From positions 1 to 64,000 of the forward strand of contig JAFIEG010000011.1 in assembly GCA_020832665.1 (NCBI GenBank): a stretch of 64,000 nucleotides of DNA. Reading direction: 5' to 3'. The position numbers and the translations under genes are program-made. Origin of the DNA: Pararhodobacter sp. GTDB taxonomy: Bacteria > Pseudomonadota > Alphaproteobacteria > Rhodobacterales > Rhodobacteraceae. Below, in pieces: positions 1 through 64,000 of this stretch (positions are counted from its first letter, which is position 1; every line of letters starts with the position of its first letter). The notes beneath the pieces were generated by a model, which did not search any database, was not told the DNA's origin, and saw nothing but the letters and a program-made list of their open reading frames with translations.

Positions 1-147
1 GGGCCCGGCGCGCCCGCCCAGTGGGCGGGGCTGGGGACGGGCTGCGGCGGCGGCGGGGGGGCGGGCGGCCTCGGCCTCGGCCAGGGCGCGCTGCGCCGCC
101 GGGGGCAGTTGGTGCCCATCCGGGCGCTGATCACTGGCGTCATTCAT
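1..147 (-). CDS. DUF1674 / SdhAF4-like protein, 3' end cut by window edge
   Basis: Only the first 49 codons are present; the gene runs off the left edge. The ATG at 147 follows a GGAAACGAG ribosome site. The visible protein has a hydrophilic start, an Ala-rich stretch (LAEAEAARPP) and then PRPLGGRAGP, which resembles the beginning of the conserved C-terminal block of DUF1674 proteins (…GG…GPEPTRYGDWE…), the bacterial relatives of succinate dehydrogenase assembly factor 4. The family is thought to help flavinylated SdhA assemble in complex II. It is divergent from the rsmB-like gene. The diagnostic C-terminus lies outside the window, so the call rests on a partial match. Confidence 0.6.
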   Translation of the reverse strand, partial: MNDASDQRPDGHQLPPAAQRALAEAEAARPPAAAAARPQPRPLGGRAGP

Positions 148-278
148 GGTCTCGTTTCCATTCTGCACATCTGGCCTGCCGGCCCGGGCATGGCTTGTGC
201 CGCCGTGCCGGCTGGTCTAACCGGCAAGGATAGAGCGCCCGCCACCGCCCGGCAAGCGCCGCCCATGCCCGAGATGCC

Positions 279-1604
279 ATGCCCGCTTCGCGCCGCCCAG
301 ACCGCACCGCCAGCCGCGCTGAAGCCGGCACCGACAATGCGCGCCTGCTGGCGCTCGATCTGCTTTGCGCGGTGCTTGTCGATGGCCAGATGCTGGCCGA
401 TCTGCCCAGCCCCGCCGCGCCCGCGCCCATCCGCGCCCGCGCCCGGCGACTGGTGCTCGCCACGCTGCGCGAACTGCCGCGCGCTGACGCCGTGCTGAAC
501 CCGCTTCTGCGCAAGCCCCCGCCGGCGCGGTTGCACGCGCTCTTGCGGCTTGCGGTGACCGAGATGCTGGCGCTGGGCGCGCCGGCGCATGGCGTGGTGC
601 ATGATGGCGTGGCGCTGGCCCGCGCCGGCGGTAGCGAGCGGCTTTCCGGCATGGTCAACGCCGTTTTGCGCCGCGCCGCCGATTTCGGCGCGGCTGAATG
701 GGCCGCGCTGCCGGTGCCGCGCCTGCCCGGCTGGCTGCGCCGCCGTCTGGCAAAGGCTTATGGCAAGGATGCCGTCGCCGCCATTGAGGCCGCGCATCTG
801 GCCGGCGCCCCGCTCGATCTGACACCCAGGCCGGCGGGCGAGGGCGAAGTGGCAAAACTCGTCGCGGCGCTGGAAACCGCCACCGGCGGCGCGGTGCAGC
901 GCCTGCCCGGCGGCTCGCTGCGTCTGCAGGGCGGGGCGCAGGTCTCGGCGCTGCCGGGCCATGACGAGGGGCACTGGTGGGTGCAGGATGCCGCCGCCGC
1001 CCTGCCGGCGCTTTTACTCGCCCCGAAGGCCGGCGAAAGGGTGCTTGATCTGTGCGCCGCGCCGGGTGGCAAGACGATGCAGCTTGCCGCGGCGGGTGCC
1101 CATGTCACCGCGCTTGACCGCTCCGGGCGGCGGCTGGAACGGCTGCGCGAGAACCTGGCGCGCACCGGGCTGGCAGCACAGGAGGTTTGCGCCGATGCGC
1201 TGGAATGGGCGCCGGGCGAAGGCGGGCTTTTCGATGCCGTGCTGCTCGATGCACCCTGCACCGCCACCGGAACCATCCGCCGCCACCCCGAACTGCCGCT
1301 GATCCGCAAGCCCGGCGATATCGAGGCGCTGACCGCGCTGCAAGCGCAGCTCATCGACCGCGCGGCGGCGCTTTTGCGTCCCGGCGGACGGCTGGTCTAT
1401 TGCACCTGCTCGCTGCTGCAGGAAGAGGGCGAGGCCCAGCTTGAAGCCGCGCTGGCGCGCAACCCTGCGCTGACGCCGGCCGATTATCCGGCGCTGCCGC
1501 TTGGCCGCCCCGCCCCGGGCGGCGGCTGGCGCACCCGGCCTGATGAGCTGGCCGGGCAGGGCGGGCTGGATGGCTTCTTCATGGCGCTTTTGCGCAAGAG
1601 CTGA
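279..1604 (+). CDS. rsmB: 16S rRNA (cytosine-5)-methyltransferase, RsmB family
   Basis: A 441-residue RNA m5C methyltransferase of the RsmB/NOL1/NOP2 type, which methylates C967 of 16S rRNA in E. coli. Residues about 20-150 look like the NusB-type RNA-binding domain. The Rossmann SAM domain follows: motif I DLCAAPGGKT near residue 255, motif IV DAPCTATGT near 323 with one active-site Cys, and motif VI YCTCS near 373 with the catalytic Cys. Length is normal for the family. The ATG at 279 is the first in-frame start after the 131-bp divergent spacer shared with the DUF1674 gene. The exact target base cannot be read from sequence. Confidence 0.9.
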   Translation: MPASRRPDRTASRAEAGTDNARLLALDLLCAVLVDGQMLADLPSPAAPAPIRARARRLVLATLRELPRADAVLNPLLRKPPPARLHALLRLAVTEMLALGAPAHGVVHDGVALARAGGSERLSGMVNAVLRRAADFGAAEWAALPVPRLPGWLRRRLAKAYGKDAVAAIEAAHLAGAPLDLTPRPAGEGEVAKLVAALETATGGAVQRLPGGSLRLQGGAQVSALPGHDEGHWWVQDAAAALPALLLAPKAGERVLDLCAAPGGKTMQLAAAGAHVTALDRSGRRLERLRENLARTGLAAQEVCADALEWAPGEGGLFDAVLLDAPCTATGTIRRHPELPLIRKPGDIEALTALQAQLIDRAAALLRPGGRLVYCTCSLLQEEGEAQLEAALARNPALTPADYPALPLGRPAPGGGWRTRPDELAGQGGLDGFFMALLRKS

Positions 1605-1722
1605 GCGCCGCCTACTGCCCTTTCGTTCAACAGCCGCGCATTCGGGCGATTCCCCTGGCGCGCGAACTGCCCTATGTTGGCGGCGAATGTCACCAGCAGG
1701 CAAGTACGGGGAAGCCCAGCTC

Positions 1723-3183
1723 ATGCTCAACGGCACTGTCAATGGCGCGGCCGGCTTTGCACCGGCGAGCGAGGCCGCCATACCCATCCACCCGGTCGGC
1801 GCCGAGGCGCTGGAAGCCTGGCTCGCCGGCCAGCCCGAACGCGTGCGGCGCTGGCTCAAGTCAATGAATTTCGATGCCGGGCCGGGCCAGGTGGTGGCGG
1901 TGCCCGATCATGGCGGCGATCTGGCGCTGGTCGCGGCCGGGCTGGGCAAAGCCGAAGCCCGGCGCCGCAGCCGCTTTGCCCTTGCCGCCGCCGCCGCGCA
2001 ACTGCCGGCGGGAACCTATCGAATCGCCGGCGGCCACGCGCCCGATTTCCTCGCCGAGCAGGCGCTGGGCTGGCTGCTGGCCGGTTATCGCTTCAACCGC
2101 TTCCGGAAAAAGGGTGAAACCCGCGATCCGGCACAGGTGCGGCTGCAGGCGCCTGCCGGTGTCGATGCCCGCCTGATCGAGATCATTGCCGCCGGTGAAT
2201 GGCTGACCCGCGATCTGATCAATACCCCGGCAAGCCATATGGGGCCCGAAGACCTGGAGACCACGGTGCTGGCACTGGGCGAGGAATTCGGCGCGCAGAT
2301 CTCGGTCACCTATGGCGATGACCTGCTGCACGAGAATTTCCCGCTCATCCATGCCGTCGGCCGCGCCTCGGACCGCATGCCGCGGCTGCTGGACATGCGC
2401 TGGGGCCAGTCCGGGCCCAGGCTGACACTGGTGGGCAAGGGCGTGTGCTTCGATACCGGCGGGCTGAACCTCAAGCCAGGCGGCTCCATGGGGCTGATGA
2501 AGAAGGACATGGGTGGCGCCGCCACCGTGCTTGGGCTGGCGCTGATGATCATGGCGCTGGGCTGGCAGGTCAGGCTGCGGGTGCTGATCCCGGCGGTCGA
2601 GAACGCGGTCTCGGGTTCGGCCTTTCGCCCCGGCGACATACTGACCGCGCGAAACGGGCTCAGCATCGAGGTCAACAACACCGATGCCGAGGGGCGGCTG
2701 GTGCTGGCCGATGCGCTGGCGCTGGCCGATGAGGAAAGCCCCGATGCGCTGATCTGCATGGCCACGCTGACCGGCGCGGCGCGGGTGGCGCTGGGGCCGG
2801 ATATCGCGCCCTTCTACACCGATGACGAGGCGCTTGCCGCGGCGCTGGCCGGCGCCGCTCAGGCGCAGGCCGACCCGCTGTGGCGCATGCCCTTTCACAC
2901 CCCCTATGAAGCAATGATCGAGCCTGGCATCGCCGATCTCGACAACGCGCCCTCGGGCGGCATGGCCGGCTCGATCACCGCAGCGCTGTTCCTGCGCCGC
3001 TTCGTGAAACAGGCGCGGCGCTTTGCGCATTTCGATATCTATGGCTGGCAGCCCAAACCGGCGCCAGGCCGGCCCAAGGGCGGCGTTGGCCAGGGCGCGC
3101 GGGCGCTCCTGGCAGCACTGCCCGAGGCGCTGGGCGCCGGGGATGAGGGCTGGAACGATACCGAAGGCAGGAACGGGGATTGA
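1723..3183 (+). CDS. M17 family leucyl aminopeptidase (PepA-like)
   Basis: A 486-residue cytosolic two-metal aminopeptidase that removes N-terminal residues, typically Leu, from peptides. The C-terminal catalytic domain has GKGVCFDTGG near residue 238, KKDMGGAA, and the family signature NTDAEGRL near residue 318, which carries metal and active-site residues. The start was set at 1723 because GGGGAAG lies 8 bases upstream; an in-frame ATG at 1687 lacks such a site. The N-terminal domain is divergent, as usual in the family. The NlpC/P60 hydrolase downstream on the same strand would suit a joint role in peptide or muropeptide recycling, which is an inference. Confidence 0.92.
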   Translation: MLNGTVNGAAGFAPASEAAIPIHPVGAEALEAWLAGQPERVRRWLKSMNFDAGPGQVVAVPDHGGDLALVAAGLGKAEARRRSRFALAAAAAQLPAGTYRIAGGHAPDFLAEQALGWLLAGYRFNRFRKKGETRDPAQVRLQAPAGVDARLIEIIAAGEWLTRDLINTPASHMGPEDLETTVLALGEEFGAQISVTYGDDLLHENFPLIHAVGRASDRMPRLLDMRWGQSGPRLTLVGKGVCFDTGGLNLKPGGSMGLMKKDMGGAATVLGLALMIMALGWQVRLRVLIPAVENAVSGSAFRPGDILTARNGLSIEVNNTDAEGRLVLADALALADEESPDALICMATLTGAARVALGPDIAPFYTDDEALAAALAGAAQAQADPLWRMPFHTPYEAMIEPGIADLDNAPSGGMAGSITAALFLRRFVKQARRFAHFDIYGWQPKPAPGRPKGGVGQGARALLAALPEALGAGDEGWNDTEGRNGD

Positions 3184-3247
3184 TACGGTTTTCCGATAAT
3201 CCCTTCGCCACGCAAGGGCGGCGCCCATCCCGCATGGGTTGGGCGAA

Positions 3248-3302
3248 AAGCGCCCGCAAACCACGCTCCCGCCCACCCTCCCCGCGCGGTTTGCGGGCGC
3301 TT
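3248..3302. repeat. 15-bp perfect inverted repeat between aminopeptidase and NlpC/P60 genes
   Basis: Arms 3248-3262 (AAGCGCCCGCAAACC) and 3288-3302 are exact reverse complements separated by 25 bases. The structure lies 65 bases after the aminopeptidase stop and ends 71 bases before the next ATG. There is no T-run, so it is more likely a REP-like element or mRNA-stabilising hairpin than a classical terminator. Confidence 0.7.
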
Positions 3303-3373
3303 CAAGTGCCGGCGTCCGTGTGGTGTGGAAACCTCCGCGCGGCTGCCCATTCGCAAGCCACGCTGCAAAGCCC

Positions 3374-4216
3374 ATGAGCCACGACCGCCGCTTCACCCCG
3401 CTTTGGGGCGAGATCGCCCATGAATCGCTGCGCGGGCGCATTGAGGGAGTGCGCTTTACCGCGGGCGCGCGCTATCGCATCGCCGCGCCGCTGGCCGATC
3501 TGCGCGCCACCCCCGGCGGTGCGCGCGAGCGCCAGCTTCTCACCGGCGCACCGTTTCGCGCGCTTCTCTGGCAGGGCCGGGCCGTTTACGGCTTTCACGA
3601 GGCCGACGGCTATTGCGGCTGGGTCGAAGCTGCGGCGCTGGGCCGCGACGGGCCCGAGGCCAGCCATTTTCTGGCGGTGCCGGCGAGCCATCTTTACCCC
3701 GCGCCATCGGTGAAGGCCCCGGCGCGAGGGCCGCTCTATCTGGGCGCGCTTCTGGCGGTGTCCGGAACCGAAAGTGGTTTCGCGCGCTGCGAAGCCGGCT
3801 GGGTGCCAGCGCGGCATCTGCGGCGGCTGGGCGAGGGGCCGGATGACCCGGTTGCCGTGGCGCGGGGCTTTCTGGGCACGCCCTATATGTGGGGCGGCAA
3901 CAGCCATGCCGGGATCGATTGCTCGGGACTGGTGCAGATGGCGCGGCAAGCCTGCGGCCTGCCCTGCCCCGCCGACAGCGACCTGCAGCGCGCCATGCCC
4001 GGCCAGACCGTGGCGCCCGATGCGGCGCAGCCAGGCGATCTGGCGTTCTGGCCGGGCCATGTGGGGCTGATAAGCGAAGGCGGGCAGATCATCCATGCCA
4101 ATGCCCATCACATGGCGGTGGTGGAAGAGCCTTTCGCGCAGGCCGCCGCGCGTATCCTTGTCGGTGGCGGCGGCGAGCCCGCGCTGCTGCGCCCGGCTGG
4201 TGCGGGTCGTCAATAA
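3374..4216 (+). CDS. NlpC/P60 family cysteine peptidase with N-terminal SH3-like region
   Basis: A 280-residue putative peptidoglycan gamma-D-Glu-diaminopimelate hydrolase or recycling endopeptidase. Residues 1-150 look like one or two bacterial SH3-like segments (for example ADLRATPGG, then CGWVEAAAL). The C-terminal NlpC/P60 domain begins at GTPYMWGGNSH and carries the catalytic Cys in GIDCSGL (about residue 182), the His in GHVGLI (about 228) and a third polar residue in IIHANAHH. No signal peptide is visible, so it is either cytosolic or exported by an unrecognised route. The start was chosen as the first ATG that gives the family-like N-terminus. It follows the aminopeptidase on the same strand. 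Confidence 0.87.
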   Translation: MSHDRRFTPLWGEIAHESLRGRIEGVRFTAGARYRIAAPLADLRATPGGARERQLLTGAPFRALLWQGRAVYGFHEADGYCGWVEAAALGRDGPEASHFLAVPASHLYPAPSVKAPARGPLYLGALLAVSGTESGFARCEAGWVPARHLRRLGEGPDDPVAVARGFLGTPYMWGGNSHAGIDCSGLVQMARQACGLPCPADSDLQRAMPGQTVAPDAAQPGDLAFWPGHVGLISEGGQIIHANAHHMAVVEEPFAQAAARILVGGGGEPALLRPAGAGRQ

Positions 4217-4280
4217 TGGTTTTGGTGGAGCGCGGCTGCCCGTGCCAGCGCGCGGGCGGGCATAAAAGCCCGGTTATCGG

Positions 4281-4298
4281 ACCCGATCAAACGGGTTT
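4281..4298. terminator. Weak hairpin between convergent genes
   Basis: A 5-bp stem ACCCG/CGGGT with a 6-base loop sits between the ends of the NlpC/P60 and moeB genes, with TT after the stem on the plus strand and AAAA-rich sequence nearby. It could serve as a modest bidirectional terminator. The stem is short and the call is tentative. Confidence 0.3.
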
Positions 4299-4346
4299 CG
4301 CATGAAGCCGGTTGCGGCTGATCACGCCGGCTGTCACGCGACCGAC

Positions 4347-5462
4347 CTATCCTTGCCCGCCCCCGCCCACATTCTTGTCCGCCTCCGGCGCGGCCTCGCC
4401 ACCACCACAGGCAGCGCAGCCGGGTCGCGCATGCGTGGCGATGCGCCGGGTCTCGCCGTAGAGCGCGTCATAGATCAGAAGCTGCCCGCGCAGCCCCTCG
4501 CCAGCGCCGGTGATCTGCTTGATCGCCTCCACCGCCATCATCGCGCCCATGACCCCGGGCAGCGGGCCGATCACGCCTGCCTCGGCGCAGCTGGGCACCA
4601 GCCCCGGCGCCGGGCGTTCGGGGAAAAGGCACTCATAGCAAGCCCCACCGCGCGCCGGATCATAGAGCGAGATCTGCCCTTCCCATTGCGTGATCGCCGC
4701 CGCGATCAGCGGCTTGCCCAACCGCGCGCAGACGCGGTTGACCAGGTAGCGGGTGTCGAAATTGTCGGTGCCATCCAGCACCAGGTCATATTCGGCGAAC
4801 AGTGCCTCGGCGTCGGCCTCGTCGAGCCGGCGGTTATAGGGTCGCACGGCGACATGCGGGTTGAGCGCGCGCATCTGCGCCTGCGCCGAGAACACCTTGG
4901 GCATGCCGATGCGCTCATCGGTGTGGATCACCTGGCGCTGCAGGTTCGAGCCATCCACATCGTCATCATCAATCACGCCGATGGTGCCGACGCCGGCAGC
5001 GGCCAGATACAGCAGCACCGGCGAGCCCAGCCCACCGGCCCCAACCACCAGAACGCGCGCGCCCTTGAGCCGTTTTTGGCCCGCCCCGCCGATCTCGCGC
5101 AGGATGATGTGGCGCGCATAACGGTTCAGCTCGGCCTCGGAAAAGGCCGGGGCGCCGGCGCCGTCTTGCGCCGTGGCAATGGCGGGGGCTGGTGCGAGGG
5201 CAAGCGCAGCGGCGCGAACGCGCAACCGGGCCAGCCCGGCGCGATAGGCCAGCACCAGCGCCACCGCGCCGGCCAGCAGCACCCAGGGCCTGGCATCGCC
5301 GCCGGTGGCCTCGCGCAGCGCAGCGCCCTCGGGCAGGGTCAGGTTGATGATCACCACCACCGCCCAAAGGAGCGCCAGCAACGCCAGCCGCAGCGCCAGC
5401 GTCAGACCAAACAGCGCCGCCAGCGACCAGATCGCAACCGCAAGGCCCAGAACCAGCAGCAT
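4347..5462 (-). CDS. moeB: MoeB/ThiF/HesA family adenylyltransferase with N-terminal membrane helices
   Basis: A 371-residue E1-like enzyme expected to adenylate the C-terminus of a sulfur-carrier protein (MoaD or ThiS type). Residues 1-75 hold three hydrophobic segments (about 3-20, 25-42 and 60-74), so the enzyme is probably membrane-tethered. The E1-like domain follows from about 108: nucleotide loop VLVVGAGGLGS at 137-147, DDDDVDGSNLQRQ, DGTDNFDTRY, and two CxxC pairs (CYEC and CAAC) that should hold zinc. The start at 5462 leaves 7 bases after the dut stop and has GAGGG upstream. It is the last gene of a coaBC-dut-moeB operon. MoeB is favoured over ThiF from overall layout. Confidence 0.85.
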   Translation of the reverse strand: MLLVLGLAVAIWSLAALFGLTLALRLALLALLWAVVVIINLTLPEGAALREATGGDARPWVLLAGAVALVLAYRAGLARLRVRAAALALAPAPAIATAQDGAGAPAFSEAELNRYARHIILREIGGAGQKRLKGARVLVVGAGGLGSPVLLYLAAAGVGTIGVIDDDDVDGSNLQRQVIHTDERIGMPKVFSAQAQMRALNPHVAVRPYNRRLDEADAEALFAEYDLVLDGTDNFDTRYLVNRVCARLGKPLIAAAITQWEGQISLYDPARGGACYECLFPERPAPGLVPSCAEAGVIGPLPGVMGAMMAVEAIKQITGAGEGLRGQLLIYDALYGETRRIATHARPGCAACGGGEAAPEADKNVGGGGQG

Positions 5463-5469
5463 CGCGCCC

Positions 5470-5973
5470 TCAATCCCGGCCCGTGGAGCCGAAACCGCCC
5501 TCACCACGCGCGGTGGCATCGAGCGCCGCCACCGGCGTGAACGCGGCCCTGACCACCGGCGCCAGCACCGCCTGCGCGATGCGCTCGCCATGGGCAATGC
5601 GATAGGGCTCGCCGCCCATATTGATCATCACCACCCCCAGCGGGCCGCGATAATCGGCATCGATGGTGCCGGGGGTGTTGAGCAGGGTCAGGCCATGCTT
5701 CGCGGCAAGGCCCGAACGCGGGCGAAGCTGCATCTCGTAGCCCTCGGGGATCGCCACGCGCAGCCCGGTGGGCACAATTGCGCGCTGCATCGGCGCCAGC
5801 AGCAGGCCGGATTCGCGGCTCTCGGGCGGCAAATTGGCGCGGATATCGGCACCGGCGGCACCGGCACTGGCGTAGGCGGGCAGCGCCACCGCCTTGTCGG
5901 CCCAATCCTCGCGCAGGATCTCGATGGTGATCACGCCGTCAACCCAGTCCGGCACCGGGTGCGAGCCACTCAT
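5470..5973 (-). CDS. dut: Deoxyuridine 5'-triphosphate nucleotidohydrolase (dUTPase)
   Basis: A 167-residue trimeric dUTPase that hydrolyses dUTP to dUMP and pyrophosphate, keeping uracil out of DNA. All five family motifs are visible in order: [27 protein letters not shown] (catalytic Asp), RIAQAV and the C-terminal [10 protein letters not shown] arm. The ATG overlaps the coaBC stop as ATGA (5970-5973), indicating translational coupling. A dut-coaBC pair is common in bacteria. Length is slightly above the usual ~150 because of a short N-terminal extension ([12 protein letters not shown]). Confidence 0.96.
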
Positions 5974-7217
5974 GCCCCGCTCCCCAGCCGCGCGGCGATG
6001 CGCGCGGCAAGGCGCTGGGCCACCTGTTCTTTCGGCAGGCGCGGCCAGTCCTCGACCCCGTCGGCGGTGACCAGATGCACCGCATTCTCGGCCCCGCCCA
6101 TGATGCCGGTGCCAGGCGAGACATCATTGGCCAGGATCCAGTCGCAGCCCTTGCGCGCGCGCTTGGCCGTGGCATGGGCGATCACATCATTGGTTTCGGC
6201 GGCGAAGCCCACCACCAGCGCAGGGCGGTTTTCATGCGCGGCGATGGTGGCGAGGATGTCGGGGTTTTCGGCGAATTCCAGCACCGGCAGCCCGGCGCCG
6301 TCCTTCTTCAACTTCTGCCCGGCTTCATTGGCCACGCGCCAGTCGGCCACGGCGGCGCAAAACACCGCCGCATCGGCGGGCAGCGCGGCTTTCACCGCCG
6401 CCAGCATCTCGCGCGCGGTCTGCACGGCCACCACCTGCACCCCCGCCGGCGGTGGCACCGTGGCCGGGCCGGTGACAAAACTCACCCGCGCGCCCAGATC
6501 GCGCAGCGCCGCCGCGATGGCCGCGCCCTGCGCGCCCGATGAGCGGTTGGCGATGTAGCGCACCGGGTCGATGGGCTCATGCGTGGGCCCAGAAGTGACC
6601 AGCACATGCCGCCCGGCCAGCGGCCCCTCGACCGGCGCGGCCCCTGATTCGCCCAGGGTCGCGGCATCGATACCCGCTCCCAGCGCGCCGGCGATGGCGT
6701 CCATTATGGCACGCGGCTCGGCCATGCGGCCGGGGCCGTGCTCGCCGCAGGCCATGTCGCCATGATCGGGGCCCACCGTCAGCACGCCATCGTCGGCCAG
6801 CGTGGCCAGGTTGCGCCGCGTCGCCGGGTGCTGCCACATGCGTACATTCATCGCCGGCGCGATGAGCACGCGCTTGTCAGTGGCCATAAGCAGCGTCGAG
6901 GCCAGATCATCGGCATGCCCGCCGGCCATCTTGGCCATCATGTCGGCGGTGCAGGGCGCCACCACCACCAGATCGGCGGCGCGCGAAAGCTGGATATGGC
7001 CCATCTCGGCCTCGGTGGTGAGATCGAACAGGTCGCGATGCAGCGGGGTGCCGGCCAGCGCCGCCACCGACAGCGGGGTGACGAATTGCTCGCCGGCGCG
7101 GGTCAGCACCGGCACCACCGCGGCGCCGGCGCCGCGCAGCAGGCGGATCAGTTCGAGCGACTTGTAGGCGGCGATGCCGCCGCCGATGATCAGCAAGATG
7201 CGCCGGTTTGCCAGCAT
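5970..7217 (-). CDS. coaBC: Bifunctional phosphopantothenoylcysteine decarboxylase / phosphopantothenate-cysteine ligase
   Basis: A 415-residue fusion for two steps of coenzyme A synthesis. CoaC half (residues 1 to about 185): GGGIAAYK near the N-terminus, FMN-pocket sequences VVAPCTADM and APAMNVRMW, and the flexible flap with the decarboxylase Cys in [13 protein letters not shown] near residue 157. CoaB half (from about 200): [24 protein letters not shown] and the KLKKDG loop used for CTP-dependent ligation. Length matches the family. First gene of a three-gene minus-strand operon with dut and moeB. Confidence 0.96.
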
Positions 7218-7447
7218 GGGCCGCTCCGCTTGCGAATGCGCCTGCAGGGTCGATGGCGCAGGTTAGGCGCGCCGGGCGGCAAGCGCAACTGCCCGCTGCC
7301 GCCCGCCAGGCGTGGGTAAATTGAATTGAATCCTTGGCAATACGGCTTTGCGCGGGGCGGTGGAATCGGGCATCCTCGAAAGCCTGGGCCAGGACGGCTC
7401 GGAACAAATCCGGTCTACACGTGTGGGTGCGAAGGGCACGTGGGGCG

Positions 7448-7478
7448 AAGGGGGGTTCCGGGCGGCGGAGCCCCCCTT
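7448..7478 (-). terminator. Strong GC-rich hairpin downstream of the glycan operon
   Basis: Arms 7448-7459 and 7467-7478 pair over 12 bp (one G-T pair) around a 7-base loop. On the minus strand the stem is followed by TTCGCCCC, so it may end transcripts coming from the sulfotransferase gene. The T-tract is poor; a REP-like role is an alternative. Confidence 0.5.
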
Positions 7479-7552
7479 TGTAATTTGCATCGCCATCCCG
7501 CATCTGCATTTTGCAACGCATCTTGCGGGGCCGGTCGGCAAATAGCCGGAAC

Positions 7553-7624
7553 GAGGAGCTGCCGTTCCTCTTCGCGCCCTGCGGGAGCGAATTCACCCCG
7601 CGAGTATTTTTTCGCAAGATGAAG
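7553..7624 (+). repeat. Dispersed repeat, copy 1 (hairpin plus GAATTCACCCCGCG box)
   Basis: A short hairpin (GAGGAGC, TGCC loop, GTTCCTC) is followed by CTTCGCGCC, GCGAATTCACCCCGCG, GTATTTTTT and GCAAGATGAAG. The same order of blocks is present in inverse orientation at 12929-13003, and a degenerate version lies inside xdhA at 27976-28028. The conserved sequence extends far beyond the hairpin, so this is a repeat family rather than a chance terminator. Confidence 0.7.
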
Positions 7625-7671
7625 ATGAGGGCGAAGGCGAAGCCGCGCGCCTGTTCGACAAGGGCGCCCGC

Positions 7672-9072
7672 TCAGCGCAGCGTGCCGAAGCCGAAGCGCG
7701 CGTAATCGCGCCGCCAGGCGGCCTGTGCGGCCTGCTCTATCTCGACGTCACAGATTGCGAGGAGCATCTCGTCCTCCGGCGCCGGGGCAAGAGGTGGCGG
7801 TTGCTGATGGCCGTAAAGCGCCGCCAGCGCCGTCAGTTCCTGCGCCAGCGTCTCTTCGCGCAATATGTGATCGGGCCCGCCGGTCTCGGCCATCGCCTCG
7901 ATCAGCGCCGCCTGGCTGGTCCAGATTGGCCAGGGCTGCATCGCCGTCTGCCCGGCAAGGCTGGCACCGGCAAAGCGCAGGAAAGCCAGGAACAGCGCCC
8001 GATGCTCGGCAGGTTCGGGGCGCGCGCCGGGCTCGGGCAGGGAGACGTCGAAATGGGCCTCCAGATGCCGTCGCACGGGGCGCGCGCCGCCATCGAGCAC
8101 CCGAGAGAGAAAAGCGGCATGCGCCCGCCTGAGCGGGTGGCGCAGCACCGTGAAGCTTCGCCAGCCGGGATTGGCGCCCTTCCAGCGCGCCAGCCTTTCG
8201 TGATTGAACCCCGTTTGCAGCGCATCGCGCCCCACCCCGTCAAGCGCCGCCAGCCAGTGCGCCACCGCACCCTCGGGGGCGCCGCGCATGGGCATGAACA
8301 GAAGCGGCGTGCGCGCGCCGGCTATGGCCGCACCCGGCTGCGGGCGCATTCGCGGCGCGAAATCGGGGGTGCGGCCGAGATCGAAACGGTCGATCCGCGC
8401 CAGGCCCGGGGCCAGATCCTGCGGGTTGAGGAGCTTTTCCTCCAGCGGCTCGGGGTTTTGCTTCTTCAGCCGCTGCGAGGGCGTCTCGATCTGCGCCTGC
8501 ACGCCCAGCCAGGCCGCCAGCCCGTTGAGCACGGAAACATCGTTGAGATCGTCATAATGGATGTAGAAGCCGCTCTGCCCACCGGTCTGCAGCGCGCGCT
8601 GGATTTCGCGTTGCGTGGCCTGCAGCCGGTGCAGATAGCGCTCGAACTCACCCGCATCGAAGGTCACCCGCGCCTGCCGGCGGCGCGCGACATTCATCAG
8701 CTTCCACTGGTCGGTCGCGGCCGCGATCTTGCGCGAGACATAGGATTGCAGCGGATTGCGGTTGAGCACGATCTTGGCGCAGGCCGGATCAGCGAGCACA
8801 TGCGCGCGGATGCGGGCATCATGGTCGTAAAACAGCCTGAACCCGTTCAGCCCCGGCTGCGCGCGCAGCGCATCGAGCAGCGCGAAGGGCTCGACCATGC
8901 GGCGCTCGAAGGTAAAGCCCAGATAGGTGGTGTTGCGTGGCGCGTTGATGAAGACCGGGTTGAACAGCTCGCCATGGCAGGAGATGCCCTCGAAGGTGTT
9001 GAGATGCTCCTGCAACAGGTTCGAGCCGGTGCGCATCTCACCCAGAATCACGAAATAGTCGAAGCGGGCCAT
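7672..9072 (-). CDS. Sulfotransferase family protein, double length
   Basis: A 466-residue probable PAPS-dependent sulfotransferase acting on a glycan or lipid-linked glycan. Residues 11-20 (GEMRTGSNLL) form the phosphosulfate-binding loop of Stf0/carbohydrate sulfotransferases, and IVLNRNPLQSYVS matches the 3'-phosphate-binding segment. The C-terminal half has its own similar segment, TVLRHPLRRAHAAF, but no matching P-loop, suggesting a degenerate second sulfotransferase-like fold. Starts 3 bases after the stop of the GT14 gene, so it belongs to the glycosyltransferase operon. Such proteins are often annotated NodH-like; the acceptor is unknown. Confidence 0.75.
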   Translation of the reverse strand: MARFDYFVILGEMRTGSNLLQEHLNTFEGISCHGELFNPVFINAPRNTTYLGFTFERRMVEPFALLDALRAQPGLNGFRLFYDHDARIRAHVLADPACAKIVLNRNPLQSYVSRKIAAATDQWKLMNVARRRQARVTFDAGEFERYLHRLQATQREIQRALQTGGQSGFYIHYDDLNDVSVLNGLAAWLGVQAQIETPSQRLKKQNPEPLEEKLLNPQDLAPGLARIDRFDLGRTPDFAPRMRPQPGAAIAGARTPLLFMPMRGAPEGAVAHWLAALDGVGRDALQTGFNHERLARWKGANPGWRSFTVLRHPLRRAHAAFLSRVLDGGARPVRRHLEAHFDVSLPEPGARPEPAEHRALFLAFLRFAGASLAGQTAMQPWPIWTSQAALIEAMAETGGPDHILREETLAQELTALAALYGHQQPPPLAPAPEDEMLLAICDVEIEQAAQAAWRRDYARFGFGTLR

Positions 9073-9075
9073 GCG

Positions 9076-10776
9076 TCACTTGATCCGGTGGCCGGGGCCG
9101 GGCAGCGGCTCGCCCAGCGGGAAATCGCCCATCAGCACCGGCTGCATGCCGAGATTGCGCAAATGCTGCAGAAAGGCGCCGAAGCCGGTCAGATCGGCCA
9201 TGTCAGGCAGGCCGATCTGGCCTGCCTGCCGGTGCGGTGCGATCTCGTCGAAGAGCCGGTGCAGCGGCTCAGTGGGGTTTTCCAGGAACTCGGCCATTGT
9301 CCAGATGCGGATGCGCGCCCGCACCCAGGGCGAGCGCAGGATGTCCAGCATCTGCATCTCGATACGCTGCAGCCTTGCAGCCTCGGCGCGCAGCGCCGCC
9401 GCACCGCGCCCGGAGCGAAAGAGCGGCACCGCCCAGGCCCCCGAGATGACCGAGATCGTGGCGTTGGAATCGGAGGCCATGAACCACAGCAGTTCGAAAT
9501 CGCGGCCCTGGGTATCGGCCGGGCCGAACTGAAAGCACTGCCGCTCGCCGCGCGTGGCCCAAAGCAGGTTGGTCAGAAAGGCGCGCGGGTTGTAATCGCG
9601 CAGGCTGGCACTGTCGGTGAGCCCGCCGGCATGGAACCGGGCGCGCCCGGCGAATTCGGCCTTGTGCGGGGCAAAGAGATGGCCATGCACGCGCGCCCCG
9701 CTCACCGAGGTCAGCCAGTCTTCGAAATCGCGAAACAGCTCGGAAAAGCCCTGAAACACCGAATAGGGCTCGGCGGTCTTGCCGTTCTCGCGGTCTTTCA
9801 CCGGAAAGCGGGTGACATTGTAAAGCCCCGGCCGGCCGCGAATACGCTGCAGCGTGGCGCGGGCAAAATGGCGGTCGATGCGGCTGGGCTGGGGCTCTGC
9901 CCCGATCGGCGGGCCATCCTTTCTCTCGCCCAGAAACTGCGCGTAAAGCCGTTCGGCGCCGGGCCAGATCTTGCGCGCCATGAAGCAATCCGAGCGCCGC
10001 AGAAGTTGCAGGTGATCGTCATAGAAGACATGCGGCTTGCCCTGATGATCGAACTTGCCCAGCGTCAGCGAGCGGCTCTCGATATGCCGGCTGTGCAGCC
10101 GCGCCAGGGTCTGGAAATAGCTCTCGTCGGGAATCCAGCTTGAGCGGAAATGGCGGTCCATCGCCGGGCGTTCGGGGTCGGTGAGGATGGCATGAAGCGT
10201 GGCGCGCGTCAGGCTCCACCATTGCGAGCCGATATGCGGCGCAATCCCGCCCGGCATCTCGCGGCGCACGCCCAGCCAGCGCTGCAGATCGACCGCGCGG
10301 TCGAACAGCCATTTGTTGCGCTTGAAGGCAAAGGGGAAATAGAGCGTGAAGCGCTCTTCGGACAGGCCGCCCTTTGTCCAGTTCACATCAGCCACATTGA
10401 CCGATTCGATGAAATCGGTTTCGGGGTGGCGCTCGAGATAGGCGGCCAGATGCGAAACCGGGCGCAGCGGCAGGCAGGCGCCAGACATAGCATGGACATG
10501 GCGCACTGCGGGAAAATCATCCAGTAGCCGGCGCGCGGCGTGCTGCATCGCCGCCACCAGCGACCAGGTGCCCCATTCGCAGGTCAGGCGGCGGCAGAAG
10601 CGGATATCGGCCAGCCCATCCAGCGCGGCAACAAGGCGCGCATGGTCAGCGCGCTTCACGCGAGCATCGACATGAATCACCACCGGGCTGCCCGATTCGG
10701 CCAGATGCCGTGCCACCTGCGCCGCGCGCTCGAGCGCGGTATGCACCAGCATGATGAAGCCCAGCCGCGCGCTCAT
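9076..10776 (-). CDS. GT14-type (Core-2/I-branching-like) glycosyltransferase with long C-terminal extension
   Basis: A 566-residue protein. The N-terminal ~270 residues resemble beta-1,6-N-acetylglucosaminyltransferase/xylosyltransferase family GT14: LGFIMLVHTALERAA, VVIHVDARV, HAMSGACLPLRP and SSWIPDESYFQTL are typical positions. The C-terminal ~290 residues fit the extension seen in Rhodobacteraceae homologues (recalled as DUF5927). The ATG overlaps the preceding glycosyltransferase stop (ATGA, 10773-10776). Probably adds a branching sugar to a surface polysaccharide; donor and acceptor are not deducible. Confidence 0.75.
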   Translation of the reverse strand: MSARLGFIMLVHTALERAAQVARHLAESGSPVVIHVDARVKRADHARLVAALDGLADIRFCRRLTCEWGTWSLVAAMQHAARRLLDDFPAVRHVHAMSGACLPLRPVSHLAAYLERHPETDFIESVNVADVNWTKGGLSEERFTLYFPFAFKRNKWLFDRAVDLQRWLGVRREMPGGIAPHIGSQWWSLTRATLHAILTDPERPAMDRHFRSSWIPDESYFQTLARLHSRHIESRSLTLGKFDHQGKPHVFYDDHLQLLRRSDCFMARKIWPGAERLYAQFLGERKDGPPIGAEPQPSRIDRHFARATLQRIRGRPGLYNVTRFPVKDRENGKTAEPYSVFQGFSELFRDFEDWLTSVSGARVHGHLFAPHKAEFAGRARFHAGGLTDSASLRDYNPRAFLTNLLWATRGERQCFQFGPADTQGRDFELLWFMASDSNATISVISGAWAVPLFRSGRGAAALRAEAARLQRIEMQMLDILRSPWVRARIRIWTMAEFLENPTEPLHRLFDEIAPHRQAGQIGLPDMADLTGFGAFLQHLRNLGMQPVLMGDFPLGEPLPGPGHRIK

Positions 10777-11819
10777 GCCCAGCTTCCCTTCGACATCAGC
10801 CCCATGATTTCAAGCTGGCGCCAGTTGATGAACCGCTCCGACCAGTCTGTCCACAGGTTAAGCCCGCGTTCCAGCCCCTCGGCATAGGCCTGGTATTCGC
10901 GCCCGCCCGCGTAATGCTCGCGGCGCTGCAACTCCTCGCGCGCCTTCTCGCCCAGCGTGTCCAGGAATTTCGCATGCAGCAGGCAGCCCGATGCCTTTTC
11001 GCCGCCCAACGTGTCGTAAACCAGGTTGAGCCCGCGCGGCAGCAGCATATGGGTGGAACTGACATAGGCATGGCCGCGCTGCCACTTCACCAGCGGGATC
11101 TTGTTCAGCGCCGGCGCTGCGGCCGGGTTGTCGGAAAAAAAGGCGCGCGAGCGCGGGCCGCCCTGAACCCACAGGTTGCGGAAATGGCCACTGCGGCTGA
11201 TCGTGTAATTGGCGCTGTCAAACCAGGCGGCAATCTCGAACGGGTTCTGCCCCTCGACACAGGGCTGCGCCGCAACCGGGCCCTTTGGATACATGTCCAG
11301 CAACAGCGTGCCGAAGGAACGGATGCCGGAATCGTCCAGCCAGTCGGTCAGCGCCGGCAGGGGGCGGGTATCACAAAACGGATAGACGAGGAATTCATCG
11401 ACATCGACCACCAGCGCCCAGCGCCCATGCGCATGCCGGTTGAGCAGGTGATTCATCCAGTCAACGCCGAAATTCGACGCGCGGTAACTCGCCCGTGTAC
11501 CCCAGATCGAACAATCAGGCTGATCGAGCAGATATTCGCACGAGCCGTCATCCGAGCCATTGTCCACGAACAGGAAATGTTCCACCCCCAACTCGCGGTA
11601 ATATTTCAGAAAAAATGGCAGTCGCACCCGCTCGTTGCGCAAGGTGCAGGCCACCAGCAGGCTGCGCGGCGCCAGCGCGCCGGTGCGATCGGCCAGGCTG
11701 CGCAAATCGCGCCCGCCGGCACGCGCGCGGCGCAGCTTTCGCTGGCGTTCGCGCCGTAGCCGGATTGTCGATAACAGCCCCAAGACCCGGTCACTCCATG
11801 CAACGCAACGTAAAAGCAC
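10773..11819 (-). CDS. Glycosyltransferase family 2-like protein (paralogue A)
   Basis: A 348-residue glycosyltransferase of the GT2/GT92-like type. Visible features are CTLRNERVRLPFFLKYY, HFLFVDNGSDDGS for nucleotide-sugar binding, and the metal-binding acidic cluster VVDVDEFLVYP near residue 138. It is clearly homologous to the next gene upstream (shared DTRPLPALT, YPKGP, FDSANYTI, GGPRSR and GGEK blocks). Translation seems to begin at a GTG at 11819 with GGAAACA upstream; no early in-frame ATG gives a complete protein. Stop overlaps the GT14 start. Likely cytosolic, acting on a surface glycan precursor. Confidence 0.78.
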   Translation of the reverse strand: MLLRCVAWSDRVLGLLSTIRLRRERQRKLRRARAGGRDLRSLADRTGALAPRSLLVACTLRNERVRLPFFLKYYRELGVEHFLFVDNGSDDGSCEYLLDQPDCSIWGTRASYRASNFGVDWMNHLLNRHAHGRWALVVDVDEFLVYPFCDTRPLPALTDWLDDSGIRSFGTLLLDMYPKGPVAAQPCVEGQNPFEIAAWFDSANYTISRSGHFRNLWVQGGPRSRAFFSDNPAAAPALNKIPLVKWQRGHAYVSSTHMLLPRGLNLVYDTLGGEKASGCLLHAKFLDTLGEKAREELQRREHYAGGREYQAYAEGLERGLNLWTDWSERFINWRQLEIMGLMSKGSWA

Positions 11820-11878
11820 TGTTTCCGGTCTAACCCCTAACGATTCATGATTGAATCAAAATCTGCACCACCTGCGCC

Positions 11879-12904
11879 TCATGCCCATTCCCCGCGCGAC
11901 ATCAACCCCTCTTCCTCGAGTTGCTGCCAGCCGCGATAGCGCGTCGAGGCCGGACACCACAAATCCGGCGCCCGCGTCAGCGCCTCGTGATAGGCATCGA
12001 ACACCGCCGGCTCGCCGAAATGCTGGCGGCGGCGGCGCTCCTCGGCCGATTTCTCCACCACCACGGGCAGGAACTTGGTGTGCAGGATCGCACCGCACAG
12101 CTTTTCGCCGCCCTGATCGTCATAGATCTCGCGGTTCAGCCGGCGCGGCAGCAGCGAATGGGTCGAGTTGAGATAGACATGGCGCCAGTGCCAGCGCACC
12201 AGCGGCACCTTGGTCAGCGTCGGGCCGCGCCTTGGCTGATCGACATGAAACACGCGCGAGCGCGGGCCGCCCTGAATCCACAGCGCTCCGATATCGTGCT
12301 TGCGGGTGATGGTGTAATTGGCGCTGTCGAACCATTGCAACAGCTCGGTCGGGTCCTGCCCGGGGCGGTAGGGCTGCGCATCGAGCGGCCCCTTGGGGTA
12401 CAGCTCCACCATCAGCGCACCCATCGCCTCGATCCCGCGCGCCTGCAACCAGCCGGTCAGCGCCGGCAAGGGGCGCGTGTCGTGATGCGGATAGATCAGC
12501 AGCTCGTCGGCATCCACCGTCACGCACCAGCGCCCATGTCCGTGGCGGATGAGCAGCCATTGCAGCCAGTCCATGCCGAAACGCGAGGCGCGGTAGCTGC
12601 CGCGCGTGTGCCACAGCGACACATCGGGCTGCCGGGCCAGCCAATCGCGCCCGCCATCGTCGCTGTCATTATCGACCAACAGGAAATGCCCCACCCCCAG
12701 CCGGCGATAATGCTCCATGAAATGGGGCAGGCGCAGTGCCTCGTTGCGGATGGTGGCGAAAAGCAGCACATCGTCGGCGCCGATCCCGGCGCTGCGGTCA
12801 GCGACACAGCGCAACTCGCGGCGCCTGAGAAGCGCGCGCATGAGCCGGTTCTGGCGCTTGCGCCGCCAGCGCCAGGCTTCCCGCAACGCGCGCAACCGCT
12901 TCAT
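11879..12904 (-). CDS. Glycosyltransferase family 2-like protein (paralogue B)
   Basis: A 341-residue paralogue of the downstream gene with the same fold signals: FATIRNEALRLPHFMEHY, FLLVDNDSDDGG, TVDADELLIYP near residue 131, DTRPLPALTGW, FDSANYTI and GGPRSR. The basic N-terminus (MKRLRALREAWRW) is followed directly by the catalytic domain, with no signal peptide. The ATG at 12904 has GGGCAGGA just upstream. Tandem duplication followed by divergence is the simplest origin. It opens the minus-strand run that ends with the sulfotransferase. Confidence 0.78.
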   Translation of the reverse strand: MKRLRALREAWRWRRKRQNRLMRALLRRRELRCVADRSAGIGADDVLLFATIRNEALRLPHFMEHYRRLGVGHFLLVDNDSDDGGRDWLARQPDVSLWHTRGSYRASRFGMDWLQWLLIRHGHGRWCVTVDADELLIYPHHDTRPLPALTGWLQARGIEAMGALMVELYPKGPLDAQPYRPGQDPTELLQWFDSANYTITRKHDIGALWIQGGPRSRVFHVDQPRRGPTLTKVPLVRWHWRHVYLNSTHSLLPRRLNREIYDDQGGEKLCGAILHTKFLPVVVEKSAEERRRRQHFGEPAVFDAYHEALTRAPDLWCPASTRYRGWQQLEEEGLMSRGEWA

Positions 12905-12928
12905 GTCCTGCCCTTTTCGGCCTCACCC

Positions 12929-13003
12929 CTTCATCTTGCCACAAATACGCGCGGGGGTGAATTCGCGCCTGCCAAGGCGTGAAGAGGGGGCGGCAGCCCC
13001 CTC
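12929..13003 (-). repeat. Dispersed repeat, copy 2
   Basis: On the minus strand this reads as a hairpin with TGCC loop, CTCTTCACGCC, GCGAATTCACCCCCGCGCG, GTATTTGTG, GCAAGATGAAG. It matches copy 1 at 7553-7624 block by block. It sits between galU and the first glycosyltransferase gene, so here the hairpin part can also end galU transcription. Confidence 0.75.
12984..13003 (-). terminator. Hairpin terminator after galU
   Basis: Perfect 8-bp stem (GAGGGGGC/GCCCCCTC) with a 4-base loop begins 22 bases after the galU stop on the minus strand and is followed by TTCACGCC. It forms the head of the dispersed repeat at 12929-13003. Confidence 0.6.
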
Positions 13004-13024
13004 ATGCCCTGTCGCCGCCCAGTC

Positions 13025-13918
13025 TTACTGCGCGGCCTGGCGCATCGCCAGCATGTCGTAGAGAAACTCCTCGAGCTCGCCGCGAAGATCGTCGCGCGCC
13101 AAGCCGAAAGCCAGCGTCGCCTGCAGGAAACCGGCCTTCGAGCCGCAATCATAGCGCACCCCCTCGAAGCGGAAACCATGCACATTGTTGGCACGCGCGA
13201 TCTCGCGCGCGATGGCGTCGGTCAGCTGGATCTCGCCACCCGCGCCCTTTTCCTGGCCATCGAGATGTCGAAGCACCTGCGGCGACAGGATGTAACGCCC
13301 GATCACCGCCAGATTCGACGGCTCGGTGCCTGGCGCGGGCTTTTCCACCATGGCTCGCACCGGCAGCACCGGGCTGATGCCGGTGGGCACATCGAGCACG
13401 CCATAGCTGGACACCTTGTCGGCGGGCACTTCCATCGCCGCCACCATGTTGCCGCCGGTCTCGGCATAGGCTTCCACCATCTGTTGCAGGCAGGGCTTGT
13501 CGGCGGCGATCACGTCATCGGGCAAGAGCACCGCGAAGGGCTCGTCGCCGATCAGATGGCGCGCGCACCAGACGGCATGGCCCAGCCCCAGCGCCTGATG
13601 CTGGCGCACGCAGGCGATGGCGCCCGAATCCATATATGTCTCGCGCAAGGCATCCAGAAGCGCGGTCTTGCCCTTGGCCTTGAGCGCGGCTTCAAGCTCG
13701 GGCGCGTGATCGAAGTAATCCTCCAGCGCGCCCTTGCCGCGCGAGGTGACGAAGATGAATTCCTCGATCCCGGCAGCGCGCGCCTCGTCGATGGCATACT
13801 GGATCAGCGGCCGGTCGACGAGGGTGAGAATCTCCTTCGGCACCGCCTTGGTGGCAGGCAGGAACCTTGTGCCCTGACCGGCGACGGGAAAAACGGCTTT
13901 CTTGACCTTTTGCTGCAT
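13025..13918 (-). CDS. galU: UTP-glucose-1-phosphate uridylyltransferase
   Basis: A 297-residue nucleotidyltransferase that makes UDP-glucose from UTP and glucose-1-phosphate, the sugar donor for polysaccharides and glycolipids. The nucleotide-binding signature AGQGTRFLPATKAVPKE is near residue 14, with LGHAVWCAR, VLLPDDVI, VEKPAPG and YDCGSKAGFL further on, all typical of GalU. The ATG at 13918 has AAGGTGAG at good spacing; an in-frame GTG at 13930 is an alternative. It lies upstream of the glycosyltransferase run on the same strand but is separated by a hairpin. Confidence 0.95.
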   Translation of the reverse strand: MQQKVKKAVFPVAGQGTRFLPATKAVPKEILTLVDRPLIQYAIDEARAAGIEEFIFVTSRGKGALEDYFDHAPELEAALKAKGKTALLDALRETYMDSGAIACVRQHQALGLGHAVWCARHLIGDEPFAVLLPDDVIAADKPCLQQMVEAYAETGGNMVAAMEVPADKVSSYGVLDVPTGISPVLPVRAMVEKPAPGTEPSNLAVIGRYILSPQVLRHLDGQEKGAGGEIQLTDAIAREIARANNVHGFRFEGVRYDCGSKAGFLQATLAFGLARDDLRGELEEFLYDMLAMRQAAQ

Positions 13919-14066
13919 GATCTTGCTCACCTTACTTTACTGGGGCGGGCACTCCGCCAACGGGGCAAGGTTTCGGTAACCAAGCAGGCAGCTTTGTGGC
14001 GCGAAGCGTAATATTTCCTGATGATTTACGGACCGTTTTCTGGCACGCAACAATTCGAGCTGTGCC

Positions 14067-14861
14067 TCAGCGCAGTTCCACGCCCGGCGCGCGCACCACG
14101 AAGAAGGGGTTTTCGTAGCCCGGCTTGCCATAGCTCAGCGGCCTTCCATCTTCCAGCCGCAGCACCTCGGCCCCGGCAGCGGCGGCCACGGCATGGCCGG
14201 CGGCGGTGTCCCATTCCATTGTTCGGCCCAGGCGCGGGTAGAGATCGGCCTCGCCCGCCGCCACCAGGCAGAATTTGAGCGATGAGCCGGCGGCGGCGAA
14301 ATCGGCAACCGCATAGCGCGCGATATAATCATCGGTAGCCTGGTCGCGATGCGATTTCGACGCCACCACCACCAGCGCCGCATTGTCAGGCCGGCGCACG
14401 CGCAAGGGCACAAGCGGGCCCGGCGCGGCGCCAAAGGGGCCCTTTTCCTCGACGCTGGTGCCATCGGCGCGCGTATAGAATAGCCGCTCGCGCGCCGGGG
14501 CATAGACTACGCCGCGAACCGGCATGCCATCTTCGACCAGCGCGATATTGACGGTGAAATCGCCGCGCCGCTTCACGAATTCCTTGGTGCCGTCGAGCGG
14601 ATCAACGATGAAGAAGCGCCCGGCACGCTGGCTGTGGCTATCGGCCTGTTCCTCGGTCACCACAAGGATATCGGGAAAGGCCGCGCGCAGCCCGGCGGCG
14701 ATCAGCGCATCGGCGGCCTCGTCGGCCTCGGTCACAGGGCTGGAATCGGCCTTCAGCCGGGCCTCGAAATCGTCACGGCGGTATATGTCCATGATCCTTG
14801 CGCCGGCCTCGAGTGCCAGTTCGCGAAGCACCACCTCGACGCGCTGGTGAAAATCCTGCAT
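14067..14861 (-). CDS. cysQ: 3'(2'),5'-bisphosphate nucleotidase CysQ
   Basis: A 264-residue magnesium-dependent phosphatase of the inositol monophosphatase superfamily that converts PAP, the by-product of PAPS-dependent sulfation, to AMP. Motifs: metal-binding Glu in VTEEQADS, DPLDGTKEF near residue 87, and MEWDTAAGHAVAAAAG near 205-215. The start at 14861 was chosen for the AAGGGGG ribosome site. Its location beside galU and near a sulfotransferase gene fits a role in supporting glycan sulfation, although CysQ also serves cysteine synthesis. Confidence 0.92.
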   Translation of the reverse strand: MQDFHQRVEVVLRELALEAGARIMDIYRRDDFEARLKADSSPVTEADEAADALIAAGLRAAFPDILVVTEEQADSHSQRAGRFFIVDPLDGTKEFVKRRGDFTVNIALVEDGMPVRGVVYAPARERLFYTRADGTSVEEKGPFGAAPGPLVPLRVRRPDNAALVVVASKSHRDQATDDYIARYAVADFAAAGSSLKFCLVAAGEADLYPRLGRTMEWDTAAGHAVAAAAGAEVLRLEDGRPLSYGKPGYENPFFVVRAPGVELR

Positions 14862-15061
14862 CAAAGCCCCCTTAGTCTGCCGCCATCCCAATTTCTCGCG
14901 CCTGCCGCCTTCGTGCCACCTTCGCGATGTAACGGATGGAAGACCAAAGGTTGAACGGCGCCGGGGCAGGCCCTATCCTGTACAAGGGGTTTTGTGCAAG
15001 CCGCGATGCCCCGGGGCCGTTGCGCTGGCCATCGCCGCCCGAAAGGCAGGAGAAGCAATCG

Positions 15062-15919
15062 ATGCAAGGTCTCGGGCAGGACGGCATGCCGGACACGGGG
15101 CGGGGCGTCGGCCCTCCGCCCTCAGCGCTGGCGCGCGCCTTCACCCTGGCCGAACTGATCTTTCACGCCGCTGTCCGCTCGATCCGCAAGACGCATGGCA
15201 ACGCCATCATCGGGCTGGGCATCAACATCGCGCAGACGCTGATCCTGGTGGTGGTTTTCTACGCCATGTTCCTGATCATCGGCTTCACCTCGCGCGGGAT
15301 CAGGGGCGACTTCCTGCTTTACGTGATGACCGGCATCTTCCTGTTCATGTGCCACGTCAAGGCAATGACGGCGGTTGTCGGCGCCGAGGGGCCGACCTCG
15401 GCGATGATGAAGCACGCACCAATGAACACCATGGTGGCGATCGGCGCAGCGGCGCTGGGTCAGCTTTATATTCAGCTACTTTCCATGTTCGTGGTGCTTT
15501 TTCTCTATCACGCCATCTGGGCGCCGCTTGAGGTGCACCACCCCTTCGGCGCGCTCATGATGCTCTTGCTGTCTTGGTTCAACGGCGTCGCCATCGGTAT
15601 TGTCTTTCTGGCCATCAAGCCCTGGGCGCCGGCGGCGATCACCCTGCTGACCCAGATCTATGCACGCGCCAACATGGTGGCCTCGGGCAAGATGTTCGTG
15701 GCCAATCTGCTGCCCGGCTACATGATCGTCTATTTCGACTGGAACCCGCTCTTTCACACCATCGACCAGGCGCGCGGTTTCGCCTTTCTGAATTACAACC
15801 CGCATTATACCTCGGTCACCTATCCGGTGATGATTACCGCCATCGCCCTGGTCATCGGGTTGATGGGCGAATTCTACACCCGCCGCCGCGCCTCGCTCAG
15901 TTGGGGCGCCAAACACTGA
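15062..15919 (+). CDS. ABC-2 type permease, KpsM-like polysaccharide export protein
   Basis: A 285-residue inner-membrane protein with about six hydrophobic helices after a 35-residue cytosolic N-terminus. The amphipathic interfacial segment, the sequence LLSWFNGVAIGIV and the late WNPLFHTIDQARG-FLNYNPHY region resemble KpsM/Wzm-type permeases of capsule or O-antigen exporters. The start at 15062 follows GCAGGAGAAG. No cognate ATPase is adjacent, so it must pair with one encoded elsewhere. It is divergent from cysQ and close to the glycosyltransferase block, which supports a glycan export role. Confidence 0.75.
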   Translation: MQGLGQDGMPDTGRGVGPPPSALARAFTLAELIFHAAVRSIRKTHGNAIIGLGINIAQTLILVVVFYAMFLIIGFTSRGIRGDFLLYVMTGIFLFMCHVKAMTAVVGAEGPTSAMMKHAPMNTMVAIGAAALGQLYIQLLSMFVVLFLYHAIWAPLEVHHPFGALMMLLLSWFNGVAIGIVFLAIKPWAPAAITLLTQIYARANMVASGKMFVANLLPGYMIVYFDWNPLFHTIDQARGFAFLNYNPHYTSVTYPVMITAIALVIGLMGEFYTRRRASLSWGAKH

Positions 15920-15939
15920 CGCCGCAACAGGAGCCCGCC

Positions 15940-16563
15940 ATGCGCCTGATCCGACCCGCCCTCGCCGCCTTGGCCGCGCTGGCCATGCTTGTCTCTGCCG
16001 CGACCGCAGCAGCAGACGAGTTTCCGGCGTTTTACCGTGTCACCGGCGTGGCGCATGACGATGTGCTCAACATCCGCACCGAGCCCGATGCCGGCACCGC
16101 CATCATCGGCTTTCTGCGCCCCGATGAACGCGGGGTCGAAATCACGGCGCTGTCGCCTGACGGACGCTGGGGGCAGGTGAATTACGGCGAGCGGGCGGGC
16201 TGGTCGCATATGCGCTATCTCGAACGCGAGATGGCGGGAAACTGGCGCGACGGGCAGACCGCGCTTTACTGCTTCGGCAACGAGCCGTTCTGGAACATGC
16301 CGATCTTCCTCCCCACGCATCGCGCCGAATTTCATGACATCGATGGCGGCGGTTTCGAGCTGGTCACCGATACCGGCGCGCTGCCGGCCACGCGCTTTCC
16401 GCCGGTGCTGGCCATTCCGTTTTCGGGCACACGCGAGGGGGCGGCGATCCTGCGCGGCGAGGCCTGCAATGACGGCATGAGCGACATGCAGTTCGGCATC
16501 TCGGCCTTCATTTACTGGCGCGGCGATACCGAGGCGCTTTCGGGCTGCTGCCGGCTGGAATAG
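15940..16563 (+). CDS. Secreted SH3-domain protein with COG3650-like C-terminus (copy 1)
   Basis: A 207-residue exported protein of unknown function. A Sec signal peptide covers about residues 1-25 (ALAALAMLVSAATAAADE). An SH3b domain follows (VLNIRTEPDAGTAIIGFL … WGQVNYGERAGWSHMRYL). The C-terminal ~100 residues carry a Cys-rich pattern, YCFGNEPFW … CNDGMSD … SGCCRLE, typical of the COG3650-type domain. Four Cys suggest disulfides in the periplasm. The gene begins 21 bases after the permease stop with AACAGGAG upstream. The adjacent gene is a close duplicate. Confidence 0.75.
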   Translation: MRLIRPALAALAALAMLVSAATAAADEFPAFYRVTGVAHDDVLNIRTEPDAGTAIIGFLRPDERGVEITALSPDGRWGQVNYGERAGWSHMRYLEREMAGNWRDGQTALYCFGNEPFWNMPIFLPTHRAEFHDIDGGGFELVTDTGALPATRFPPVLAIPFSGTREGAAILRGEACNDGMSDMQFGISAFIYWRGDTEALSGCCRLE

Positions 16564-16675
16564 GCGCCGGCCTCGCCCCTGCGCTGAAAATCGCGCCAAT
16601 GAGCAAGGTCCGCACGCGACCTTGCGCCTCGCTTCGCCGGAAGGAAAGACACAGACGCCGCGAAAGGAGCCCGCC

Positions 16676-17302
16676 ATGCGCCCGTTCCGCCCCGCCCTTG
16701 CCGTATTCACCGCGCTGGCCATGCTGGTAACGGCCGCCGCGGCTGACGAGTTTCCGGCGCTCTATCGAGTGACCGGCGTGGCGCAAAACGATGCACTCTA
16801 CATCCGCGCCGAGCCCGATGCCGGCTCAGCCATTATCGGCTTTCTGAGCCCCGACCAGAGCGGGGTCGAGATCACCGCGCTGTCGCCTGACGGGCGCTGG
16901 GGGCAGGTGAACTACTTCGAGCGGGCGGGCTGGTCGCATATGCGCTATCTCGAACGCGCGATGGCGGGTAGCTGGCGCGATGCGCAGACGAGCCTTTCCT
17001 GCTATGGCACCGAACCCTATTGGCGGCTCAGCCTTTTCCTGCCCACTGATCGCGCCGAGTTCGGCAGCCTTAGCAGGCTCGACGACGAGGTTTACGAACT
17101 GGTCACCGATTCCGGCGCCCTGCCGGCCACGCGATTTCCACCGGTGCTGGCCATCCCGTTTTCGGGCACGCGCGAGGGCGCGGCCATCCTGCGCGGCGAG
17201 GATTGCAATGACGGCATGAGCGACCAGGAATTCGCCATCTCGGCCTTCCTCTACTTTCGCGGCGATTCCGAAGCGTTTTCGGGCTGCTGCCGGCTGGAAT
17301 AG
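16676..17302 (+). CDS. Secreted SH3-domain protein with COG3650-like C-terminus (copy 2)
   Basis: A 208-residue tandem paralogue of the previous gene: same signal peptide layout, same SH3b domain (ALYIRAEPDAGSAIIGFL) and same C-terminal Cys pattern (SCYGTEPYW, CNDGMSD, SGCCRLE). Even the DNA before the start is duplicated (GACGCCGCRAMAGGAGCCCGCC before both ATGs), so the duplication unit includes the ribosome site. The middle of the C-terminal domain differs most (LSLFLPTDRAEFGSLSRLDD), suggesting ligand divergence. Function unknown; probably periplasmic. Confidence 0.75.
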   Translation: MRPFRPALAVFTALAMLVTAAAADEFPALYRVTGVAQNDALYIRAEPDAGSAIIGFLSPDQSGVEITALSPDGRWGQVNYFERAGWSHMRYLERAMAGSWRDAQTSLSCYGTEPYWRLSLFLPTDRAEFGSLSRLDDEVYELVTDSGALPATRFPPVLAIPFSGTREGAAILRGEDCNDGMSDQEFAISAFLYFRGDSEAFSGCCRLE

Positions 17303-17361
17303 GGGGGCGCTACTCGCTGCCGCCGCCACCCGCTTCCCACCTCGACGGGGGAAGGGGCGTG

Positions 17362-17393
17362 AATGCCGCTTGCCATTGGGCCGATGCGGCATT
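17362..17393. terminator. Possible hairpin after the SH3 gene pair
   Basis: An 8-bp inverted repeat AATGCCGC/GCGGCATT with a 16-base loop lies 59 bases after the second SH3 gene and upstream of the transporter gene. No clear T-run. It could stop read-through or mark the transporter leader. Confidence 0.3.
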
Positions 17394-17453
17394 TAACCTG
17401 TGAAGCATGGCCTGGATATACGCCCATGAATGCGCCATCGGCGCCGTGCTCCG

Positions 17454-18383
17454 ATGATCCGCTCAACCGCGCTACTGGGCGCGCTGTGCGCCATCGGCGC
17501 CTCGGCCGCCTTCACCGTCAACGACATGGCGGTAAAGTACCTCTCCGACGACATGGCGCTGCATCAGGTGATCGTGTTTCGCTCGCTGGTGGCCGTGGCA
17601 ATCATGCTGTTTCTGATCATGCCGCTAACCGGCGGGTTCGGGCAGATCCGCACGCGCCGTCCGGTCATCCATTTCATGCGCGGGCTGATGGTGCTGGCGG
17701 CGAATATGTGTTTCTTCATGGCGCTCGCTGCCATGCCCATCGCCGAGGCCACCGCCATCTTCTTCTTCAGCCCGATGGTGATTGCCGTCTTCTCTGTTGT
17801 CTTTCTGGGCGAGACCGTCGGGCCCTGGCGCTGGGGTGCCATCTTCATCGGCTTTGCCGGGGTGCTGATCATCATCCAGCCCGGCACCTCCGCCTTCAGC
17901 CCGGTTTCGCTGCTGCCGCTGATGGCAGCCGTCTTTTACGCCGCGCTGCACATGATGACCCGCGCCATTCGCCTGACTGAAAGCGCCGCAACCATGGGCT
18001 GGTATATCCAGATCACCTTTCTGGGCGCGTCGGTGGCGGTGGGGCTGAGCATCGGCGACGGGCGCTTCGACACCGGCACCGGCGAATCGCTTTCATTCCT
18101 CACCCGCGCCTGGGTCTGGCCGGCAGCCGAAAGCTGGCCGTTCCTGGCGCTCACCGGCCTGGGCAGCGCCTTTGGCGGGTTACTCATCTCGCAGGCCTAC
18201 CGGCTTTGCGAGGCGGCGATGGTGGCGCCGCTCGAGTATATTGCCATGCCGATGGCAATTCTCTGGGGTTTTCTCGTTTTCGGCGAGTGGCCAGAGCCGG
18301 TTTCGTGGCTCGGCATGGCGCTAATTCTGGGCTCGGGACTTTTGATGATCTGGCGCGAAACGACGGCAAGAACGCGCGCTTGA
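17454..18383 (+). CDS. DMT superfamily (EamA-type) transporter
   Basis: A 309-residue inner-membrane protein with ten predicted helices in two repeated EamA halves. The first half ends near GVLIIIQPGT and the second near GSGLLMIW. EAATMVAPLEY-like and ATAIFFFSPM segments are typical of metabolite/drug exporters of this family. Start is uncertain: the ATG at 17454 places the first helix at once, while an in-frame ATG at 17430 would add a basic MRHRRRAP tail; neither has a strong ribosome site. Substrate cannot be inferred. Confidence 0.85.
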   Translation: MIRSTALLGALCAIGASAAFTVNDMAVKYLSDDMALHQVIVFRSLVAVAIMLFLIMPLTGGFGQIRTRRPVIHFMRGLMVLAANMCFFMALAAMPIAEATAIFFFSPMVIAVFSVVFLGETVGPWRWGAIFIGFAGVLIIIQPGTSAFSPVSLLPLMAAVFYAALHMMTRAIRLTESAATMGWYIQITFLGASVAVGLSIGDGRFDTGTGESLSFLTRAWVWPAAESWPFLALTGLGSAFGGLLISQAYRLCEAAMVAPLEYIAMPMAILWGFLVFGEWPEPVSWLGMALILGSGLLMIWRETTARTRA

Positions 18384-18406
18384 AAGAAAAAGTACAGAAT
18401 TAAGCA

Positions 18407-18426
18407 ATTGCCATGTTCGCGGCAAT
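18407..18426 (+). promoter_or_regulatory. Small hairpin in the AT-rich leader of the H-NS gene
   Basis: ATTGCC/GGCAAT (6 bp) around an 8-base loop lies 38 bases before the H-NS start in an unusually AT-rich stretch (18381-18430). AT-rich DNA upstream of hns-type genes commonly serves autoregulation, so this may be leader or operator DNA. It could equally be the end of the transporter transcript. Confidence 0.3.
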
Positions 18427-18464
18427 CAATTATCGCTTCGCCCAGTCAACGAAAAGAGGCAGCC

Positions 18465-18773
18465 ATGTTCGATCTCGAATCGCTCTCCCTGAAAGAACTC
18501 AAGCAACTGCAAAAGGATGTCACCGCAGCCATCGACAATTTCAAGGACAGGGAACGCCAAAAGGCAATCGCCGAAGTCGAGGCCTTCGCGCGCGAGCGCG
18601 GCCTAAGCCCGACAGACCTGAAGGCGCTGCTGGGCCGCAGCCGCAAGGGTCTGCCTGCGAAATACGCCAACCCGGCCGACCCCACACAGACCTGGTCGGG
18701 GCGTGGTCGCCGGCCGCGCTGGGTTGAAGCGGCGCTGGCTGACGGCAAGTCGCTGGACGACCTGAAGATCTGA
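18465..18773 (+). CDS. H-NS family nucleoid-associated protein (HvrA/Spb type)
   Basis: A 102-residue DNA-binding protein. The N-terminal ~60 residues are a coiled-coil dimerisation region (LSLKELKQLQKDVTAAI). The C-terminus has the H-NS core YANPADPTQTWSGRGRRPRW with the minor-groove GRGR hook. HvrA/Spb-type proteins in Rhodobacter regulate photosynthesis and other genes and bind AT-rich DNA; the target set here is unknown. The ATG at 18465 has AAAAGAGG upstream. It is followed closely by the YihY gene on the same strand. Confidence 0.92.
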   Translation: MFDLESLSLKELKQLQKDVTAAIDNFKDRERQKAIAEVEAFARERGLSPTDLKALLGRSRKGLPAKYANPADPTQTWSGRGRRPRWVEAALADGKSLDDLKI

Positions 18774-18793
18774 AACGGCGCGTGGCGGTAGCC

Positions 18794-19633
18794 ATGCAGC
18801 CGTTACTCTCGCATGCGGTGGCGGTCTGGAATTTGGCCGGCGAGCGGCATCTTGGGCTGATCGCCGCCGGCGTGGCCTTTTTCGCCATGCTGGCCATCTT
18901 TCCCGCCATCGCCGCGCTCATCGCGCTGGCCGGGCTGTGGCTCTCGCCCGAGTTGGTACCCGAGTTGATGGAAACCACCTCGGAGCTGCTGCCCGACGAG
19001 GCCTATGATCTCGTCTTCCAGCAGGCCGAGCGGCTGGCCGGCGCCGCCACCGGCACGCTGGGGCTGACCTCGGTGCTGTCGCTCGTGATGGCGCTGTGGT
19101 GGGCGCGGCTGGGCACCGGCGCGCTGGCCGACGGGCTGACCGCCATCTATGGCGGCAAACCGCGCGGCGGGGTTCAGGGCACCTTCGTGGCGCTTTGGCT
19201 GACCCTGCTGATGATTGCGGTCGGGCTGATTGCCATTGTCGCCATGCTGGTGGTGCCGGCAGTAATGGCCGGGGTCGGCTGGTTCATCGGCCATGACGGC
19301 ACGCTCTATCTTGTCGCCGAGGCGCTGCGCTGGGGGGTCTCGCTGGGGGCGCTGGTGGCCGGGCTGGGGCTGTTCTATCGCTACGGGCCGCACCGCCCCG
19401 CCATCCGCCGCAGCCACTTCCTGTCGCCGGGGCTGTTCCTGGCCATCGCGCTGTGGTCGGCGGCCTCGCTGGGTTTCACGCTCTATATGGCCAATTTCGG
19501 CAATTACGACGAGATCTACGGCTCGATCGGCGCCGGCATCGTGCTCATGCTTTGGTTCTACTTCTCGGCCTATTCGGTGTTGATCGGCGGCGCGTTGAAT
19601 TTCTACCTCGAGCAGGGTCGCAGCCGCGGATAA
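18794..19633 (+). CDS. YihY/virulence factor BrkB family membrane protein
   Basis: A 279-residue inner-membrane protein with six hydrophobic segments. AAGVAFFAMLAIFPAIAAL, LALWWARLGTGALADGL and the C-terminal GIVLMLWFYFSAYSVLIGG match the YihY/BrkB family, whose role is not settled (it was once wrongly called RNase BN). The ATG at 18794 is used; an in-frame GTG at 18782 would add four residues. It starts 20 bases after the H-NS stop, so the two may share a transcript. Confidence 0.85.
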   Translation: MQPLLSHAVAVWNLAGERHLGLIAAGVAFFAMLAIFPAIAALIALAGLWLSPELVPELMETTSELLPDEAYDLVFQQAERLAGAATGTLGLTSVLSLVMALWWARLGTGALADGLTAIYGGKPRGGVQGTFVALWLTLLMIAVGLIAIVAMLVVPAVMAGVGWFIGHDGTLYLVAEALRWGVSLGALVAGLGLFYRYGPHRPAIRRSHFLSPGLFLAIALWSAASLGFTLYMANFGNYDEIYGSIGAGIVLMLWFYFSAYSVLIGGALNFYLEQGRSRG

Positions 19634-19694
19634 GGCCGATTGCGCCTTTTCGTCTGAGAGGCGCGGATGGGGAAAGCGTTCGGGTATCCGAACC

Positions 19695-19713
19695 AAAGCG
19701 TGAATATCGCTTT
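19695..19713. terminator. Bidirectional hairpin between convergent yihY-like and map genes
   Basis: AAAGCG/CGCTTT stem with a 7-base loop between two convergent genes. It gives AAA-stem-TTT on both strands, which suits a bidirectional intrinsic terminator, though the stem is short. Confidence 0.45.
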
Positions 19714-19719
19714 AACCAA

Positions 19720-20601
19720 TTAATCCAGCGCCGGAAAGAACCGCCCCGAAGGCGACGGCGTGAAGATCTCGACGCCATCGGCGCTCACCCCCACCGAATG
19801 CTCGAACTGCGCCGAAAGCGCCCGGTCGCGGGTGATCGCCGTCCAGTCATCGGCCAGTACCCTGGTTTCGGCCCGGCCCAGATTGACCATCGGCTCGATG
19901 GTGAAGAACATGCCCTCTTCCAGCATCGCCTCGCGTCCGGGCCGGCCGTAATGCAGCACATTTGGCGGGGCGTGAAACACCCGCCCCAACCCGTGACCGC
20001 AGAAATCGCGCACCACCGACATGCGCTGCGCCTCGACATAAGACTGAATCGCATGGCCGATATCGCCGAAGGTGTTGCCGGGCTTCACCGCCTCGATCCC
20101 CTTCATCAGCGCATCATGCGTCACCCTGATCAGCCGAGCCGCATAGGGTTTGGGCTTGCCCGCGACATACATGCGCGAGGTGTCGCCAAACCAGCCATCG
20201 ACAATCACGGTGACATCGATGTTGAGAATGTCGCCATCGACAAGCACATCATCGCCGCGCCCGGCCTTTTCATGCTTGCTGGGCGGGATGGGGCTGCCGG
20301 GAATGCCGTGGCAGACCACATGATTGACGCTGATGCAGCTGGCATGCTGATAGCCGCGATAGCCGATGGTGGCCGATTTCGCGCCATGCGCCTCGACCAT
20401 CGCGGTGATCAGCCGGTCGATCTCGCCGGTCGACTGGCCGGGAAAGACGTGTTCGGCGATATCGTCAAGGATCTGCGCCGCCACCCGGCCCGCGCGGTTC
20501 ATGCCGGCGAAATCCTCGCGCGCGTGGATGCGGATGCCCTCGCGGGTGATCCTGCCGCCCTTGCTGTAGCCCTTCTCGAACACTCTTGCCCTTTCCTGCA
20601 T
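19720..20601 (-). CDS. map: Type I methionine aminopeptidase
   Basis: A 293-residue cytosolic metalloprotease that removes initiator Met. The five metal ligands are visible: Asp in NIDVTVIVDGWFGD (two), His in CGHGLGRVFH, Glu in FFTIEPMV and Glu in AQFEHSV. The N-terminus is about 25-30 residues longer than E. coli Map and starts at MQERARVFEKG, typical of Rhodobacteraceae. The start at 20601 was picked because upstream in-frame sequence is not protein-like. Divergent from the cinA-like gene. Confidence 0.94.
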   Translation of the reverse strand: MQERARVFEKGYSKGGRITREGIRIHAREDFAGMNRAGRVAAQILDDIAEHVFPGQSTGEIDRLITAMVEAHGAKSATIGYRGYQHASCISVNHVVCHGIPGSPIPPSKHEKAGRGDDVLVDGDILNIDVTVIVDGWFGDTSRMYVAGKPKPYAARLIRVTHDALMKGIEAVKPGNTFGDIGHAIQSYVEAQRMSVVRDFCGHGLGRVFHAPPNVLHYGRPGREAMLEEGMFFTIEPMVNLGRAETRVLADDWTAITRDRALSAQFEHSVGVSADGVEIFTPSPSGRFFPALD

Positions 20602-20716
20602 TTCAGCCCCTAGATAACGCCGCGCCCGGGTGAATGCCAGAGCATCGCGGCAATTGGAATGCGCCGCGCGGGCTGCTAGGTATCGCGCAGTCACCTCTCC
20701 TTGCAAAGGCCTGACC

Positions 20717-21445
20717 ATGACCAACCCCACCGCCGCGATGCTGGTGATCGGCGATGAAATCCTTTCCGGGCGCACGCGCGATTCCAACCTGCACCATCTG
20801 GCGAAAGAGCTGACCGCGCATGGCATAAGGCTGGCCGAGGCGCGCATCGTGGCCGATGATCACGCCGCCATCGTCTCTGCGCTGAACGATCTGCGCGCGC
20901 GCTTCGATCATGTATTCACCTCGGGCGGGATCGGCCCCACCCATGACGACATCACCGCCGATGCCGTGGCCGAGGCACTGGGCGCCGAGATCGGCATCCG
21001 CGACGATGCCCGCGCGCTGCTTCAAACCCATTACCAGCGCACCGGGCTGGAGCTGAACGCGGCACGGCTGCGCATGGCGCGCATCCCGCAAGGTGCTTCG
21101 CTGATCGACAACCCCATCTCTGCCGCGCCCGGCTTCAGCATCGGCAATGTGCATGTCATGGCCGGGGTGCCGGCAATCTTTCAGGCGATGCTGGCCTCGG
21201 TGCTGCCGGGGTTGGCCGGGGGCGATGCAATGCTCAGCCAGTCAGTCGATGTGCATCGCGGCGAGGGCGAAATTGCCGGGCCGCTGGGCGAGCTGGCCGC
21301 GCGCTACCCCGATCTGGGTTTCGGCTCCTACCCGTGGATACGCGACGGCGTTCATGGCACGCAGATCGTGGTGCGCGGCACCGATGCCGCGCGGCTCGAC
21401 GGGGCGATGGTCAAGCTGATGGCGATGCTGGAGCCCGGCAAATGA
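20717..21445 (+). CDS. CinA N-terminal (MoCF-biosynthesis-like) domain protein
   Basis: A 242-residue protein with the molybdopterin-binding/CinA-type domain: VIGDEILSGRTRDSN, SGGIGPTHDDIT and MAGVP are characteristic. The C-terminal nicotinamide-nucleotide amidase domain of full CinA is absent, so it is a stand-alone COG1058-type protein. Related domains hydrolyse ADP-ribose or act on damaged nucleotides; its substrate here is unknown. First gene of a tightly overlapping three-gene operon (ATGA overlap with the GNAT gene). Confidence 0.85.
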   Translation: MTNPTAAMLVIGDEILSGRTRDSNLHHLAKELTAHGIRLAEARIVADDHAAIVSALNDLRARFDHVFTSGGIGPTHDDITADAVAEALGAEIGIRDDARALLQTHYQRTGLELNAARLRMARIPQGASLIDNPISAAPGFSIGNVHVMAGVPAIFQAMLASVLPGLAGGDAMLSQSVDVHRGEGEIAGPLGELAARYPDLGFGSYPWIRDGVHGTQIVVRGTDAARLDGAMVKLMAMLEPGK

Positions 21446-22224
21446 GCGCCCAGGCGGCGGCGGCGCTGCCGCCCGCCGCGCTTCATGCCGCGCTCGAGGC
21501 CAGCTGGCCCGCCGCCGCGCGCCATCGCTGCGGCCCCTTCACCCTGCGCGAGGGCGCCGGCGGCGGCAAGCGTGTCAGCGCCGCCACGCTCGACAATGGC
21601 AGCGCCGTCGACGGTGCCGCCATTGCCCACGCCGAGGCAATGATGCGCGGCCTGGGCCAGCCGCCGCTGTTCATGATCCGCGCCGCCGGCGCCGCGCCGG
21701 GCGATGTCGGGCTCGATGCCGCGCTGGCCGCGCGGGGCTACGAAATGGTTGACCCAACCCTGTTCTTTGCCGCCCCGGTTCAGGCCATCGCGAGGGCACC
21801 GGGGCCGATGTCGCTTTTCGGGTTGTGGCCGCCGCTGGCCGTGCAGTGCCAGCTTTGGCAGGAGGCCGGCATCGGCCCCGCGCGCCAGGCGGTAATGGCG
21901 CGCACCTGCACCCCGCGCCGCGCCTTCATCGCCCGACACAGCAACCGCGCCGCCGGCGTGGCCTTTTGCGCCATCGATACCGAAACCGGCATCGCCATGC
22001 TGCACGCACTCGAAGTCGAGCCTGGCTTTCGCCGCAAGGGCGTGGCCCGCGACATGGTGCAGGGTATCGCCCAATGGGCCGAAGGGGCGGGCGCGGCGCA
22101 TTTCGGCCTTGCCGTGACCGAGCGCAACATCGCCGCGCGCGCGCTCTATGCCGGGCTGGGCATGGCAGAGGCCGGGCGCTATCATTACCGCCAACTGCTT
22201 GATCCGCCACAGGAGTCCCCATGA
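21442..22224 (+). CDS. GNAT family N-acetyltransferase
   Basis: A 260-residue predicted acetyltransferase. The C-terminal ~120 residues form the GNAT fold: acetyl-CoA loop LEVEPGFRRKGVARDM (the R/Q-x-x-G-x-G/A signature as RRKGVA) followed by VTERNIAARALYAGLGM. The N-terminal half is divergent and Ala-rich. The ATG overlaps the previous stop (ATGA) and the stop overlaps the next start. Substrate not inferable; co-translation with its neighbours suggests a shared pathway. Confidence 0.8.
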   Translation: MSAQAAAALPPAALHAALEASWPAAARHRCGPFTLREGAGGGKRVSAATLDNGSAVDGAAIAHAEAMMRGLGQPPLFMIRAAGAAPGDVGLDAALAARGYEMVDPTLFFAAPVQAIARAPGPMSLFGLWPPLAVQCQLWQEAGIGPARQAVMARTCTPRRAFIARHSNRAAGVAFCAIDTETGIAMLHALEVEPGFRRKGVARDMVQGIAQWAEGAGAAHFGLAVTERNIAARALYAGLGMAEAGRYHYRQLLDPPQESP

Positions 22225-22829
22225 CCGAGAACCGCATCACCGCGCTCGACCTGCCGCCGGCCGACCCGCTGCCCGAGGCCACTTCGCGCTATTTCGACAT
22301 CTGCCGCGAGAAGCTTGGCATGGTGCCCAATGTGCTGGCCGCCTATGCCTTCGACACCAGCAAGCTCGACGCTTTCACCGCGATGTATAACGATCTGATG
22401 CTGGCGCCCTCGGGGCTGTCGAAGCTGGAGCGCGAGATGATTGCGGTGGTGGTCTCGTCGATCAACCGCTGCTGGTATTGCCAGGTGGCTCATGGCGCGG
22501 CGGTGCGCCAGATTTCGGGCGATCCCGCGCTTGGCGAGGCGATGGTGATGAACTGGCGCGCCGCGAAGCTGGATGCGCGGCAATGGGCGATGCTGACCTT
22601 TGCCGAAAAGATCACCCGCGCCAGCGCCGAGATTGTTGAAGCCGACCGCCAGGCGCTGCGCGAGCAGGGATTCACCGACCGCGATATCTGGGACATCGCG
22701 GCGGTGGCGGGGTTTTTCAACATGTCGAACCGCGTTGCCTCGGCGGTGGGGATGGAGCCCAACCCCGAATACCACACCCAGGCGCGCTGGGGGCCGCCTG
22801 CAGGGGGCAATCATACCGTTGCCGGATAA
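22221..22829 (+). CDS. Peroxidase-related (AhpD/carboxymuconolactone decarboxylase-like) protein
   Basis: A 202-residue all-helical protein of the uncharacterised peroxidase-related enzyme group. The redox site CWYCQVAHG near residues 84-92 has the CxxC-xxx-H arrangement of AhpD-like alkylhydroperoxidases. The N-terminal block REKLGMVPNVLAAY and the C-terminal NMSNRVASAVGMEPNPEY are family hallmarks. Last gene of the cinA-like/GNAT operon through an ATGA overlap. Likely cytosolic thiol peroxidase or reductase activity; the physiological reductant is unknown. Confidence 0.88.
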   Translation: MTENRITALDLPPADPLPEATSRYFDICREKLGMVPNVLAAYAFDTSKLDAFTAMYNDLMLAPSGLSKLEREMIAVVVSSINRCWYCQVAHGAAVRQISGDPALGEAMVMNWRAAKLDARQWAMLTFAEKITRASAEIVEADRQALREQGFTDRDIWDIAAVAGFFNMSNRVASAVGMEPNPEYHTQARWGPPAGGNHTVAG

Positions 22830-22870
22830 CATGATTGGCTGCGGCGCGTGTATCGAGGGCTTTCCAGCAA

Positions 22871-22931
22871 CCCGCCAAGCGATCAACCGAATCCGGTATC
22901 TATCCAGATTCGGCTGGTTGCATCGGTTGAT
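22871..22931. repeat. Palindromic intergenic element with nested inverted repeats
   Basis: ATCAACCGA (22882-22890) pairs perfectly with TCGGTTGAT (22923-22931), and CCGAATC (22887-22893) pairs with GATTCGG (22907-22913), giving alternative hairpins. The minus strand contains ATACCGGATTCGGTTGATCGCTT; 45077-45099 carries a related copy sharing CGGTTGATCGCTT, and the trailer of gpsA near 39046-39062 shares CCAGATTCGGCTG with this site. Confidence 0.5.
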
Positions 22932-22982
22932 GCACGGGCGAGAGAACCGATTTTGTGTCCAATCCGATCGAGCGGATCTTTT

Positions 22983-23783
22983 TCAGATATCACCGAAATC
23001 GCCGCCCCGCCCGTGCCCGGCGGCAAAGCGCGCCGCGCCGCGCACGCCCTCTTTCAGCACCATGCCTGCGCTGGCCCATTCGCGCCTGAGCCTCGCGGCA
23101 AGTTCGGCCGGGGCCGGCCGGGCGGAAAGGTGATCGGCGCGCAGGCAGCCCTGCGGAAAGCGCGTCAGGCTTTCGGCCAGTGCCAGCGCCGCCTCCGGCG
23201 CCTGACCCTCGCCCACCACGCGATCGGCCAGCCCCATGGCCAGCGCCTCGGGCGCGGGCACGGCGCGGCCCGTCAGGATAAGGTCATTGGCACGCCCCTG
23301 CCCCACCACCATCGGCAGGCGCACCGTGCCGCCATCGATCAGCGGCACCCCCCAGCGGCGGCAGAAGACACCGAATTGCGCGCTCTCGCCCATCACCCGC
23401 ATGTCGCACCACAGCGCCAGCTCCATGCCGCCGGCCACCGCCGGCCCCTCGATGGCCGCGATCACCGGCTTTGACAGCATCAGCCGCGCCGGCCCCATCG
23501 GCGAGGGCAGGGGCTGCGCCGCCGGGTCGGACCAGCCGGCGGGGATATCCAGCCCGCCGATCCATTCCGCCCCCTCGCCGCCGGCTGCCGCCTTGAGATC
23601 GAAGCCCGCGCAATAGGCGCCGCCGGCGCCGGTGAGCACGGCGACATCGACCTCGGGATTGGCCTCGAATTCAAGCATGGCATCGAAAAGCGCGCGCGCC
23701 AGGGCCGGGTTGACGGCGTTGCGCGCCTGTGGGCGGTTCAGCGTTAGCAGCCGCACGCGGCCATGGGTTTCGATCTGCAGCAA
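22983..23783 (-). CDS. Enoyl-CoA hydratase/isomerase family protein with TTG start
   Basis: A 266-residue crotonase-superfamily protein. Oxyanion-hole segments are YCAGFDLKAAAGG and AAIEGPAVAGGMELALWCD; LIDGGTVRLP and GLADRVV are further typical positions. The usual catalytic Glu region reads VFCRRWGVPLIDGG, so the exact reaction (hydration, isomerisation or hydrolysis) is open. The best start is TTG at 23783, one base after the dnaE stop, preceded by GAGGAG with 7-base spacing that lies inside the end of dnaE. No in-frame ATG gives a full N-terminus. Probably translationally coupled to dnaE. Confidence 0.85.
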   Translation of the reverse strand: MLQIETHGRVRLLTLNRPQARNAVNPALARALFDAMLEFEANPEVDVAVLTGAGGAYCAGFDLKAAAGGEGAEWIGGLDIPAGWSDPAAQPLPSPMGPARLMLSKPVIAAIEGPAVAGGMELALWCDMRVMGESAQFGVFCRRWGVPLIDGGTVRLPMVVGQGRANDLILTGRAVPAPEALAMGLADRVVGEGQAPEAALALAESLTRFPQGCLRADHLSARPAPAELAARLRREWASAGMVLKEGVRGAARFAAGHGRGGDFGDI

Positions 23784-23784
23784 G

Positions 23785-26700
23785 TCAGATCTCCTCGACC
23801 TCAAGCACACCATCAATGGCGCGCAGGGTGGCGCGCATGACCGGCGTGGCGGGCAGCTTTTCACCGGCGTCGATCTCGATCTCGCCGCCGGTTTCCGGAT
23901 CGGGCAGGCAGATCACCAGCGGGCCCACCGCCCGCGCAGCACCCGGCCCATTGGCAGCGGCGCGCGCCTCGGGCAGCGCCCGGGCCATTTCCTCCACCGC
24001 GCGCGCATCGGCCAGGCGCACGCGCAGCCCGGCGGCGCCGGCATCGGCGACCACCGCATCGATGGGCTGCACCCCGCGCGCCAGCAGCTTCAGCGTGTCG
24101 GCCTCCATCGCCGCCTCGACGCTCAGCACCACGGCACTGCCCGGCTCGAGATACGCGCGCGCGGCCTCCAGCACATCGGAAAACACCGTCACCTCGTAAA
24201 GCCCGGTCGGATCGGACAGCTCGACAAAGGCAAAGCGGTTGCCGCGCGCCGATTTCTTCTCCTTGCGCGTGGCAACCGAGCCCGCCATGCGCGCCACCAC
24301 CGGGCCGGCCTCGGCGCGCGCGGCGACCTCGTCGAGGGTGAGCACCTGTTTGCGCCTGAGCGCGCGCGCGTAATCATCAAGCGGATGGCCCGACAGGTAG
24401 AACCCCACCGCCTGATGCTCGCCGGCCAGCCGCTCCATCGGCAGCCAGTCGGCACCCTTGGGCAGGCGCGGCGGCGGCAGATCATCGCCGCCGGCGCCAA
24501 ACAGCGAGGACTGCCCCGAGGCCGCCTGCTCATGCGTTGCCGCCGACCAGGCGATCAACATCTCCAGCCCTTCGAACACACGCTTGCGGTTGCCATCGAG
24601 CGCATCAAAGGCCCCGGCGCGGGCCAGCATTTCAAGCGGGCGCTTGCCGATGCGCCGCATATCCACCCGGCGCGCGAAATCGAACAGATCGGCAAAGGGC
24701 TGATCGCCACGCGCGGCCACGATCAGCTTCATCGCCTCGACACCCACATTCTTGAGCGCCCCCAGCGCATAGACCAAAGCGCCATCACCCACACTGAACA
24801 TGGCCTGCGAGCGGTTCACACAAGGCGGGATCACTTCGATACCCAGCCGGTCAACCTCGCGCTTGTAGACGTTCAGCTTGTCGGTGAGATGGATATCGCA
24901 ATTCATCACCGCAGCCATGAACTCGACCGGGTAATTGGCCTTGAGATACGCGGTCTGGTAGCTGACCACGGCATAGGCGGCGGCGTGCGACTTGTTGAAG
25001 CCGTAATTGGCGAATTTCTCCAGCAGGTCGAAAACCTCGCCCGCCTTCTTTTCATCAACCCCGTTTTCCAGCGCGCCCTTGATGAATTTCGGGCGCTCCT
25101 TGGCCATCTCCTCGGCGATCTTCTTGCCCATCGCGCGGCGCAACAGATCGGCCTGGCCAAGCGAGTAACCCGCCATCTCCTGCGCGATCTGCATCACCTG
25201 TTCCTGATAGACGATGATGCCCTGCGTCTCTTCAAGGATGTGATCGATCAGCGGATGGATCGATTCGCGCTCGCGCAGGCCGTTCTTGACCTCGCAATAT
25301 TGCGGGATGTTCTCCATCGGGCCGGGGCGATAAAGCGCCACCAGCGCCACGATATCCTCGATGCAGGTGGGCTTCATGCGCCGCAGTGCATCCATCATCC
25401 CGGTGCTTTCCACCTGGAACACGGCCACGGTGCGGGCGCTGGCGTACAGCTCATAGGTCTTTTCGTCATCAAGCGGGATTCGCTCGATATCCAGCGCCAC
25501 GCCGCGCAGCTTCAGCAGGTCGATGGCATTCTGAATCACTGTCAGCGTCTTGAGGCCCAGGAAGTCGAACTTCACCAGCCCGGCGGCCTCGACCCATTTC
25601 ATGTTGAACTGGGTGGCGGGCATGTCCGAGCGCAGATCGCGGTAAAGCGGCACCAGCTCGTCAAGCGGGCGGTCGCCGATCACCACGCCCGCCGCATGGG
25701 TCGAGGCATTGCGCAACAGCCCCTCGATCTTCTGCGCGTAATCAAGAAGCCGCGCCACCACCTCCTCGGCCTCGGCCGCCTCGCGCAGGCGCGGCTCCTC
25801 GGCCAGCGCCTTGGTAACCGATACCGGCTTCACCCCCTCGACCGGGATCATCTTGGAAAGCTTGTCCACCTGCCCATAGGGCAGCTGCAAAACCCGGCCC
25901 ACATCGCGCACTGCCGCCTTGGAAAGCAGCGCGCCGAAGGTGATGATCTGGCCCACCTTCTCGCGCCCGTATTTCTGCTGGACGTACTGAATCACCTCCT
26001 CGCGCCGGTCCATGCAGAAATCGATATCGAAATCGGGCATCGACACGCGCTCGGGGTTGAGGAACCGCTCGAAAAGCAGGGAATAGCGCAGCGGGTCCAG
26101 ATCGGTGATGGTCAGCGCATAGGCCACCAGCGAGCCCGCGCCCGAGCCGCGACCGGGGCCCACCGGGATATCCTGTTCCTTGGCCCATTTGATGAAATCG
26201 GCGACGATCAGGAAATAGCCGGGAAAGCCCATCTGCTCGATGATGCCCAGCTCGAAATCCAGCCGCTTCTCATATTCCTCCACCGGCGCGGCATGGGGGA
26301 TGACCTCCAGCCGCGCGGCCAGCCCCTCGCGCGCCTGCCGGCGCAATTCCTGCACCTCGTCCTCGGCGAAACGCGGCAGGATCGGCGCGCGCTTTTTCGG
26401 GCGAAAGGCGCAGCGCCGCGCGATCTCGACGGTGTTTTCCAGCGCCTCGGGCAGATCGGCAAAGAGCGCGGCCATCTCGGCCTCGGTCTTGAAATGGTGC
26501 TGCGGCGTTACTCGCCGGCGCGGCTCGGCCTGATCAAGATAGGCCCCCTCGCCGATGCACAGAAGCGCATCATGCGCCTCGTACAGATCGGGGGCGGGGA
26601 AATGCACGTCATTGGTGGCCACCAGCGGCAGGTCCAGCGCATAGGCGGTCTCGACGAACCAGCGCTCGCTCTGCGTGTCCTCGTCCGCAACGGCGCCATC

Positions 26701-27240
26701 CTCGCCCTTGTGGCGCTGCAACTCGACATAAAGCCGCCCCTCAAACACCCGCGCCAACTCGCCAAGCAGCGCCTCGGCGCGCGCCGCTTGCCCTTCGCGC
26801 ACCAACCGGCCCAGCACACCCCCGGCGCCGCCGGTGAGGCAGATCAGACCATCGCCATGCTGTGCCAGCTCCTGCAGGGTGACATGCCAGGGCGCGTTAT
26901 CGCGGCGCATATACAGGCAGGAATTGAGCTTCATCAGGTTCAGATAACCCGCCTCCGACTGCGCCAGCAGCACCAGCGGCGCGGGCGGGCGGGGCTTGTC
27001 GCCGGGGCGCTCGGCTTGCAGCATCACATCGAACTGGCAGCCGATAATCGGCTGAATGCCCGCCCCCGCCGCCAGCGTCGAAAACTCCAGCGCGGCGAAC
27101 AGGTTGTTGCTGTCGGTCACCGCCACCGCCGGCATCCGGTGCTTTTCGCACAGCGCGATCAGCTTCTTCAGCGGCAGCGCCCCCTCAAGCAGGGAATATT
27201 CGGTATGGGTGCGCAGATGGATGAATTTCGGCTCGCTCAT
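23785..27240 (-). CDS. dnaE: DNA polymerase III alpha subunit
   Basis: A 1151-residue replicative polymerase subunit. The N-terminal PHP domain begins FIHLRTHTEYSLLEGA, then comes the palm domain with GPGRGSGAGSLVAY and the catalytic PDFDIDFCMDRR near residue 400, the finger region (RPGPMENIPQY, GFNKSHAAAYA), a helix-hairpin-helix region and an OB-fold near the C-terminus (FAFVELSDPTGLYEVTVF). Length is normal for DnaE1. The start at 27240 (MSEPKF) was chosen by alignment to the usual family N-terminus; ATG at 27249 is also possible. The enoyl-CoA hydratase gene follows one base later. Confidence 0.96.
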   Translation of the reverse strand: MSEPKFIHLRTHTEYSLLEGALPLKKLIALCEKHRMPAVAVTDSNNLFAALEFSTLAAGAGIQPIIGCQFDVMLQAERPGDKPRPPAPLVLLAQSEAGYLNLMKLNSCLYMRRDNAPWHVTLQELAQHGDGLICLTGGAGGVLGRLVREGQAARAEALLGELARVFEGRLYVELQRHKGEDGAVADEDTQSERWFVETAYALDLPLVATNDVHFPAPDLYEAHDALLCIGEGAYLDQAEPRRRVTPQHHFKTEAEMAALFADLPEALENTVEIARRCAFRPKKRAPILPRFAEDEVQELRRQAREGLAARLEVIPHAAPVEEYEKRLDFELGIIEQMGFPGYFLIVADFIKWAKEQDIPVGPGRGSGAGSLVAYALTITDLDPLRYSLLFERFLNPERVSMPDFDIDFCMDRREEVIQYVQQKYGREKVGQIITFGALLSKAAVRDVGRVLQLPYGQVDKLSKMIPVEGVKPVSVTKALAEEPRLREAAEAEEVVARLLDYAQKIEGLLRNASTHAAGVVIGDRPLDELVPLYRDLRSDMPATQFNMKWVEAAGLVKFDFLGLKTLTVIQNAIDLLKLRGVALDIERIPLDDEKTYELYASARTVAVFQVESTGMMDALRRMKPTCIEDIVALVALYRPGPMENIPQYCEVKNGLRERESIHPLIDHILEETQGIIVYQEQVMQIAQEMAGYSLGQADLLRRAMGKKIAEEMAKERPKFIKGALENGVDEKKAGEVFDLLEKFANYGFNKSHAAAYAVVSYQTAYLKANYPVEFMAAVMNCDIHLTDKLNVYKREVDRLGIEVIPPCVNRSQAMFSVGDGALVYALGALKNVGVEAMKLIVAARGDQPFADLFDFARRVDMRRIGKRPLEMLARAGAFDALDGNRKRVFEGLEMLIAWSAATHEQAASGQSSLFGAGGDDLPPPRLPKGADWLPMERLAGEHQAVGFYLSGHPLDDYARALRRKQVLTLDEVAARAEAGPVVARMAGSVATRKEKKSARGNRFAFVELSDPTGLYEVTVFSDVLEAARAYLEPGSAVVLSVEAAMEADTLKLLARGVQPIDAVVADAGAAGLRVRLADARAVEEMARALPEARAAANGPGAARAVGPLVICLPDPETGGEIEIDAGEKLPATPVMRATLRAIDGVLEVEEI

Positions 27241-27462
27241 GGCGCCCATGATGGCCGCGCCGGCAATCAGGCGCAAGCGCGCACCGGGGATTTTCAGCCA
27301 ATCCGACAAACAGCTTTTTGCGCTGGCGAAAAGTTACGGCTTGCCAGTGCCGCCGCGCCCGGTGTTGACTGGGCAAAGCAAGGGCCGGGCCGCCTTACGC
27401 CGCATCGGGCAGCCCATCGCGAACGGCCTCAAACGCGCGTAACGCGGCGGAATTATGAAACC
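27241..27462. promoter_or_regulatory. Divergent promoter region of dnaE and xdhA
   Basis: A 222-bp spacer between divergent genes must hold both promoters. A TTGACT hexamer at 27365-27370 points toward xdhA, but no good -10 box is seen at the right distance. No clear operator palindrome was found. Confidence 0.35.
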
Positions 27463-28881
27463 ATGAGCGAAATCGCGTTTCTGCTCAACGGAACGCCCAT
27501 GCGTCTGGCCGATCAGCCCGCCACGCGCAGCCTGCTCGACTGGCTGCGCGAGGAACGCCGCCTTGCCGGCGCCAAGGAAGGGTGCAACGAGGGCGATTGC
27601 GGCGCCTGTACCGTAATGGTCAGCGACAGCCGCGGCACCCATGCGCTCAATGCATGCATCCTGTTCCTGCCACAGCTTCACGGCAAGGCGGTGCGCACAG
27701 TCGAGGGGCTTGGCGACCCCGATGGCACGCTCCACCCCGTCCAGCAGGCGATGATCGATCAGCACGCCAGCCAGTGCGGCTTCTGCACACCCGGCTTCGT
27801 CGCCGCGATGGCGGTCAACCACCTCAATGGCGAAAGCGACCACGACACCGCGCTGGCGGGCAATCTGTGCCGCTGCACTGGCTATGCCCCCATCATCCGC
27901 GCCGCCGAGGCCGCCGCCTGCCACCCCGTCCCGCAATGGCTCCGCCAGGCCACCGACCCGGCCATTTTCTGTCCGAAAATATCCCGGGGGGAGTCGCGCG
28001 CCAGCGTGACGGGGGGCAGCGCCCCCCCGCCTTTCATCCCGAAATCATCAGACGATCTGGCGCAGTGGTTCGCCGAAAACCCGCAGGCCACGCTCATCGC
28101 CGGCGCCACCGATGTCGGGCTCTGGGTCACGAAACAACTGCGCGAACCCGCGCCTTTGGCCTTCATCGCCGGGCTCGACGATCTGCGCGGCGTCACCCTC
28201 ACCGACAGCGAAATCCGCATCGGCGCCACGACCACCCTCGCCGATCTGCACAAGGCCATCGCGCCGCACCACCCTTCCTTCGCCGAACTCATCCGCCGCT
28301 TCGGCTCGGCGCAGGTGCGCGCCGCCGCCACTATCGGTGGCAACATCGCCAATGGCTCACCCATCGGCGACACCCCGCCGGCGCTGATCGCGCTGGGTGC
28401 CATGCTGCATCTGCGCCGGGGCGATGCGCGCCGCGCCATCGCGCTTGAGGATTTCTTCATCGAATACGGAAAGCAGGACCGCGCGCCGGGTGAATTCGTC
28501 GAGGCGGTCAGCTTTCCGCGCCAGCAAGACCGGCTGCGCTGCTACAAGATATCCAAACGCTTCGATCAGGACATCTCGGCGCTTTGCGGCTGTTTCAACA
28601 TCTCTGTCGAGAATGGCACCGTTTCCGACGCCCGCATCGCCTTTGGCGGCATGGCCGGCACTCCCAAACGCGCGCTGGCAGTCGAGCTGGAACTCATCGG
28701 CAACTCCTGGACGATCGAGACCGCCGAGGCCGCGCTGCCCGCCTTTGACGAAGATTTCCAGCCCATCGACGACATGCGCGCCTCAGCAAGCTACCGGCTG
28801 GAAACCGCGCGCAACCTTCTGCTGCGGTATTTCCATGAAGATCAGGGCACGCCGGTCAATGTGCTGGAGGTGGCGCCATGA
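27463..28881 (+). CDS. xdhA: Xanthine dehydrogenase small subunit (2Fe-2S and FAD domains)
   Basis: A 472-residue subunit that passes electrons from the molybdenum site to NAD+ via two 2Fe-2S clusters and FAD. Ferredoxin-like cluster ligands are in GCNEGDCGACTV, the second cluster in QCGFCTPGF and LCRCTGY, and the FAD domain has TLIAGATDVGLWVTK and TIGGNIANGSPIGD. Residues about 172-189 (CPKISRGESRASVTGG) are encoded by a palindromic repeat at 27976-28028 inserted in frame in the linker between the iron-sulfur and FAD domains. The stop overlaps the xdhB start (ATGA). First gene of a purine operon. Confidence 0.95.
   Translation: MSEIAFLLNGTPMRLADQPATRSLLDWLREERRLAGAKEGCNEGDCGACTVMVSDSRGTHALNACILFLPQLHGKAVRTVEGLGDPDGTLHPVQQAMIDQHASQCGFCTPGFVAAMAVNHLNGESDHDTALAGNLCRCTGYAPIIRAAEAAACHPVPQWLRQATDPAIFCPKISRGESRASVTGGSAPPPFIPKSSDDLAQWFAENPQATLIAGATDVGLWVTKQLREPAPLAFIAGLDDLRGVTLTDSEIRIGATTTLADLHKAIAPHHPSFAELIRRFGSAQVRAAATIGGNIANGSPIGDTPPALIALGAMLHLRRGDARRAIALEDFFIEYGKQDRAPGEFVEAVSFPRQQDRLRCYKISKRFDQDISALCGCFNISVENGTVSDARIAFGGMAGTPKRALAVELELIGNSWTIETAEAALPAFDEDFQPIDDMRASASYRLETARNLLLRYFHEDQGTPVNVLEVAP
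27976..28028 (-). repeat. Dispersed repeat, copy 3, in frame inside xdhA
   Basis: The plus strand reads GAAAATATCCCGGGGGGAG, TCGCGCGCCAGCGTGA, then a GGGGGG-CAGCG-CCCCCC hairpin. This follows the block order of the inverted intergenic copy at 12929-13003 (AAATAC, CGCGGGGGTGAATTCGCGC, CCAAGGCGTGA, G-rich/C-rich hairpin). It contains no in-frame stop and encodes the linker between the 2Fe-2S and FAD domains. Confidence 0.6.
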
Positions 28882-31244
28882 GCGTGCACAAGCCCCTGCC
28901 CCATGATTCCGCGCGCCTGCATGTCACCGGCCAGGCGCGTTATGTCGATGACATTCCCGTGCCCGCCGGCACCCTGCATCTGGCCTTCGGCCTTGCCACC
29001 GTCTCACATGGCCGCATCACCGCGATGGACCTTGCCGCCGTGCGCGCCGCGCCGGGCGTGGTGGCGGTGCTGAGTGCCGAGGATGTGGGCGATGCCGATT
29101 GCTCGCCCTCGGCACATGACGAGCCGCTCCTGGCGCAAGGCGTGGTGCATTATGCCGGCCAGCCGGTGTTTCTGGTGGTGGCCGAAAGCCATCTGGCTGC
29201 GCGCAAGGCGGCGCGGCTGGGGCAGGTCAGCTATCAGGAATTGCCCGCCATATTGAGCGTCGAGGATGCGCTTGCCGCCGACAGCCGCTTCGAGGACGGC
29301 CCGCGCATCTGGGCCCGCGGCGAGCCCGACGCCGCCATCGCCGCCGCGCCGCATGTGATCGAGGGGCGCATCGAGATGGGCGCGCAGGAGCATTTCTATC
29401 TCGAAGGCCATGCCGCGCTGGCCCTGCCGCAGGAAGATGGCGACATGGTGATCTGCTGTTCCTCGCAGCACCCCAGCGAGATCCAGCACAAGGTGGCCGA
29501 GGCGCTGGGCATTGCCCAGCACGGCGTGCGCGTCGAGGTGCGGCGCATGGGCGGCGGCTTTGGCGGCAAGGAAAGTCAGGGCAACCATCTGGCCGTGGCT
29601 TGCGCGCTGGCCGCGCGCGCCACCGGCCGGCCCTGCAAGCTGCGCTATGACCGCGACGATGATTTCCTCATCACCGGCAAGCGCCACGCCTTTCGTATCG
29701 ATTACCGCGCCGGGGCCGATGAGGCCGGGCGCGTGCTGGGTATCGAGTTCGACCAGTATGCGCTTTGCGGCTGGTCGCAGGATCTGTCGCTGCCGGTGGC
29801 CGACCGCGCCATGCTGCATGCCGACAACGCCTATTTCCTGCCTGCCGCGCGCATCGTCAGCCACCGGCTGAAAACCAACACCCAGTCGGCCACCGCCTTT
29901 CGTGGCTTTGGCGGGCCGCAGGGCATGCTGGGCATCGAGCGGGTGATGGATCATGTGGCACACAAGCTGAAGCTGGACCCGCTCGCCGTGCGCCGCGCCA
30001 ATTACTACCGCCCCGCCGAAGCCGCGAAAACCGGCCCCGGCACCGCGCGGCGAGTCACCGGTCCACACAGCCCGCAACCGCCGGCAACGCAAGCGCTGCA
30101 GACCACCCCTTTCGGCCAGATCGTCGAGGATTTCATCTTGCATGAACTCACCGACAAGCTGGCCACACAGGCCGATTACGCCGCCCGCCGCGTCGCTATC
30201 ACCCAGTGGAACCGCGCCAGCCCCGTGCTGAAGAAGGGCATCGCGCTGACGCCGGTGAAATTCGGCATCTCCTTCACGCTGACGCATCTCAACCAGGCCG
30301 GGGCGCTGGTGCATGTCTATCTTGATGGCTCGATCCATCTCAACCATGGCGGCACCGAGATGGGGCAGGGGCTGTTCCAGAAGGTGGCGCAGGTGGCGGC
30401 GGGGGTGTTCGGCGTGGGGCTGGACGCGGTGAAGATCACCGCCACCGATACGGGCAAGGTGCCCAATACCTCGGCCACGGCGGCCAGTTCGGGCTCTGAT
30501 CTCAACGGCATGGCGGTAAAAGCGGCGTGCGAGACGATCCGCGCGCGCATCGCCGGGGTGATCGCCGCGCGGCACCAATGCGCCCCGGATGATATCCGTT
30601 TCACCGATGGGCAGGTGCGCGCGCCGGGGCAGGATTACAGCTTCGCCGAGGCCGCGACGTTGACATGGCAGGCGCGCGAGAGCCTTTCCGCCACCGGTTT
30701 TTACCGCACGCCCAAGCTGGAATGGGACCGCATCAGGGGCCATGGCCGGCCGTTCTTCTATTTCGCCTATGGCGCGGCGGTCAGCGAGGTGGTGATCGAC
30801 ACGCTGTCGGGCGAGCATCGCATCCTGCGCACCGATATCCTGCATGATGCCGGCGCCAGCCTGAACCCGGCGCTGGATATCGGCCAGATCGAGGGCGGCT
30901 ATGTGCAGGGCGCGGGCTGGCTGACCAGCGAAGAGATCGTCTGGGACGGGCAGGGGCGGCTGCGCACGCATGCGCCCTCGACCTACAAGATCCCGGCCAC
31001 GGGCGACCGGCCAAGGCTGTTCAACGTTGCGCTTTGGGAAGGCGAGAACCGCGAAGAGACCATACACCGCTCGAAGGCCGTGGGCGAGCCGCCCTTGATG
31101 CTGGGTATCTCGGTGCTGATGGCGCTGTCCGAAGCGGTGGCGGCTTGCGGCGATGGCTCGGTCTATCCTGCCCTCGATGCGCCGGCGACGCCCGAGCGGG
31201 TGTTGATGGCAGTCAGGCGTCAGCGCGGGGGCGGCGATGCTTGA
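28878..31244 (+). CDS. xdhB: Xanthine dehydrogenase large (molybdopterin-binding) subunit
   Basis: A 788-residue catalytic subunit that oxidises hypoxanthine and xanthine toward urate at a molybdenum cofactor. Landmarks: GQARYVDDIP at the N-terminus, QEHFYLEGHAAL, GGGFGGKESQ in the Moco-binding core, TAFRGFGGPQGM with the substrate-site Arg, and the C-terminal SKAVGEPPLML with the catalytic Glu. Length matches bacterial XdhB. The start overlaps the xdhA stop and the stop overlaps the xdhC start by 8 bases. Confidence 0.96.
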   Translation: MSVHKPLPHDSARLHVTGQARYVDDIPVPAGTLHLAFGLATVSHGRITAMDLAAVRAAPGVVAVLSAEDVGDADCSPSAHDEPLLAQGVVHYAGQPVFLVVAESHLAARKAARLGQVSYQELPAILSVEDALAADSRFEDGPRIWARGEPDAAIAAAPHVIEGRIEMGAQEHFYLEGHAALALPQEDGDMVICCSSQHPSEIQHKVAEALGIAQHGVRVEVRRMGGGFGGKESQGNHLAVACALAARATGRPCKLRYDRDDDFLITGKRHAFRIDYRAGADEAGRVLGIEFDQYALCGWSQDLSLPVADRAMLHADNAYFLPAARIVSHRLKTNTQSATAFRGFGGPQGMLGIERVMDHVAHKLKLDPLAVRRANYYRPAEAAKTGPGTARRVTGPHSPQPPATQALQTTPFGQIVEDFILHELTDKLATQADYAARRVAITQWNRASPVLKKGIALTPVKFGISFTLTHLNQAGALVHVYLDGSIHLNHGGTEMGQGLFQKVAQVAAGVFGVGLDAVKITATDTGKVPNTSATAASSGSDLNGMAVKAACETIRARIAGVIAARHQCAPDDIRFTDGQVRAPGQDYSFAEAATLTWQARESLSATGFYRTPKLEWDRIRGHGRPFFYFAYGAAVSEVVIDTLSGEHRILRTDILHDAGASLNPALDIGQIEGGYVQGAGWLTSEEIVWDGQGRLRTHAPSTYKIPATGDRPRLFNVALWEGENREETIHRSKAVGEPPLMLGISVLMALSEAVAACGDGSVYPALDAPATPERVLMAVRRQRGGGDA

Positions 31245-32309
31245 CCGCGCCGCTCTGGCGCGCGCCGTGGCCCGACATGGCGCGGTGGTGCGGGTGGCGA
31301 TCGCCGCGCACAAGGGCTCTTCCCCGCGCGAGGCAGGGGCGGCGATGCTGGTCTGGGCCGAGGGAACGGGCTTCGGGCAGGAAGGCACCATTGGCGGCGG
31401 CGCGCTGGAATGGCAGGCGGCGGAGCGGGCAAGGGGGATGCTGGGAGCAAGCAGAGCAAGCGGGCACGGGCAGGGCCCGACCGCGGAGGGGCGCCGCAAA
31501 GCGCCCGCCCAGGGGGGCGGTCGGGCGCTGCCCGTGCCCGCGGCACGGGCGACACAGGAAGAACCGGAAGCCAAAGCAGCTACCCTCACCCAACGCCTGC
31601 CGCTAGGCCCCGCGCTTGGCCAGTGCTGCGGCGGCGCGGTAACGCTGGTTCATGAGTTGATCGACGCCGCCGCCCTCGCCGCCATCCCCGAAACCGGCCT
31701 GCACGCCCGCCGCATCGAGGGCAGCGCCGATATGCCGCTGGCCATCGCCCGCGCCCTGCGCGATGCGCGCGGGCAGGGCAAGGCGGCCACCATCTGGAAA
31801 TCCGGCTGGCTGGCCGAGCCCGTCCACCCCCCTGCCCGCCCGCTCTGGGTATGGGGCGCAGGGCATGTGGGCCGCGCCATCGTGGCCACCATCGCGCCGC
31901 TGCCCGATTTCGCCATCACCTGGCTTGATACCGGCCCCAGCCGCTTCCCCCAAGCCATCCCCCAAGGCGTGACCCTGCAACACGCCCCCAACCCCGCCGA
32001 TCTGGTGACGCAGGCCCCAAGCGATGCCGAGCACCTGATCCTCACCTTCAGCCATGCGCTCGATCTGGAACTCTGCCACCGTCTGCTGGCGCATGGTTTC
32101 GCCAGCGCCGGGCTCATTGGCTCGAAATCCAAGGCTGCCCGCTTTCGCAGCCGCTTGCGCGCGCTGGGCCACTCTCCTGCCCAAATCGCGCGCATTCGCT
32201 GCCCCATTGGTGACCCGGCGCTGGGCAAGCACCCGCAGGCCATTGCGCTGGGCGTGGGCGCCGCGCTACTGAAACAGCCGCAGGCCCATTCCCTGACGGA
32301 GAGTGCCGG

Positions 32310-32313
<4 letters not shown>
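31237..32313 (+). CDS. xdhC: XdhC, molybdenum cofactor insertion/sulfuration chaperone
   Basis: A 358-residue protein that binds Moco and helps produce its sulfurated form for XdhB. The N-terminal XdhC/CoxI domain shows IAAHKGSSPREAGAAMLV, GTIGGGALEW and LGQCCGGAV with the conserved Cys pair; the C-terminal Rossmann-like domain shows LWVWGAGHVGRAIV and GLIGSKSKAARFR. Between GGGALEWQAAERA and GPALGQCCGG lies an insertion (about residues 76-101) encoded by a palindromic REP-like element at 31462-31539. The same spacer is short in typical homologues, as far as I recall. Its stop overlaps the transporter ATPase start. Confidence 0.93.
31462..31539. repeat. REP-like 21-bp inverted repeat inside xdhC
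   Basis: Arms 31462-31482 and 31519-31539 pair at 20 of 21 positions (GGGCACGGGCAGGGCCCGACC and its partner). Between them GGGCGC/GCGCCC (31489-31494, 31501-31506) forms an inner hairpin with loop CGCAAA. GGCACGGGC recurs at 31542-31550. The element has no in-frame stop and is translated as a Gly/Pro/Arg-rich loop. Confidence 0.75.
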
Positions 32314-33855
<1,542 letters not shown>

Positions 33856-33869
<14 letters not shown>

Positions 33870-35001
33870 GAAGCGCCCGCAGCCCTCGCGCGCCTGGATC
33901 TGGGCCACGCCACTGCTGGCCGTGGCACTCACCATGATTGCCGGCGGCGTGCTGTTCGCGCTTCTGGGCAAGGACCCGCTCGCGGCAATCCGCATGATCT
34001 TCTGGGACCCGCTCTTCAGCCCGCAATACGCCTCGTATTCGCGCCCGCAGTTGCTGGTCAAGGCCGCGCCGCTGATCCTGATCGCGGTGGGGCTGGCGAT
34101 CGGCTTTCGCGCCAATATCTGGAATATCGGCGCCGAGGGGCAATACATCATCGGCGCGCTGTTCGCGGCCTCGGTGGCGTTGATCTTCTTTCCCTCGGGG
34201 CCGGCGGATGTGCGGATTTTCGGGCGGGTGCTGTTCAGCTATGACGTGGCGCCGGCGCGCTGGTGGCTGTTTCCGGCGATGATCCTGGCCGGTGCGCTGG
34301 GCGGGCTTTTGTGGGGGCTGATCCCCGCCATCCTCAAGACGCGCTTCAACACCAACGAGATCCTGGTCTCGCTTCTGTTGGTCTATGTGGCGGAAAAGCT
34401 GCTGGCGGCGGCGGCGGTGAGCTGGCTGCGCAACCCCACAGGGGCGGGCTTTCCCGGCTCGCGCAACCTGTCGCAGTTTGCCGAAGCCGCCAACCACGAG
34501 TTGATCGCCAATACCGGCATGCATTGGGGGGTGGTGGCGGCCTTCATCGCGGTGATCTTCGGCTATGTGCTGCTGCAACGCCACATGCTGGGCTTTCATG
34601 TGCGCCTTGCCGGGCAGGCGCCGCGCGCGGCGCGCTTTGCCGGGGTGGCGCCGGCGCGGCTGGTGCTGTTCTGCCTGGGCATTTCGGGGCTGCTGGCCGG
34701 GCTGGCCGGCATGTTCGAGGTTGCCGGCCCGGCGCGCATGATCTCGATCGATTTCAACACCGGCTACGGCTTCACCGCCATCATCGTGGCCTTTCTGGGC
34801 CGGCTGCACCCGGTGGGTATTGTGCTGGCGGGGCTGTTGATGGCGCTCACCTATATCGGCGGCGAGCTGGCGCAGTTCAGGCTGGGCCTGCCCTCGGCGG
34901 CGATCCAGGTGTTCCAGGGGATGCTGCTGTTCTTCCTTCTGGCGCTCGACATGCTGTCGAATTACCGCATTCGCCTTGCATGGAAGGAGGCCGCGCCATG
35001 A
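33856..35001 (+). CDS. ABC transporter permease 1 (BMP-type, BPD_transp_2 family)
   Basis: A 381-residue inner-membrane permease with about ten hydrophobic segments. GLAIGFRANIWNIGAEGQYI and LKTRFNTNEILVSLLL match the YufP/NupP-like permease group that partners BMP binding proteins. Larger than permease 2, as is usual for the pair. The start lies inside the ATPase gene (14-base overlap) and the stop overlaps the start of permease 2, pointing to stoichiometric co-translation. Confidence 0.9.
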
Positions 35002-35933
35002 TGGATCTTTCCTCGATCAACCCGGTGGTGCTGGCCGCCGCGCTGATGGTTGCCGCCACGCCGATCCTGCTGGCCGCCATCGGCGAACTGGTGGTGGAAA
35101 AGGCCGGGGTGCTGAATCTGGGAGTCGAGGGCATGATGATCACCGGCGCGGTCACCGGCTTTGCCGTCGCGGTGACCACCGGCAACGCCTATATCGGCAT
35201 GGTGGCCGCGGTGCTTGGTGGTGCCGCGCTGGCGCTGGTCTTTGCGCTGCTCACCCAGTATCTGATGTCCAATCAGGTGGCGACCGGGCTGGCGCTCACC
35301 CTGTTCGGGCTGGGGCTTTCGGCGCTGATCGGGCAGGGCTATGTCGGTATCTCGCCACCACGCACGCCAAAGATCGATTTCGGCTGGCTGAGCGAGATAC
35401 CCGTCCTGGGGCCCGTCCTTTTCCGCCATGACCCGCTGGTCTATGTCTCCATCTTCATCGTTGCGGCCGTGTGGTGGTTCCTGCGCCATTCACGCGCCGG
35501 GCGCATCCTGCGCGCGGTGGGCGAGAACCACGACGCCGCGCATGCGCTGGGCTACCGGGTGCGCGCGGTGCGGGTGGCGGCCATCGCATTCGGCGGCGCC
35601 TGCGCCGGGCTGGGCGGGGCCTATCTGAGCCTCATTCGCGTGCCGCAATGGACCGAGGGCATGACAGCCGGCGCCGGCTGGATCGCGCTGGCGCTGGTGG
35701 TCTTTGCGTCATGGCGGCCGTGGCGTGCGCTCATCGGCGCCTATCTTTTCGGCGGCATCGTGGTATTGCAGCTCAATCTTCAGGCAGCGGGCTGGCGCAT
35801 ACCGGTCGAATACCTTGCCATGTCGCCCTATCTGGTGACTATCCTGGTGCTTGTCATCATGTCATCGGGCCGGGCGCGCCGATCGCTTTCCGCGCCGGGC
35901 TCGCTGGGCCGCCCGTTCCACGCCGCCGGCTGA
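34998..35933 (+). CDS. ABC transporter permease 2 (BMP-type, BPD_transp_2 family)
   Basis: A 311-residue inner-membrane permease with about nine hydrophobic segments. IGELVVEKAGVLNLGVEGMM is the hallmark N-terminal segment of the NupQ/YufQ-like partner, and RAVGENHDAAHALGYRV is the cytosolic coupling loop toward the ATPase. Two ATGs in a row (34998 and 35001) overlap the permease 1 stop; the first has GGAAGGAGG upstream. Forms the channel heterodimer with permease 1. Confidence 0.9.
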   Translation: MMDLSSINPVVLAAALMVAATPILLAAIGELVVEKAGVLNLGVEGMMITGAVTGFAVAVTTGNAYIGMVAAVLGGAALALVFALLTQYLMSNQVATGLALTLFGLGLSALIGQGYVGISPPRTPKIDFGWLSEIPVLGPVLFRHDPLVYVSIFIVAAVWWFLRHSRAGRILRAVGENHDAAHALGYRVRAVRVAAIAFGGACAGLGGAYLSLIRVPQWTEGMTAGAGWIALALVVFASWRPWRALIGAYLFGGIVVLQLNLQAAGWRIPVEYLAMSPYLVTILVLVIMSSGRARRSLSAPGSLGRPFHAAG

Positions 35934-35949
35934 TATTGGGCCATTTTCC

Positions 35950-35966
35950 GCGGGCCGCCGGCCCGC
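35950..35966 (+). promoter_or_regulatory. Hairpin in the gap before the binding-protein gene
   Basis: GCGGGCC/GGCCCGC stem (7 bp, 3-base loop) in the 54-base gap between permease 2 and the binding-protein gene. In ABC operons such a structure often stabilises the binding-protein mRNA or dampens upstream read-through, giving higher binding-protein levels. Confidence 0.4.
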
Positions 35967-35987
35967 ATTCAACAGGGGAGTAACGAC

Positions 35988-37073
35988 ATGAAACGCAGAC
36001 AACTTCTTGCCGGCACCGCGTTGGCGCTTGGGCTGGCCAGCGCGCTGGGCACCGTGGCGCTGGCCGATGATCCGCTTCAGGTGGGCTTCATCTATATCGG
36101 CCCGGTCGGCGATCACGGCTGGACCTATACCCATGACCAGGCCCGCCTTGCGGTCGAAGAGCATTTCGGCGACGCGGTCAGCACCACCTATGTGGAAAGC
36201 GTGCCCTACGGCGCCGATGCCGAGCGGGTGATGTCGCAGATGATCCTTTCGGGCGTGGACATGGTTTTCGCCACCTCCTTCGGCTATGGCCCCGATGTCA
36301 ACGCCGTTGCCGGGCGCTTTCCCGATGTCGCCTTCGAACACGCCACCGGCTACATTCAGGAACACCCCAATGTCAGCCTCTACAATGCGCGCTTCTATGA
36401 AGGCCGCGCGGTTATCGGCCATATCGCCGGGCGCATGACCGAAACCAACACCGTGGGCTATATCGCCTCGTTCCCCATCCCCGAGGTGGTGATGGGCATC
36501 AACTCGGCCTATCTGCACGCGCGCGCGGTGAACCCCGATGTCAATTTCCGTGTCGTCTGGGTGTATTCCTGGTATGACCCGGCGCAGGAAGCCGCCGCCG
36601 CCGAGGCGCTGATCGAGCAGGGCGCCGATATCCTGATGCAGCACACCGATTCCACCGCGCCGGTCACCGTGGCGCAGGATCGCGGCATCCTCGCCTTCGG
36701 GCAGGCATCGGACATGACCGCCTTCGCGCCCGAATCGCACCTGACCGCGATTCTCGATGAGTGGGCACCCTATTACATCGAACGCATCCAGGCCCGGCTC
36801 GACGGAACCTGGGAGGCGGGCAATGTCTGGCACGGCATCGGCGACGGCATGGTCGGTTTTGCGCCGCTCAACGAGCGCATCCCGGCGGATGTGCGCGAAG
36901 AGGCCGAAGGCATGATCGAGGCCATCGCGGCGGGCGAGTACCACCCCTTCACCGGCCCGATCAACCGCCAGGACGGCACCCCCTGGCTGGAAGAGGGCGA
37001 AACCGCGCCCGATGGCGATCTGCTGGGCATGGGTTTCTATGTCGAGGGCATGACCGGCGACGTGCCCAACTGA
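35988..37073 (+). CDS. BMP family ABC transporter substrate-binding protein
   Basis: A 361-residue periplasmic binding protein. The N-terminal signal (MKRRQLLAGTALALGLASA, cleavage after ALA) has an RR pair but also fits Sec. The mature part is a PnrA/BMP-like nucleoside-binding protein: LQVGFIYIGPVGDHGWTYTHD near the start, FATSFGYGPDVNAVA and WVYSWYDPAQE are typical. No lipobox Cys is seen, so it should be soluble rather than a lipoprotein. GGGGAG lies before the ATG. Together with xdhABC it suggests scavenging of purines for nitrogen or carbon. Confidence 0.92.
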   Translation: MKRRQLLAGTALALGLASALGTVALADDPLQVGFIYIGPVGDHGWTYTHDQARLAVEEHFGDAVSTTYVESVPYGADAERVMSQMILSGVDMVFATSFGYGPDVNAVAGRFPDVAFEHATGYIQEHPNVSLYNARFYEGRAVIGHIAGRMTETNTVGYIASFPIPEVVMGINSAYLHARAVNPDVNFRVVWVYSWYDPAQEAAAAEALIEQGADILMQHTDSTAPVTVAQDRGILAFGQASDMTAFAPESHLTAILDEWAPYYIERIQARLDGTWEAGNVWHGIGDGMVGFAPLNERIPADVREEAEGMIEAIAAGEYHPFTGPINRQDGTPWLEEGETAPDGDLLGMGFYVEGMTGDVPN

Positions 37074-37097
37074 GCGCTCCCGGCGCATGAGAAACGT

Positions 37098-37124
37098 CCG
37101 GGGCAAGCGATAGGCTTGCCCCGG
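37098..37124 (+). terminator. 11-bp hairpin after the purine transport operon
   Basis: CCGGGGCAAGC and GCTTGCCCCGG form a perfect stem with a 5-base loop, 24 bases after the binding-protein stop. No T-run follows, so it may protect the mRNA 3' end rather than stop polymerase. Confidence 0.55.
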
Positions 37125-37191
37125 AAGAACGGATCCGGCTTTGGTTTCCATCGCATCCCGCCGAGCCGGAACCGGCGAAAAACGCGTGTTC

Positions 37192-37222
37192 AACGGGCCT
37201 TTGAAGGCCCGTTTTCGTTTCG
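37192..37222 (+). terminator. Rho-independent terminator
   Basis: AACGGGCCTT/AAGGCCCGTT 10-bp stem with a 2-base loop, followed by TTCGTTTCG. This is the best intrinsic terminator in the window and closes the xdh/BMP operon. Confidence 0.75.
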
Positions 37223-37269
37223 TGCTCATTCGAATTCGCTCGACAGCCGATAGATCTCGCATGTCATAG

Positions 37270-37312
37270 GAGCAAAAACCGGTTTCCACTTTTTCACGAC
37301 ATGCTCTAGAGC
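37270..37312. repeat. Alphaproteobacterial intergenic repeat (AAACCGGTTTCCACTTTT type)
   Basis: The block AAAAACCGGTTTCCACTTTT, then CACGACATGCTCTAGAGC, matches a short repeat I recall as widely scattered between genes of Rhizobiales and other Alphaproteobacteria. It contains two palindromic cores (AAACCGGTTT and GCTCTAGAGC). It sits 30 bases before the phosphatase start. Confidence 0.55.
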
Positions 37313-37341
37313 AGCCCCACCCGCCGGAGAGGGGAAAGACC

Positions 37342-38079
37342 ATGCGCAGCTACGCCATCGGCGACATTCACGGCCATCTTGACCTGCTTCTCGCCGCGCA
37401 GGCGCTGGTCGAGGCCGACCGCGCGCAGGCAGGCGACAGCGATGCCCCGCTGGTCCATATCGGCGATCTGGTCGACCGTGGCCGCGACAGCCGCGCCGTG
37501 ATCGAGCATCTGATGGCAGGCCAGCGCGAGGGGCGGCCCTGGGTGGTGCTCAAGGGCAATCATGACCGCATGTTCGTGCAGTTCCTTGACGAACCCTCGC
37601 GCAACGATCCCGGCCTGCGCCCGATCTTCACCTGGCTGCACCCGCGCATTGGCGGCGCCACCACGCTGGAAGCCTATGGCGTGGCCTCGCCCGCCGAGCG
37701 GCCGGTGCGCGCCGTGCATGAAGACGCGCTTGCCCGCGTGCCCGCCGCGCATCGCGACTGGCTGAATGAACTGCCTGCGCATTTCCTGCATGCACAGGCG
37801 CTTTTCGTCCATGCCGGCATCCGCCCCGGCGTGAAGCTGGAAAACCAGACTGAAACCGATCTGATCTGGATCAGGCACGACTTTCTCGATCATGGCGCGC
37901 CGCATCCCTGGCTGGTGGTGCATGGCCATACCGCGATCGAGGCCCCGCGCCATTACGGCAACCGGGTGAATATCGACAGCAGCGCGGCCTATGGCGGGCC
38001 GGTCTCGGCGGTGGTGATCGAGCGCGGCGCGGTCTGGCAGCTGACGCCGTCAGGGCGGCGCGCGCTTACCCCGCCCTGA
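37342..38079 (+). CDS. Metallophosphoesterase, bacterial PPP-type serine/threonine phosphatase
   Basis: A 245-residue calcineurin-like phosphoesterase. The metal-binding motifs are GDIHG (residues 7-11), GDLVDRG (about 41-47) and GNHD (about 72), with later His ligands in LFVHAGI and VVHGHT. Such enzymes can dephosphorylate Ser/Thr/Tyr proteins or cleave dinucleoside polyphosphates. No signal peptide, so cytosolic. The gene stands alone after the terminator region and shares its strand with the next gene. Confidence 0.88.
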   Translation: MRSYAIGDIHGHLDLLLAAQALVEADRAQAGDSDAPLVHIGDLVDRGRDSRAVIEHLMAGQREGRPWVVLKGNHDRMFVQFLDEPSRNDPGLRPIFTWLHPRIGGATTLEAYGVASPAERPVRAVHEDALARVPAAHRDWLNELPAHFLHAQALFVHAGIRPGVKLENQTETDLIWIRHDFLDHGAPHPWLVVHGHTAIEAPRHYGNRVNIDSSAAYGGPVSAVVIERGAVWQLTPSGRRALTPP

Positions 38080-38173
38080 AAACGCCGCATGCAGCGGCCG
38101 GTCGATACGCTTCAACTTGACCGGATCATGCACTAGACTCACATATCAAGGGCCCTTCGCCCAGGAGAAAGCC

Positions 38174-38974
38174 ATGCCGCGCGCACGCCCGGTTGTCGGC
38201 ATCATCGGCAACAGCTACCTGATCAACGATCAGTACCCCACCCATGCCGGGGGCACCATGAACAGCGAGGCGGTGTCCGAGGTGGCGCTCTGCCTGCCGC
38301 TGGTCATCCCCTCCGACCCGCGCTTCGTTTCCGTGGCGGAATTGCTCGAGGTCTGCGACGGCATCCTGCTTACCGGCGGGCGGCCCAATGTTCACCCCGA
38401 GGAATATGGCGAGGCCGAAACCCCCGCCCATGGCGCCTTTGACCGCAGCCGCGACGCCATCGCCCTGCCGCTGGTGCGCGCCTGCATCGAACGCGGCCAG
38501 CCGATTCTGGGTATCTGCCGCGGCTTTCAGGAAATGAACGTGGCGCTGGGCGGCACGCTTGACCCCGAAATCCGCGATCTGCCCGGGCGCATGAACCACC
38601 GCATGCCCCCCGATGGCACGCTGGAAGAGAAATTCGCCCTGCGTCATGTCGTGCGCTTTACCGAGGGCGGCGTGTTTCATCGGCTGATGGGCTCGCCCGA
38701 GGTGATGACCAACACCCTGCATGGGCAGGGCATCCGTAGCCCAGGCGCGCGTATCGCCATCGACGGCCACGCCCCCGACGGCACCCCCGAGGCGCTCTAT
38801 GTGCGCGAGGCACCCGGCTTTGCGATCGGTGTGCAATGGCACCCCGAATGGCGCGCCGCCGCCGACCCGGTCTCGCGCCCGCTGTTCGAGGCCTTCGGGC
38901 AAGCGGTGCATGATTTCGCCGCCACGCGCGCCCTGCCGGCACAGGGCGCCGGGCCGCACCGCCGGGCGGGGTGA
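38174..38974 (+). CDS. Peptidase C26 / gamma-glutamyl-GABA hydrolase-like class I amidotransferase
   Basis: A 266-residue PuuD-like amidase. The nucleophile Cys is in GICRGFQEMNVALGG near residue 114 and the catalytic His-Glu in VQWHPEW near 222; MNHRMP and NTLHGQGI are also typical. PuuD cleaves gamma-glutamyl-GABA in putrescine breakdown; the substrate here is inferred from family only. CAGGAGAAA supports the ATG at 38174. The last codons and the TGA stop lie inside a palindromic repeat (38965-38982), so the C-terminus PHRRAG was probably set by repeat insertion. Confidence 0.85.
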   Translation: MPRARPVVGIIGNSYLINDQYPTHAGGTMNSEAVSEVALCLPLVIPSDPRFVSVAELLEVCDGILLTGGRPNVHPEEYGEAETPAHGAFDRSRDAIALPLVRACIERGQPILGICRGFQEMNVALGGTLDPEIRDLPGRMNHRMPPDGTLEEKFALRHVVRFTEGGVFHRLMGSPEVMTNTLHGQGIRSPGARIAIDGHAPDGTPEALYVREAPGFAIGVQWHPEWRAAADPVSRPLFEAFGQAVHDFAATRALPAQGAGPHRRAG

Positions 38975-38982
38975 ACCCCGCC
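38965..38982. repeat. GGCGGGG-TGAA-CCCCGCC palindrome, copy at a gene stop
   Basis: A perfect 7-bp stem with loop TGAA; the loop supplies the TGA stop of the C26 amidase gene. The same core GGGGTGAACCCCGCC occurs at 41589-41603 and a diverged form at 43866-43903. Confidence 0.65.
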
Positions 38983-39062
38983 ATCCCCTGCTCCAGACTC
39001 GGTGGCAGCAAGGGGCGCATCCCCGTCATACCATGCTGCTCAAAGCTCAGCCGAATCTGGTA

Positions 39063-40040
39063 TCATTCCAATTCGTGGCGCAGCGGGCGTGAGAGCAGAA
39101 GCTGTATAGCCTCGTCCATCCCCACCTCTCCGTGCAGAAAGGCCGACACCATCGCCGTCACCGGCAGCACTTCGCCGGCATCGGCATTGGCCTCGACGAT
39201 GGCATGCGCAGTCATCACCCCCTCGACGGTCTGCCCGTCCTCGGGCGCGCGCCCGGCGCCCAGCGCCAGCCCGTGGCGGTAGTTGCGCGATTTCTCCGAG
39301 GTGCAGGTCAGCACCAGGTCACCAAGGCCCGAAAGCCCCCACAGCGTGGCCGCCTGCGCGCCACGCGCCTCGGCCAGGCGGGCAATCTCGGCAAAACCGC
39401 GCGTCATCAGCGCCGCGCGCGCGCTCTCGCCAAGGCCCGCGCCGATGGCAAGGCCGGCGGCGATGGCGATCACGTTCTTCAGCGCTCCACCAAGTTGCGC
39501 GCCAAGCGGGTCGTCACTCAGGTAAAGCCGCAGGCAGGGGCCGGCCAGCCCCAGCTGCAGCGTCGCGGCCTCAGGCGCAGCGGTGGCGAGCGTCAGCGCG
39601 GTGGGCTTGCCGGCGGCGATATCGGCGGCAAAGCTGGGCCCGGTGAGCACCGCCGTCGTCGCGCCCGGCAGGGCATCGGCAACCACCTGTGCCGGCAACA
39701 GCCCGGTGCCGCGCTCGACCCCCTTGCAGCAGACCACCAGCACGCTGCCCGCCAGCGCCCCTGCATGCGCCTCGACCAACCCGCGCAGCGCCTGGGTGGG
39801 CACCGTCAGCAGCAGCACCGGCGCCGCCGTGGCGCGGGTGATGTCATCGGAAATGGTTATCGAATCGGGCAGCGCCACGCCTGGAAGGCGGGCGACATTC
39901 TCGCGCCTAGCGGCCATGTCGGCGGCCTGTTCGCGATTGCGCGCCCACAGCGCCACCCGCCGCCCGGCCTGCGCCTGGGCGATGGCCAGCGCCGTGCCGA
40001 AAGCCCCTGCGCCGATCACCCCGATCTGCTCTGCCGACAT
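39063..40040 (-). CDS. gpsA: NAD(P)-dependent glycerol-3-phosphate dehydrogenase
   Basis: A 325-residue cytosolic enzyme reducing dihydroxyacetone phosphate to sn-glycerol-3-phosphate for phospholipid synthesis. The N-terminal Rossmann loop is GVIGAGAFGTALA; VVCCKGVERGTG, VLTGPSFAADIA, ALKNVIAIAAGLA (catalytic Lys) and LSGLGDLVLTCTSEKSRN are conserved blocks. The start at 40040 has AAAGGGGG upstream. Divergent from pncB. Confidence 0.96.
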   Translation of the reverse strand: MSAEQIGVIGAGAFGTALAIAQAQAGRRVALWARNREQAADMAARRENVARLPGVALPDSITISDDITRATAAPVLLLTVPTQALRGLVEAHAGALAGSVLVVCCKGVERGTGLLPAQVVADALPGATTAVLTGPSFAADIAAGKPTALTLATAAPEAATLQLGLAGPCLRLYLSDDPLGAQLGGALKNVIAIAAGLAIGAGLGESARAALMTRGFAEIARLAEARGAQAATLWGLSGLGDLVLTCTSEKSRNYRHGLALGAGRAPEDGQTVEGVMTAHAIVEANADAGEVLPVTAMVSAFLHGEVGMDEAIQLLLSRPLRHELE

Positions 40041-40214
40041 CGCCGCTGCCCCCTTTCGGCTTAACAGAGCGGGTATCGGCGCGCCGCTTCGCGCTGTCAA
40101 GCTGCCCACCGGCACGGCAGAGCGTGCGCTTCAATTGCGCCGCGCGCGCACCGGCGCTAGAAACACCGGATCGGGCGCGCTTGGGGCGGGCCACGCTCAC
40201 AACGAGGCCCTGCA

Positions 40215-41507
40215 ATGGTCGATATCGCTACCCGCGTGCATAACCAGAACTGGAAGATCGACCCGATCGTGCGTTCGCTGATCGACACCGATTTCTACAA
40301 GCTGCTGATGTGTCAGTCGATCTTTAGAAACCGGCCCGACACGCAGGTCACCTTCAGCCTGATCAACCGCACCAGCTCGATCCGGCTGGCCAAGCTGGTC
40401 GATGAGGGAGAATTGCGCGAGCAGCTCGACCATGTGCGCTCGCTCTCGCTCAGCCGCGGTGAAAGCACCTGGATGCGGGGCAACACCTTCTACGGCAAGC
40501 GGCAGATGTTTCGCCCCGACTTCATGGAATGGTTCGAGGCGTTGCGGCTACCGCCCTATCACCTGGAAAAGCATGATGGCCAGTACGAGCTGACCTTCGA
40601 GGGCGCCTGGCCCGAGGTCATGCTGTGGGAGATCCCGGCGCTGGCCATCCTGATGGAACTGCGCTCGCGCGCAGTGCTCAAGGATATGGGCTATTTCGAA
40701 CTGCAGGTGCTCTATGCCCGCGCCATGACGCGGGTGTGGGAAAAGGTCGAGCGCCTGCGCCTTCTGCCAGAGTTGAAGCTGGCCGATTTCGGCACCCGCA
40801 GGCGGCACAGCTATCTGTGGCAGGACTGGTGCGTGCAGGCGCTAAACGAGGGGCTGGGCGATTCCTTCATCGGCACCTCGAACTGCCGCATCGCCATGCG
40901 GCGCGATCTGGAAGCGATCGGCACCAACGCGCATGAACTGCCCATGGTCCAAGCCGCGCTGGCCGAAAGCGACGAGGTGCTGGCAAAGGCCCCTTACCGC
41001 GTGCTCGCCGACTGGCAAGAAGAACATGACGGCAATCTGCGCATCATCCTGCCCGATACCTTCGGCAGCGAGGGGTTCTTGCAACATGCGCCCGACTGGC
41101 TGGCCGGCTGGACCGGCATCCGCGTCGATTCGGGCGACCCGGCGCGCGGTGCCGAACTGGCCATTCGCTGGTGGCAGGAACGTGGCGAAGATCCGCGCGA
41201 GAAGCTGATCATCTTCTCTGACGGGCTGGATGTCGAACGCATCGAGGCGCTGCATGCGCGCTTTCATGGCCGGGTGAAGCTGAGCTTCGGCTGGGGCACG
41301 CTCTTGACCAACGATTTTCGCGGGCTCACAAGTGATGACCGCCTCGCCCCCTTCTCGCTGGTGTGCAAGGCGGCGGCGGCGAATGGCCGGCCCACTGTCA
41401 AGCTGTCGGACAACCCCAACAAGGCGATGGGCCCGCCCGACGAGATCGAACGCTACAAGCGAGTGTTCGGGCTGGGCGCGCAAGAGGCGCTGCCGGTCGA
41501 GGTGTAA
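40215..41507 (+). CDS. pncB: Nicotinate phosphoribosyltransferase
   Basis: A 430-residue enzyme that links nicotinate to PRPP in the NAD salvage pathway. [17 protein letters not shown] at the N-terminus, [22 protein letters not shown], the phosphohistidine region [10 protein letters not shown] near residue 238, and RVDSGDP and [10 protein letters not shown] later are all diagnostic. Length fits the bacterial type. Stands alone, divergent from gpsA; no pncA nicotinamidase is present in the window. Confidence 0.96.
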
Positions 41508-41523
41508 GTGCACGGCAGAAGCC

Positions 41524-41607
41524 GCAGGGCGCGGTTCATCCCGCCAACGTCCACGCCGGTTGCGCGCGCCCTCGCACCGGGCGGCGGCGGGGTGAACCCC
41601 GCCCTAC
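41524..41607. repeat. Pair of inverted repeat copies between pncB and the GH88 gene
   Basis: 41524-41545 (GCAGGGCGCGGTTCATCCCGCC) and 41586-41607 (GGCGGGGTGAACCCCGCCCTAC, spaced here as two halves) are reverse complements at about 19 of 22 positions, with 40 bases between. Each half is itself partly palindromic. This head-to-head arrangement resembles paired REP units (BIME-like). Confidence 0.6.
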
Positions 41608-41704
41608 CCCGATGCCCCAACCGGCAAAGCCTTCTTCCCCCTTCCACATTGACGCCGCCCCCACCTGCCCCCTACCAAGGCTGCATGGCAAGGGAGGAAC
41701 CGCG

Positions 41705-42835
41705 ATGGCACCACGCGACAAGGCGCTCGACCTCATCTGCCGGCGCGTTCTGGAAACGCGCGCGGCGGTGGGCCAGGACTGGCCTTATCACGCCGACCCG
41801 CAAAGCGGCGAATGGGCCACCACCGACGATGGCGACTGGTGCGGCGGGCACTGGGTGGAATGCCTGCGAATTCTGGGCGTGCTGCAAGGCCGCGACGATC
41901 TGATCCGTGAGGCCCGCGCGCGCTGCGAGGGGCTGCGCCCCAAACTGGAACGAGACGACCAGTTTCGTGGCCACCGCTTCTATTACTCCGCCGCGCGCAT
42001 GTATGATCATACCGGCGAGCTCGCCCTGCGCACGCTGGCGCTGGCGGCGGCTTATGCGGTGCGCTCGATGGCGATGCCGGTGAATGGCGCCATGCCGATC
42101 GGCATGCAGGTGCAGGTGAAATCCACCACGCTCGCTTCGCGCTCCATCGTCGCGGTGGATAATGTCCACCCCAATCTGCGGCTCGACTGGTGGGCATGGC
42201 ACGAAACCGGCGACGATACCTTTCTCAAGGGCGCCATGGCGCATCTCGATGTCACGCTGCGCAATTTCGTTCGCGCCGATGGCTCGACCGTCGAATTCAT
42301 CGAATACGACCCCGATTCGGGACGCGTGCTGCGCGAGTTCACGCTTCTGGGCGCGCATGACGAAAGCTGCTGGAGCCGCGGCCAGGCATGGGCCATCGCC
42401 GGCTTCCTGCGTGGCTGGGAGGAAACCGGCGAGCGGCGCTATCTCGATGCCGCCGAGAAGCTGACCGATTACTGGTTCGCCCGCACCGGCCCCGGCGGGG
42501 TGCCACCCTGGGATTTCGACGACACCGCCGCCGAAGCCCCGCTCGATACCTCGGCGGCGGCCATCGTGGTGGAACAACTGGCACGGATGCAGGCCGGCGG
42601 CGTGCGCGACGCGGGCGCCGCGGCGCCCTTCCTGGCGCGGCTGGAGCCGATGATCGAGGGGCTTTGCGCGCATCTCACGCCGATGGGTGCGGGCGATGAC
42701 CGCCCGCCGGGGATGCTGGTCGATGGCTGTTTCAACCAGCCGAAGAATTTCGCCAATCGCAGCGAACTGATCTGGGGCACAGCCTATCTCTTGATGGCGC
42801 TGTCCTATCTGGAAACCGGTCGGGTGCCGGCCTGA
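41705..42835 (+). CDS. Glycoside hydrolase family 88 protein (unsaturated glucuronyl hydrolase-like)
   Basis: A 376-residue (alpha/alpha)6-barrel enzyme of GH88, which removes unsaturated uronic acids from oligosaccharides left by polysaccharide lyases. Family-like positions: DGDWCGGHWVECLR (one catalytic Asp region), VAVDNVHPNLRLDWWAW (second Asp region), SCWSRGQAWAIAGFL and VPPWDFDDTAAEAP-DTSAAA. No signal peptide, so it should act on imported oligosaccharides. GGGAGGAACC supports the ATG. Neighbours give no transporter; substrate is unknown. Confidence 0.82.
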   Translation: MAPRDKALDLICRRVLETRAAVGQDWPYHADPQSGEWATTDDGDWCGGHWVECLRILGVLQGRDDLIREARARCEGLRPKLERDDQFRGHRFYYSAARMYDHTGELALRTLALAAAYAVRSMAMPVNGAMPIGMQVQVKSTTLASRSIVAVDNVHPNLRLDWWAWHETGDDTFLKGAMAHLDVTLRNFVRADGSTVEFIEYDPDSGRVLREFTLLGAHDESCWSRGQAWAIAGFLRGWEETGERRYLDAAEKLTDYWFARTGPGGVPPWDFDDTAAEAPLDTSAAAIVVEQLARMQAGGVRDAGAAAPFLARLEPMIEGLCAHLTPMGAGDDRPPGMLVDGCFNQPKNFANRSELIWGTAYLLMALSYLETGRVPA

Positions 42836-42852
42836 ATGATGAGGGGATGACG

Positions 42853-43848
42853 ATGGGTTTCAGGGCGCTGATGCTGCGGCAGGGCGAGGACGGGCTGGCA
42901 CAGACCGCTATCGAAAAGATCGAGGAAAGCGCCCTGCCCGAGGGCGATGTCACGGTGGCGGTGGAATATTCCACCGTCAACTACAAGGACGGGCTGTGCC
43001 TGTCGTCCAAGGGCGGCGGGCTGGTGCGCGACTACCCGCATGTGGCGGGGATAGATTTTGCCGGCACCGTCACGGCATCGGACGATCCGCGCTATAGCCC
43101 CGGCGATGCGGTGGTGCTGACCGGCTGGCGCGTGGGCGAGGTGCATTGGGGCGGCTATGCCGAACGCGCGCGGGTGCGCGGCGAGTGGCTGGTGCCCCTG
43201 CCCGAGGGGCTCGATGCCCGCCGCGCCATGGCCGTGGGCACCGCCGGGCTGACCGCCATGCTGGCGATGATGGCGCTGGAAGATCACGGGCTCAAGCCCG
43301 GCACCGGGCCGGTCCTGGTGACGGGTGCCGCCGGCGGCGTGGGCTCGGTGGCGGTGTCACTGCTAGCGGCGCTGGGCCATGAAGTGGCGGCGGTGACGGG
43401 CCGGCCCGAGGCGGCGGATTACCTGAAGGAACTGGGCGCGGCGCGCATCGTGGCGCGCGAGGAACTCGCCGAGACGGTGAAGCGGCCGCTGGAGGCCGAA
43501 ACCTGGGCGGGCTGCGTCGATGCCGTGGGCGGGGCGATGCTGGCGCGGGTGCTGGGGCAGATGCGCTACGGCGCCTCGGTCGCAGCGGTGGGGCTGGCCG
43601 GCGGCGCGGCGCTGCCGGCAACGGTAATTCCCTTCCTGCTGCGCGCGGTGAACCTTTTGGGCATCGATTCGGTGATGCAGCAGCGAGAGGCCCGAATACG
43701 CGCCTGGACGCGCATCGCGCGCGATCTGCCGATGGACGGGCTCGAAGCCATGATCCAGCCCGCAAGGCTGGAAGATGTGCCCCGGCTGGGCAGCGAGATC
43801 CTGCAAGGCAAGGTGCGCGGGCGCGTGGTGGTCGATCTGGGCGCATGA
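42853..43848 (+). CDS. acuI: Acrylyl-CoA reductase AcuI / YhdH-type zinc-free MDR oxidoreductase
   Basis: A 331-residue medium-chain dehydrogenase of the AcuI/YhdH family, which reduces acryloyl-CoA to propionyl-CoA with NADPH and protects DMSP-degrading bacteria from acrylate. The cofactor loop is LVTGAAGGVGSVAVSLLAALG; STVNYKDGLC, HVAGIDFAGTV and RVGEVHWGGYAE are AcuI-like. No structural-zinc Cys cluster. The ATG at 42853 has GAGGGG at 6 bases; an ATG at 42847 is too close to it. Only 17 bases follow the GH88 stop. No DMSP lyase gene is in the window. Confidence 0.85.
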   Translation: MGFRALMLRQGEDGLAQTAIEKIEESALPEGDVTVAVEYSTVNYKDGLCLSSKGGGLVRDYPHVAGIDFAGTVTASDDPRYSPGDAVVLTGWRVGEVHWGGYAERARVRGEWLVPLPEGLDARRAMAVGTAGLTAMLAMMALEDHGLKPGTGPVLVTGAAGGVGSVAVSLLAALGHEVAAVTGRPEAADYLKELGAARIVAREELAETVKRPLEAETWAGCVDAVGGAMLARVLGQMRYGASVAAVGLAGGAALPATVIPFLLRAVNLLGIDSVMQQREARIRAWTRIARDLPMDGLEAMIQPARLEDVPRLGSEILQGKVRGRVVVDLGA

Positions 43849-43865
43849 CGGCGCGACCATCGCGC

Positions 43866-43903
43866 AAACCGTAGGGGGCGAGGTTCACGCCGCCCTACGG
43901 TTT
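43866..43903. terminator. Bidirectional hairpin derived from the GTAGGG…CCCTAC repeat
   Basis: AAACCGTAGGG and CCCTACGGTTT pair over 11 bp between two convergent genes, with TTTT following on the plus strand. The loop GGCGAGGTTCACGCCG is a diverged form of the GGTTCACC palindrome family seen at 38965 and 41524. It can end transcripts from acuI, and possibly from the opposite gene. Confidence 0.6.
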
Positions 43904-43916
43904 TCCGCCACGGCGC

Positions 43917-44978
43917 TCAGTCCTCTGCCGCCTCGAGCCGCGAGAGTATCGCCCCCAGCCGCGGTAGCGCTCGCGCCGCGGGCTGGCCCAGCGACAGCAT
44001 CACAAGCGCCAGATGGCCGCCATTCTCGCCCGGCTGCGGCGATACCAGGATGATGGCGTGCCCTTCGCCATCGTCGCCGTCGAACGCCACGCGATGCGCC
44101 TCGAACCGCGCCGCCAGCGCCTCGTCATCGAGGCTCAACGCACGGATATCGGCATCGGGCGGCAACTCGTCGCGCCAGATATCGGCGCGCTCGATTCGGT
44201 CGGTAAAGACCGACATGAACCAGTCATCGGGCAGCGCGACATCCTGCGCGGCAAAGCCGGCATCACCCGGATAGGAGTGCCATTCAAAACGCGCAGGCAG
44301 GGTGACGGACAGGCCCAGCGCCTCGCGGCGCACCCAGCCCTCGCCGGCGGGCGGGTCCACGGCAACCGCCCCCAGCCCCTCGGCCAGATCGTCGGCGCAG
44401 GGCTGCACGGCGGCAGGCAACTCCAGCGTGACCAGCGCCGACAGCGCCGCCAGATGCGAGTCGCTGCGCAGGCTCTCGATATCCCCGGCGCCGCGCGCAA
44501 CCACCACCACCGGCCGCGCATAGGCGCCGATGCAGGTGTTGAGCTGCACCACCAGCCGCGTGCCGTCCAGCACCCGGCCCAACCCCAGGATATGGTTGCG
44601 TTCATTGCCCCGGCCCCTGAAGAAGCGCGCCGGATGACCGGCGAACTCGCCCGCCCAGCTTTCCACCCGCTCGCCATCGGCAAAGAGCGGGAATTCAGGC
44701 ACGCCCAGCGCCAGCAGTGTCTCGTTGGGATCGACGGTCACGGAAAGCGCGCGCCCGCCGCCGGCCTGCGTGTAGGCGGTTAGCGTGTGCCCGTATTCCA
44801 GCGCCTGGCTCCAGCCCTCGGGCAGGCGCATGCGCACGCGCAGCGCGACATCGTCGATATCGAGCACTTCATCGACAATGCTGCCAGCGTTTTCGCGATC
44901 TTCGGCGGCAGCCGGCAGGGAAAAACCGGGGGCAAGGGCAAGGCAAAAGGCAACAAGGCAAGGCAATCTGAAAGGCAT
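43917..44978 (-). CDS. Secreted protein of unknown function
   Basis: A 353-residue exported protein I do not recognise. The signal peptide is about residues 1-23 (FRLPCLVAFCLALAPGFSLPAAA). The mature protein appears to have two similar halves: VALRVRMRLPEGWSQALEYG near the start and LGLSVTLPARFEWHSYPG in the middle both look like the opening of a beta-sandwich that includes a gene-duplicated fold. No enzyme motif is visible. The ATG at 44978 has GGAG at 6-base spacing; the ATG at 44984 directly abuts that site. Same strand as the M16 pair but 182 bases downstream. Confidence 0.6.
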   Translation of the reverse strand: MPFRLPCLVAFCLALAPGFSLPAAAEDRENAGSIVDEVLDIDDVALRVRMRLPEGWSQALEYGHTLTAYTQAGGGRALSVTVDPNETLLALGVPEFPLFADGERVESWAGEFAGHPARFFRGRGNERNHILGLGRVLDGTRLVVQLNTCIGAYARPVVVVARGAGDIESLRSDSHLAALSALVTLELPAAVQPCADDLAEGLGAVAVDPPAGEGWVRREALGLSVTLPARFEWHSYPGDAGFAAQDVALPDDWFMSVFTDRIERADIWRDELPPDADIRALSLDDEALAARFEAHRVAFDGDDGEGHAIILVSPQPGENGGHLALVMLSLGQPAARALPRLGAILSRLEAAED

Positions 44979-45076
44979 CGGCATCTCCGGTGGCGCGTGA
45001 CAGGCGCGGCGGATGCTACAGCCATTCGGCGCAAAGCTCAAAGCCCGTTGAACGGCAAGTACGGGGCAACGGCTTC

Positions 45077-45101
45077 ATACGAAATCCGGTTGATCGCTTC
45101 G
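45077..45101 (+). repeat. Copy of the ATACCGGATTCGGTTGATCGCTT element
   Basis: ATACGAAATCCGGTTGATCGCTTCG shares CGGTTGATCGCTT and the leading ATAC with the minus strand of 22871-22903. It lies in the 182-bp spacer between the M16 pair and the secreted unknown, where no gene is seen. Confidence 0.4.
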
Positions 45102-45160
45102 TTCAGGTCAGCTGTTTAACCCGCCCGTGCGCCAGCCGATGTTACCTGCCGGCTATGGCA

Positions 45161-46510
45161 TCACAGCCCGGCCTCTTCCAGCCCCTCGGGCCGACCGACG
45201 ATGACGAAATGCAGCGCCTCGGGGTCGGCCAGCCGGGCGGCGACGCGGTGGATATCCTCCAGCGTCACCGCGCGCACCAGATCGTTGCGCCGGTTGACGT
45301 AGTCGATATCGAAGCCCTGCAGCTGCATCGAGGCCAGAATCCGCGCGATCGAGGCGTTGCCCTCAAAGCGCAGCGGGTAGGCGCCGGTCAGATAGGTCTG
45401 CGCCGATTCCAGCTCTTCGGCACTGACGCCGCCGCCGGCCAGCCAGGCCCATTCCTCGCGCAGAAGCGCCACCACCTCGCCGGCGCGGGCATTGTCGGTC
45501 GATACCCTGCCCTGGAAGACGTCGCCAAAGGCGTTGCTGGCCAGCCAGCTGCCGGCGCCATAGGTCAGCCCGCGGCGCTCGCGCAATTCGCGCATCAGTC
45601 GCGTGCCGAAGCGGCCGCTGCCGAAAAGGTCATTCATCACGAAGGCGGTGATGAAATCGGGGTCTTCACGATGGATACCGGCATGGCCGAACAGGATGAG
45701 CGATTGCGGGCCGGGGTGATCGATCACGGTGATGCCCGGCTCGGCGGCGAATTCGGCGTATTCAGGCAGCGTGCCGCCCTCGGCGGGCAGATCGCCCAGC
45801 AGGTCATCGAGCAGCGCGCCCAGCTCTTCGGTGGTGATGTCGCCGGCGGCGCCGATATGCAGCCGGTCGCGCGCCAGCGCGGTACGATGCGCTGCCTCAA
45901 TATCGTCGCGGGTAAGCGCCGCCACGCTTTCCGGCGTGCCATCGACGGGCCTTGCATAGGGATGGTCAGCAAAGGCGCGCGCGTCGAATTCGCTTGTGGC
46001 GATGCGCATGGGGTTGCGCGCATCGCGCTCCAGCGCGGCAAGCTGGCGCGCGCGCTCGCGCTGCAGCGCGCTCTCGTCGAAGCGCGGCTCCATCAGCGCG
46101 CTGCGCGCCAGCGCGATAACCTCGTCGCGGTTCTCGCTGAGCGCGCGAATCGACAGGCGCAGCGAATCGCGCCCCGAATCGAAGCTGATGCCGGCGGCCA
46201 GGCTTTCGGTTGCCGCGGCGAAGCCCTGCGCGTCAAGCTCGCCCGCGCCCTCGGACAGAAGCGCCGTCATCAGCGCCACCGAGCCCTCGGCGCCTTGCGG
46301 GTCCAGCACAGTGCCGCCCTCGAAGGAAATCTCGATCGCCACGAAGGGGATCGAGGGTTCCTCCACCAGCCAGGCCTCGATCCCGCCGGGCGAGGTGACC
46401 GGGGTAATGTCGATTTCCGCGCGCAGCGGCGTGGCCGCCAGCAGCAGCACCAGCACTGATGCTGCCGCCGTGTTCAGCCTTGTTGTCAGGGCTTTTTCCA
46501 GAAGGGTCAT
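45161..46510 (-). CDS. M16 family peptidase-like protein, non-catalytic partner
   Basis: A 449-residue exported M16B protein. Signal peptide about residues 1-31 (ASVLVLLLAATPLRAE). It has the C-terminal R/Y motif of the family (RRGLTYGAGSW) and FGHAGIHREDPD, but where active members carry HxxEH it has none, so it should be the inactive subunit of a heterodimer with the next gene upstream. The ATG overlaps that gene's stop (ATGA). Acts in the periplasm, possibly on exported peptides. Confidence 0.88.
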   Translation of the reverse strand: MTLLEKALTTRLNTAAASVLVLLLAATPLRAEIDITPVTSPGGIEAWLVEEPSIPFVAIEISFEGGTVLDPQGAEGSVALMTALLSEGAGELDAQGFAAATESLAAGISFDSGRDSLRLSIRALSENRDEVIALARSALMEPRFDESALQRERARQLAALERDARNPMRIATSEFDARAFADHPYARPVDGTPESVAALTRDDIEAAHRTALARDRLHIGAAGDITTEELGALLDDLLGDLPAEGGTLPEYAEFAAEPGITVIDHPGPQSLILFGHAGIHREDPDFITAFVMNDLFGSGRFGTRLMRELRERRGLTYGAGSWLASNAFGDVFQGRVSTDNARAGEVVALLREEWAWLAGGGVSAEELESAQTYLTGAYPLRFEGNASIARILASMQLQGFDIDYVNRRNDLVRAVTLEDIHRVAARLADPEALHFVIVGRPEGLEEAGL

Positions 46511-47883
46511 CCGGCCTCTCCTTCCTCGCGTTGCAGCCAGCCGGTGACCGAGGCACGCCGCTCGAGCGTGCGCGCCGCTGCCATGATCTCGTCTTCGCTG
46601 ACGGACAGCAGCGCCTCGGTCCAGCCCAGCGCATCGTCAAGCCCCAGCCCGGTGGTGAGCGCGGCGCCGATCGAGCGCGCGCGCGCCTGGGCGTCGTCAA
46701 GCTCGTAGATCGCCCAGGCCCGCAGTTGCCGTTGCACACGTTCCAACTGCCCGGCATCGACCCCGGTTTCGATGAATTCTTCCAGCACCCGGTCGAGCGC
46801 CGCCTCGGCCTCGGCCAGGGTGACGCCCTCGGCGGGCACCGCCCCAAGGCTGAAAGTGCCGTGATCGAGCGCGGCGCCCTGATAACCGGCCCAGACCGAT
46901 AGCGCGGTTTCATCTTCATGCACCAGCCGGCGGTCGAGCACCGAGGTGCGCGTGCCGCCCAGCAGCGCGGCCAGCACCTGCATGGCGGCGGCCTCGCGCT
47001 GATCGCCGGCGCGGCGCGCGGGCGCCAGGTAGAGCCGGTTCACCGAAGGCCGGGCGACGCGCTCGTCGCGCAGGATGATGCGCCGCTCGGCCAGTTGCGG
47101 GGGCTCGGCAAGCCGCGCGCGCGTGGCCACATTCGGGTTGGCCGGCACGGGGCCGTAATGGCGCTCGGCCTTTGCGCGCGCGGCTTCCGCGTCGATATCG
47201 CCGGCCAGGATCAGCACCGCGTTGTTGGGCCCGTAATGGCGGCGGTAGAATTCTTCGGCGTTGTCGCCATCAAGCAATTCCATCTCGTGGCGCCAGCCCA
47301 GCGGGTGAATACCATAGGGGTGATGGCGAAACAGCGCTGCGCGCATCTGCTCGGAGAGAACGCGGTTGGGGTGGCTTTCCAGCGTCTGGCCGCGCTCTTC
47401 CAGGATCACGTCACGCTCGGTCAGCCACGAGGAGCGGTCGATGCGCAGCCCCGCCATGCGCTCGGCCTCGAGCTGCATGGCAATCTCCAGCCGGTCGGCT
47501 GCGAGGCGCTGGAAATAGGCGGTGTAGTCGAACGAGGTGAAGGCGTTCGAGACCGCGCCCTGTGCGCGCAGGATGCTGTCGAATTCGCCCTCGTCGCGCG
47601 TCTCGGTGGCCTTGAACATCAGATGCTCGACATAATGCGCCATGCCCGAAAGGCCCACCGGGTCATCGGCCGAGCCGACGCGGTACCACAGCATCTGCGT
47701 GACCACCGGCGCGCGGCGATCCTCGATCACCACCACTTCCAGCCCGTTATCGAGCGTGAAATGCACCGGTGGCGGAACATCGGGCGCGCTCACCGCCTGC
47801 GCCGGGGGCGGGGCGGCGATTGCGATTGTCAGTGCCAACAGCACAGCCAGCGCCGCCGGGAACCGCCTCATCGCCTGCCACAT
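46507..47883 (-). CDS. M16 family zinc metallopeptidase, catalytic partner
   Basis: A 458-residue exported zinc protease of the pitrilysin/processing-peptidase family. The inverted zinc site HYVEH (in MAHYVEHLMFKAT) is followed by the third ligand region with Glu in LEERGQTLESHP/VILEER. A signal peptide (about residues 5-30, ALAVLLALTIAIAAPPPAQA) directs it to the periplasm. GGAGTGG precedes the ATG at 47883; MRRFPAAL at 47871 is an alternative. Co-translated with the inactive partner. Confidence 0.92.
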   Translation of the reverse strand: MWQAMRRFPAALAVLLALTIAIAAPPPAQAVSAPDVPPPVHFTLDNGLEVVVIEDRRAPVVTQMLWYRVGSADDPVGLSGMAHYVEHLMFKATETRDEGEFDSILRAQGAVSNAFTSFDYTAYFQRLAADRLEIAMQLEAERMAGLRIDRSSWLTERDVILEERGQTLESHPNRVLSEQMRAALFRHHPYGIHPLGWRHEMELLDGDNAEEFYRRHYGPNNAVLILAGDIDAEAARAKAERHYGPVPANPNVATRARLAEPPQLAERRIILRDERVARPSVNRLYLAPARRAGDQREAAAMQVLAALLGGTRTSVLDRRLVHEDETALSVWAGYQGAALDHGTFSLGAVPAEGVTLAEAEAALDRVLEEFIETGVDAGQLERVQRQLRAWAIYELDDAQARARSIGAALTTGLGLDDALGWTEALLSVSEDEIMAAARTLERRASVTGWLQREEGEAG

Positions 47884-48058
47884 CGGGAACCACTCCGTTT
47901 TCGTTCTTGTTGCGCCGCGATCAGATACCGCGGCAGCCCCCGCTGGCAAGCCACCTTGCGCAGACGTGATCAGGGGTGTCGGGGCAATACGGTATCCTGA
48001 AGACCGGCCAGAAAGGCACGGGCGAAAACCGGCACATTCAGGAAAGCCCGCGCCGGTC

Positions 48059-48580
48059 CTAGCGCTGCGAGGGTGGCGCCGCCGGGGTGCGCGCGCCGGC
48101 GCGGCGCCAGCGCTCCAACTCGGCATGGCGGTCGAGCGCCTGATCCGAATAGGCGCGCGGATAGGTATTCACGTTGAAAAGCCGCTCGAGCACGCGCCCG
48201 CGGCTGCGCTGGCGGTGCTGCAGGTCCTCTGCCGCCAGCGTCTGGCGGATATCTTCCTGCACGCCGTGGCGCGCGGCATGGCTGACCAGTGCCGAATCGG
48301 CCGCCGGTACGCCCGCGCCGCGTTCGGAGGCGACATTGCCGCCCAGCGCCGCGACCGCTTCTGCGCGCGGATCGGGATCGACCAGGTTGCGGCCGCCCGG
48401 GGTGGGTTGCGGCAGGTTGGTAAAATCTGGCGGCGCCTGCAGCGGCTGCGTGGGCAGGATCGAGAATTCATCGGGGCTGCGTGAAGACGAGCCGGCATTC
48501 ATCAATCGCGGATCGCCATCGCGCGCGCCGCAGCCGGCCAGCAGCACCGTCGCCAGACCTGTCAGAATGATTGCCCGCAT
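48059..48580 (-). CDS. DUF3035 lipoprotein, BamF-like
   Basis: A 173-residue outer-membrane lipoprotein. The signal ends in the lipobox LLAGC (Cys 17). The mature N-terminus has RSPDEFSILPTQPLQAPPDF and LPQPTPGGRNLVDPDP, the hallmark of DUF3035. Alphaproteobacterial proteins of this type are annotated as BamF, an accessory subunit of the beta-barrel assembly machine. Located between lspA, whose product would cleave its lipobox, and the M16 pair, all on the minus strand. Confidence 0.82.
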   Translation of the reverse strand: MRAIILTGLATVLLAGCGARDGDPRLMNAGSSSRSPDEFSILPTQPLQAPPDFTNLPQPTPGGRNLVDPDPRAEAVAALGGNVASERGAGVPAADSALVSHAARHGVQEDIRQTLAAEDLQHRQRSRGRVLERLFNVNTYPRAYSDQALDRHAELERWRRAGARTPAAPPSQR

Positions 48581-48613
48581 GGGCGCGTGCCTCCGCTGTT
48601 CCTGGGCGCCTGT

Positions 48614-49105
48614 CTAGCGCATATCGCCGGGGCCGTCACGGGTGGTTTTGCGACCCCCGAAAAGGATGAGCCCGATGGCGCCGATGAAGATGGCGGCATC
48701 GGCCAGATTGAAGGCATAAGGATTGACGATGCCGCAGCAAGTCACATTGATGAAATCGGCCACGGCGCCCCATGTCAACCGGTCGGTGACATTGCCCAGC
48801 GCGCCGCCCACCAGAAACCCTGTCGAGGCCTGCATCAGCCGGTTATCGCGCTGCCGCCTGGCCCAAAGCCAGACCCAGCCCGAGATGGCCAGCGCCAGCA
48901 CGATCAGCACCCAGCGCGTGGCGTCGGAATCCGAGGCGAAGAGACCAAAATTGATGCCCCGGTTCCAGGCCATGCTCAGGCTGAAGATGCCGGGAATCAC
49001 CTCGATGAAGAACCGCTCATCCAGCCCCAGCCCGGCCACCACATACCATTTCGACGCCTGATCGGCAGCGAAAACCAGCGCGGCGATGGTGGTGGCAAGG
49101 CGCAT
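48614..49105 (-). CDS. lspA: Lipoprotein signal peptidase (signal peptidase II)
   Basis: A 163-residue inner-membrane aspartyl protease that removes signal peptides from diacylated prolipoproteins. Four hydrophobic helices. The conserved blocks are ADQASKW, MAWNRGINFG, GGALGNVTDRL with the first catalytic Asp and YAFNLADAAI with the second. Start supported by GAGG six bases upstream. It is 11 bases downstream of purH and 33 bases upstream of the BamF-like lipoprotein gene, so these probably share a transcript. Confidence 0.94.
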   Translation of the reverse strand: MRLATTIAALVFAADQASKWYVVAGLGLDERFFIEVIPGIFSLSMAWNRGINFGLFASDSDATRWVLIVLALAISGWVWLWARRQRDNRLMQASTGFLVGGALGNVTDRLTWGAVADFINVTCCGIVNPYAFNLADAAIFIGAIGLILFGGRKTTRDGPGDMR

Positions 49106-49116
49106 GCCGGACCTCT

Positions 49117-50703
49117 TCAGTGCCGGAAATGGCGTTGGCCGGTGAACACCATCGCCAGCCCGGCCTCGTCTGCCGCCGCGATCACCTCGCCATCGCGCAT
49201 CGAGCCGCCGGGTTGAATGACCGCCGTGGCGCCGGCCTCGGCCGCCGTCAGCAGCCCGTCGGGGAAGGGAAAGAAGGCATCCGAAGCCACCACCGCGCCC
49301 TGCGTGGTCGGCGCGGGCAAGCCCAGCGCCTCGGCCATGTCGACGGCCTTGCGCGCGGCGATGCGGGTGCTGTCCACGCGGCTCATCTGGCCCGCGCCGA
49401 TACCGACCGTGGCGCCGCCCCTGGCATAGACGATGGCGTTGGATTTCACATGCTTGGCCACCTTCCAGGCGAACAGCAGATCGGCCAGTTCGGCATCTGA
49501 CGGGGCGCGCTTCGTCACCAGTTTCAGATCATCGGCGGAAATCATCGCCGCATCGCGGTCCTGCACCAGAAACCCGCCCGAGACCTGCCGGAAGGAAAGC
49601 CCCCCCTCGCGCGGGTTGGGCAGGCCCGGCGTGGTCAGCAGGCGCAGGTTCTTCCTGGCTGCGAAATGCTCGATCGCCGCCTCGTCGGCCCCCGGCGCGA
49701 TGACCACCTCGGTGAAGATCTCGGTGATCGCCCGCGCGGTGGCCAGGTCGAGTTTCATGTTCAGCGCCACGATGCCACCAAAGGCCGAGGTGCGGTCGCA
49801 GTCGAAGGCCTTGCGATAGGCTGCTTCCAGCGATTCGGCGCGGGCCACGCCGCAGGGATTGGCGTGCTTGACGATCACGCAGGCCGGCCCCTCGGTGGGC
49901 AGAAACTCGGCCACCAGCTCAAAAGCGGCGTCGGTGTCGTTGATGTTGTTGTAGCTCAGCTCCTTGCCCTGGTGCTGGGCGGCGCTGGCCACGCCGGGCC
50001 GGGCAGAGCCATCGGTATAGAAAGCCGCCGCCTGATGCGGGTTCTCGCCATAGCGCAGGCCCTGGCGCAGCGTGCCGGCCAGTGCGCGCCGGCGCGGCTT
50101 GGCCTCGCCGATGGCGCCCGCCATCCAGGTCGAAACGGCTGCATCATAGGCCGCGGTGCGGGCGTAGGCCGTCTGCGCCAGCTTCTGGCGAAACGCCAGC
50201 CGCGTGCCGCCCTGCGTGTCGATTTCGGCCAGAAGCGGGGCGTAATCTTCCGGATCGGTAAGCACGGCGACATGGGCGTGGTTCTTCGCCGCGGCGCGAA
50301 TCATCGCCGGGCCGCCGATATCGATGTTCTCCACCGCCACGGCATAGCCTGCACCGCGCGCCACCGTTGCCTCGAACGGGTAGAGATTGACCACCAGGAG
50401 ATCGATCGGCGCGATGCCATGCGCGGCCACGGCCTGGGCATGGGCGTCATTGTCGCGCAGCGCCAGCAGTCCGCCATGCACCATCGGGTGCAGGGTCTTG
50501 ACGCGGCCATCCATCATTTCGGGAAAGCCGGTCAGATCGGCGACATCGCGCACTTCCAGCCCGGCCTCGCGCAGCGCCCGCGCGGTGCCGCCGGTCGAGA
50601 CCAGTTCGACCCCGCGTCCGGCCAGTTCCCGGCCCAGCTCGGCCAGGCCGGTCTTGTCGGATACAGAAATCAGCGCGCGCCTGATGGGGGAAAGGTCGGT
50701 CAT
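49117..50703 (-). CDS. purH: Bifunctional AICAR formyltransferase / IMP cyclohydrolase
   Basis: A 528-residue cytosolic enzyme for the last two steps of IMP synthesis. The N-terminal MGS-like cyclohydrolase domain shows [25 protein letters not shown] and [15 protein letters not shown]; the C-terminal formyltransferase has [13 protein letters not shown] with the Lys-His pair and AFGGIVALN. The C-terminus ends in [14 protein letters not shown], as expected. GGAAGC precedes the ATG. Flanked by the heparinase-like gene and lspA on the same strand. Confidence 0.97.
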
Positions 50704-50732
50704 GGCAGCTTCCGTTCGTGCATTCTGGCGGG

Positions 50733-52553
50733 TCAGTCGCCCGAGACCAGCGGCTCGGGCAACAAGAGCGCATCGTCGCGCCCGATATCGCGGATCGCCA
50801 GCGGGGTATCCTGTGCCTTGGCCAGTGTCCAGTTGATCTGCGCGCTTTCTTGCTGCATTGCGGCGCGAATCACGATCTGCCGGCTGGCGCGCGGCGCGGC
50901 GCGGCCCGGTTCGAGATAGACCGAGGATTCGAGCGACAGCGAGCCGGGCCCGTCGAAGCGAAACACCCAGATCTCGCCCGATTGCAGCGCCACCGATACC
51001 GCCGTGCCGTTCATGTCGAGCGAGGCATCGGCCTCGGGGTGCAGATGAAAGCGCAGCGCAAAGCGGATGCCATGCGGCGCGTGATCTTCCTGCATCTGGC
51101 GAAAGCGGCGCCGATGCGCGGGCTCCAGCGGCACAAGCCGGTCTTCGCCCATCAGCGCGCGGCCATCCGATGACAGATCGAGATTGCGCACATGGGTCAG
51201 CCCGTGGCTGGGCACATAGCCGTCATGGCTGAGAAGCAGCGTGCTGGCGTGGCGCTCGTCGCTGCGGTGCAGCTCGACCCGGCGCGGGCCATCGACCAGC
51301 GGCTCGGCGCGCCCGTCGCGGCGTGCGGCGCGCCCGAAGCGCGATGATGACCAGCCATCGATTGAAAGCGTCGAATGCGACAGCGTGGCGCGGCCGGCGC
51401 GTTCCCATTCGGCGCCGAAGCTGCGGCCGGGCCCGCAGTTGACGATCAGCGGGCGGCGGTTCGAGGTCAGCTCAAACGCCAGCGTCGAGGCATGGGCGTT
51501 GCGCGCGGCAAAGCCGGCGGGCGGCGCGGCAGCATCGATGATCACGCTAACCCTGCCATCATGCAGCCGCGCGTAGCCCATCGCCCGCGTTGGCCCCCTT
51601 GGCGGGCGCGCCTGCCCGCCAAGGGGGTGGTGTTGCGCGACGCCCCCGCCAGCGCGCCCCAGCGGGTCGGCGGCGCCGGCAAGCGCCCTTTCCAGCCGCC
51701 CCTCGGCGCCACGCCCGCCACCATGAAACCGCGCCAGCCCGCCATCGACATGGCGCAGGATGCGCAAGCTTGCCGCCACCCGCGCCGTGGTTTCCTCGAG
51801 CACCGGCAGCGCTCGGCGCTCGGCGGCGGCAAGCGCCGCGCGGCAGCGCACCAGCAGCACCAGTATCTCGGCCAGCTCTTCGGGGTTGCGGCTGTCGATG
51901 GCGCCGCCGGCGTCGATGCCGGCGGTGCAGCATGTGCCCAGCGCCCGCTCGGCCGGCTGGATATGGGCTTCCATCCCCTCAAGCACCAGCGCCGCCATGA
52001 GCCAGCCGGTGACTGCCTCGAAGCGCGCCAGCCCCTCCGGCGCGGCTTGCCAGCGCCGCGCCAGAAAGGCGACATGGCTTCCCATCACGGCGAAGAGCGC
52101 GGCGTTTTCGGCATCATCGCGCCCGGCGGTGAGCATGAGCGCATGATCGATCCAGCGCCCCAGCCGGCGCCCGCTCAGGCCCGGCCGCCAGCCCGGCCCG
52201 TGCCCGCGCCCGAATCGCGTGATCCAGCCATCGGTGAGCGCCTGCGCGGCCAGCCGTGCCTCGCGCTCGCCCACCGCGCCCAGATGATCGAGCCAGCCGA
52301 AACCGTGCAGCTCGTCAACAAAGCCGCGCGAGGGTGGCTCCACGGTCCAGGGATCCGGCGCTTCGATGCGGTGCCCGGCAAGCGCGAAATTGCCCGAGGC
52401 CAGTTGCCGCCCGATGGCATAGAAACCCGCGAATTGCGGCTCGGGCTGCTGGCGAAAGCCGCGCGACGGGACGGCGCGTGCGGCGCGGCGCGCTGCCCAC
52501 CGGTCGGCCCAGCGCCGGCGCCATGCCTGAAATCCGCTCTCCACCGCCTGCAT
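50733..52553 (-). CDS. Heparinase II/III family protein
   Basis: A 606-residue protein with an N-terminal alpha/alpha-toroid region (residues to about 310) and a C-terminal beta-sandwich of the heparinase II/III type ([34 protein letters not shown]). Roseobacter homologues next to purH lack a clear signal peptide, as here, and their substrate is unknown. A perfect 14-bp palindrome (51594-51627) encodes about residues 309-320 ([11 protein letters not shown]) between the two domains, apparently an in-frame insertion. A GC-only homopolymer stretch lies just upstream of the start. Confidence 0.82.
51594..51627. repeat. 14-bp perfect palindrome inside the heparinase-like gene
   Basis: CCCCCTTGGCGGGC (51594-51607) and its exact reverse complement (51614-51627) flank a 6-base loop. 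It is translated in frame in the linker between the helical and beta domains. Confidence 0.7.
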
Positions 52554-52580
52554 CCGCGCGCAACTCCGCCATCACCGCCG

Positions 52581-52661
52581 CCCGGCCCCGGGGGGGGCCC
52601 CCGCGGGGGCCCCCCGGGCCCCCCGGCTTGGGGGGGGGGGGGCCCCCCGGGCGCGGGGCGG
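52581..52661. other. GC-only homopolymer tract, possible assembly error
   Basis: The 184-bp spacer upstream of the heparinase-like gene contains runs of G and C only, including 13 G in a row (52630-52642) and several mirror-like C6/G6 blocks. This is unlike anything else in the window. It may be a very stable hairpin repeat that was mis-sequenced, or a genuine slippage-prone tract. No gene is seen in 52554-52737. Confidence 0.6.
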
Positions 52662-52737
52662 CGTGTTTCGAATGCATTAGCGGCAAGGGCGGGACTTGTC
52701 ACCCATGCCCTTTACCGGCCCCTGCTTGCCCGGCCCG

Positions 52738-53910
52738 CTACTGCAGATCGGCAAAGGCCGCCTGCAGCCTTTCCACCGCCTCGGCCACGCGTGCGCGCGG
52801 CGTGGCGATATTGAAACGCAGGAAGCTTTCGCCGCCCTTCCCGAATTCGGGCCCGGGATTGGCGGCAATGCGCGCCTCGTCTCGCACCCGGCGGCGGATT
52901 TCCTCTTCGCCCATGCCGGTGCCGGAAAAATCGACCCATTCCAGATAGGTCGCCTGCAGCGGGGTCAGCTTCAGCCCCGGAATGGCGCTCACCCCTTCCT
53001 CGAACAGGCGCCGGTTGCCATCAAGATAGGCCATCAGCGCATCCACCCATTCGGCACCTTCCGCGCTGTAGGCGGTCGTGGCCATGGTCTTGCCGAAGGC
53101 GTTGCCGGAAATGCCGAACGCCGCCAGCGTCTGCTGAAACTCGGTGCGCAACCGCTCGTCGGGGATGATGACATTGCCCACCAGCCCGCCGGCCAGGTTG
53201 AAGGTCTTGGTGGTGGCACTCATCATCACCAGCCGCTCCAGGCATTCAGGTGCGGCCAGCGGCATCGGCATATGGCGATGGCCGGGCATGACCAGATCAT
53301 GGTGGATCTCATCCGAGATCAGCACCATGCCATGCCGGCGCGCGAAATCGGCAACGCCGCGCAGCTCTTCCGCCGTCCAGACCTGGCCACCGGGGTTGTG
53401 CGGCGAGCACAGGATCACCAGCTTCTCGCGCCCCGTCATCTGCGAATCATAGGCCGCAAAATCCATCGTCATGCGCCCGCCGCGATCGACAAGCGGGCAT
53501 TCCACCACCTGCCTCCCGGCGGCGCGAATCACCCGCGCAAAGGCGTGGTAGACCGGCGTGAACAGCACCACGCCATTGCCCGGCTGCGTCCATGTCTGCA
53601 CGCACAGCCCGGTGGCGTTGACCAGCCCGTGGGTGGTGGTGATCCATTCCGGCGCCACCTGCCAGGAATGGCGGTTCTTCATCCACCAGATGATCGCCTC
53701 GTTATAGGCGCTGTCATCGCCGAAATAACCATAGACGCCATGCGCCAGCATCCCCTCCAGCGCGCGCTGGACGCTCGCGGGGGGGCGGAAATCCATGTCG
53801 GCCACCCACATCGGCAGCCCGTCATCGGGGCTGACGCCGTGGCGCGCCTGCATCATGTCCCATTTCATCGAATGTGTGCCGCGCCGCTCGATGGGTTCGT
53901 CGAAATTCAT
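52738..53910 (-). CDS. MalY/PatB-type PLP-dependent C-S lyase or aminotransferase
   Basis: A 390-residue fold-type I PLP enzyme, typically a cystathionine beta-lyase. Landmarks are MWVADMDFRPP, THGLVNATGLCVQTW, LCSPHNPGGQVW, LISDEIHHDLV (PLP-ring Asp) and the Schiff-base Lys in SATTKTFNLAG near residue 235; RFNIATPRARV holds the carboxylate-binding Arg. The start at 53910 has CAGGA at 7 bases. Releases thiols from cysteine conjugates or makes homocysteine from cystathionine. Stands alone between the heparinase-like gene and a methyltransferase. Confidence 0.9.
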   Translation of the reverse strand: MNFDEPIERRGTHSMKWDMMQARHGVSPDDGLPMWVADMDFRPPASVQRALEGMLAHGVYGYFGDDSAYNEAIIWWMKNRHSWQVAPEWITTTHGLVNATGLCVQTWTQPGNGVVLFTPVYHAFARVIRAAGRQVVECPLVDRGGRMTMDFAAYDSQMTGREKLVILCSPHNPGGQVWTAEELRGVADFARRHGMVLISDEIHHDLVMPGHRHMPMPLAAPECLERLVMMSATTKTFNLAGGLVGNVIIPDERLRTEFQQTLAAFGISGNAFGKTMATTAYSAEGAEWVDALMAYLDGNRRLFEEGVSAIPGLKLTPLQATYLEWVDFSGTGMGEEEIRRRVRDEARIAANPGPEFGKGGESFLRFNIATPRARVAEAVERLQAAFADLQ

Positions 53911-54004
53911 GTGCTGTTCCTGCCTGACCTTGCGGGCGCACACTCGCGCCCGGCGGGCCGGACATCAAGCCCCCATCCGCCGCGCCTGCAAGCTTGCGCA
54001 GCAC

Positions 54005-54625
54005 TCAGCGCTTGCGCAGCACATAGACGCGCGCGCGCAGGCCCATTGACGGCAGGTGCTCGCCATCCTCGGCGTGCAGCATCTCGGCGCGCCCGGCATC
54101 AACGGCCCGCGTCAGGCGCGGCTCGAAATCGGGGTCCTCGCGCGTGTGATCGTTGAGCGAAACCACGAAGAGCCCGCCGGGGCCCAGCGTGTCGATCGCC
54201 CAGTCAAGATATTCGGCCGGGGCGGCGCCGATACCGATCGCACCCGAGGCCACGATGCCGGCGTAACCCTTGTCGCGCAGATCCAGTTTCTGGTCGATGG
54301 CGCCCTGCAGAAGCTGCCGGTAGGCCCCGGTCTGGCGCGCCTGCGCCAGCATCCCGGGCGAAACATCGGTGCCATCGATGCATGTGAAGCCGGCCTCGCG
54401 CAGCGCCAGCCCGGAAAGCCCCGTGCCGCAGGCGAAATCCAGCACCGGCGCGGCCTTGTCAGTGCTGTGGTGCGCCAGCGCCTGCGCGCAACGCTGCGGC
54501 GTCTGATAGCCGCTGGCGATGAGTTCGTCATCATAGCTGTCCGCCCAGCGGTCGTAATAGCGCTGCATGTCCTCGGCGCTGGTGACGGAATAGATGTTTT
54601 CCAGGTATTTGTTCTGCCGTGCCAT
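54005..54625 (-). CDS. Class I SAM-dependent methyltransferase
   Basis: A 206-residue methyltransferase. After an N-terminal helix region (YYDRWADSYDDELIASGY) the SAM-binding motif I is VLDFACGTGLSGLAL, followed by IDGTDVSPGMLAQAR and GPGGLFVVSLND. The layout resembles small-molecule or Williams-Beuren-like methyltransferases; the acceptor is not inferable. The ATG at 54625 has GAGG at proper spacing, while in-frame sequence farther upstream is not protein-like. Divergent from def. Confidence 0.85.
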   Translation of the reverse strand: MARQNKYLENIYSVTSAEDMQRYYDRWADSYDDELIASGYQTPQRCAQALAHHSTDKAAPVLDFACGTGLSGLALREAGFTCIDGTDVSPGMLAQARQTGAYRQLLQGAIDQKLDLRDKGYAGIVASGAIGIGAAPAEYLDWAIDTLGPGGLFVVSLNDHTREDPDFEPRLTRAVDAGRAEMLHAEDGEHLPSMGLRARVYVLRKR

Positions 54626-54763
54626 TCGCAACCTCATCCTTGAAACTCTCGGCAGGCGCATAGCACCACTTGCGGGAAATGGCAAAAACACGACGCTTTG
54701 CGGCCTGAAGACGACATTTCAGCCGGATTGCGCTTTGCCCGCGCATCGCCTAAATCCACCCCC

Positions 54764-55294
54764 ATGAGCCTGCGCCCGATCATCCTTCACCCCGACCCGC
54801 GCCTGAAGAAGGTCTGCCCGCAAGTGCCCGCGGTGACCGACGAGATCAGGCGGCTGGCCGAGGACATGCTGGAAACCATGTATGACGCCCCCGGCGTGGG
54901 CCTTGCCGCGCCGCAGCTGGGCGAGATGAAGCGGCTCTTCGTGATGGATTGCGCGCGCGGCGAGGTCGAGGGCGAGAAGCCCCGCCCGATGGTGCTGATC
55001 AACCCCGAGATCATCTGGCAATCGGCCGAGACCAGCACCTATGAAGAGGGCTGCCTGTCGATTCCCGAGCAATATGCCGATATCACCCGCCCCTCGCGGG
55101 TGCGCATGCGCTGGCTGGGCCTTGATGGCCAGACCCATGAGGAAGATTTCACCGGGCTGTGGGCAACCTGCGCCCAGCACGAGCTGGACCATTTGAACGG
55201 CAAGTTGTTCATCGATTATCTGGGCCCGATGCGGCGCCAGCTCATCACCCGCAAGATGCTGAAGTTCAAGCGCGAGCGCGCCAAGCAGGTCTGA
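54764..55294 (+). CDS. def: Peptide deformylase
   Basis: A 176-residue metalloprotease that removes the formyl group from nascent proteins. The three motifs are complete: [15 protein letters not shown] (metal Cys) and QHELDHLNG (HExxH). Length is standard. It is followed 44 bases later by fmt, the classic def-fmt pairing in which one enzyme adds and the other removes the formyl group. Confidence 0.96.
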
Positions 55295-55338
55295 GCGGCA
55301 CTTGGCACGAGCGGGGCAGCAGGGGCAGGGAGAAGGCC

Positions 55339-56268
55339 ATGCGCATCATCTTCATGGGCACGCCCGATTTCGCCGTGCCGGCGCTGCAGGCGCTGGCCGT
55401 GCGCCATGACATCTGCGCCGTCTATTGCCAGCCGCCGCGCCCCGCCGGGCGCGGCAAGAAGCCCCGCCCCTCGCCGGTGCAGCGGGCGGCCGATGCGCTG
55501 GGGCTGCCGGTGCGCCACCCGCGCACGCTGCGCGAGCCGCAAGCGCAGGAAGATTTCGCCGCGCTGGGGGCCGATCTGGCGGTGGTGGTGGCCTATGGGC
55601 TGATCCTGCCACGACCGGTGCTTGAGGCGCCGCGCCTTGGCTGTCTGAACATCCATGCCTCTCTCCTGCCGCGCTGGCGCGGCGCGGCGCCGATCCACCG
55701 CGCGGTGATGGCGGGCGATGCCGAAACCGGCATCTGCATCATGCAGATGGATGAGGGGCTCGATACCGGGCCGGTGCTTTTGCGCGAGGCCACCGCCATC
55801 GGCGCCGAGGAAACCACCGGCGAGTTGCATGACCGGCTGGCCGATATGGGCGCACGGCTGATTGCCACGGCGCTGGAGCGGCTGGGCGAGCTGCGCCCTC
55901 AGCCGCAGCCCGAAGAGGGTGTCACCTATGCCGCCAAGATCGGCAAGGACGAGGCACGCATCGACTGGGGCCAGCCCGCAATGGTGGTGGCGCGCCATAT
56001 TCGCGGCCTGTCGCCCTTTCCCGGCGCCTGGTGCGAAACCCCCGACGGGCGGCTGAAGCTTCTGCGCGCGCGCGCAGTGGACACCGAAACCAAGGGCGGT
56101 GGGGCGCCGGGCTGCGTGCTGGCGGGCAGCCCCGGCGATGTGCTACGCGTGGCCTGCGGCGAGGGGGCGGTCGAGATCACCCAGGCCCAGCGCGCCGGGC
56201 GCCAGCCGATGCCGGCCGGCGAATTGCTGCGCGGCCTCGCCCTGCCCGCCGGCACCATGCTGGGCTGA
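55339..56268 (+). CDS. fmt: Methionyl-tRNA formyltransferase
   Basis: A 309-residue cytosolic enzyme formylating Met-tRNAfMet from 10-formyl-THF. [14 protein letters not shown] at the N-terminus, the AYGLILP segment, [14 protein letters not shown] with the catalytic His and [13 protein letters not shown] are diagnostic; the C-terminal domain binds tRNA. GCAGGGAGAAGG precedes the ATG. Second gene of the def-fmt operon, convergent with gspN. Confidence 0.96.
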
Positions 56269-56334
56269 GCGGCAGCCATAGCTGCGGGCAGGCATGACCG
56301 CCGCCCCAACCACGCCATTCGCCCCGATGCCGCG

Positions 56335-57117
56335 TCACCCGCCCGAATCCGGCGGCGTGGGCGCAGCCAGTTGCGGCGGAAGCACCAGCGCGCGCAGCAC
56401 GCCTTCGGGCGGCATATCGCCTGCCATCTGCCCCGGCTCTTGCGGCACCAGCGCCAGCACCGCCGTGCCCGAGGCCGGATCGATGCGCAGTTCGGCATGC
56501 AGCGCGCCGGAATCGTCGGCACCGGCATCGCGCAGCGTGGCGACAAGGCGCCATTCCTCGCCCGCCTCATGGCTCAGCGTGAAGCGCCCCGTCCCCAGCG
56601 CGCTTCCCTCGAAAACGACATCGCGCGCCAGCCCCTCGATTTGCAGTGCCGTCAGCCCTTCACCGCGCAGATCAAGCCTGAACCCGCCGCGTATGGGCTC
56701 TATCAGCGCCTCGGGCCAGCCCGTCAGACCAGCACCCGCCGCCGCGCTGTCGAATCGCCCGGTAACCGGCGCCACAGCAAGAACCGGCCCGCGCTCGCCC
56801 ACGCCGGGCCAGGCCAGCACCGCCGACGCTTCAAGCGACAAGCCCTGCCCGTCCAGGTGAAAGCGCCAGACCGGCCCCTCCAGCCCGACACCTTGCAGGC
56901 GCCAGGTGATCTCGCCCGCGCCCAGCCGCACTTGCCCCCGGATTATCCCTGCGGAATCGTCGATCGCCGCGCTCCAGCCGGGCAGCACGCCCGCGCCTGG
57001 CAGCGCATCGACCAGCGCGCGCAGATGCGCCATGCGCCCGTTCACCGCCAGCGCCAGAGCCAGGCCCAGCGCCAGCCCGAAGACAAGGATCAGCAGCAGG
57101 AAAAGCCGGCGCATCAT
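56335..57117 (-). CDS. gspN: Type II secretion system protein N
   Basis: A 260-residue inner-membrane T2SS accessory protein. One N-terminal helix (about residues 4-25, LFLLLILVFGLALGLALALA) is followed by a periplasmic domain with no Cys. The sequence VNGRMAHLRALVDALPG and WRLQGVGLEGPVWRF fit GspN, which is poorly conserved, so position in the operon is the main support. The ATG overlaps the gspM stop. Last gene of the run. Confidence 0.75.
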   Translation of the reverse strand: MMRRLFLLLILVFGLALGLALALAVNGRMAHLRALVDALPGAGVLPGWSAAIDDSAGIIRGQVRLGAGEITWRLQGVGLEGPVWRFHLDGQGLSLEASAVLAWPGVGERGPVLAVAPVTGRFDSAAAGAGLTGWPEALIEPIRGGFRLDLRGEGLTALQIEGLARDVVFEGSALGTGRFTLSHEAGEEWRLVATLRDAGADDSGALHAELRIDPASGTAVLALVPQEPGQMAGDMPPEGVLRALVLPPQLAAPTPPDSGG

Positions 57118-57626
57118 GAGCGTGGCTCCAGCTGCAGATCGGCGCTCACCTCGCCCGGTTCGTCGTCGCGCCGCAGCCTGAGCGTGCCCATCTCATAGCC
57201 GGCCTCGGCCTCGATCGCCTCGATCCATTCCATCAGCGCGCCGAAGCGCACCCCCTCGAACTGGATTGCCACCGCCCCGCCCGAAGGCGCGGCCAGCATC
57301 GATACATGCTGGCGCAGCCCGCCCTCGGCCAGACGCGCCTCTATCCCGCCCAACCCCACGGGGCTGGTTGCAACCGCCTCGGCATCAACCGCCGCCGGGG
57401 CCGTGACGGCGGGCAGCGCCGCCAACTCGGCCTGGCGCTCGCCAAGCCAGTCGCGCTGCGCCTGCGCTTCGGCCAGCCTCGCCTCGGCGGCGAGGCGGCG
57501 CTCGGCCAGCGGCTCGGCAATGGCAAAGACAAAGCCAAGCGGCAGCGCCACCAACAGAGCGGCCATGAGCAGCCATCTTTCGCGGCGGCTCAGCCGCATG
57601 ATCTGCGCTGCCAGCCGCTCAATCAT
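57114..57626 (-). CDS. gspM: Type II secretion system protein M
   Basis: A 170-residue bitopic inner-membrane protein. Short cytosolic N-terminus with RLSRRERWLLMAALLVALP, the helix at about 18-38, then a coiled-coil-prone stretch (LAAEARLAEAQAQRDWLGER) and a small ferredoxin-like periplasmic domain (VAIQFEGVRFGALMEWIEAIE). GspM binds GspL in the platform. Starts 1 base after the gspL stop. Confidence 0.85.
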   Translation of the reverse strand: MIERLAAQIMRLSRRERWLLMAALLVALPLGFVFAIAEPLAERRLAAEARLAEAQAQRDWLGERQAELAALPAVTAPAAVDAEAVATSPVGLGGIEARLAEGGLRQHVSMLAAPSGGAVAIQFEGVRFGALMEWIEAIEAEAGYEMGTLRLRRDDEPGEVSADLQLEPRS

Positions 57627-57627
57627 C

Positions 57628-58896
57628 TCATTGCCCCTCGCCGATGACGATGCTTGCCGCCACGCGCCCGCCGGCCTCGGCCGCCGACTGGCCCACCTGC
57701 GCCACCAATCCGGCGGCGCGCAGATCGGCGATCAGCGTATCGAGAGCGGCAAAATCGGCGAGCACCAGCTCGAGCTGCAAACCGCTGCCGGCCTGCCAGC
57801 TGACCGCCTGCAGCATGGCGGCGGAATCGCTGGCGCCGCCCTCCTCATCTTCGGGGTCCAGGGCTATCACCCCGGCGGCACGGCGCAGCCGGGCCAGCGG
57901 GGTGTCGCTCTCGGTTTCGGGGGCGGCGCCGGCGCGGCGGCGTTCGATCTCGCGGCTGACCTGGGCAGGGATGTCCAGGATCGGCCCCGAGGGCAGGAAA
58001 TCGCGCCGCACCATTTCGATATTGGCCGCCTCCATCGCGTCGGCCTGGCTGTTCAGCCGCGCGGTCTCGGCCCATTCGCCGCCGGCCCAGCCCGCCAGCC
58101 CGGCCAGCGCCAGCGCCGCCGGCAGGCGCAGCGCGCGCAGCCGCGCCGCCAGAGTCTGCGCTTCGGCGGCCGGGTCGGTGGCCAGATCGAGCGCCAGTTC
58201 GCCATGACCCAGCACCAGCGGGCGCACCAGCCCGCGCGGCAGCGCCGCTGGCGAATCGGCCAGCGGCAAGCCTTCCAGCGCGGCATCCAGCACCGCCAGC
58301 TTCGGGCCCAGCCTCAGCACGGCGCGCGGCCCCCTCCCCTGCGCCTGCGCCCGCGCGCGCGCCAGCATCAGCGCCGCCAGCGCCGGCTCGGCGGAAAAGC
58401 CATCGCCCGGACCAAGCCGGGCGCGCACCATCGCCGCGCCTTCCTTGCCCGGCGCTGTGTCCAGCTTGATTGTCCACAGATCGGGCGCGGCGGGCAGCGC
58501 CAGATAATCGGGCAATATGGCCCGGCAACGGCCGCCGCGGCCCCCGCGCGTTGCCTGAGCGAGTTGCGCGCGCCAGCCGGTGATGCGGGCGTTTTCGGCC
58601 ACCAGCACGGCGCTCCAGCCATCGGCCTCGCCCATCAGCCGTGCCGGGCGCATGAGCAGCGCGCCGGGGCCGGCGCCAAGCCTGTCCTGCGCCTGGCGCA
58701 GCGCCACCTTCTCGCGCGCCGCCCCCTTCAGCGCCGGCGGCAGGGAAAGCTGCAACAGCGGCGCCTCGGCGCCGGGCACCAGCGCCACGAAGGGCCCAGC
58801 CGGCAGCGCCGCGCCACTGCCCAGCCGCCACAGCGCGGGCGGTGCGCGGCGCAGGGCGCGCGGCAGGGGCGCCTTGCTGAGAAGGTCAGGCGGCAT
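57628..58896 (-). CDS. gspL: Type II secretion system protein L
   Basis: A 422-residue platform protein that would recruit the GspE ATPase. The first ~230 residues look like the actin-like cytosolic domain, a hydrophobic segment follows near residues 255-275, then the periplasmic ferredoxin-like domain at the C-terminus. The sequence is Ala/Leu-rich and only weakly conserved, so the call leans on operon order K-L-M. Start overlaps the gspK stop by one base (TGATG). Confidence 0.82.
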   Translation of the reverse strand: MPPDLLSKAPLPRALRRAPPALWRLGSGAALPAGPFVALVPGAEAPLLQLSLPPALKGAAREKVALRQAQDRLGAGPGALLMRPARLMGEADGWSAVLVAENARITGWRAQLAQATRGGRGGRCRAILPDYLALPAAPDLWTIKLDTAPGKEGAAMVRARLGPGDGFSAEPALAALMLARARAQAQGRGPRAVLRLGPKLAVLDAALEGLPLADSPAALPRGLVRPLVLGHGELALDLATDPAAEAQTLAARLRALRLPAALALAGLAGWAGGEWAETARLNSQADAMEAANIEMVRRDFLPSGPILDIPAQVSREIERRRAGAAPETESDTPLARLRRAAGVIALDPEDEEGGASDSAAMLQAVSWQAGSGLQLELVLADFAALDTLIADLRAAGLVAQVGQSAAEAGGRVAASIVIGEGQ

Positions 58897-59900
58897 CAGT
58901 CGGTTCCGTGCCAGGTCAGATGGGCATGCGCCGCCACGCCGGGGCGGTCGCGCTGCAGCACCACTGTGCGGTGCAGCACCACACTGTCAAGCCGCGCGGT
59001 CAGTTCGGCAAGGAACCAGTTCGAGGTGGCGGTCAGCTCGGGCAGCGGCTCTGGCGGCGCCGCGCCCGGGCCATCACCGGGGCCGTCGCCCGGGCCGTCC
59101 GGCGGGTCTTCGGCGGGCTCGAGCTCGATTTCCAGCGCCTCTGCCACCCAGGCAACGAATTCGGCGTCGCTCTCGAAAGGTTGGGCGCGCCGTCGGGCAT
59201 TGATGGCGTCGAGCGCGGGCGCATCGAGAAGCGGCAGAACCGCGCCCAGCACCGGCAGCGGCGCTGTGTTGACATTGAGTGCGCTGTCGGGCGGCAGCGC
59301 CGTCAGATGCGGCGCCAGCCGCGCCCAATGCGTGGCCTCGATACCGGGCAGGCTGCCCAGTTGACGCACCAGCGCCAGCGGCTGCGGCGGCGGGCGGATG
59401 CGCGCACCGGGCGCGGCAAAGGCGTTCTCGCGGCGGCGCTGATCGGCCCCGGCGGCATCGGCCAGCCGCGTGGCGGCCGATTCGGGCACATCAAGCGCGC
59501 GCGCCAGCCGGATCAGCGCGGCGCGGGCATCCCAGAACTGGGCGCCATTGGCGCCGGCTTCGAGCATCAGCCAGTTGAGGTTGAACCTGCCCTGCAGGTC
59601 GTCGATGCGCCAGCCCGCGGTACCGCGGTCGATGGGCTCGTCGGCATGCGGCTGCGCCCAGCCCTGGGCGCGGTGATGCGGCTCGTCCGCCACCCCCACC
59701 AGATGCCGGGCAAGCCATTCGGCGCCATCGAGGTAACGCGCCGCCTGATCGCTGCGCTGCTCGCTTTCAAGCCTGTCGATGGCGGTGTGCGCGCGCGTCA
59801 GCAGCACGGTGGCGATGCCGGCCAGCGCCGCCACGATGACCAGCGCGTTGACCAGCGCCATGCCACGTGTCTGGCCGCGTGTCTGGCCGCGCCCGCTCAT
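58896..59900 (-). CDS. gspK: Type II secretion system minor pseudopilin K
   Basis: A 334-residue large minor pseudopilin that caps the pseudopilus. The prepilin leader ends at TRG before MALVNALVIVAALAGIA and, as is usual for GspK, lacks Glu at position 5. The SAM-like helical domain contains FNLNWLM and LNVNTAPLPVL, typical of GspK. Two small tandem repeats are present: GQTRGQTRG near the start, and GPGDGPGDGPG near residue 275 in a Pro-rich linker. Overlaps gspJ (ATGA). Confidence 0.9.
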   Translation of the reverse strand: MSGRGQTRGQTRGMALVNALVIVAALAGIATVLLTRAHTAIDRLESEQRSDQAARYLDGAEWLARHLVGVADEPHHRAQGWAQPHADEPIDRGTAGWRIDDLQGRFNLNWLMLEAGANGAQFWDARAALIRLARALDVPESAATRLADAAGADQRRRENAFAAPGARIRPPPQPLALVRQLGSLPGIEATHWARLAPHLTALPPDSALNVNTAPLPVLGAVLPLLDAPALDAINARRRAQPFESDAEFVAWVAEALEIELEPAEDPPDGPGDGPGDGPGAAPPEPLPELTATSNWFLAELTARLDSVVLHRTVVLQRDRPGVAAHAHLTWHGTD

Positions 59901-60508
59901 CGCGCCACCACCAGCCGCAGCCGGCCATGTTGCCGCGTTTCCAACACTACCTCGAAGCCCGGCGGCAGTGAGGCCGGGTTGGCGTCGCCCTCGGGCCAGT
60001 CGCCCAGGGGCACGATGGAAAGCGCGGTGACACCTTCGAGCATGTCGCGCAGCGGGCCGGCATCGTCCTGCGCGGCGGGGGCCAGCCCCGGCCAGTGCTG
60101 ACGGGTAAGCACCGCGCGCCCCGAATCGACCCGCCAGAGCACGCGCGCCAGCCCGTCGCCGCGCTCGCCGGAAAGGCGCGGATGGCCGCCGATGCTGAGT
60201 GCGAAACCCGCCCCACCCGCGATTTCGTCAAGCGCGGGTTCGGCTTCGCCGCCACCGGCGGGGTGAAAAGCCAACGGCAACGCCGATTCAAGATCGCGGC
60301 GCATCAGCGCCAGGCTGCGCGACAGCGAAGCGGCGGCATCGTCGCGCGCGGCAAGGCCGTCGCGCTGGCGGAGCGCGCCGTTGAGCGCCTGCGCCGCCAT
60401 CACCGCCACCAGCGCAAAGATCGCCAGCGCGGCCAGCAGCTCGACCAGCGTGAAGCCGGCGGTTGCGCGGGGTGAACGGGCGCGCGGGCATGTATGCGGG
60501 CGCCTCAT
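59897..60508 (-). CDS. gspJ: Type II secretion system minor pseudopilin J
   Basis: A 203-residue pseudopilin. The leader ends at Gly before FTLVELLAALAIFALVA, the N-methylation/assembly helix with Glu5. The periplasmic domain includes LALMRRDLESALPL, a usual GspJ position. It forms the tip complex with GspI and GspK. Start overlaps the gspI stop (ATGA at 60505-60508). Confidence 0.9.
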   Translation of the reverse strand: MRRPHTCPRARSPRATAGFTLVELLAALAIFALVAVMAAQALNGALRQRDGLAARDDAAASLSRSLALMRRDLESALPLAFHPAGGGEAEPALDEIAGGAGFALSIGGHPRLSGERGDGLARVLWRVDSGRAVLTRQHWPGLAPAAQDDAGPLRDMLEGVTALSIVPLGDWPEGDANPASLPPGFEVVLETRQHGRLRLVVAR

Positions 60509-60912
60509 GGCTCTGCCTGGCCCGACAGGAAGATCACCAGATTCGCACCAGGCCGTCCGGGCGCGGAAAGCCGCAGCGTTACCTCGACCAGCCCGGCGCG
60601 GGTGGCGCGCTCACTGCGGCTGACGCGCCATTCATGGCGGCCATTGACGACCGTCTCGGGCAGCGCCGCGCGCGCCTGCGCGGTCTCGGCCAGGCGCAGC
60701 TCGGCGGCACGGTTGAGCGCGGCGTGATGCGCGAGGATGCGCGCCTCCTGCCCGGCGATGATGCGCTGCGTGGCATCGACCACGCGCAGCAGCGCCAGCG
60801 TGCCCAGCGCCAGGATGGTGACGGCAATCATCAGTTCCAGCAGCGTGAAGCCGCGCGGGGGCCGGGATGCGCGCTTGCGCGGCGCTGGCGGCGAGGTCAG
60901 CGGGGGCGGCAT
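60505..60912 (-). CDS. gspI: Type II secretion system minor pseudopilin I
   Basis: A 135-residue pseudopilin with cleavage site RG before FTLLELMIAVTILALGTLAL (Glu5 present). The small globular domain has ARILAHHAALNRAAELRL and VNGRHEWRVS. Length is typical for GspI, and the nucleus of the tip complex forms from I, J and K. Its ATG lies 16 bases inside gspH. Confidence 0.9.
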   Translation of the reverse strand: MPPPLTSPPAPRKRASRPPRGFTLLELMIAVTILALGTLALLRVVDATQRIIAGQEARILAHHAALNRAAELRLAETAQARAALPETVVNGRHEWRVSRSERATRAGLVEVTLRLSAPGRPGANLVIFLSGQAEP

Positions 60913-61418
60913 GTCAGCGGCTCCAGCCCGTCGGTGGCGCAGATCTGCGCGGCGCCGCGCTGCCCGGTCAGTGTGACGCGAAACGCCGTGGCGCGGCCAT
61001 CGGGCAGAAACAGGATCGGCGGCGCGGCATCAGGGTCAGGCGCGATGGTGCCGGGAAAATGCGGCGCGCCGTTTATCTGCCATTCCACCGCGCCGGCAAA
61101 CTGCCCTTCATGGCGCGGCCCGCCCCAGCCGGGCGGCACCCAGCCTTCGCCTTCGGGCGCACGCGCGACAATCGCCCAGCCCCGTGTCTGCGGCACCAGC
61201 CCCGCCGGGCGGCGCTGATGAAATGCCCGCTCGCGCGCCGCTTCCACGGCACCGGCCAGCGCAGCGGCTTCGTGGGTGGCGCTGCCGGGGCGGTTGCGCT
61301 CGACTACCGGGGTTGTCGAAAGCCCCAGCCCCAGCGCCAGCACCGAAATGATGCTCACCACCACGATCAGCTCGATCAGCGTGAAGCCGTGAGGCGAGCG
61401 CGTGCGGCGCTCAATCAT
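60897..61418 (-). CDS. gspH: Type II secretion system minor pseudopilin H
   Basis: A 173-residue pseudopilin. The leader MIERRTRSPHG precedes FTLIELIVVVSIISVLALG. The globular domain shows ATHEAAALAGAVEAARERAFHQ and RRPAGLVP, a usual GspH arrangement. The start at 61418 gives a canonical leader and overlaps gspG by 8 bases; a longer form from 61442 is less likely. Confidence 0.88.
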   Translation of the reverse strand: MIERRTRSPHGFTLIELIVVVSIISVLALGLGLSTTPVVERNRPGSATHEAAALAGAVEAARERAFHQRRPAGLVPQTRGWAIVARAPEGEGWVPPGWGGPRHEGQFAGAVEWQINGAPHFPGTIAPDPDAAPPILFLPDGRATAFRVTLTGQRGAAQICATDGLEPLTCRPR

Positions 61419-61869
61419 CCTGCCAGTTGCCGATGACCGCATTCACTCCACTTCCCCCGGGCCTGCCATCGGCACCCAGGCTGAAGATATCGAAGGCACC
61501 ATGTACGCCCGGCGCCAGATACTGATAGGGCCGGCCCCAAGGGTCGTCGGGCAGCCGGTCGAGATAACCGCCATCGGCCCAGTTCGGCGGCACCGGCGGC
61601 GCGGTGGGCCGGCGCACCAGCGCCTGCAACCCCTGCTCGGTGCTGGGATAGGCGTGATTGTCCAGCCGGTAGAGATCGAGCGCGGCGGCAAGCGCGGCGA
61701 TATCGGCCTGCGCGCGCGCCACCCGCGCCTGGTCGGGCCGGTCGATCACCCGCGGCACGATGACCACCGCCAGGATCGACAGGATCACCACCACCACCAT
61801 CAATTCGATCAGCGTGAGCCCGGTATCGGCTTTCACCGCGCGGCGTGCTCTGCTAGCTTTCAGACCCAT
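61411..61869 (-). CDS. gspG: Type II secretion system major pseudopilin G
   Basis: A 152-residue major pseudopilin. The leader ends in TG before LTLIELMVVVVILSILAV; Leu replaces the usual Phe at position 1. The C-terminal block is classic GspG: LDNHAYPSTEQGLQALV, DDPWGRPYQYLAPG and FSLGADGRPGG with the calcium-binding loop. First gene of the G-N cluster. Divergent from the prepilin peptidase gene, 93 bases away. Confidence 0.95.
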   Translation of the reverse strand: MGLKASRARRAVKADTGLTLIELMVVVVILSILAVVIVPRVIDRPDQARVARAQADIAALAAALDLYRLDNHAYPSTEQGLQALVRRPTAPPVPPNWADGGYLDRLPDDPWGRPYQYLAPGVHGAFDIFSLGADGRPGGSGVNAVIGNWQDD

Positions 61870-61962
61870 GCGCCTGCCCTGCCCGCCACTTGCTTGCCAA
61901 TGCCCGAATCCTAGCCAATCGCCGGGGCACAGGCAAGCGCGCGCCCGCCTGCGCGGCGTTCA

Positions 61963-62751
61963 ATGAATGGCGAGGCGGTCCCGCTGGCCGCTGCACTGGC
62001 GATCATGCTGCTGGGGCCGGCGGCGGGCTCTTTCGCGGCGCTTTTGGCCGAGCGGCTCCTGCGGGGCGAGCCGGTGGCGCTAGAACGTTCGCGCTGCCGC
62101 CGCTGCAATCAAGTTCTGGGCTGGCGCGAACTGGTGCCGATCTGGTCATGGCTTTGGCAGAAAGGGCGATGCGCGCAATGCGGCGCGCCGATTCCACCGG
62201 CGCTGCTGCAGGCCGAACTTGCCGGGCTGGGGCTGGGGCTGGGCGCGGTGCTTGCCGCCCCCGACACCGCCACGGCGCTGGCCGGTGCGACGTTCCTTTG
62301 GTGCCTGCTGGCGCTGGCGCTGGCCGATCTGCGCCGCTACCGCCTGCCCGATGCGCTGAACGCGGCGCTTCTGCTTCTGGGCTTGGCACTGGCGCTTGCC
62401 GGCAGCGGCGCCGGCGCGGCTGCGGCCAGCCCCGGCGGGCGGCTGGCGGCGTCGCTTGTCGGCGCGCTGGTGGGCGGCGGCGTGTTCTGGGCGCTCAGGG
62501 CCGGCTACAGTGCGATGACCGGGCGCGAAGGAATGGGGGCGGGCGATGTCAAGCTGATGGCCGGCATCGGCGCCGGACTGGGGGCACCGGCGCTGCCGAT
62601 GGTGGCGCTGTTGGCCGGCCTGTCGGGGCTGGCGCTGGCGTGGTGGCGCGCGCGCCGGCGCGGGCGCAAGCTGAGCCGCACCGCGCGCGTGCCCTTCGGC
62701 GCTTTGCTGGCCGCGGCAGCGGCGGCAGTCTGGCTGCTGCCGGGGCTTTGA
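61963..62751 (+). CDS. gspO: Prepilin leader peptidase/N-methyltransferase (GspO/PulO)
   Basis: A 262-residue inner-membrane aspartic protease that cleaves and N-methylates pseudopilins. The zinc finger is CRRCNQ…CAQCG (two CxxC). The first catalytic Asp is in LALADLRRYRLPD and the second in GAGDVKLMAG (GxGD). About seven to eight hydrophobic helices. Divergent from gspG, so the processing enzyme and its substrates share a promoter region. Confidence 0.93.
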   Translation: MNGEAVPLAAALAIMLLGPAAGSFAALLAERLLRGEPVALERSRCRRCNQVLGWRELVPIWSWLWQKGRCAQCGAPIPPALLQAELAGLGLGLGAVLAAPDTATALAGATFLWCLLALALADLRRYRLPDALNAALLLLGLALALAGSGAGAAAASPGGRLAASLVGALVGGGVFWALRAGYSAMTGREGMGAGDVKLMAGIGAGLGAPALPMVALLAGLSGLALAWWRARRRGRKLSRTARVPFGALLAAAAAAVWLLPGL

Positions 62752-62912
62752 AGGGCATTGCGGTCGATCATCGCAGATCATCCCCGTCGCACCACTGTTG
62801 GGCTTCGGCACGGCTCGGGGCCATGCCCCGCCAGGGCCATCGGCGTTTGCCTTTTCCACAAGTCGATGGCAGGCTGTCGGGCAGAAACACGAACAAGCCG
62901 GGGAGGCTAGGA

Positions 62913-63338
62913 ATGTATGATACGATCGTTGTCGGGGTTGCGCTGTTTTCGGAGGGCACGACCAGCCGCAAGCTCATCACGCAGGCGGCAAAGCTGCTCA
63001 ACAAGGGCGGGCGCCTGATTCTGGTTCATGTCACCGAACCGATGCCCACATTCTATGCCGTCTCCACCCCGCGCGAGGCCATCGAGCGCCGCCGCAAGGA
63101 AGTGGCAAAAGTGCTCGATTCGCTTGCCACGGCGGCAAAGGGCGCGAAGGTGGAAAACGATCTTCGCACCGGCAATCCCGCGCATGAGATCCTCGATTCG
63201 GCCACCGACAACAAGGCCGACCTGATCATGCTGGCCTCGCACAACCCCGATCTGCGCGACTATTTCATCGGCTCCACCGCCTCGCGCGTGGTGCGCCACG
63301 CGCAATGCTCGGTGCTCATCTCGCGCGAACACAGCTGA
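62913..63338 (+). CDS. Universal stress protein, UspA family
   Basis: A 141-residue single-domain Usp. The N-terminal strand YDTIVVGVALF and the C-terminal GSTASRVVRHAQCSVLIS, including the G-x-G/S-T-x2-R ATP-loop pattern, match ATP-binding Usp proteins. Start supported by GGGGAGG upstream. It lies 22 bases before the glutamine-synthetase-family gene. Confidence 0.92.
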   Translation: MYDTIVVGVALFSEGTTSRKLITQAAKLLNKGGRLILVHVTEPMPTFYAVSTPREAIERRRKEVAKVLDSLATAAKGAKVENDLRTGNPAHEILDSATDNKADLIMLASHNPDLRDYFIGSTASRVVRHAQCSVLISREHS

Positions 63339-63360
63339 GCGCCACGGGCGGGAAACACGC

Positions 63361-64000
63361 ATGCCTGGATCGTTGACGCTTGAATCGCTGGCCGCCGCTG
63401 TCGAGGCCGGCGAGATCGACACTGTCTTGATGGCCGCAATCGACATGCAGGGCCGGCTGATGGGCAAGCGCTTTCACGCCGCGCATTTCGTGGGTGGCGG
63501 CTGGCGCGAAACGCATTGCTGCAACTACCTGCTCACCGTGGACATGGAAATGAACACGGTGCCCGGCTATGCCTCGGCAAGCTGGGAACAGGGCTATGGC
63601 GATTACACCATGAAGCCCGACATGGCCACGCTGCGCCGCATTCCCTGGCTGCCAGCCACGGCGCTGGTGCTGTGCGACCTGTTCGACCATCGCGGAATCG
63701 AGGAGGTGCCGATCGCGCCGCGAAGCATCCTCAAACGCCAGCTTGCCCGCGCGCAGGCGATGGGCTTCACGCCGATGATGGCCACCGAGCTGGAGTTCTT
63801 TGTCTTCGAGAACAGCTATGATGCGCTGCGCGATGGCGGTGTGCAGGGGCTGAAGCCGATTTCCGGTTACAACGAGGATTACCACATCTTCCAGACCAGC
63901 AAGGAAGAGCCGCTGATGCGCGCGCTGCGCAACGGGTTGTATGGCGCCGGCATCGCGGTGGAAAACACCAAGGGCGAGGCCGAGGCGGGCCAGGCCGAGA
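63361..64000 (+). CDS. Glutamine synthetase family protein, 3' end cut by window edge
   Basis: The first 213 codons are present. The N-terminal beta-grasp region reads VLMAAIDMQGRLMGKRF, followed by the catalytic-domain opening with ATELEFFVFE (metal Glu) and GIAVENTKGEAEAGQAE. This is the pattern of GlnA-like gamma-glutamylation enzymes (GlnT/PuuA-like), which often use amines instead of ammonia. Whether it is a true glutamine synthetase or a gamma-glutamylpolyamine synthetase cannot be decided without the rest. Directly after the Usp gene. Confidence 0.85.
   Translation, partial: MPGSLTLESLAAAVEAGEIDTVLMAAIDMQGRLMGKRFHAAHFVGGGWRETHCCNYLLTVDMEMNTVPGYASASWEQGYGDYTMKPDMATLRRIPWLPATALVLCDLFDHRGIEEVPIAPRSILKRQLARAQAMGFTPMMATELEFFVFENSYDALRDGGVQGLKPISGYNEDYHIFQTSKEEPLMRALRNGLYGAGIAVENTKGEAEAGQAE

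Follow-up and report, generated by a model that had tools for sequence, protein, structure and literature searches.

The xdhA gene in this stretch of Pararhodobacter DNA raises the question of whether a palindromic repeat that otherwise lies between genes has become part of a conserved enzyme, and whether this is a single accident or a recurrent state. We address it for a stretch of 64,000 nucleotides (the window), for the genome from which the window comes (the source genome) and for the relatives of that genome.

A dispersed palindromic element is translated within xdhA

The original prediction, made from sequence alone, had placed a dispersed repeat at 27976-28028 inside xdhA, an inverted copy at 12929-13003 and a further copy at 7553-7624 (see Table 1 for the features as now delimited). 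The xdhA copy held and is longer than predicted (27961-28028). The second site also holds a copy (12929-13001), but in the same orientation as that of xdhA, and the third was borne out in part, on the minus strand and with only the 5′ part, 7624-7585, matching. The claims of an open frame and intact flanking domains held: the reading frame of XdhA is open through the element, and none of the four Pfam domains is missing (Fer2 8-56, Fer2_2 79-148, FAD_binding_5 191-353 and CO_deh_flav_C 359-459).

Table 1 Features of the window bearing on the element
Feature	Position	Strand	Evidence and remarks
xdhA host gene	27463..28881	+	472 aa; Pfam domains and orthologues among relatives
In-frame element copy	27961..28028	+	About residues 167-189, between Fe-S and FAD domains
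5′ arm of xdhA copy, ATTTTCTGTCCGAAAATATCCC	27964..27985	+	Minor subfamily signature of the source genome; common to L192 and L158 copies
Variable hairpin of xdhA copy	27993..28010	+	7-bp stem with one G-T pair, 4-nt loop; between two G6 blocks; fold and L192 alignment
Constant 3′ hairpin of xdhA copy	28011..28027	+	GGGGGGC AGC GCCCCCC; fold and alignment
Intergenic element copy	12929..13001	+	33.6 bits with intergenic-only model; R1 E 1.4e-7; orientation as xdhA copy
Intergenic partial or divergent copy, 5′ part	7585..7624	-	18.9 bits, E 8.8e-5, intergenic-only model
xdhB	28878..31244	+	Pfam; second host site in other genera

We searched with an nhmmer model built from 85 intergenic copies of the source genome, the xdhA copy being excluded (the intergenic-only model). 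It located the xdhA element at 27964-28026 with 37.0 bits (E 1.9e-10), whereas the top score among 50 dinucleotide shuffles of the window was 13.3 bits. One caveat is that the 85 training copies had themselves been located using a model that included copies from xanthine dehydrogenase (XDH) genes. A covariance model, R1, placed the element at 27962-28028 (E 2.6e-12); the 42 copies from which R1 was built include the xdhA copy and the 12928 copy of the window. The nearest relative of the xdhA copy is an intergenic copy outside the window (G000:C125:17228-17295, L192); three substitutions and one indel separate the two. A stem pair that is A-T in L192 is G-C in xdhA, so that two of the three substitutions preserve pairing. 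A match to 6S RNA (RF00013, 47.2 bits) lies near this relative, at L192:420-578 (-).

Chance similarity of a GC-rich linker to intergenic DNA is one alternative, and the high GC content and the runs of G and C speak for it. Against it stand a score far above those of the shuffles, a shared 5′ arm that contains A and T, a near-identical intergenic copy and a genome search that returned a real family of at least 150 copies; this alternative is all but ruled out. We conclude that a dispersed palindromic element of Rhodobacteraceae has a genuine copy in xdhA.

An AlphaFold2 model of XdhA, based on 49 XdhA sequences, had a mean pLDDT of 84.3. Values fell below 50 at residues 173-183, within the element-encoded stretch, and elsewhere only at 298-300 and 469-472. 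The element-encoded peptide is thus predicted by the model to be a disordered, flexible spacer; that its presence is neutral for the enzyme is an inference.

Architecture and spread of the element family

The element is about 62 nt long and consists of a 5′ arm, a G6 block, a variable hairpin and a G6-loop-C6 hairpin. The source genome holds at least 150 copies. All 150 candidates scored, to which number scoring was limited, match R1 with E below 1e-3, and the xdhA copy ranks 21st in that list. For closer study we used 95 copies, which lie in 90 stretches around the best-scoring of the at least 150. The inner segment could be parsed in 72 of 94 intergenic copies and is distinct in 61 of these; the mean stem was 6.03 bp, compared with 3.30 bp after shuffling. 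The architecture is one of a constant frame around a variable hairpin. Among 88 intergenic copies, the three sense frames are free of stops in 74, 81 and 76 cases and the antisense frames in 62, 61 and 43; since most frames are free of stops in most copies, an in-frame landing would readily be translated.

All 14 named genomes searched with R1 contained matches at E up to 0.01. In 13 of them we counted from 28 to at least 150 copies, and the fourteenth, Rhodophyticola, had four weak ones. A class-wide draw of 142 genomes, searched at 1e-6 with stricter filters, returned only the source genome; the sole other genome of the same family in that draw gave no match. Rfam yielded no family for the element, whether the window was searched at gathering thresholds or the loci L192, L131, L037 and L080 at E up to 1. 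As a separate observation, GANTC occurs in 57 of the 95 source-genome copies (L111-L200), compared with 7% of random 62-mers, and may point to a link with methylation. Copies from four other genomes lack it (0/11, 0/9, 0/9 and 0/3), and those of another have it in 5/6.

Intergenic copies lie just behind stop codons

The original prediction is to be corrected in that the element is mainly an intergenic repeat of gene 3′ ends. Both neighbours had been called for 77 of the 95 copies, which lie between convergent genes in 35 cases, tandem genes in 38 and divergent genes in 4, as stem-loop repeats of mostly 3′-end extragenic position. A further 16 have an uncalled neighbour, one lies in a weak antisense call, and one, the xdhA copy, is inside a sense gene and is the only clear in-frame copy among the 95. 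For comparison, gaps of at least 20 bp in the window number 25 tandem, 8 divergent and 7 convergent. Convergent sites are therefore probably over-represented and divergent sites under-represented (Fisher p 0.004 and 0.02, respectively), with crude gene calls on both sides. The codon-bias gene caller missed xdhA and called antisense frames when run over the whole window, so that counts of intergenic types are approximate. The median distance to the gene end that bears the stop codon was 27 and 24 nt at convergent sites, 14 nt for tandem sense copies and 23.5 nt for tandem antisense copies. Because the copies sit just behind stop codons, we regard the element as a 3′-end repeat; a role of the intergenic copies at mRNA ends is inferred.

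On the element's own strand the copies do not look like canonical intrinsic terminators, since none of the 95 has TTTT in the 15 nt that follow the 3′ hairpin. On the opposite strand, TTTT occurs in the 5′ arm of 28 of the 95, and a role on that strand thus remains possible.

The XdhA linker is filled, empty or apparently decayed across genera

We compared the XdhA linker among relatives, adding 80 named loci and dropping L031 and L045 (repeats of L005 and L015). The element was present in 29 of 107 orthologue rows, window included, absent in 74 and unclear in 4. Without the copy of the window it is carried by 28 of 106 loci, of which the intergenic-only model missed 5, finding 23 of 106. The model behind most counts in XdhA, XdhB, BchB and other genomes drew part of its training set from XDH copies at those loci; when the main counts were repeated with the intergenic-only model, all of them fell. 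Linkers with the element had a median length of 68.5 aa (n = 28, range 63-107; the twenty-ninth, L068, had no anchor), compared with 56 aa for those without it (n = 74, range 46-81). In homologues that lack the element the linker differs and is generally shorter, which favours the prediction that a mobile palindrome was acquired as a new protein segment. That claim is supported, although transposition itself is not shown. It was not, however, one acquisition in one species: the state recurs in many genera and in at least three proteins.

Genera with the element in the XdhA linker include Gemmobacter, Ruegeria, Roseovarius, Actibacterium, Roseobacter, Kandeliimicrobium and Tranquillimonas. Within the genus of the window, L002-L004 hold well-formed copies, L011 has the 5′ arm only, and L005 and L006 have what look by eye like decayed copies, which fall below the model threshold and were scored absent. 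At the same site the xdhA linker of L017 has a different, longer insert with a palindrome of its own, GGGGCGCAGCCCC, as judged by eye.

On a quick LG+G4 tree the presence state needs 17 parsimony changes, of which starred branches force 8, and gains cannot be distinguished from losses. Presence is clustered on the tree (18 changes in this comparison, against a mean of 25.6 after shuffling). All copies in XdhA have a single orientation and nearly all one frame: 27 of 31 agree by script and 30 of 31 after re-reading by hand of three cases with A runs, with L078 differing.

These data bear on a rival history, in which one insertion into the XdhA linker of an early ancestor of Rhodobacteraceae was inherited vertically, held close to the family sequence by gene conversion and lost many times, without recurrent insertion. 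It is favoured by the shared site, orientation and near-uniform frame across genera, by the remnants in L005, L006 and L011, and by the clustering on the tree. It demands very many losses, however, and does not sit well with the differing frame of L078 or with Ruegeria, in which most linkers are short and alike, yet L040 among them has the element. L068 does too, but its row is only 38% filled, having been largely cut by the anchor search, so that its place on the tree is unsure. We lean slightly against this history. Because one frame and one orientation dominate, an old insertion refreshed by conversion remains a strong rival.

The element lies between domains in further proteins

XdhB provides a second host site. 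We detected no element in the window's own xdhB linker between MoCoBD_1 and MoCoBD_2 (about residues 377-427, 30006-30158). In 28 of 102 loci, with domain limits taken from the window, the corresponding interdomain loop contains the element in antisense. The copy is open and in frame in 27 of the 28, the frame being broken in L069, from a metagenome assembly. E was below 1e-3 for 22 and between 1e-3 and 1e-2 for the other six; the intergenic-only model gave 16 matches, 15 of them among the 28, and missed 13. Reading by eye, we also saw a recurrent peptide, GTGxAxRFGGAHSPxP, beside or replacing the element in the xdhB loops of L026, L036, L043, L071, L082, L086 and others; it could be the ancestral loop or another repeat.

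In BchB, 7 of 31 sequences, including the plasmid gene that prompted the search, have an antisense element in the linker that precedes the C-terminal domain; the intergenic-only model finds 6 of 31. Three of 124 copies (119 loci) from other genomes, a score-ranked sample of the named-genome search from which known XDH copies had been removed, also lie in bchB (L217, L222 and L379). These three are flanked by PF00148 and PF08369. A photolyase-like gene on a Cereibacter plasmid (H48) has the element between PF00875 and PF03441. A search of 41 genomes, run without a positive control, found no relatives of this host. In all four proteins, XdhA, XdhB, BchB and the photolyase-like protein, the element falls between domains.

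Among 60 of 69 plasmid records, each taken at its best place only, 55 have no annotated gene beneath the match, in a gene table that is incomplete. The matches of H48 and H59 are internal to a gene, and those of H14 and H24 merely graze a gene end; H25 has the same position and record length as H24. Several candidates for in-gene copies were rejected: L155, L198 and L337 because their spanning frames had no Pfam match, L229 and L258 because the frames had apparently been extended upstream of the gene start, leaving the element before the gene, and further spanning frames in other genomes because they were judged spurious, by eye only. In L336:171-1451 (-), a single open frame links a PF09994-domain gene to a PEMT-family gene by way of the element; this might be a gene fusion made by the repeat, or chance.

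The reverse relationship, in which the family spread from the gene and the intergenic copies are scattered xdhA fragments, has nothing but the similarity itself in its favour. The likeness ends at the element, with no xdhA flanks seen by eye in the 95 copies; the element is also found in XdhB, BchB and many intergenic places; and most XdhA rows lack it. We regard this origin as excluded for practical purposes.

The crystallised Rhodobacter capsulatus enzyme probably carries a relic

The solved XdhA structures 2w3r and 1jro, which we take to be those of Rhodobacter capsulatus, have AFTLAQLSSGVRGQTAP at the position of the element. At the same place the XdhA of L265, 80% identical to 2w3r/1jro XdhA over the 270-aa query, has SFTLPEVPSGVRGQTAP, and the DNA behind it is a recognisable element copy (E 4.4e-8 in a set of 29 linkers). 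A further 29 linkers come from the genomes closest to R. capsulatus XdhA; 13 of them have the element, and this set may overlap with the first. The crystallised R. capsulatus XdhA is therefore likely to carry an element relic, an inference from the protein and from L265 made without sight of R. capsulatus DNA.

XdhA and XdhB copies of one genome resemble each other

We detected a same-genome signature in the 11 genomes with copies in both XdhA and XdhB: arm identity was 0.854 within and 0.672 between genomes, a difference matched in 0 of 20,000 permutations. Third-codon-position identity among L001-L004 was 0.827 in the element and 0.654 elsewhere, with 1 of 407 windows as high, whereas amino-acid identity was 0.677 in the element and 0.801 elsewhere. 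Arm sharing within genomes and the third-position excess, both of which are shown, indicate a signal at the DNA level, which could stem from recurrent insertion, gene conversion or selection on the hairpins. That conversion is the mechanism is inferred. The signature between XdhA and intergenic copies is not universal. When XdhA 5′ arms were compared with intergenic copies in 10 genomes, the own genome was on average the closest in 5, ranked second in 1 and third in 2, and came seventh and eighth in the remaining 2. The genome of the window ranks only eighth, its xdhA copy being a member of a minor 5′-arm subfamily. Two copies treated as intergenic in this comparison (L222 and L217) are in fact in bchB. 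L245 is the xdhA copy of L046 and was left out.

Selection on the hairpin pair, for an mRNA or DNA function in the xdh and bch operons such as stability, attenuation or translational pausing between domains, might also account for the third-position excess. In its favour, the window's xdhA copy folds into two hairpins (-28 kcal/mol, z -2.08), stems are preserved in XdhA copies (mean 4.62 bp, compared with 2.72 bp after shuffling; 24 of 28 copies parsable), and the same genes are hit repeatedly. Against it, 74 of the 107 XdhA rows have no element, copies in XdhB and BchB run the other way, conversion would produce the third-position excess just as well, and z was below -2 in only 3 of 6 folded copies. 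We consider such a function unlikely.

Mobility of the element is inferred; transposition is not shown and no mover was identified. We saw no target-site duplication in 82 copies (mean common word 4.17, compared with 4.08 after shuffling; 62 of 300 shuffles as high). The ends are the 5′ arm and the C run, and no terminal inverted repeats were evident by eye. Mobilisation by a RAYT was considered and rejected for the source genome, which has no detectable Y1 transposase (PF01797). Matches to PF01797 were found in 5 of 25 genomes searched, including the same-genus G005 and G011, and in 5 of 14 controls; G011 has both the element and Y1 matches.

A 3′-end repeat as a putative source of linkers

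The reading we favour, and hold to be likely, is that a palindromic 3′-end repeat enters linkers, is exchanged with intergenic copies and decays elsewhere. The element is normally located just downstream of stop codons and would enter genes where the protein tolerates it, that is, in the interdomain linkers of XdhA (sense) and of XdhB and BchB (antisense). In-frame landings would easily be translated, given the openness of most frames in most copies, and the peptide would act as a disordered spacer. Genic copies may then exchange sequence with, or be replaced by, intergenic copies of the same genome, through insertion or gene conversion, and in other lineages they may decay or be deleted. In a bolder version, a family-wide standing pool of 3′-end palindromes supplies interdomain linkers: the element repeatedly enters XdhA, XdhB and BchB, in either orientation, and is renewed there. 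The R. capsulatus XDH of the crystal structures would already have one, and genic and intergenic copies would evolve in concert via an unknown mover or conversion, without need of a Y1 transposase. This extension is tentative, and on present evidence we would sooner doubt than endorse it.

Rickettsia palindromic elements (RPEs), the best-known case of such behaviour, are short palindromic repeats that occur both in intergenic DNA and, in frame, within protein genes unrelated to one another (PMC10969869). The original prediction likened the xdhA segment to them, and this holds in the sense that the element works like an RPE, an analogy drawn without sequence comparison: it too is a dispersed palindromic repeat inserted in frame in protein genes. 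RPEs are about 150 bp long, encode a conserved peptide and lie within genes in nearly half of cases (PMC10969869). The present element, in contrast, measures about 62 nt, its genic share is 1 clear copy in 95 in the source genome and 3 in 124 elsewhere (crude gene calls), and its genic copies bear genome signatures. In-frame fusions by in-gene MITEs are not unusual, RPEs being unusually frequent (PMC10969869), so the kind of event seen here is known. MITEs share with our element such in-frame fusion within genes; they differ in that here there was no target-site duplication seen, no terminal inverted repeat by eye and no partner transposase identified.

Among intergenic repeats, Br-REPs are 3′-UTR elements with hundreds of copies, stem-loops and a convergent-gene location (PMC5082802). 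REP, BIME and Br-REP sequences resemble the element in their many stem-loop copies at 3′-UTR or convergent positions. Br-REP is described as a 3′-UTR element, whereas here conserved enzymes carry the element in frame, and the RAYT-type Y1 transposase of REP systems was not found in the source genome. CIR, reported as strictly intergenic, is likewise an alphaproteobacterial intergenic repeat, and the frequent GANTC in source-genome copies adds to the likeness. It differs from the element through the in-gene copies described here and the absence of GANTC from the copies of four other genomes; the sequences were not compared.

The original prediction held such elements to be undescribed for Rhodobacteraceae. 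We found no description in the open-licence literature searched, including PMC2694212 and PMC8632094, with most subscription journals outside the search; nor did we find there an account of this host group, of the recurrence at the same linkers or of the concerted copies. Having described the Rickettsia elements, a 2024 review called a similar mechanism of protein evolution in other prokaryotes 'conceivable' (PMC10969869). Many named genera now show such insertions, which lie in the same linkers between the domains of conserved enzymes, and filled sites occur alongside empty and seemingly decayed ones. Because these states coexist and the crystallised enzyme probably has a relic, the cost or benefit of insertion and copying without a known transposase are directly testable.

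Further observations

In G000, contigs C93, C90, C38, C118, C123, C26, C75 and C33 have element copies no more than about 200 nt from their start, and the xdhA of G001 is split across two contigs at the linker; the element may thus break assemblies. In the window, 15662-15814 (-) matches the Rfam family RF02645, Cis2_sRNA (Ruegeria cis2 sRNA), with 72.7 bits. A tandem duplicated stretch follows at 15838-17303, with direct repeats at a spacing of about 730 nt that are 71-87% identical, and a second duplication, with a spacing of 1109 nt and 78-80% identity, lies at 11024-12334.
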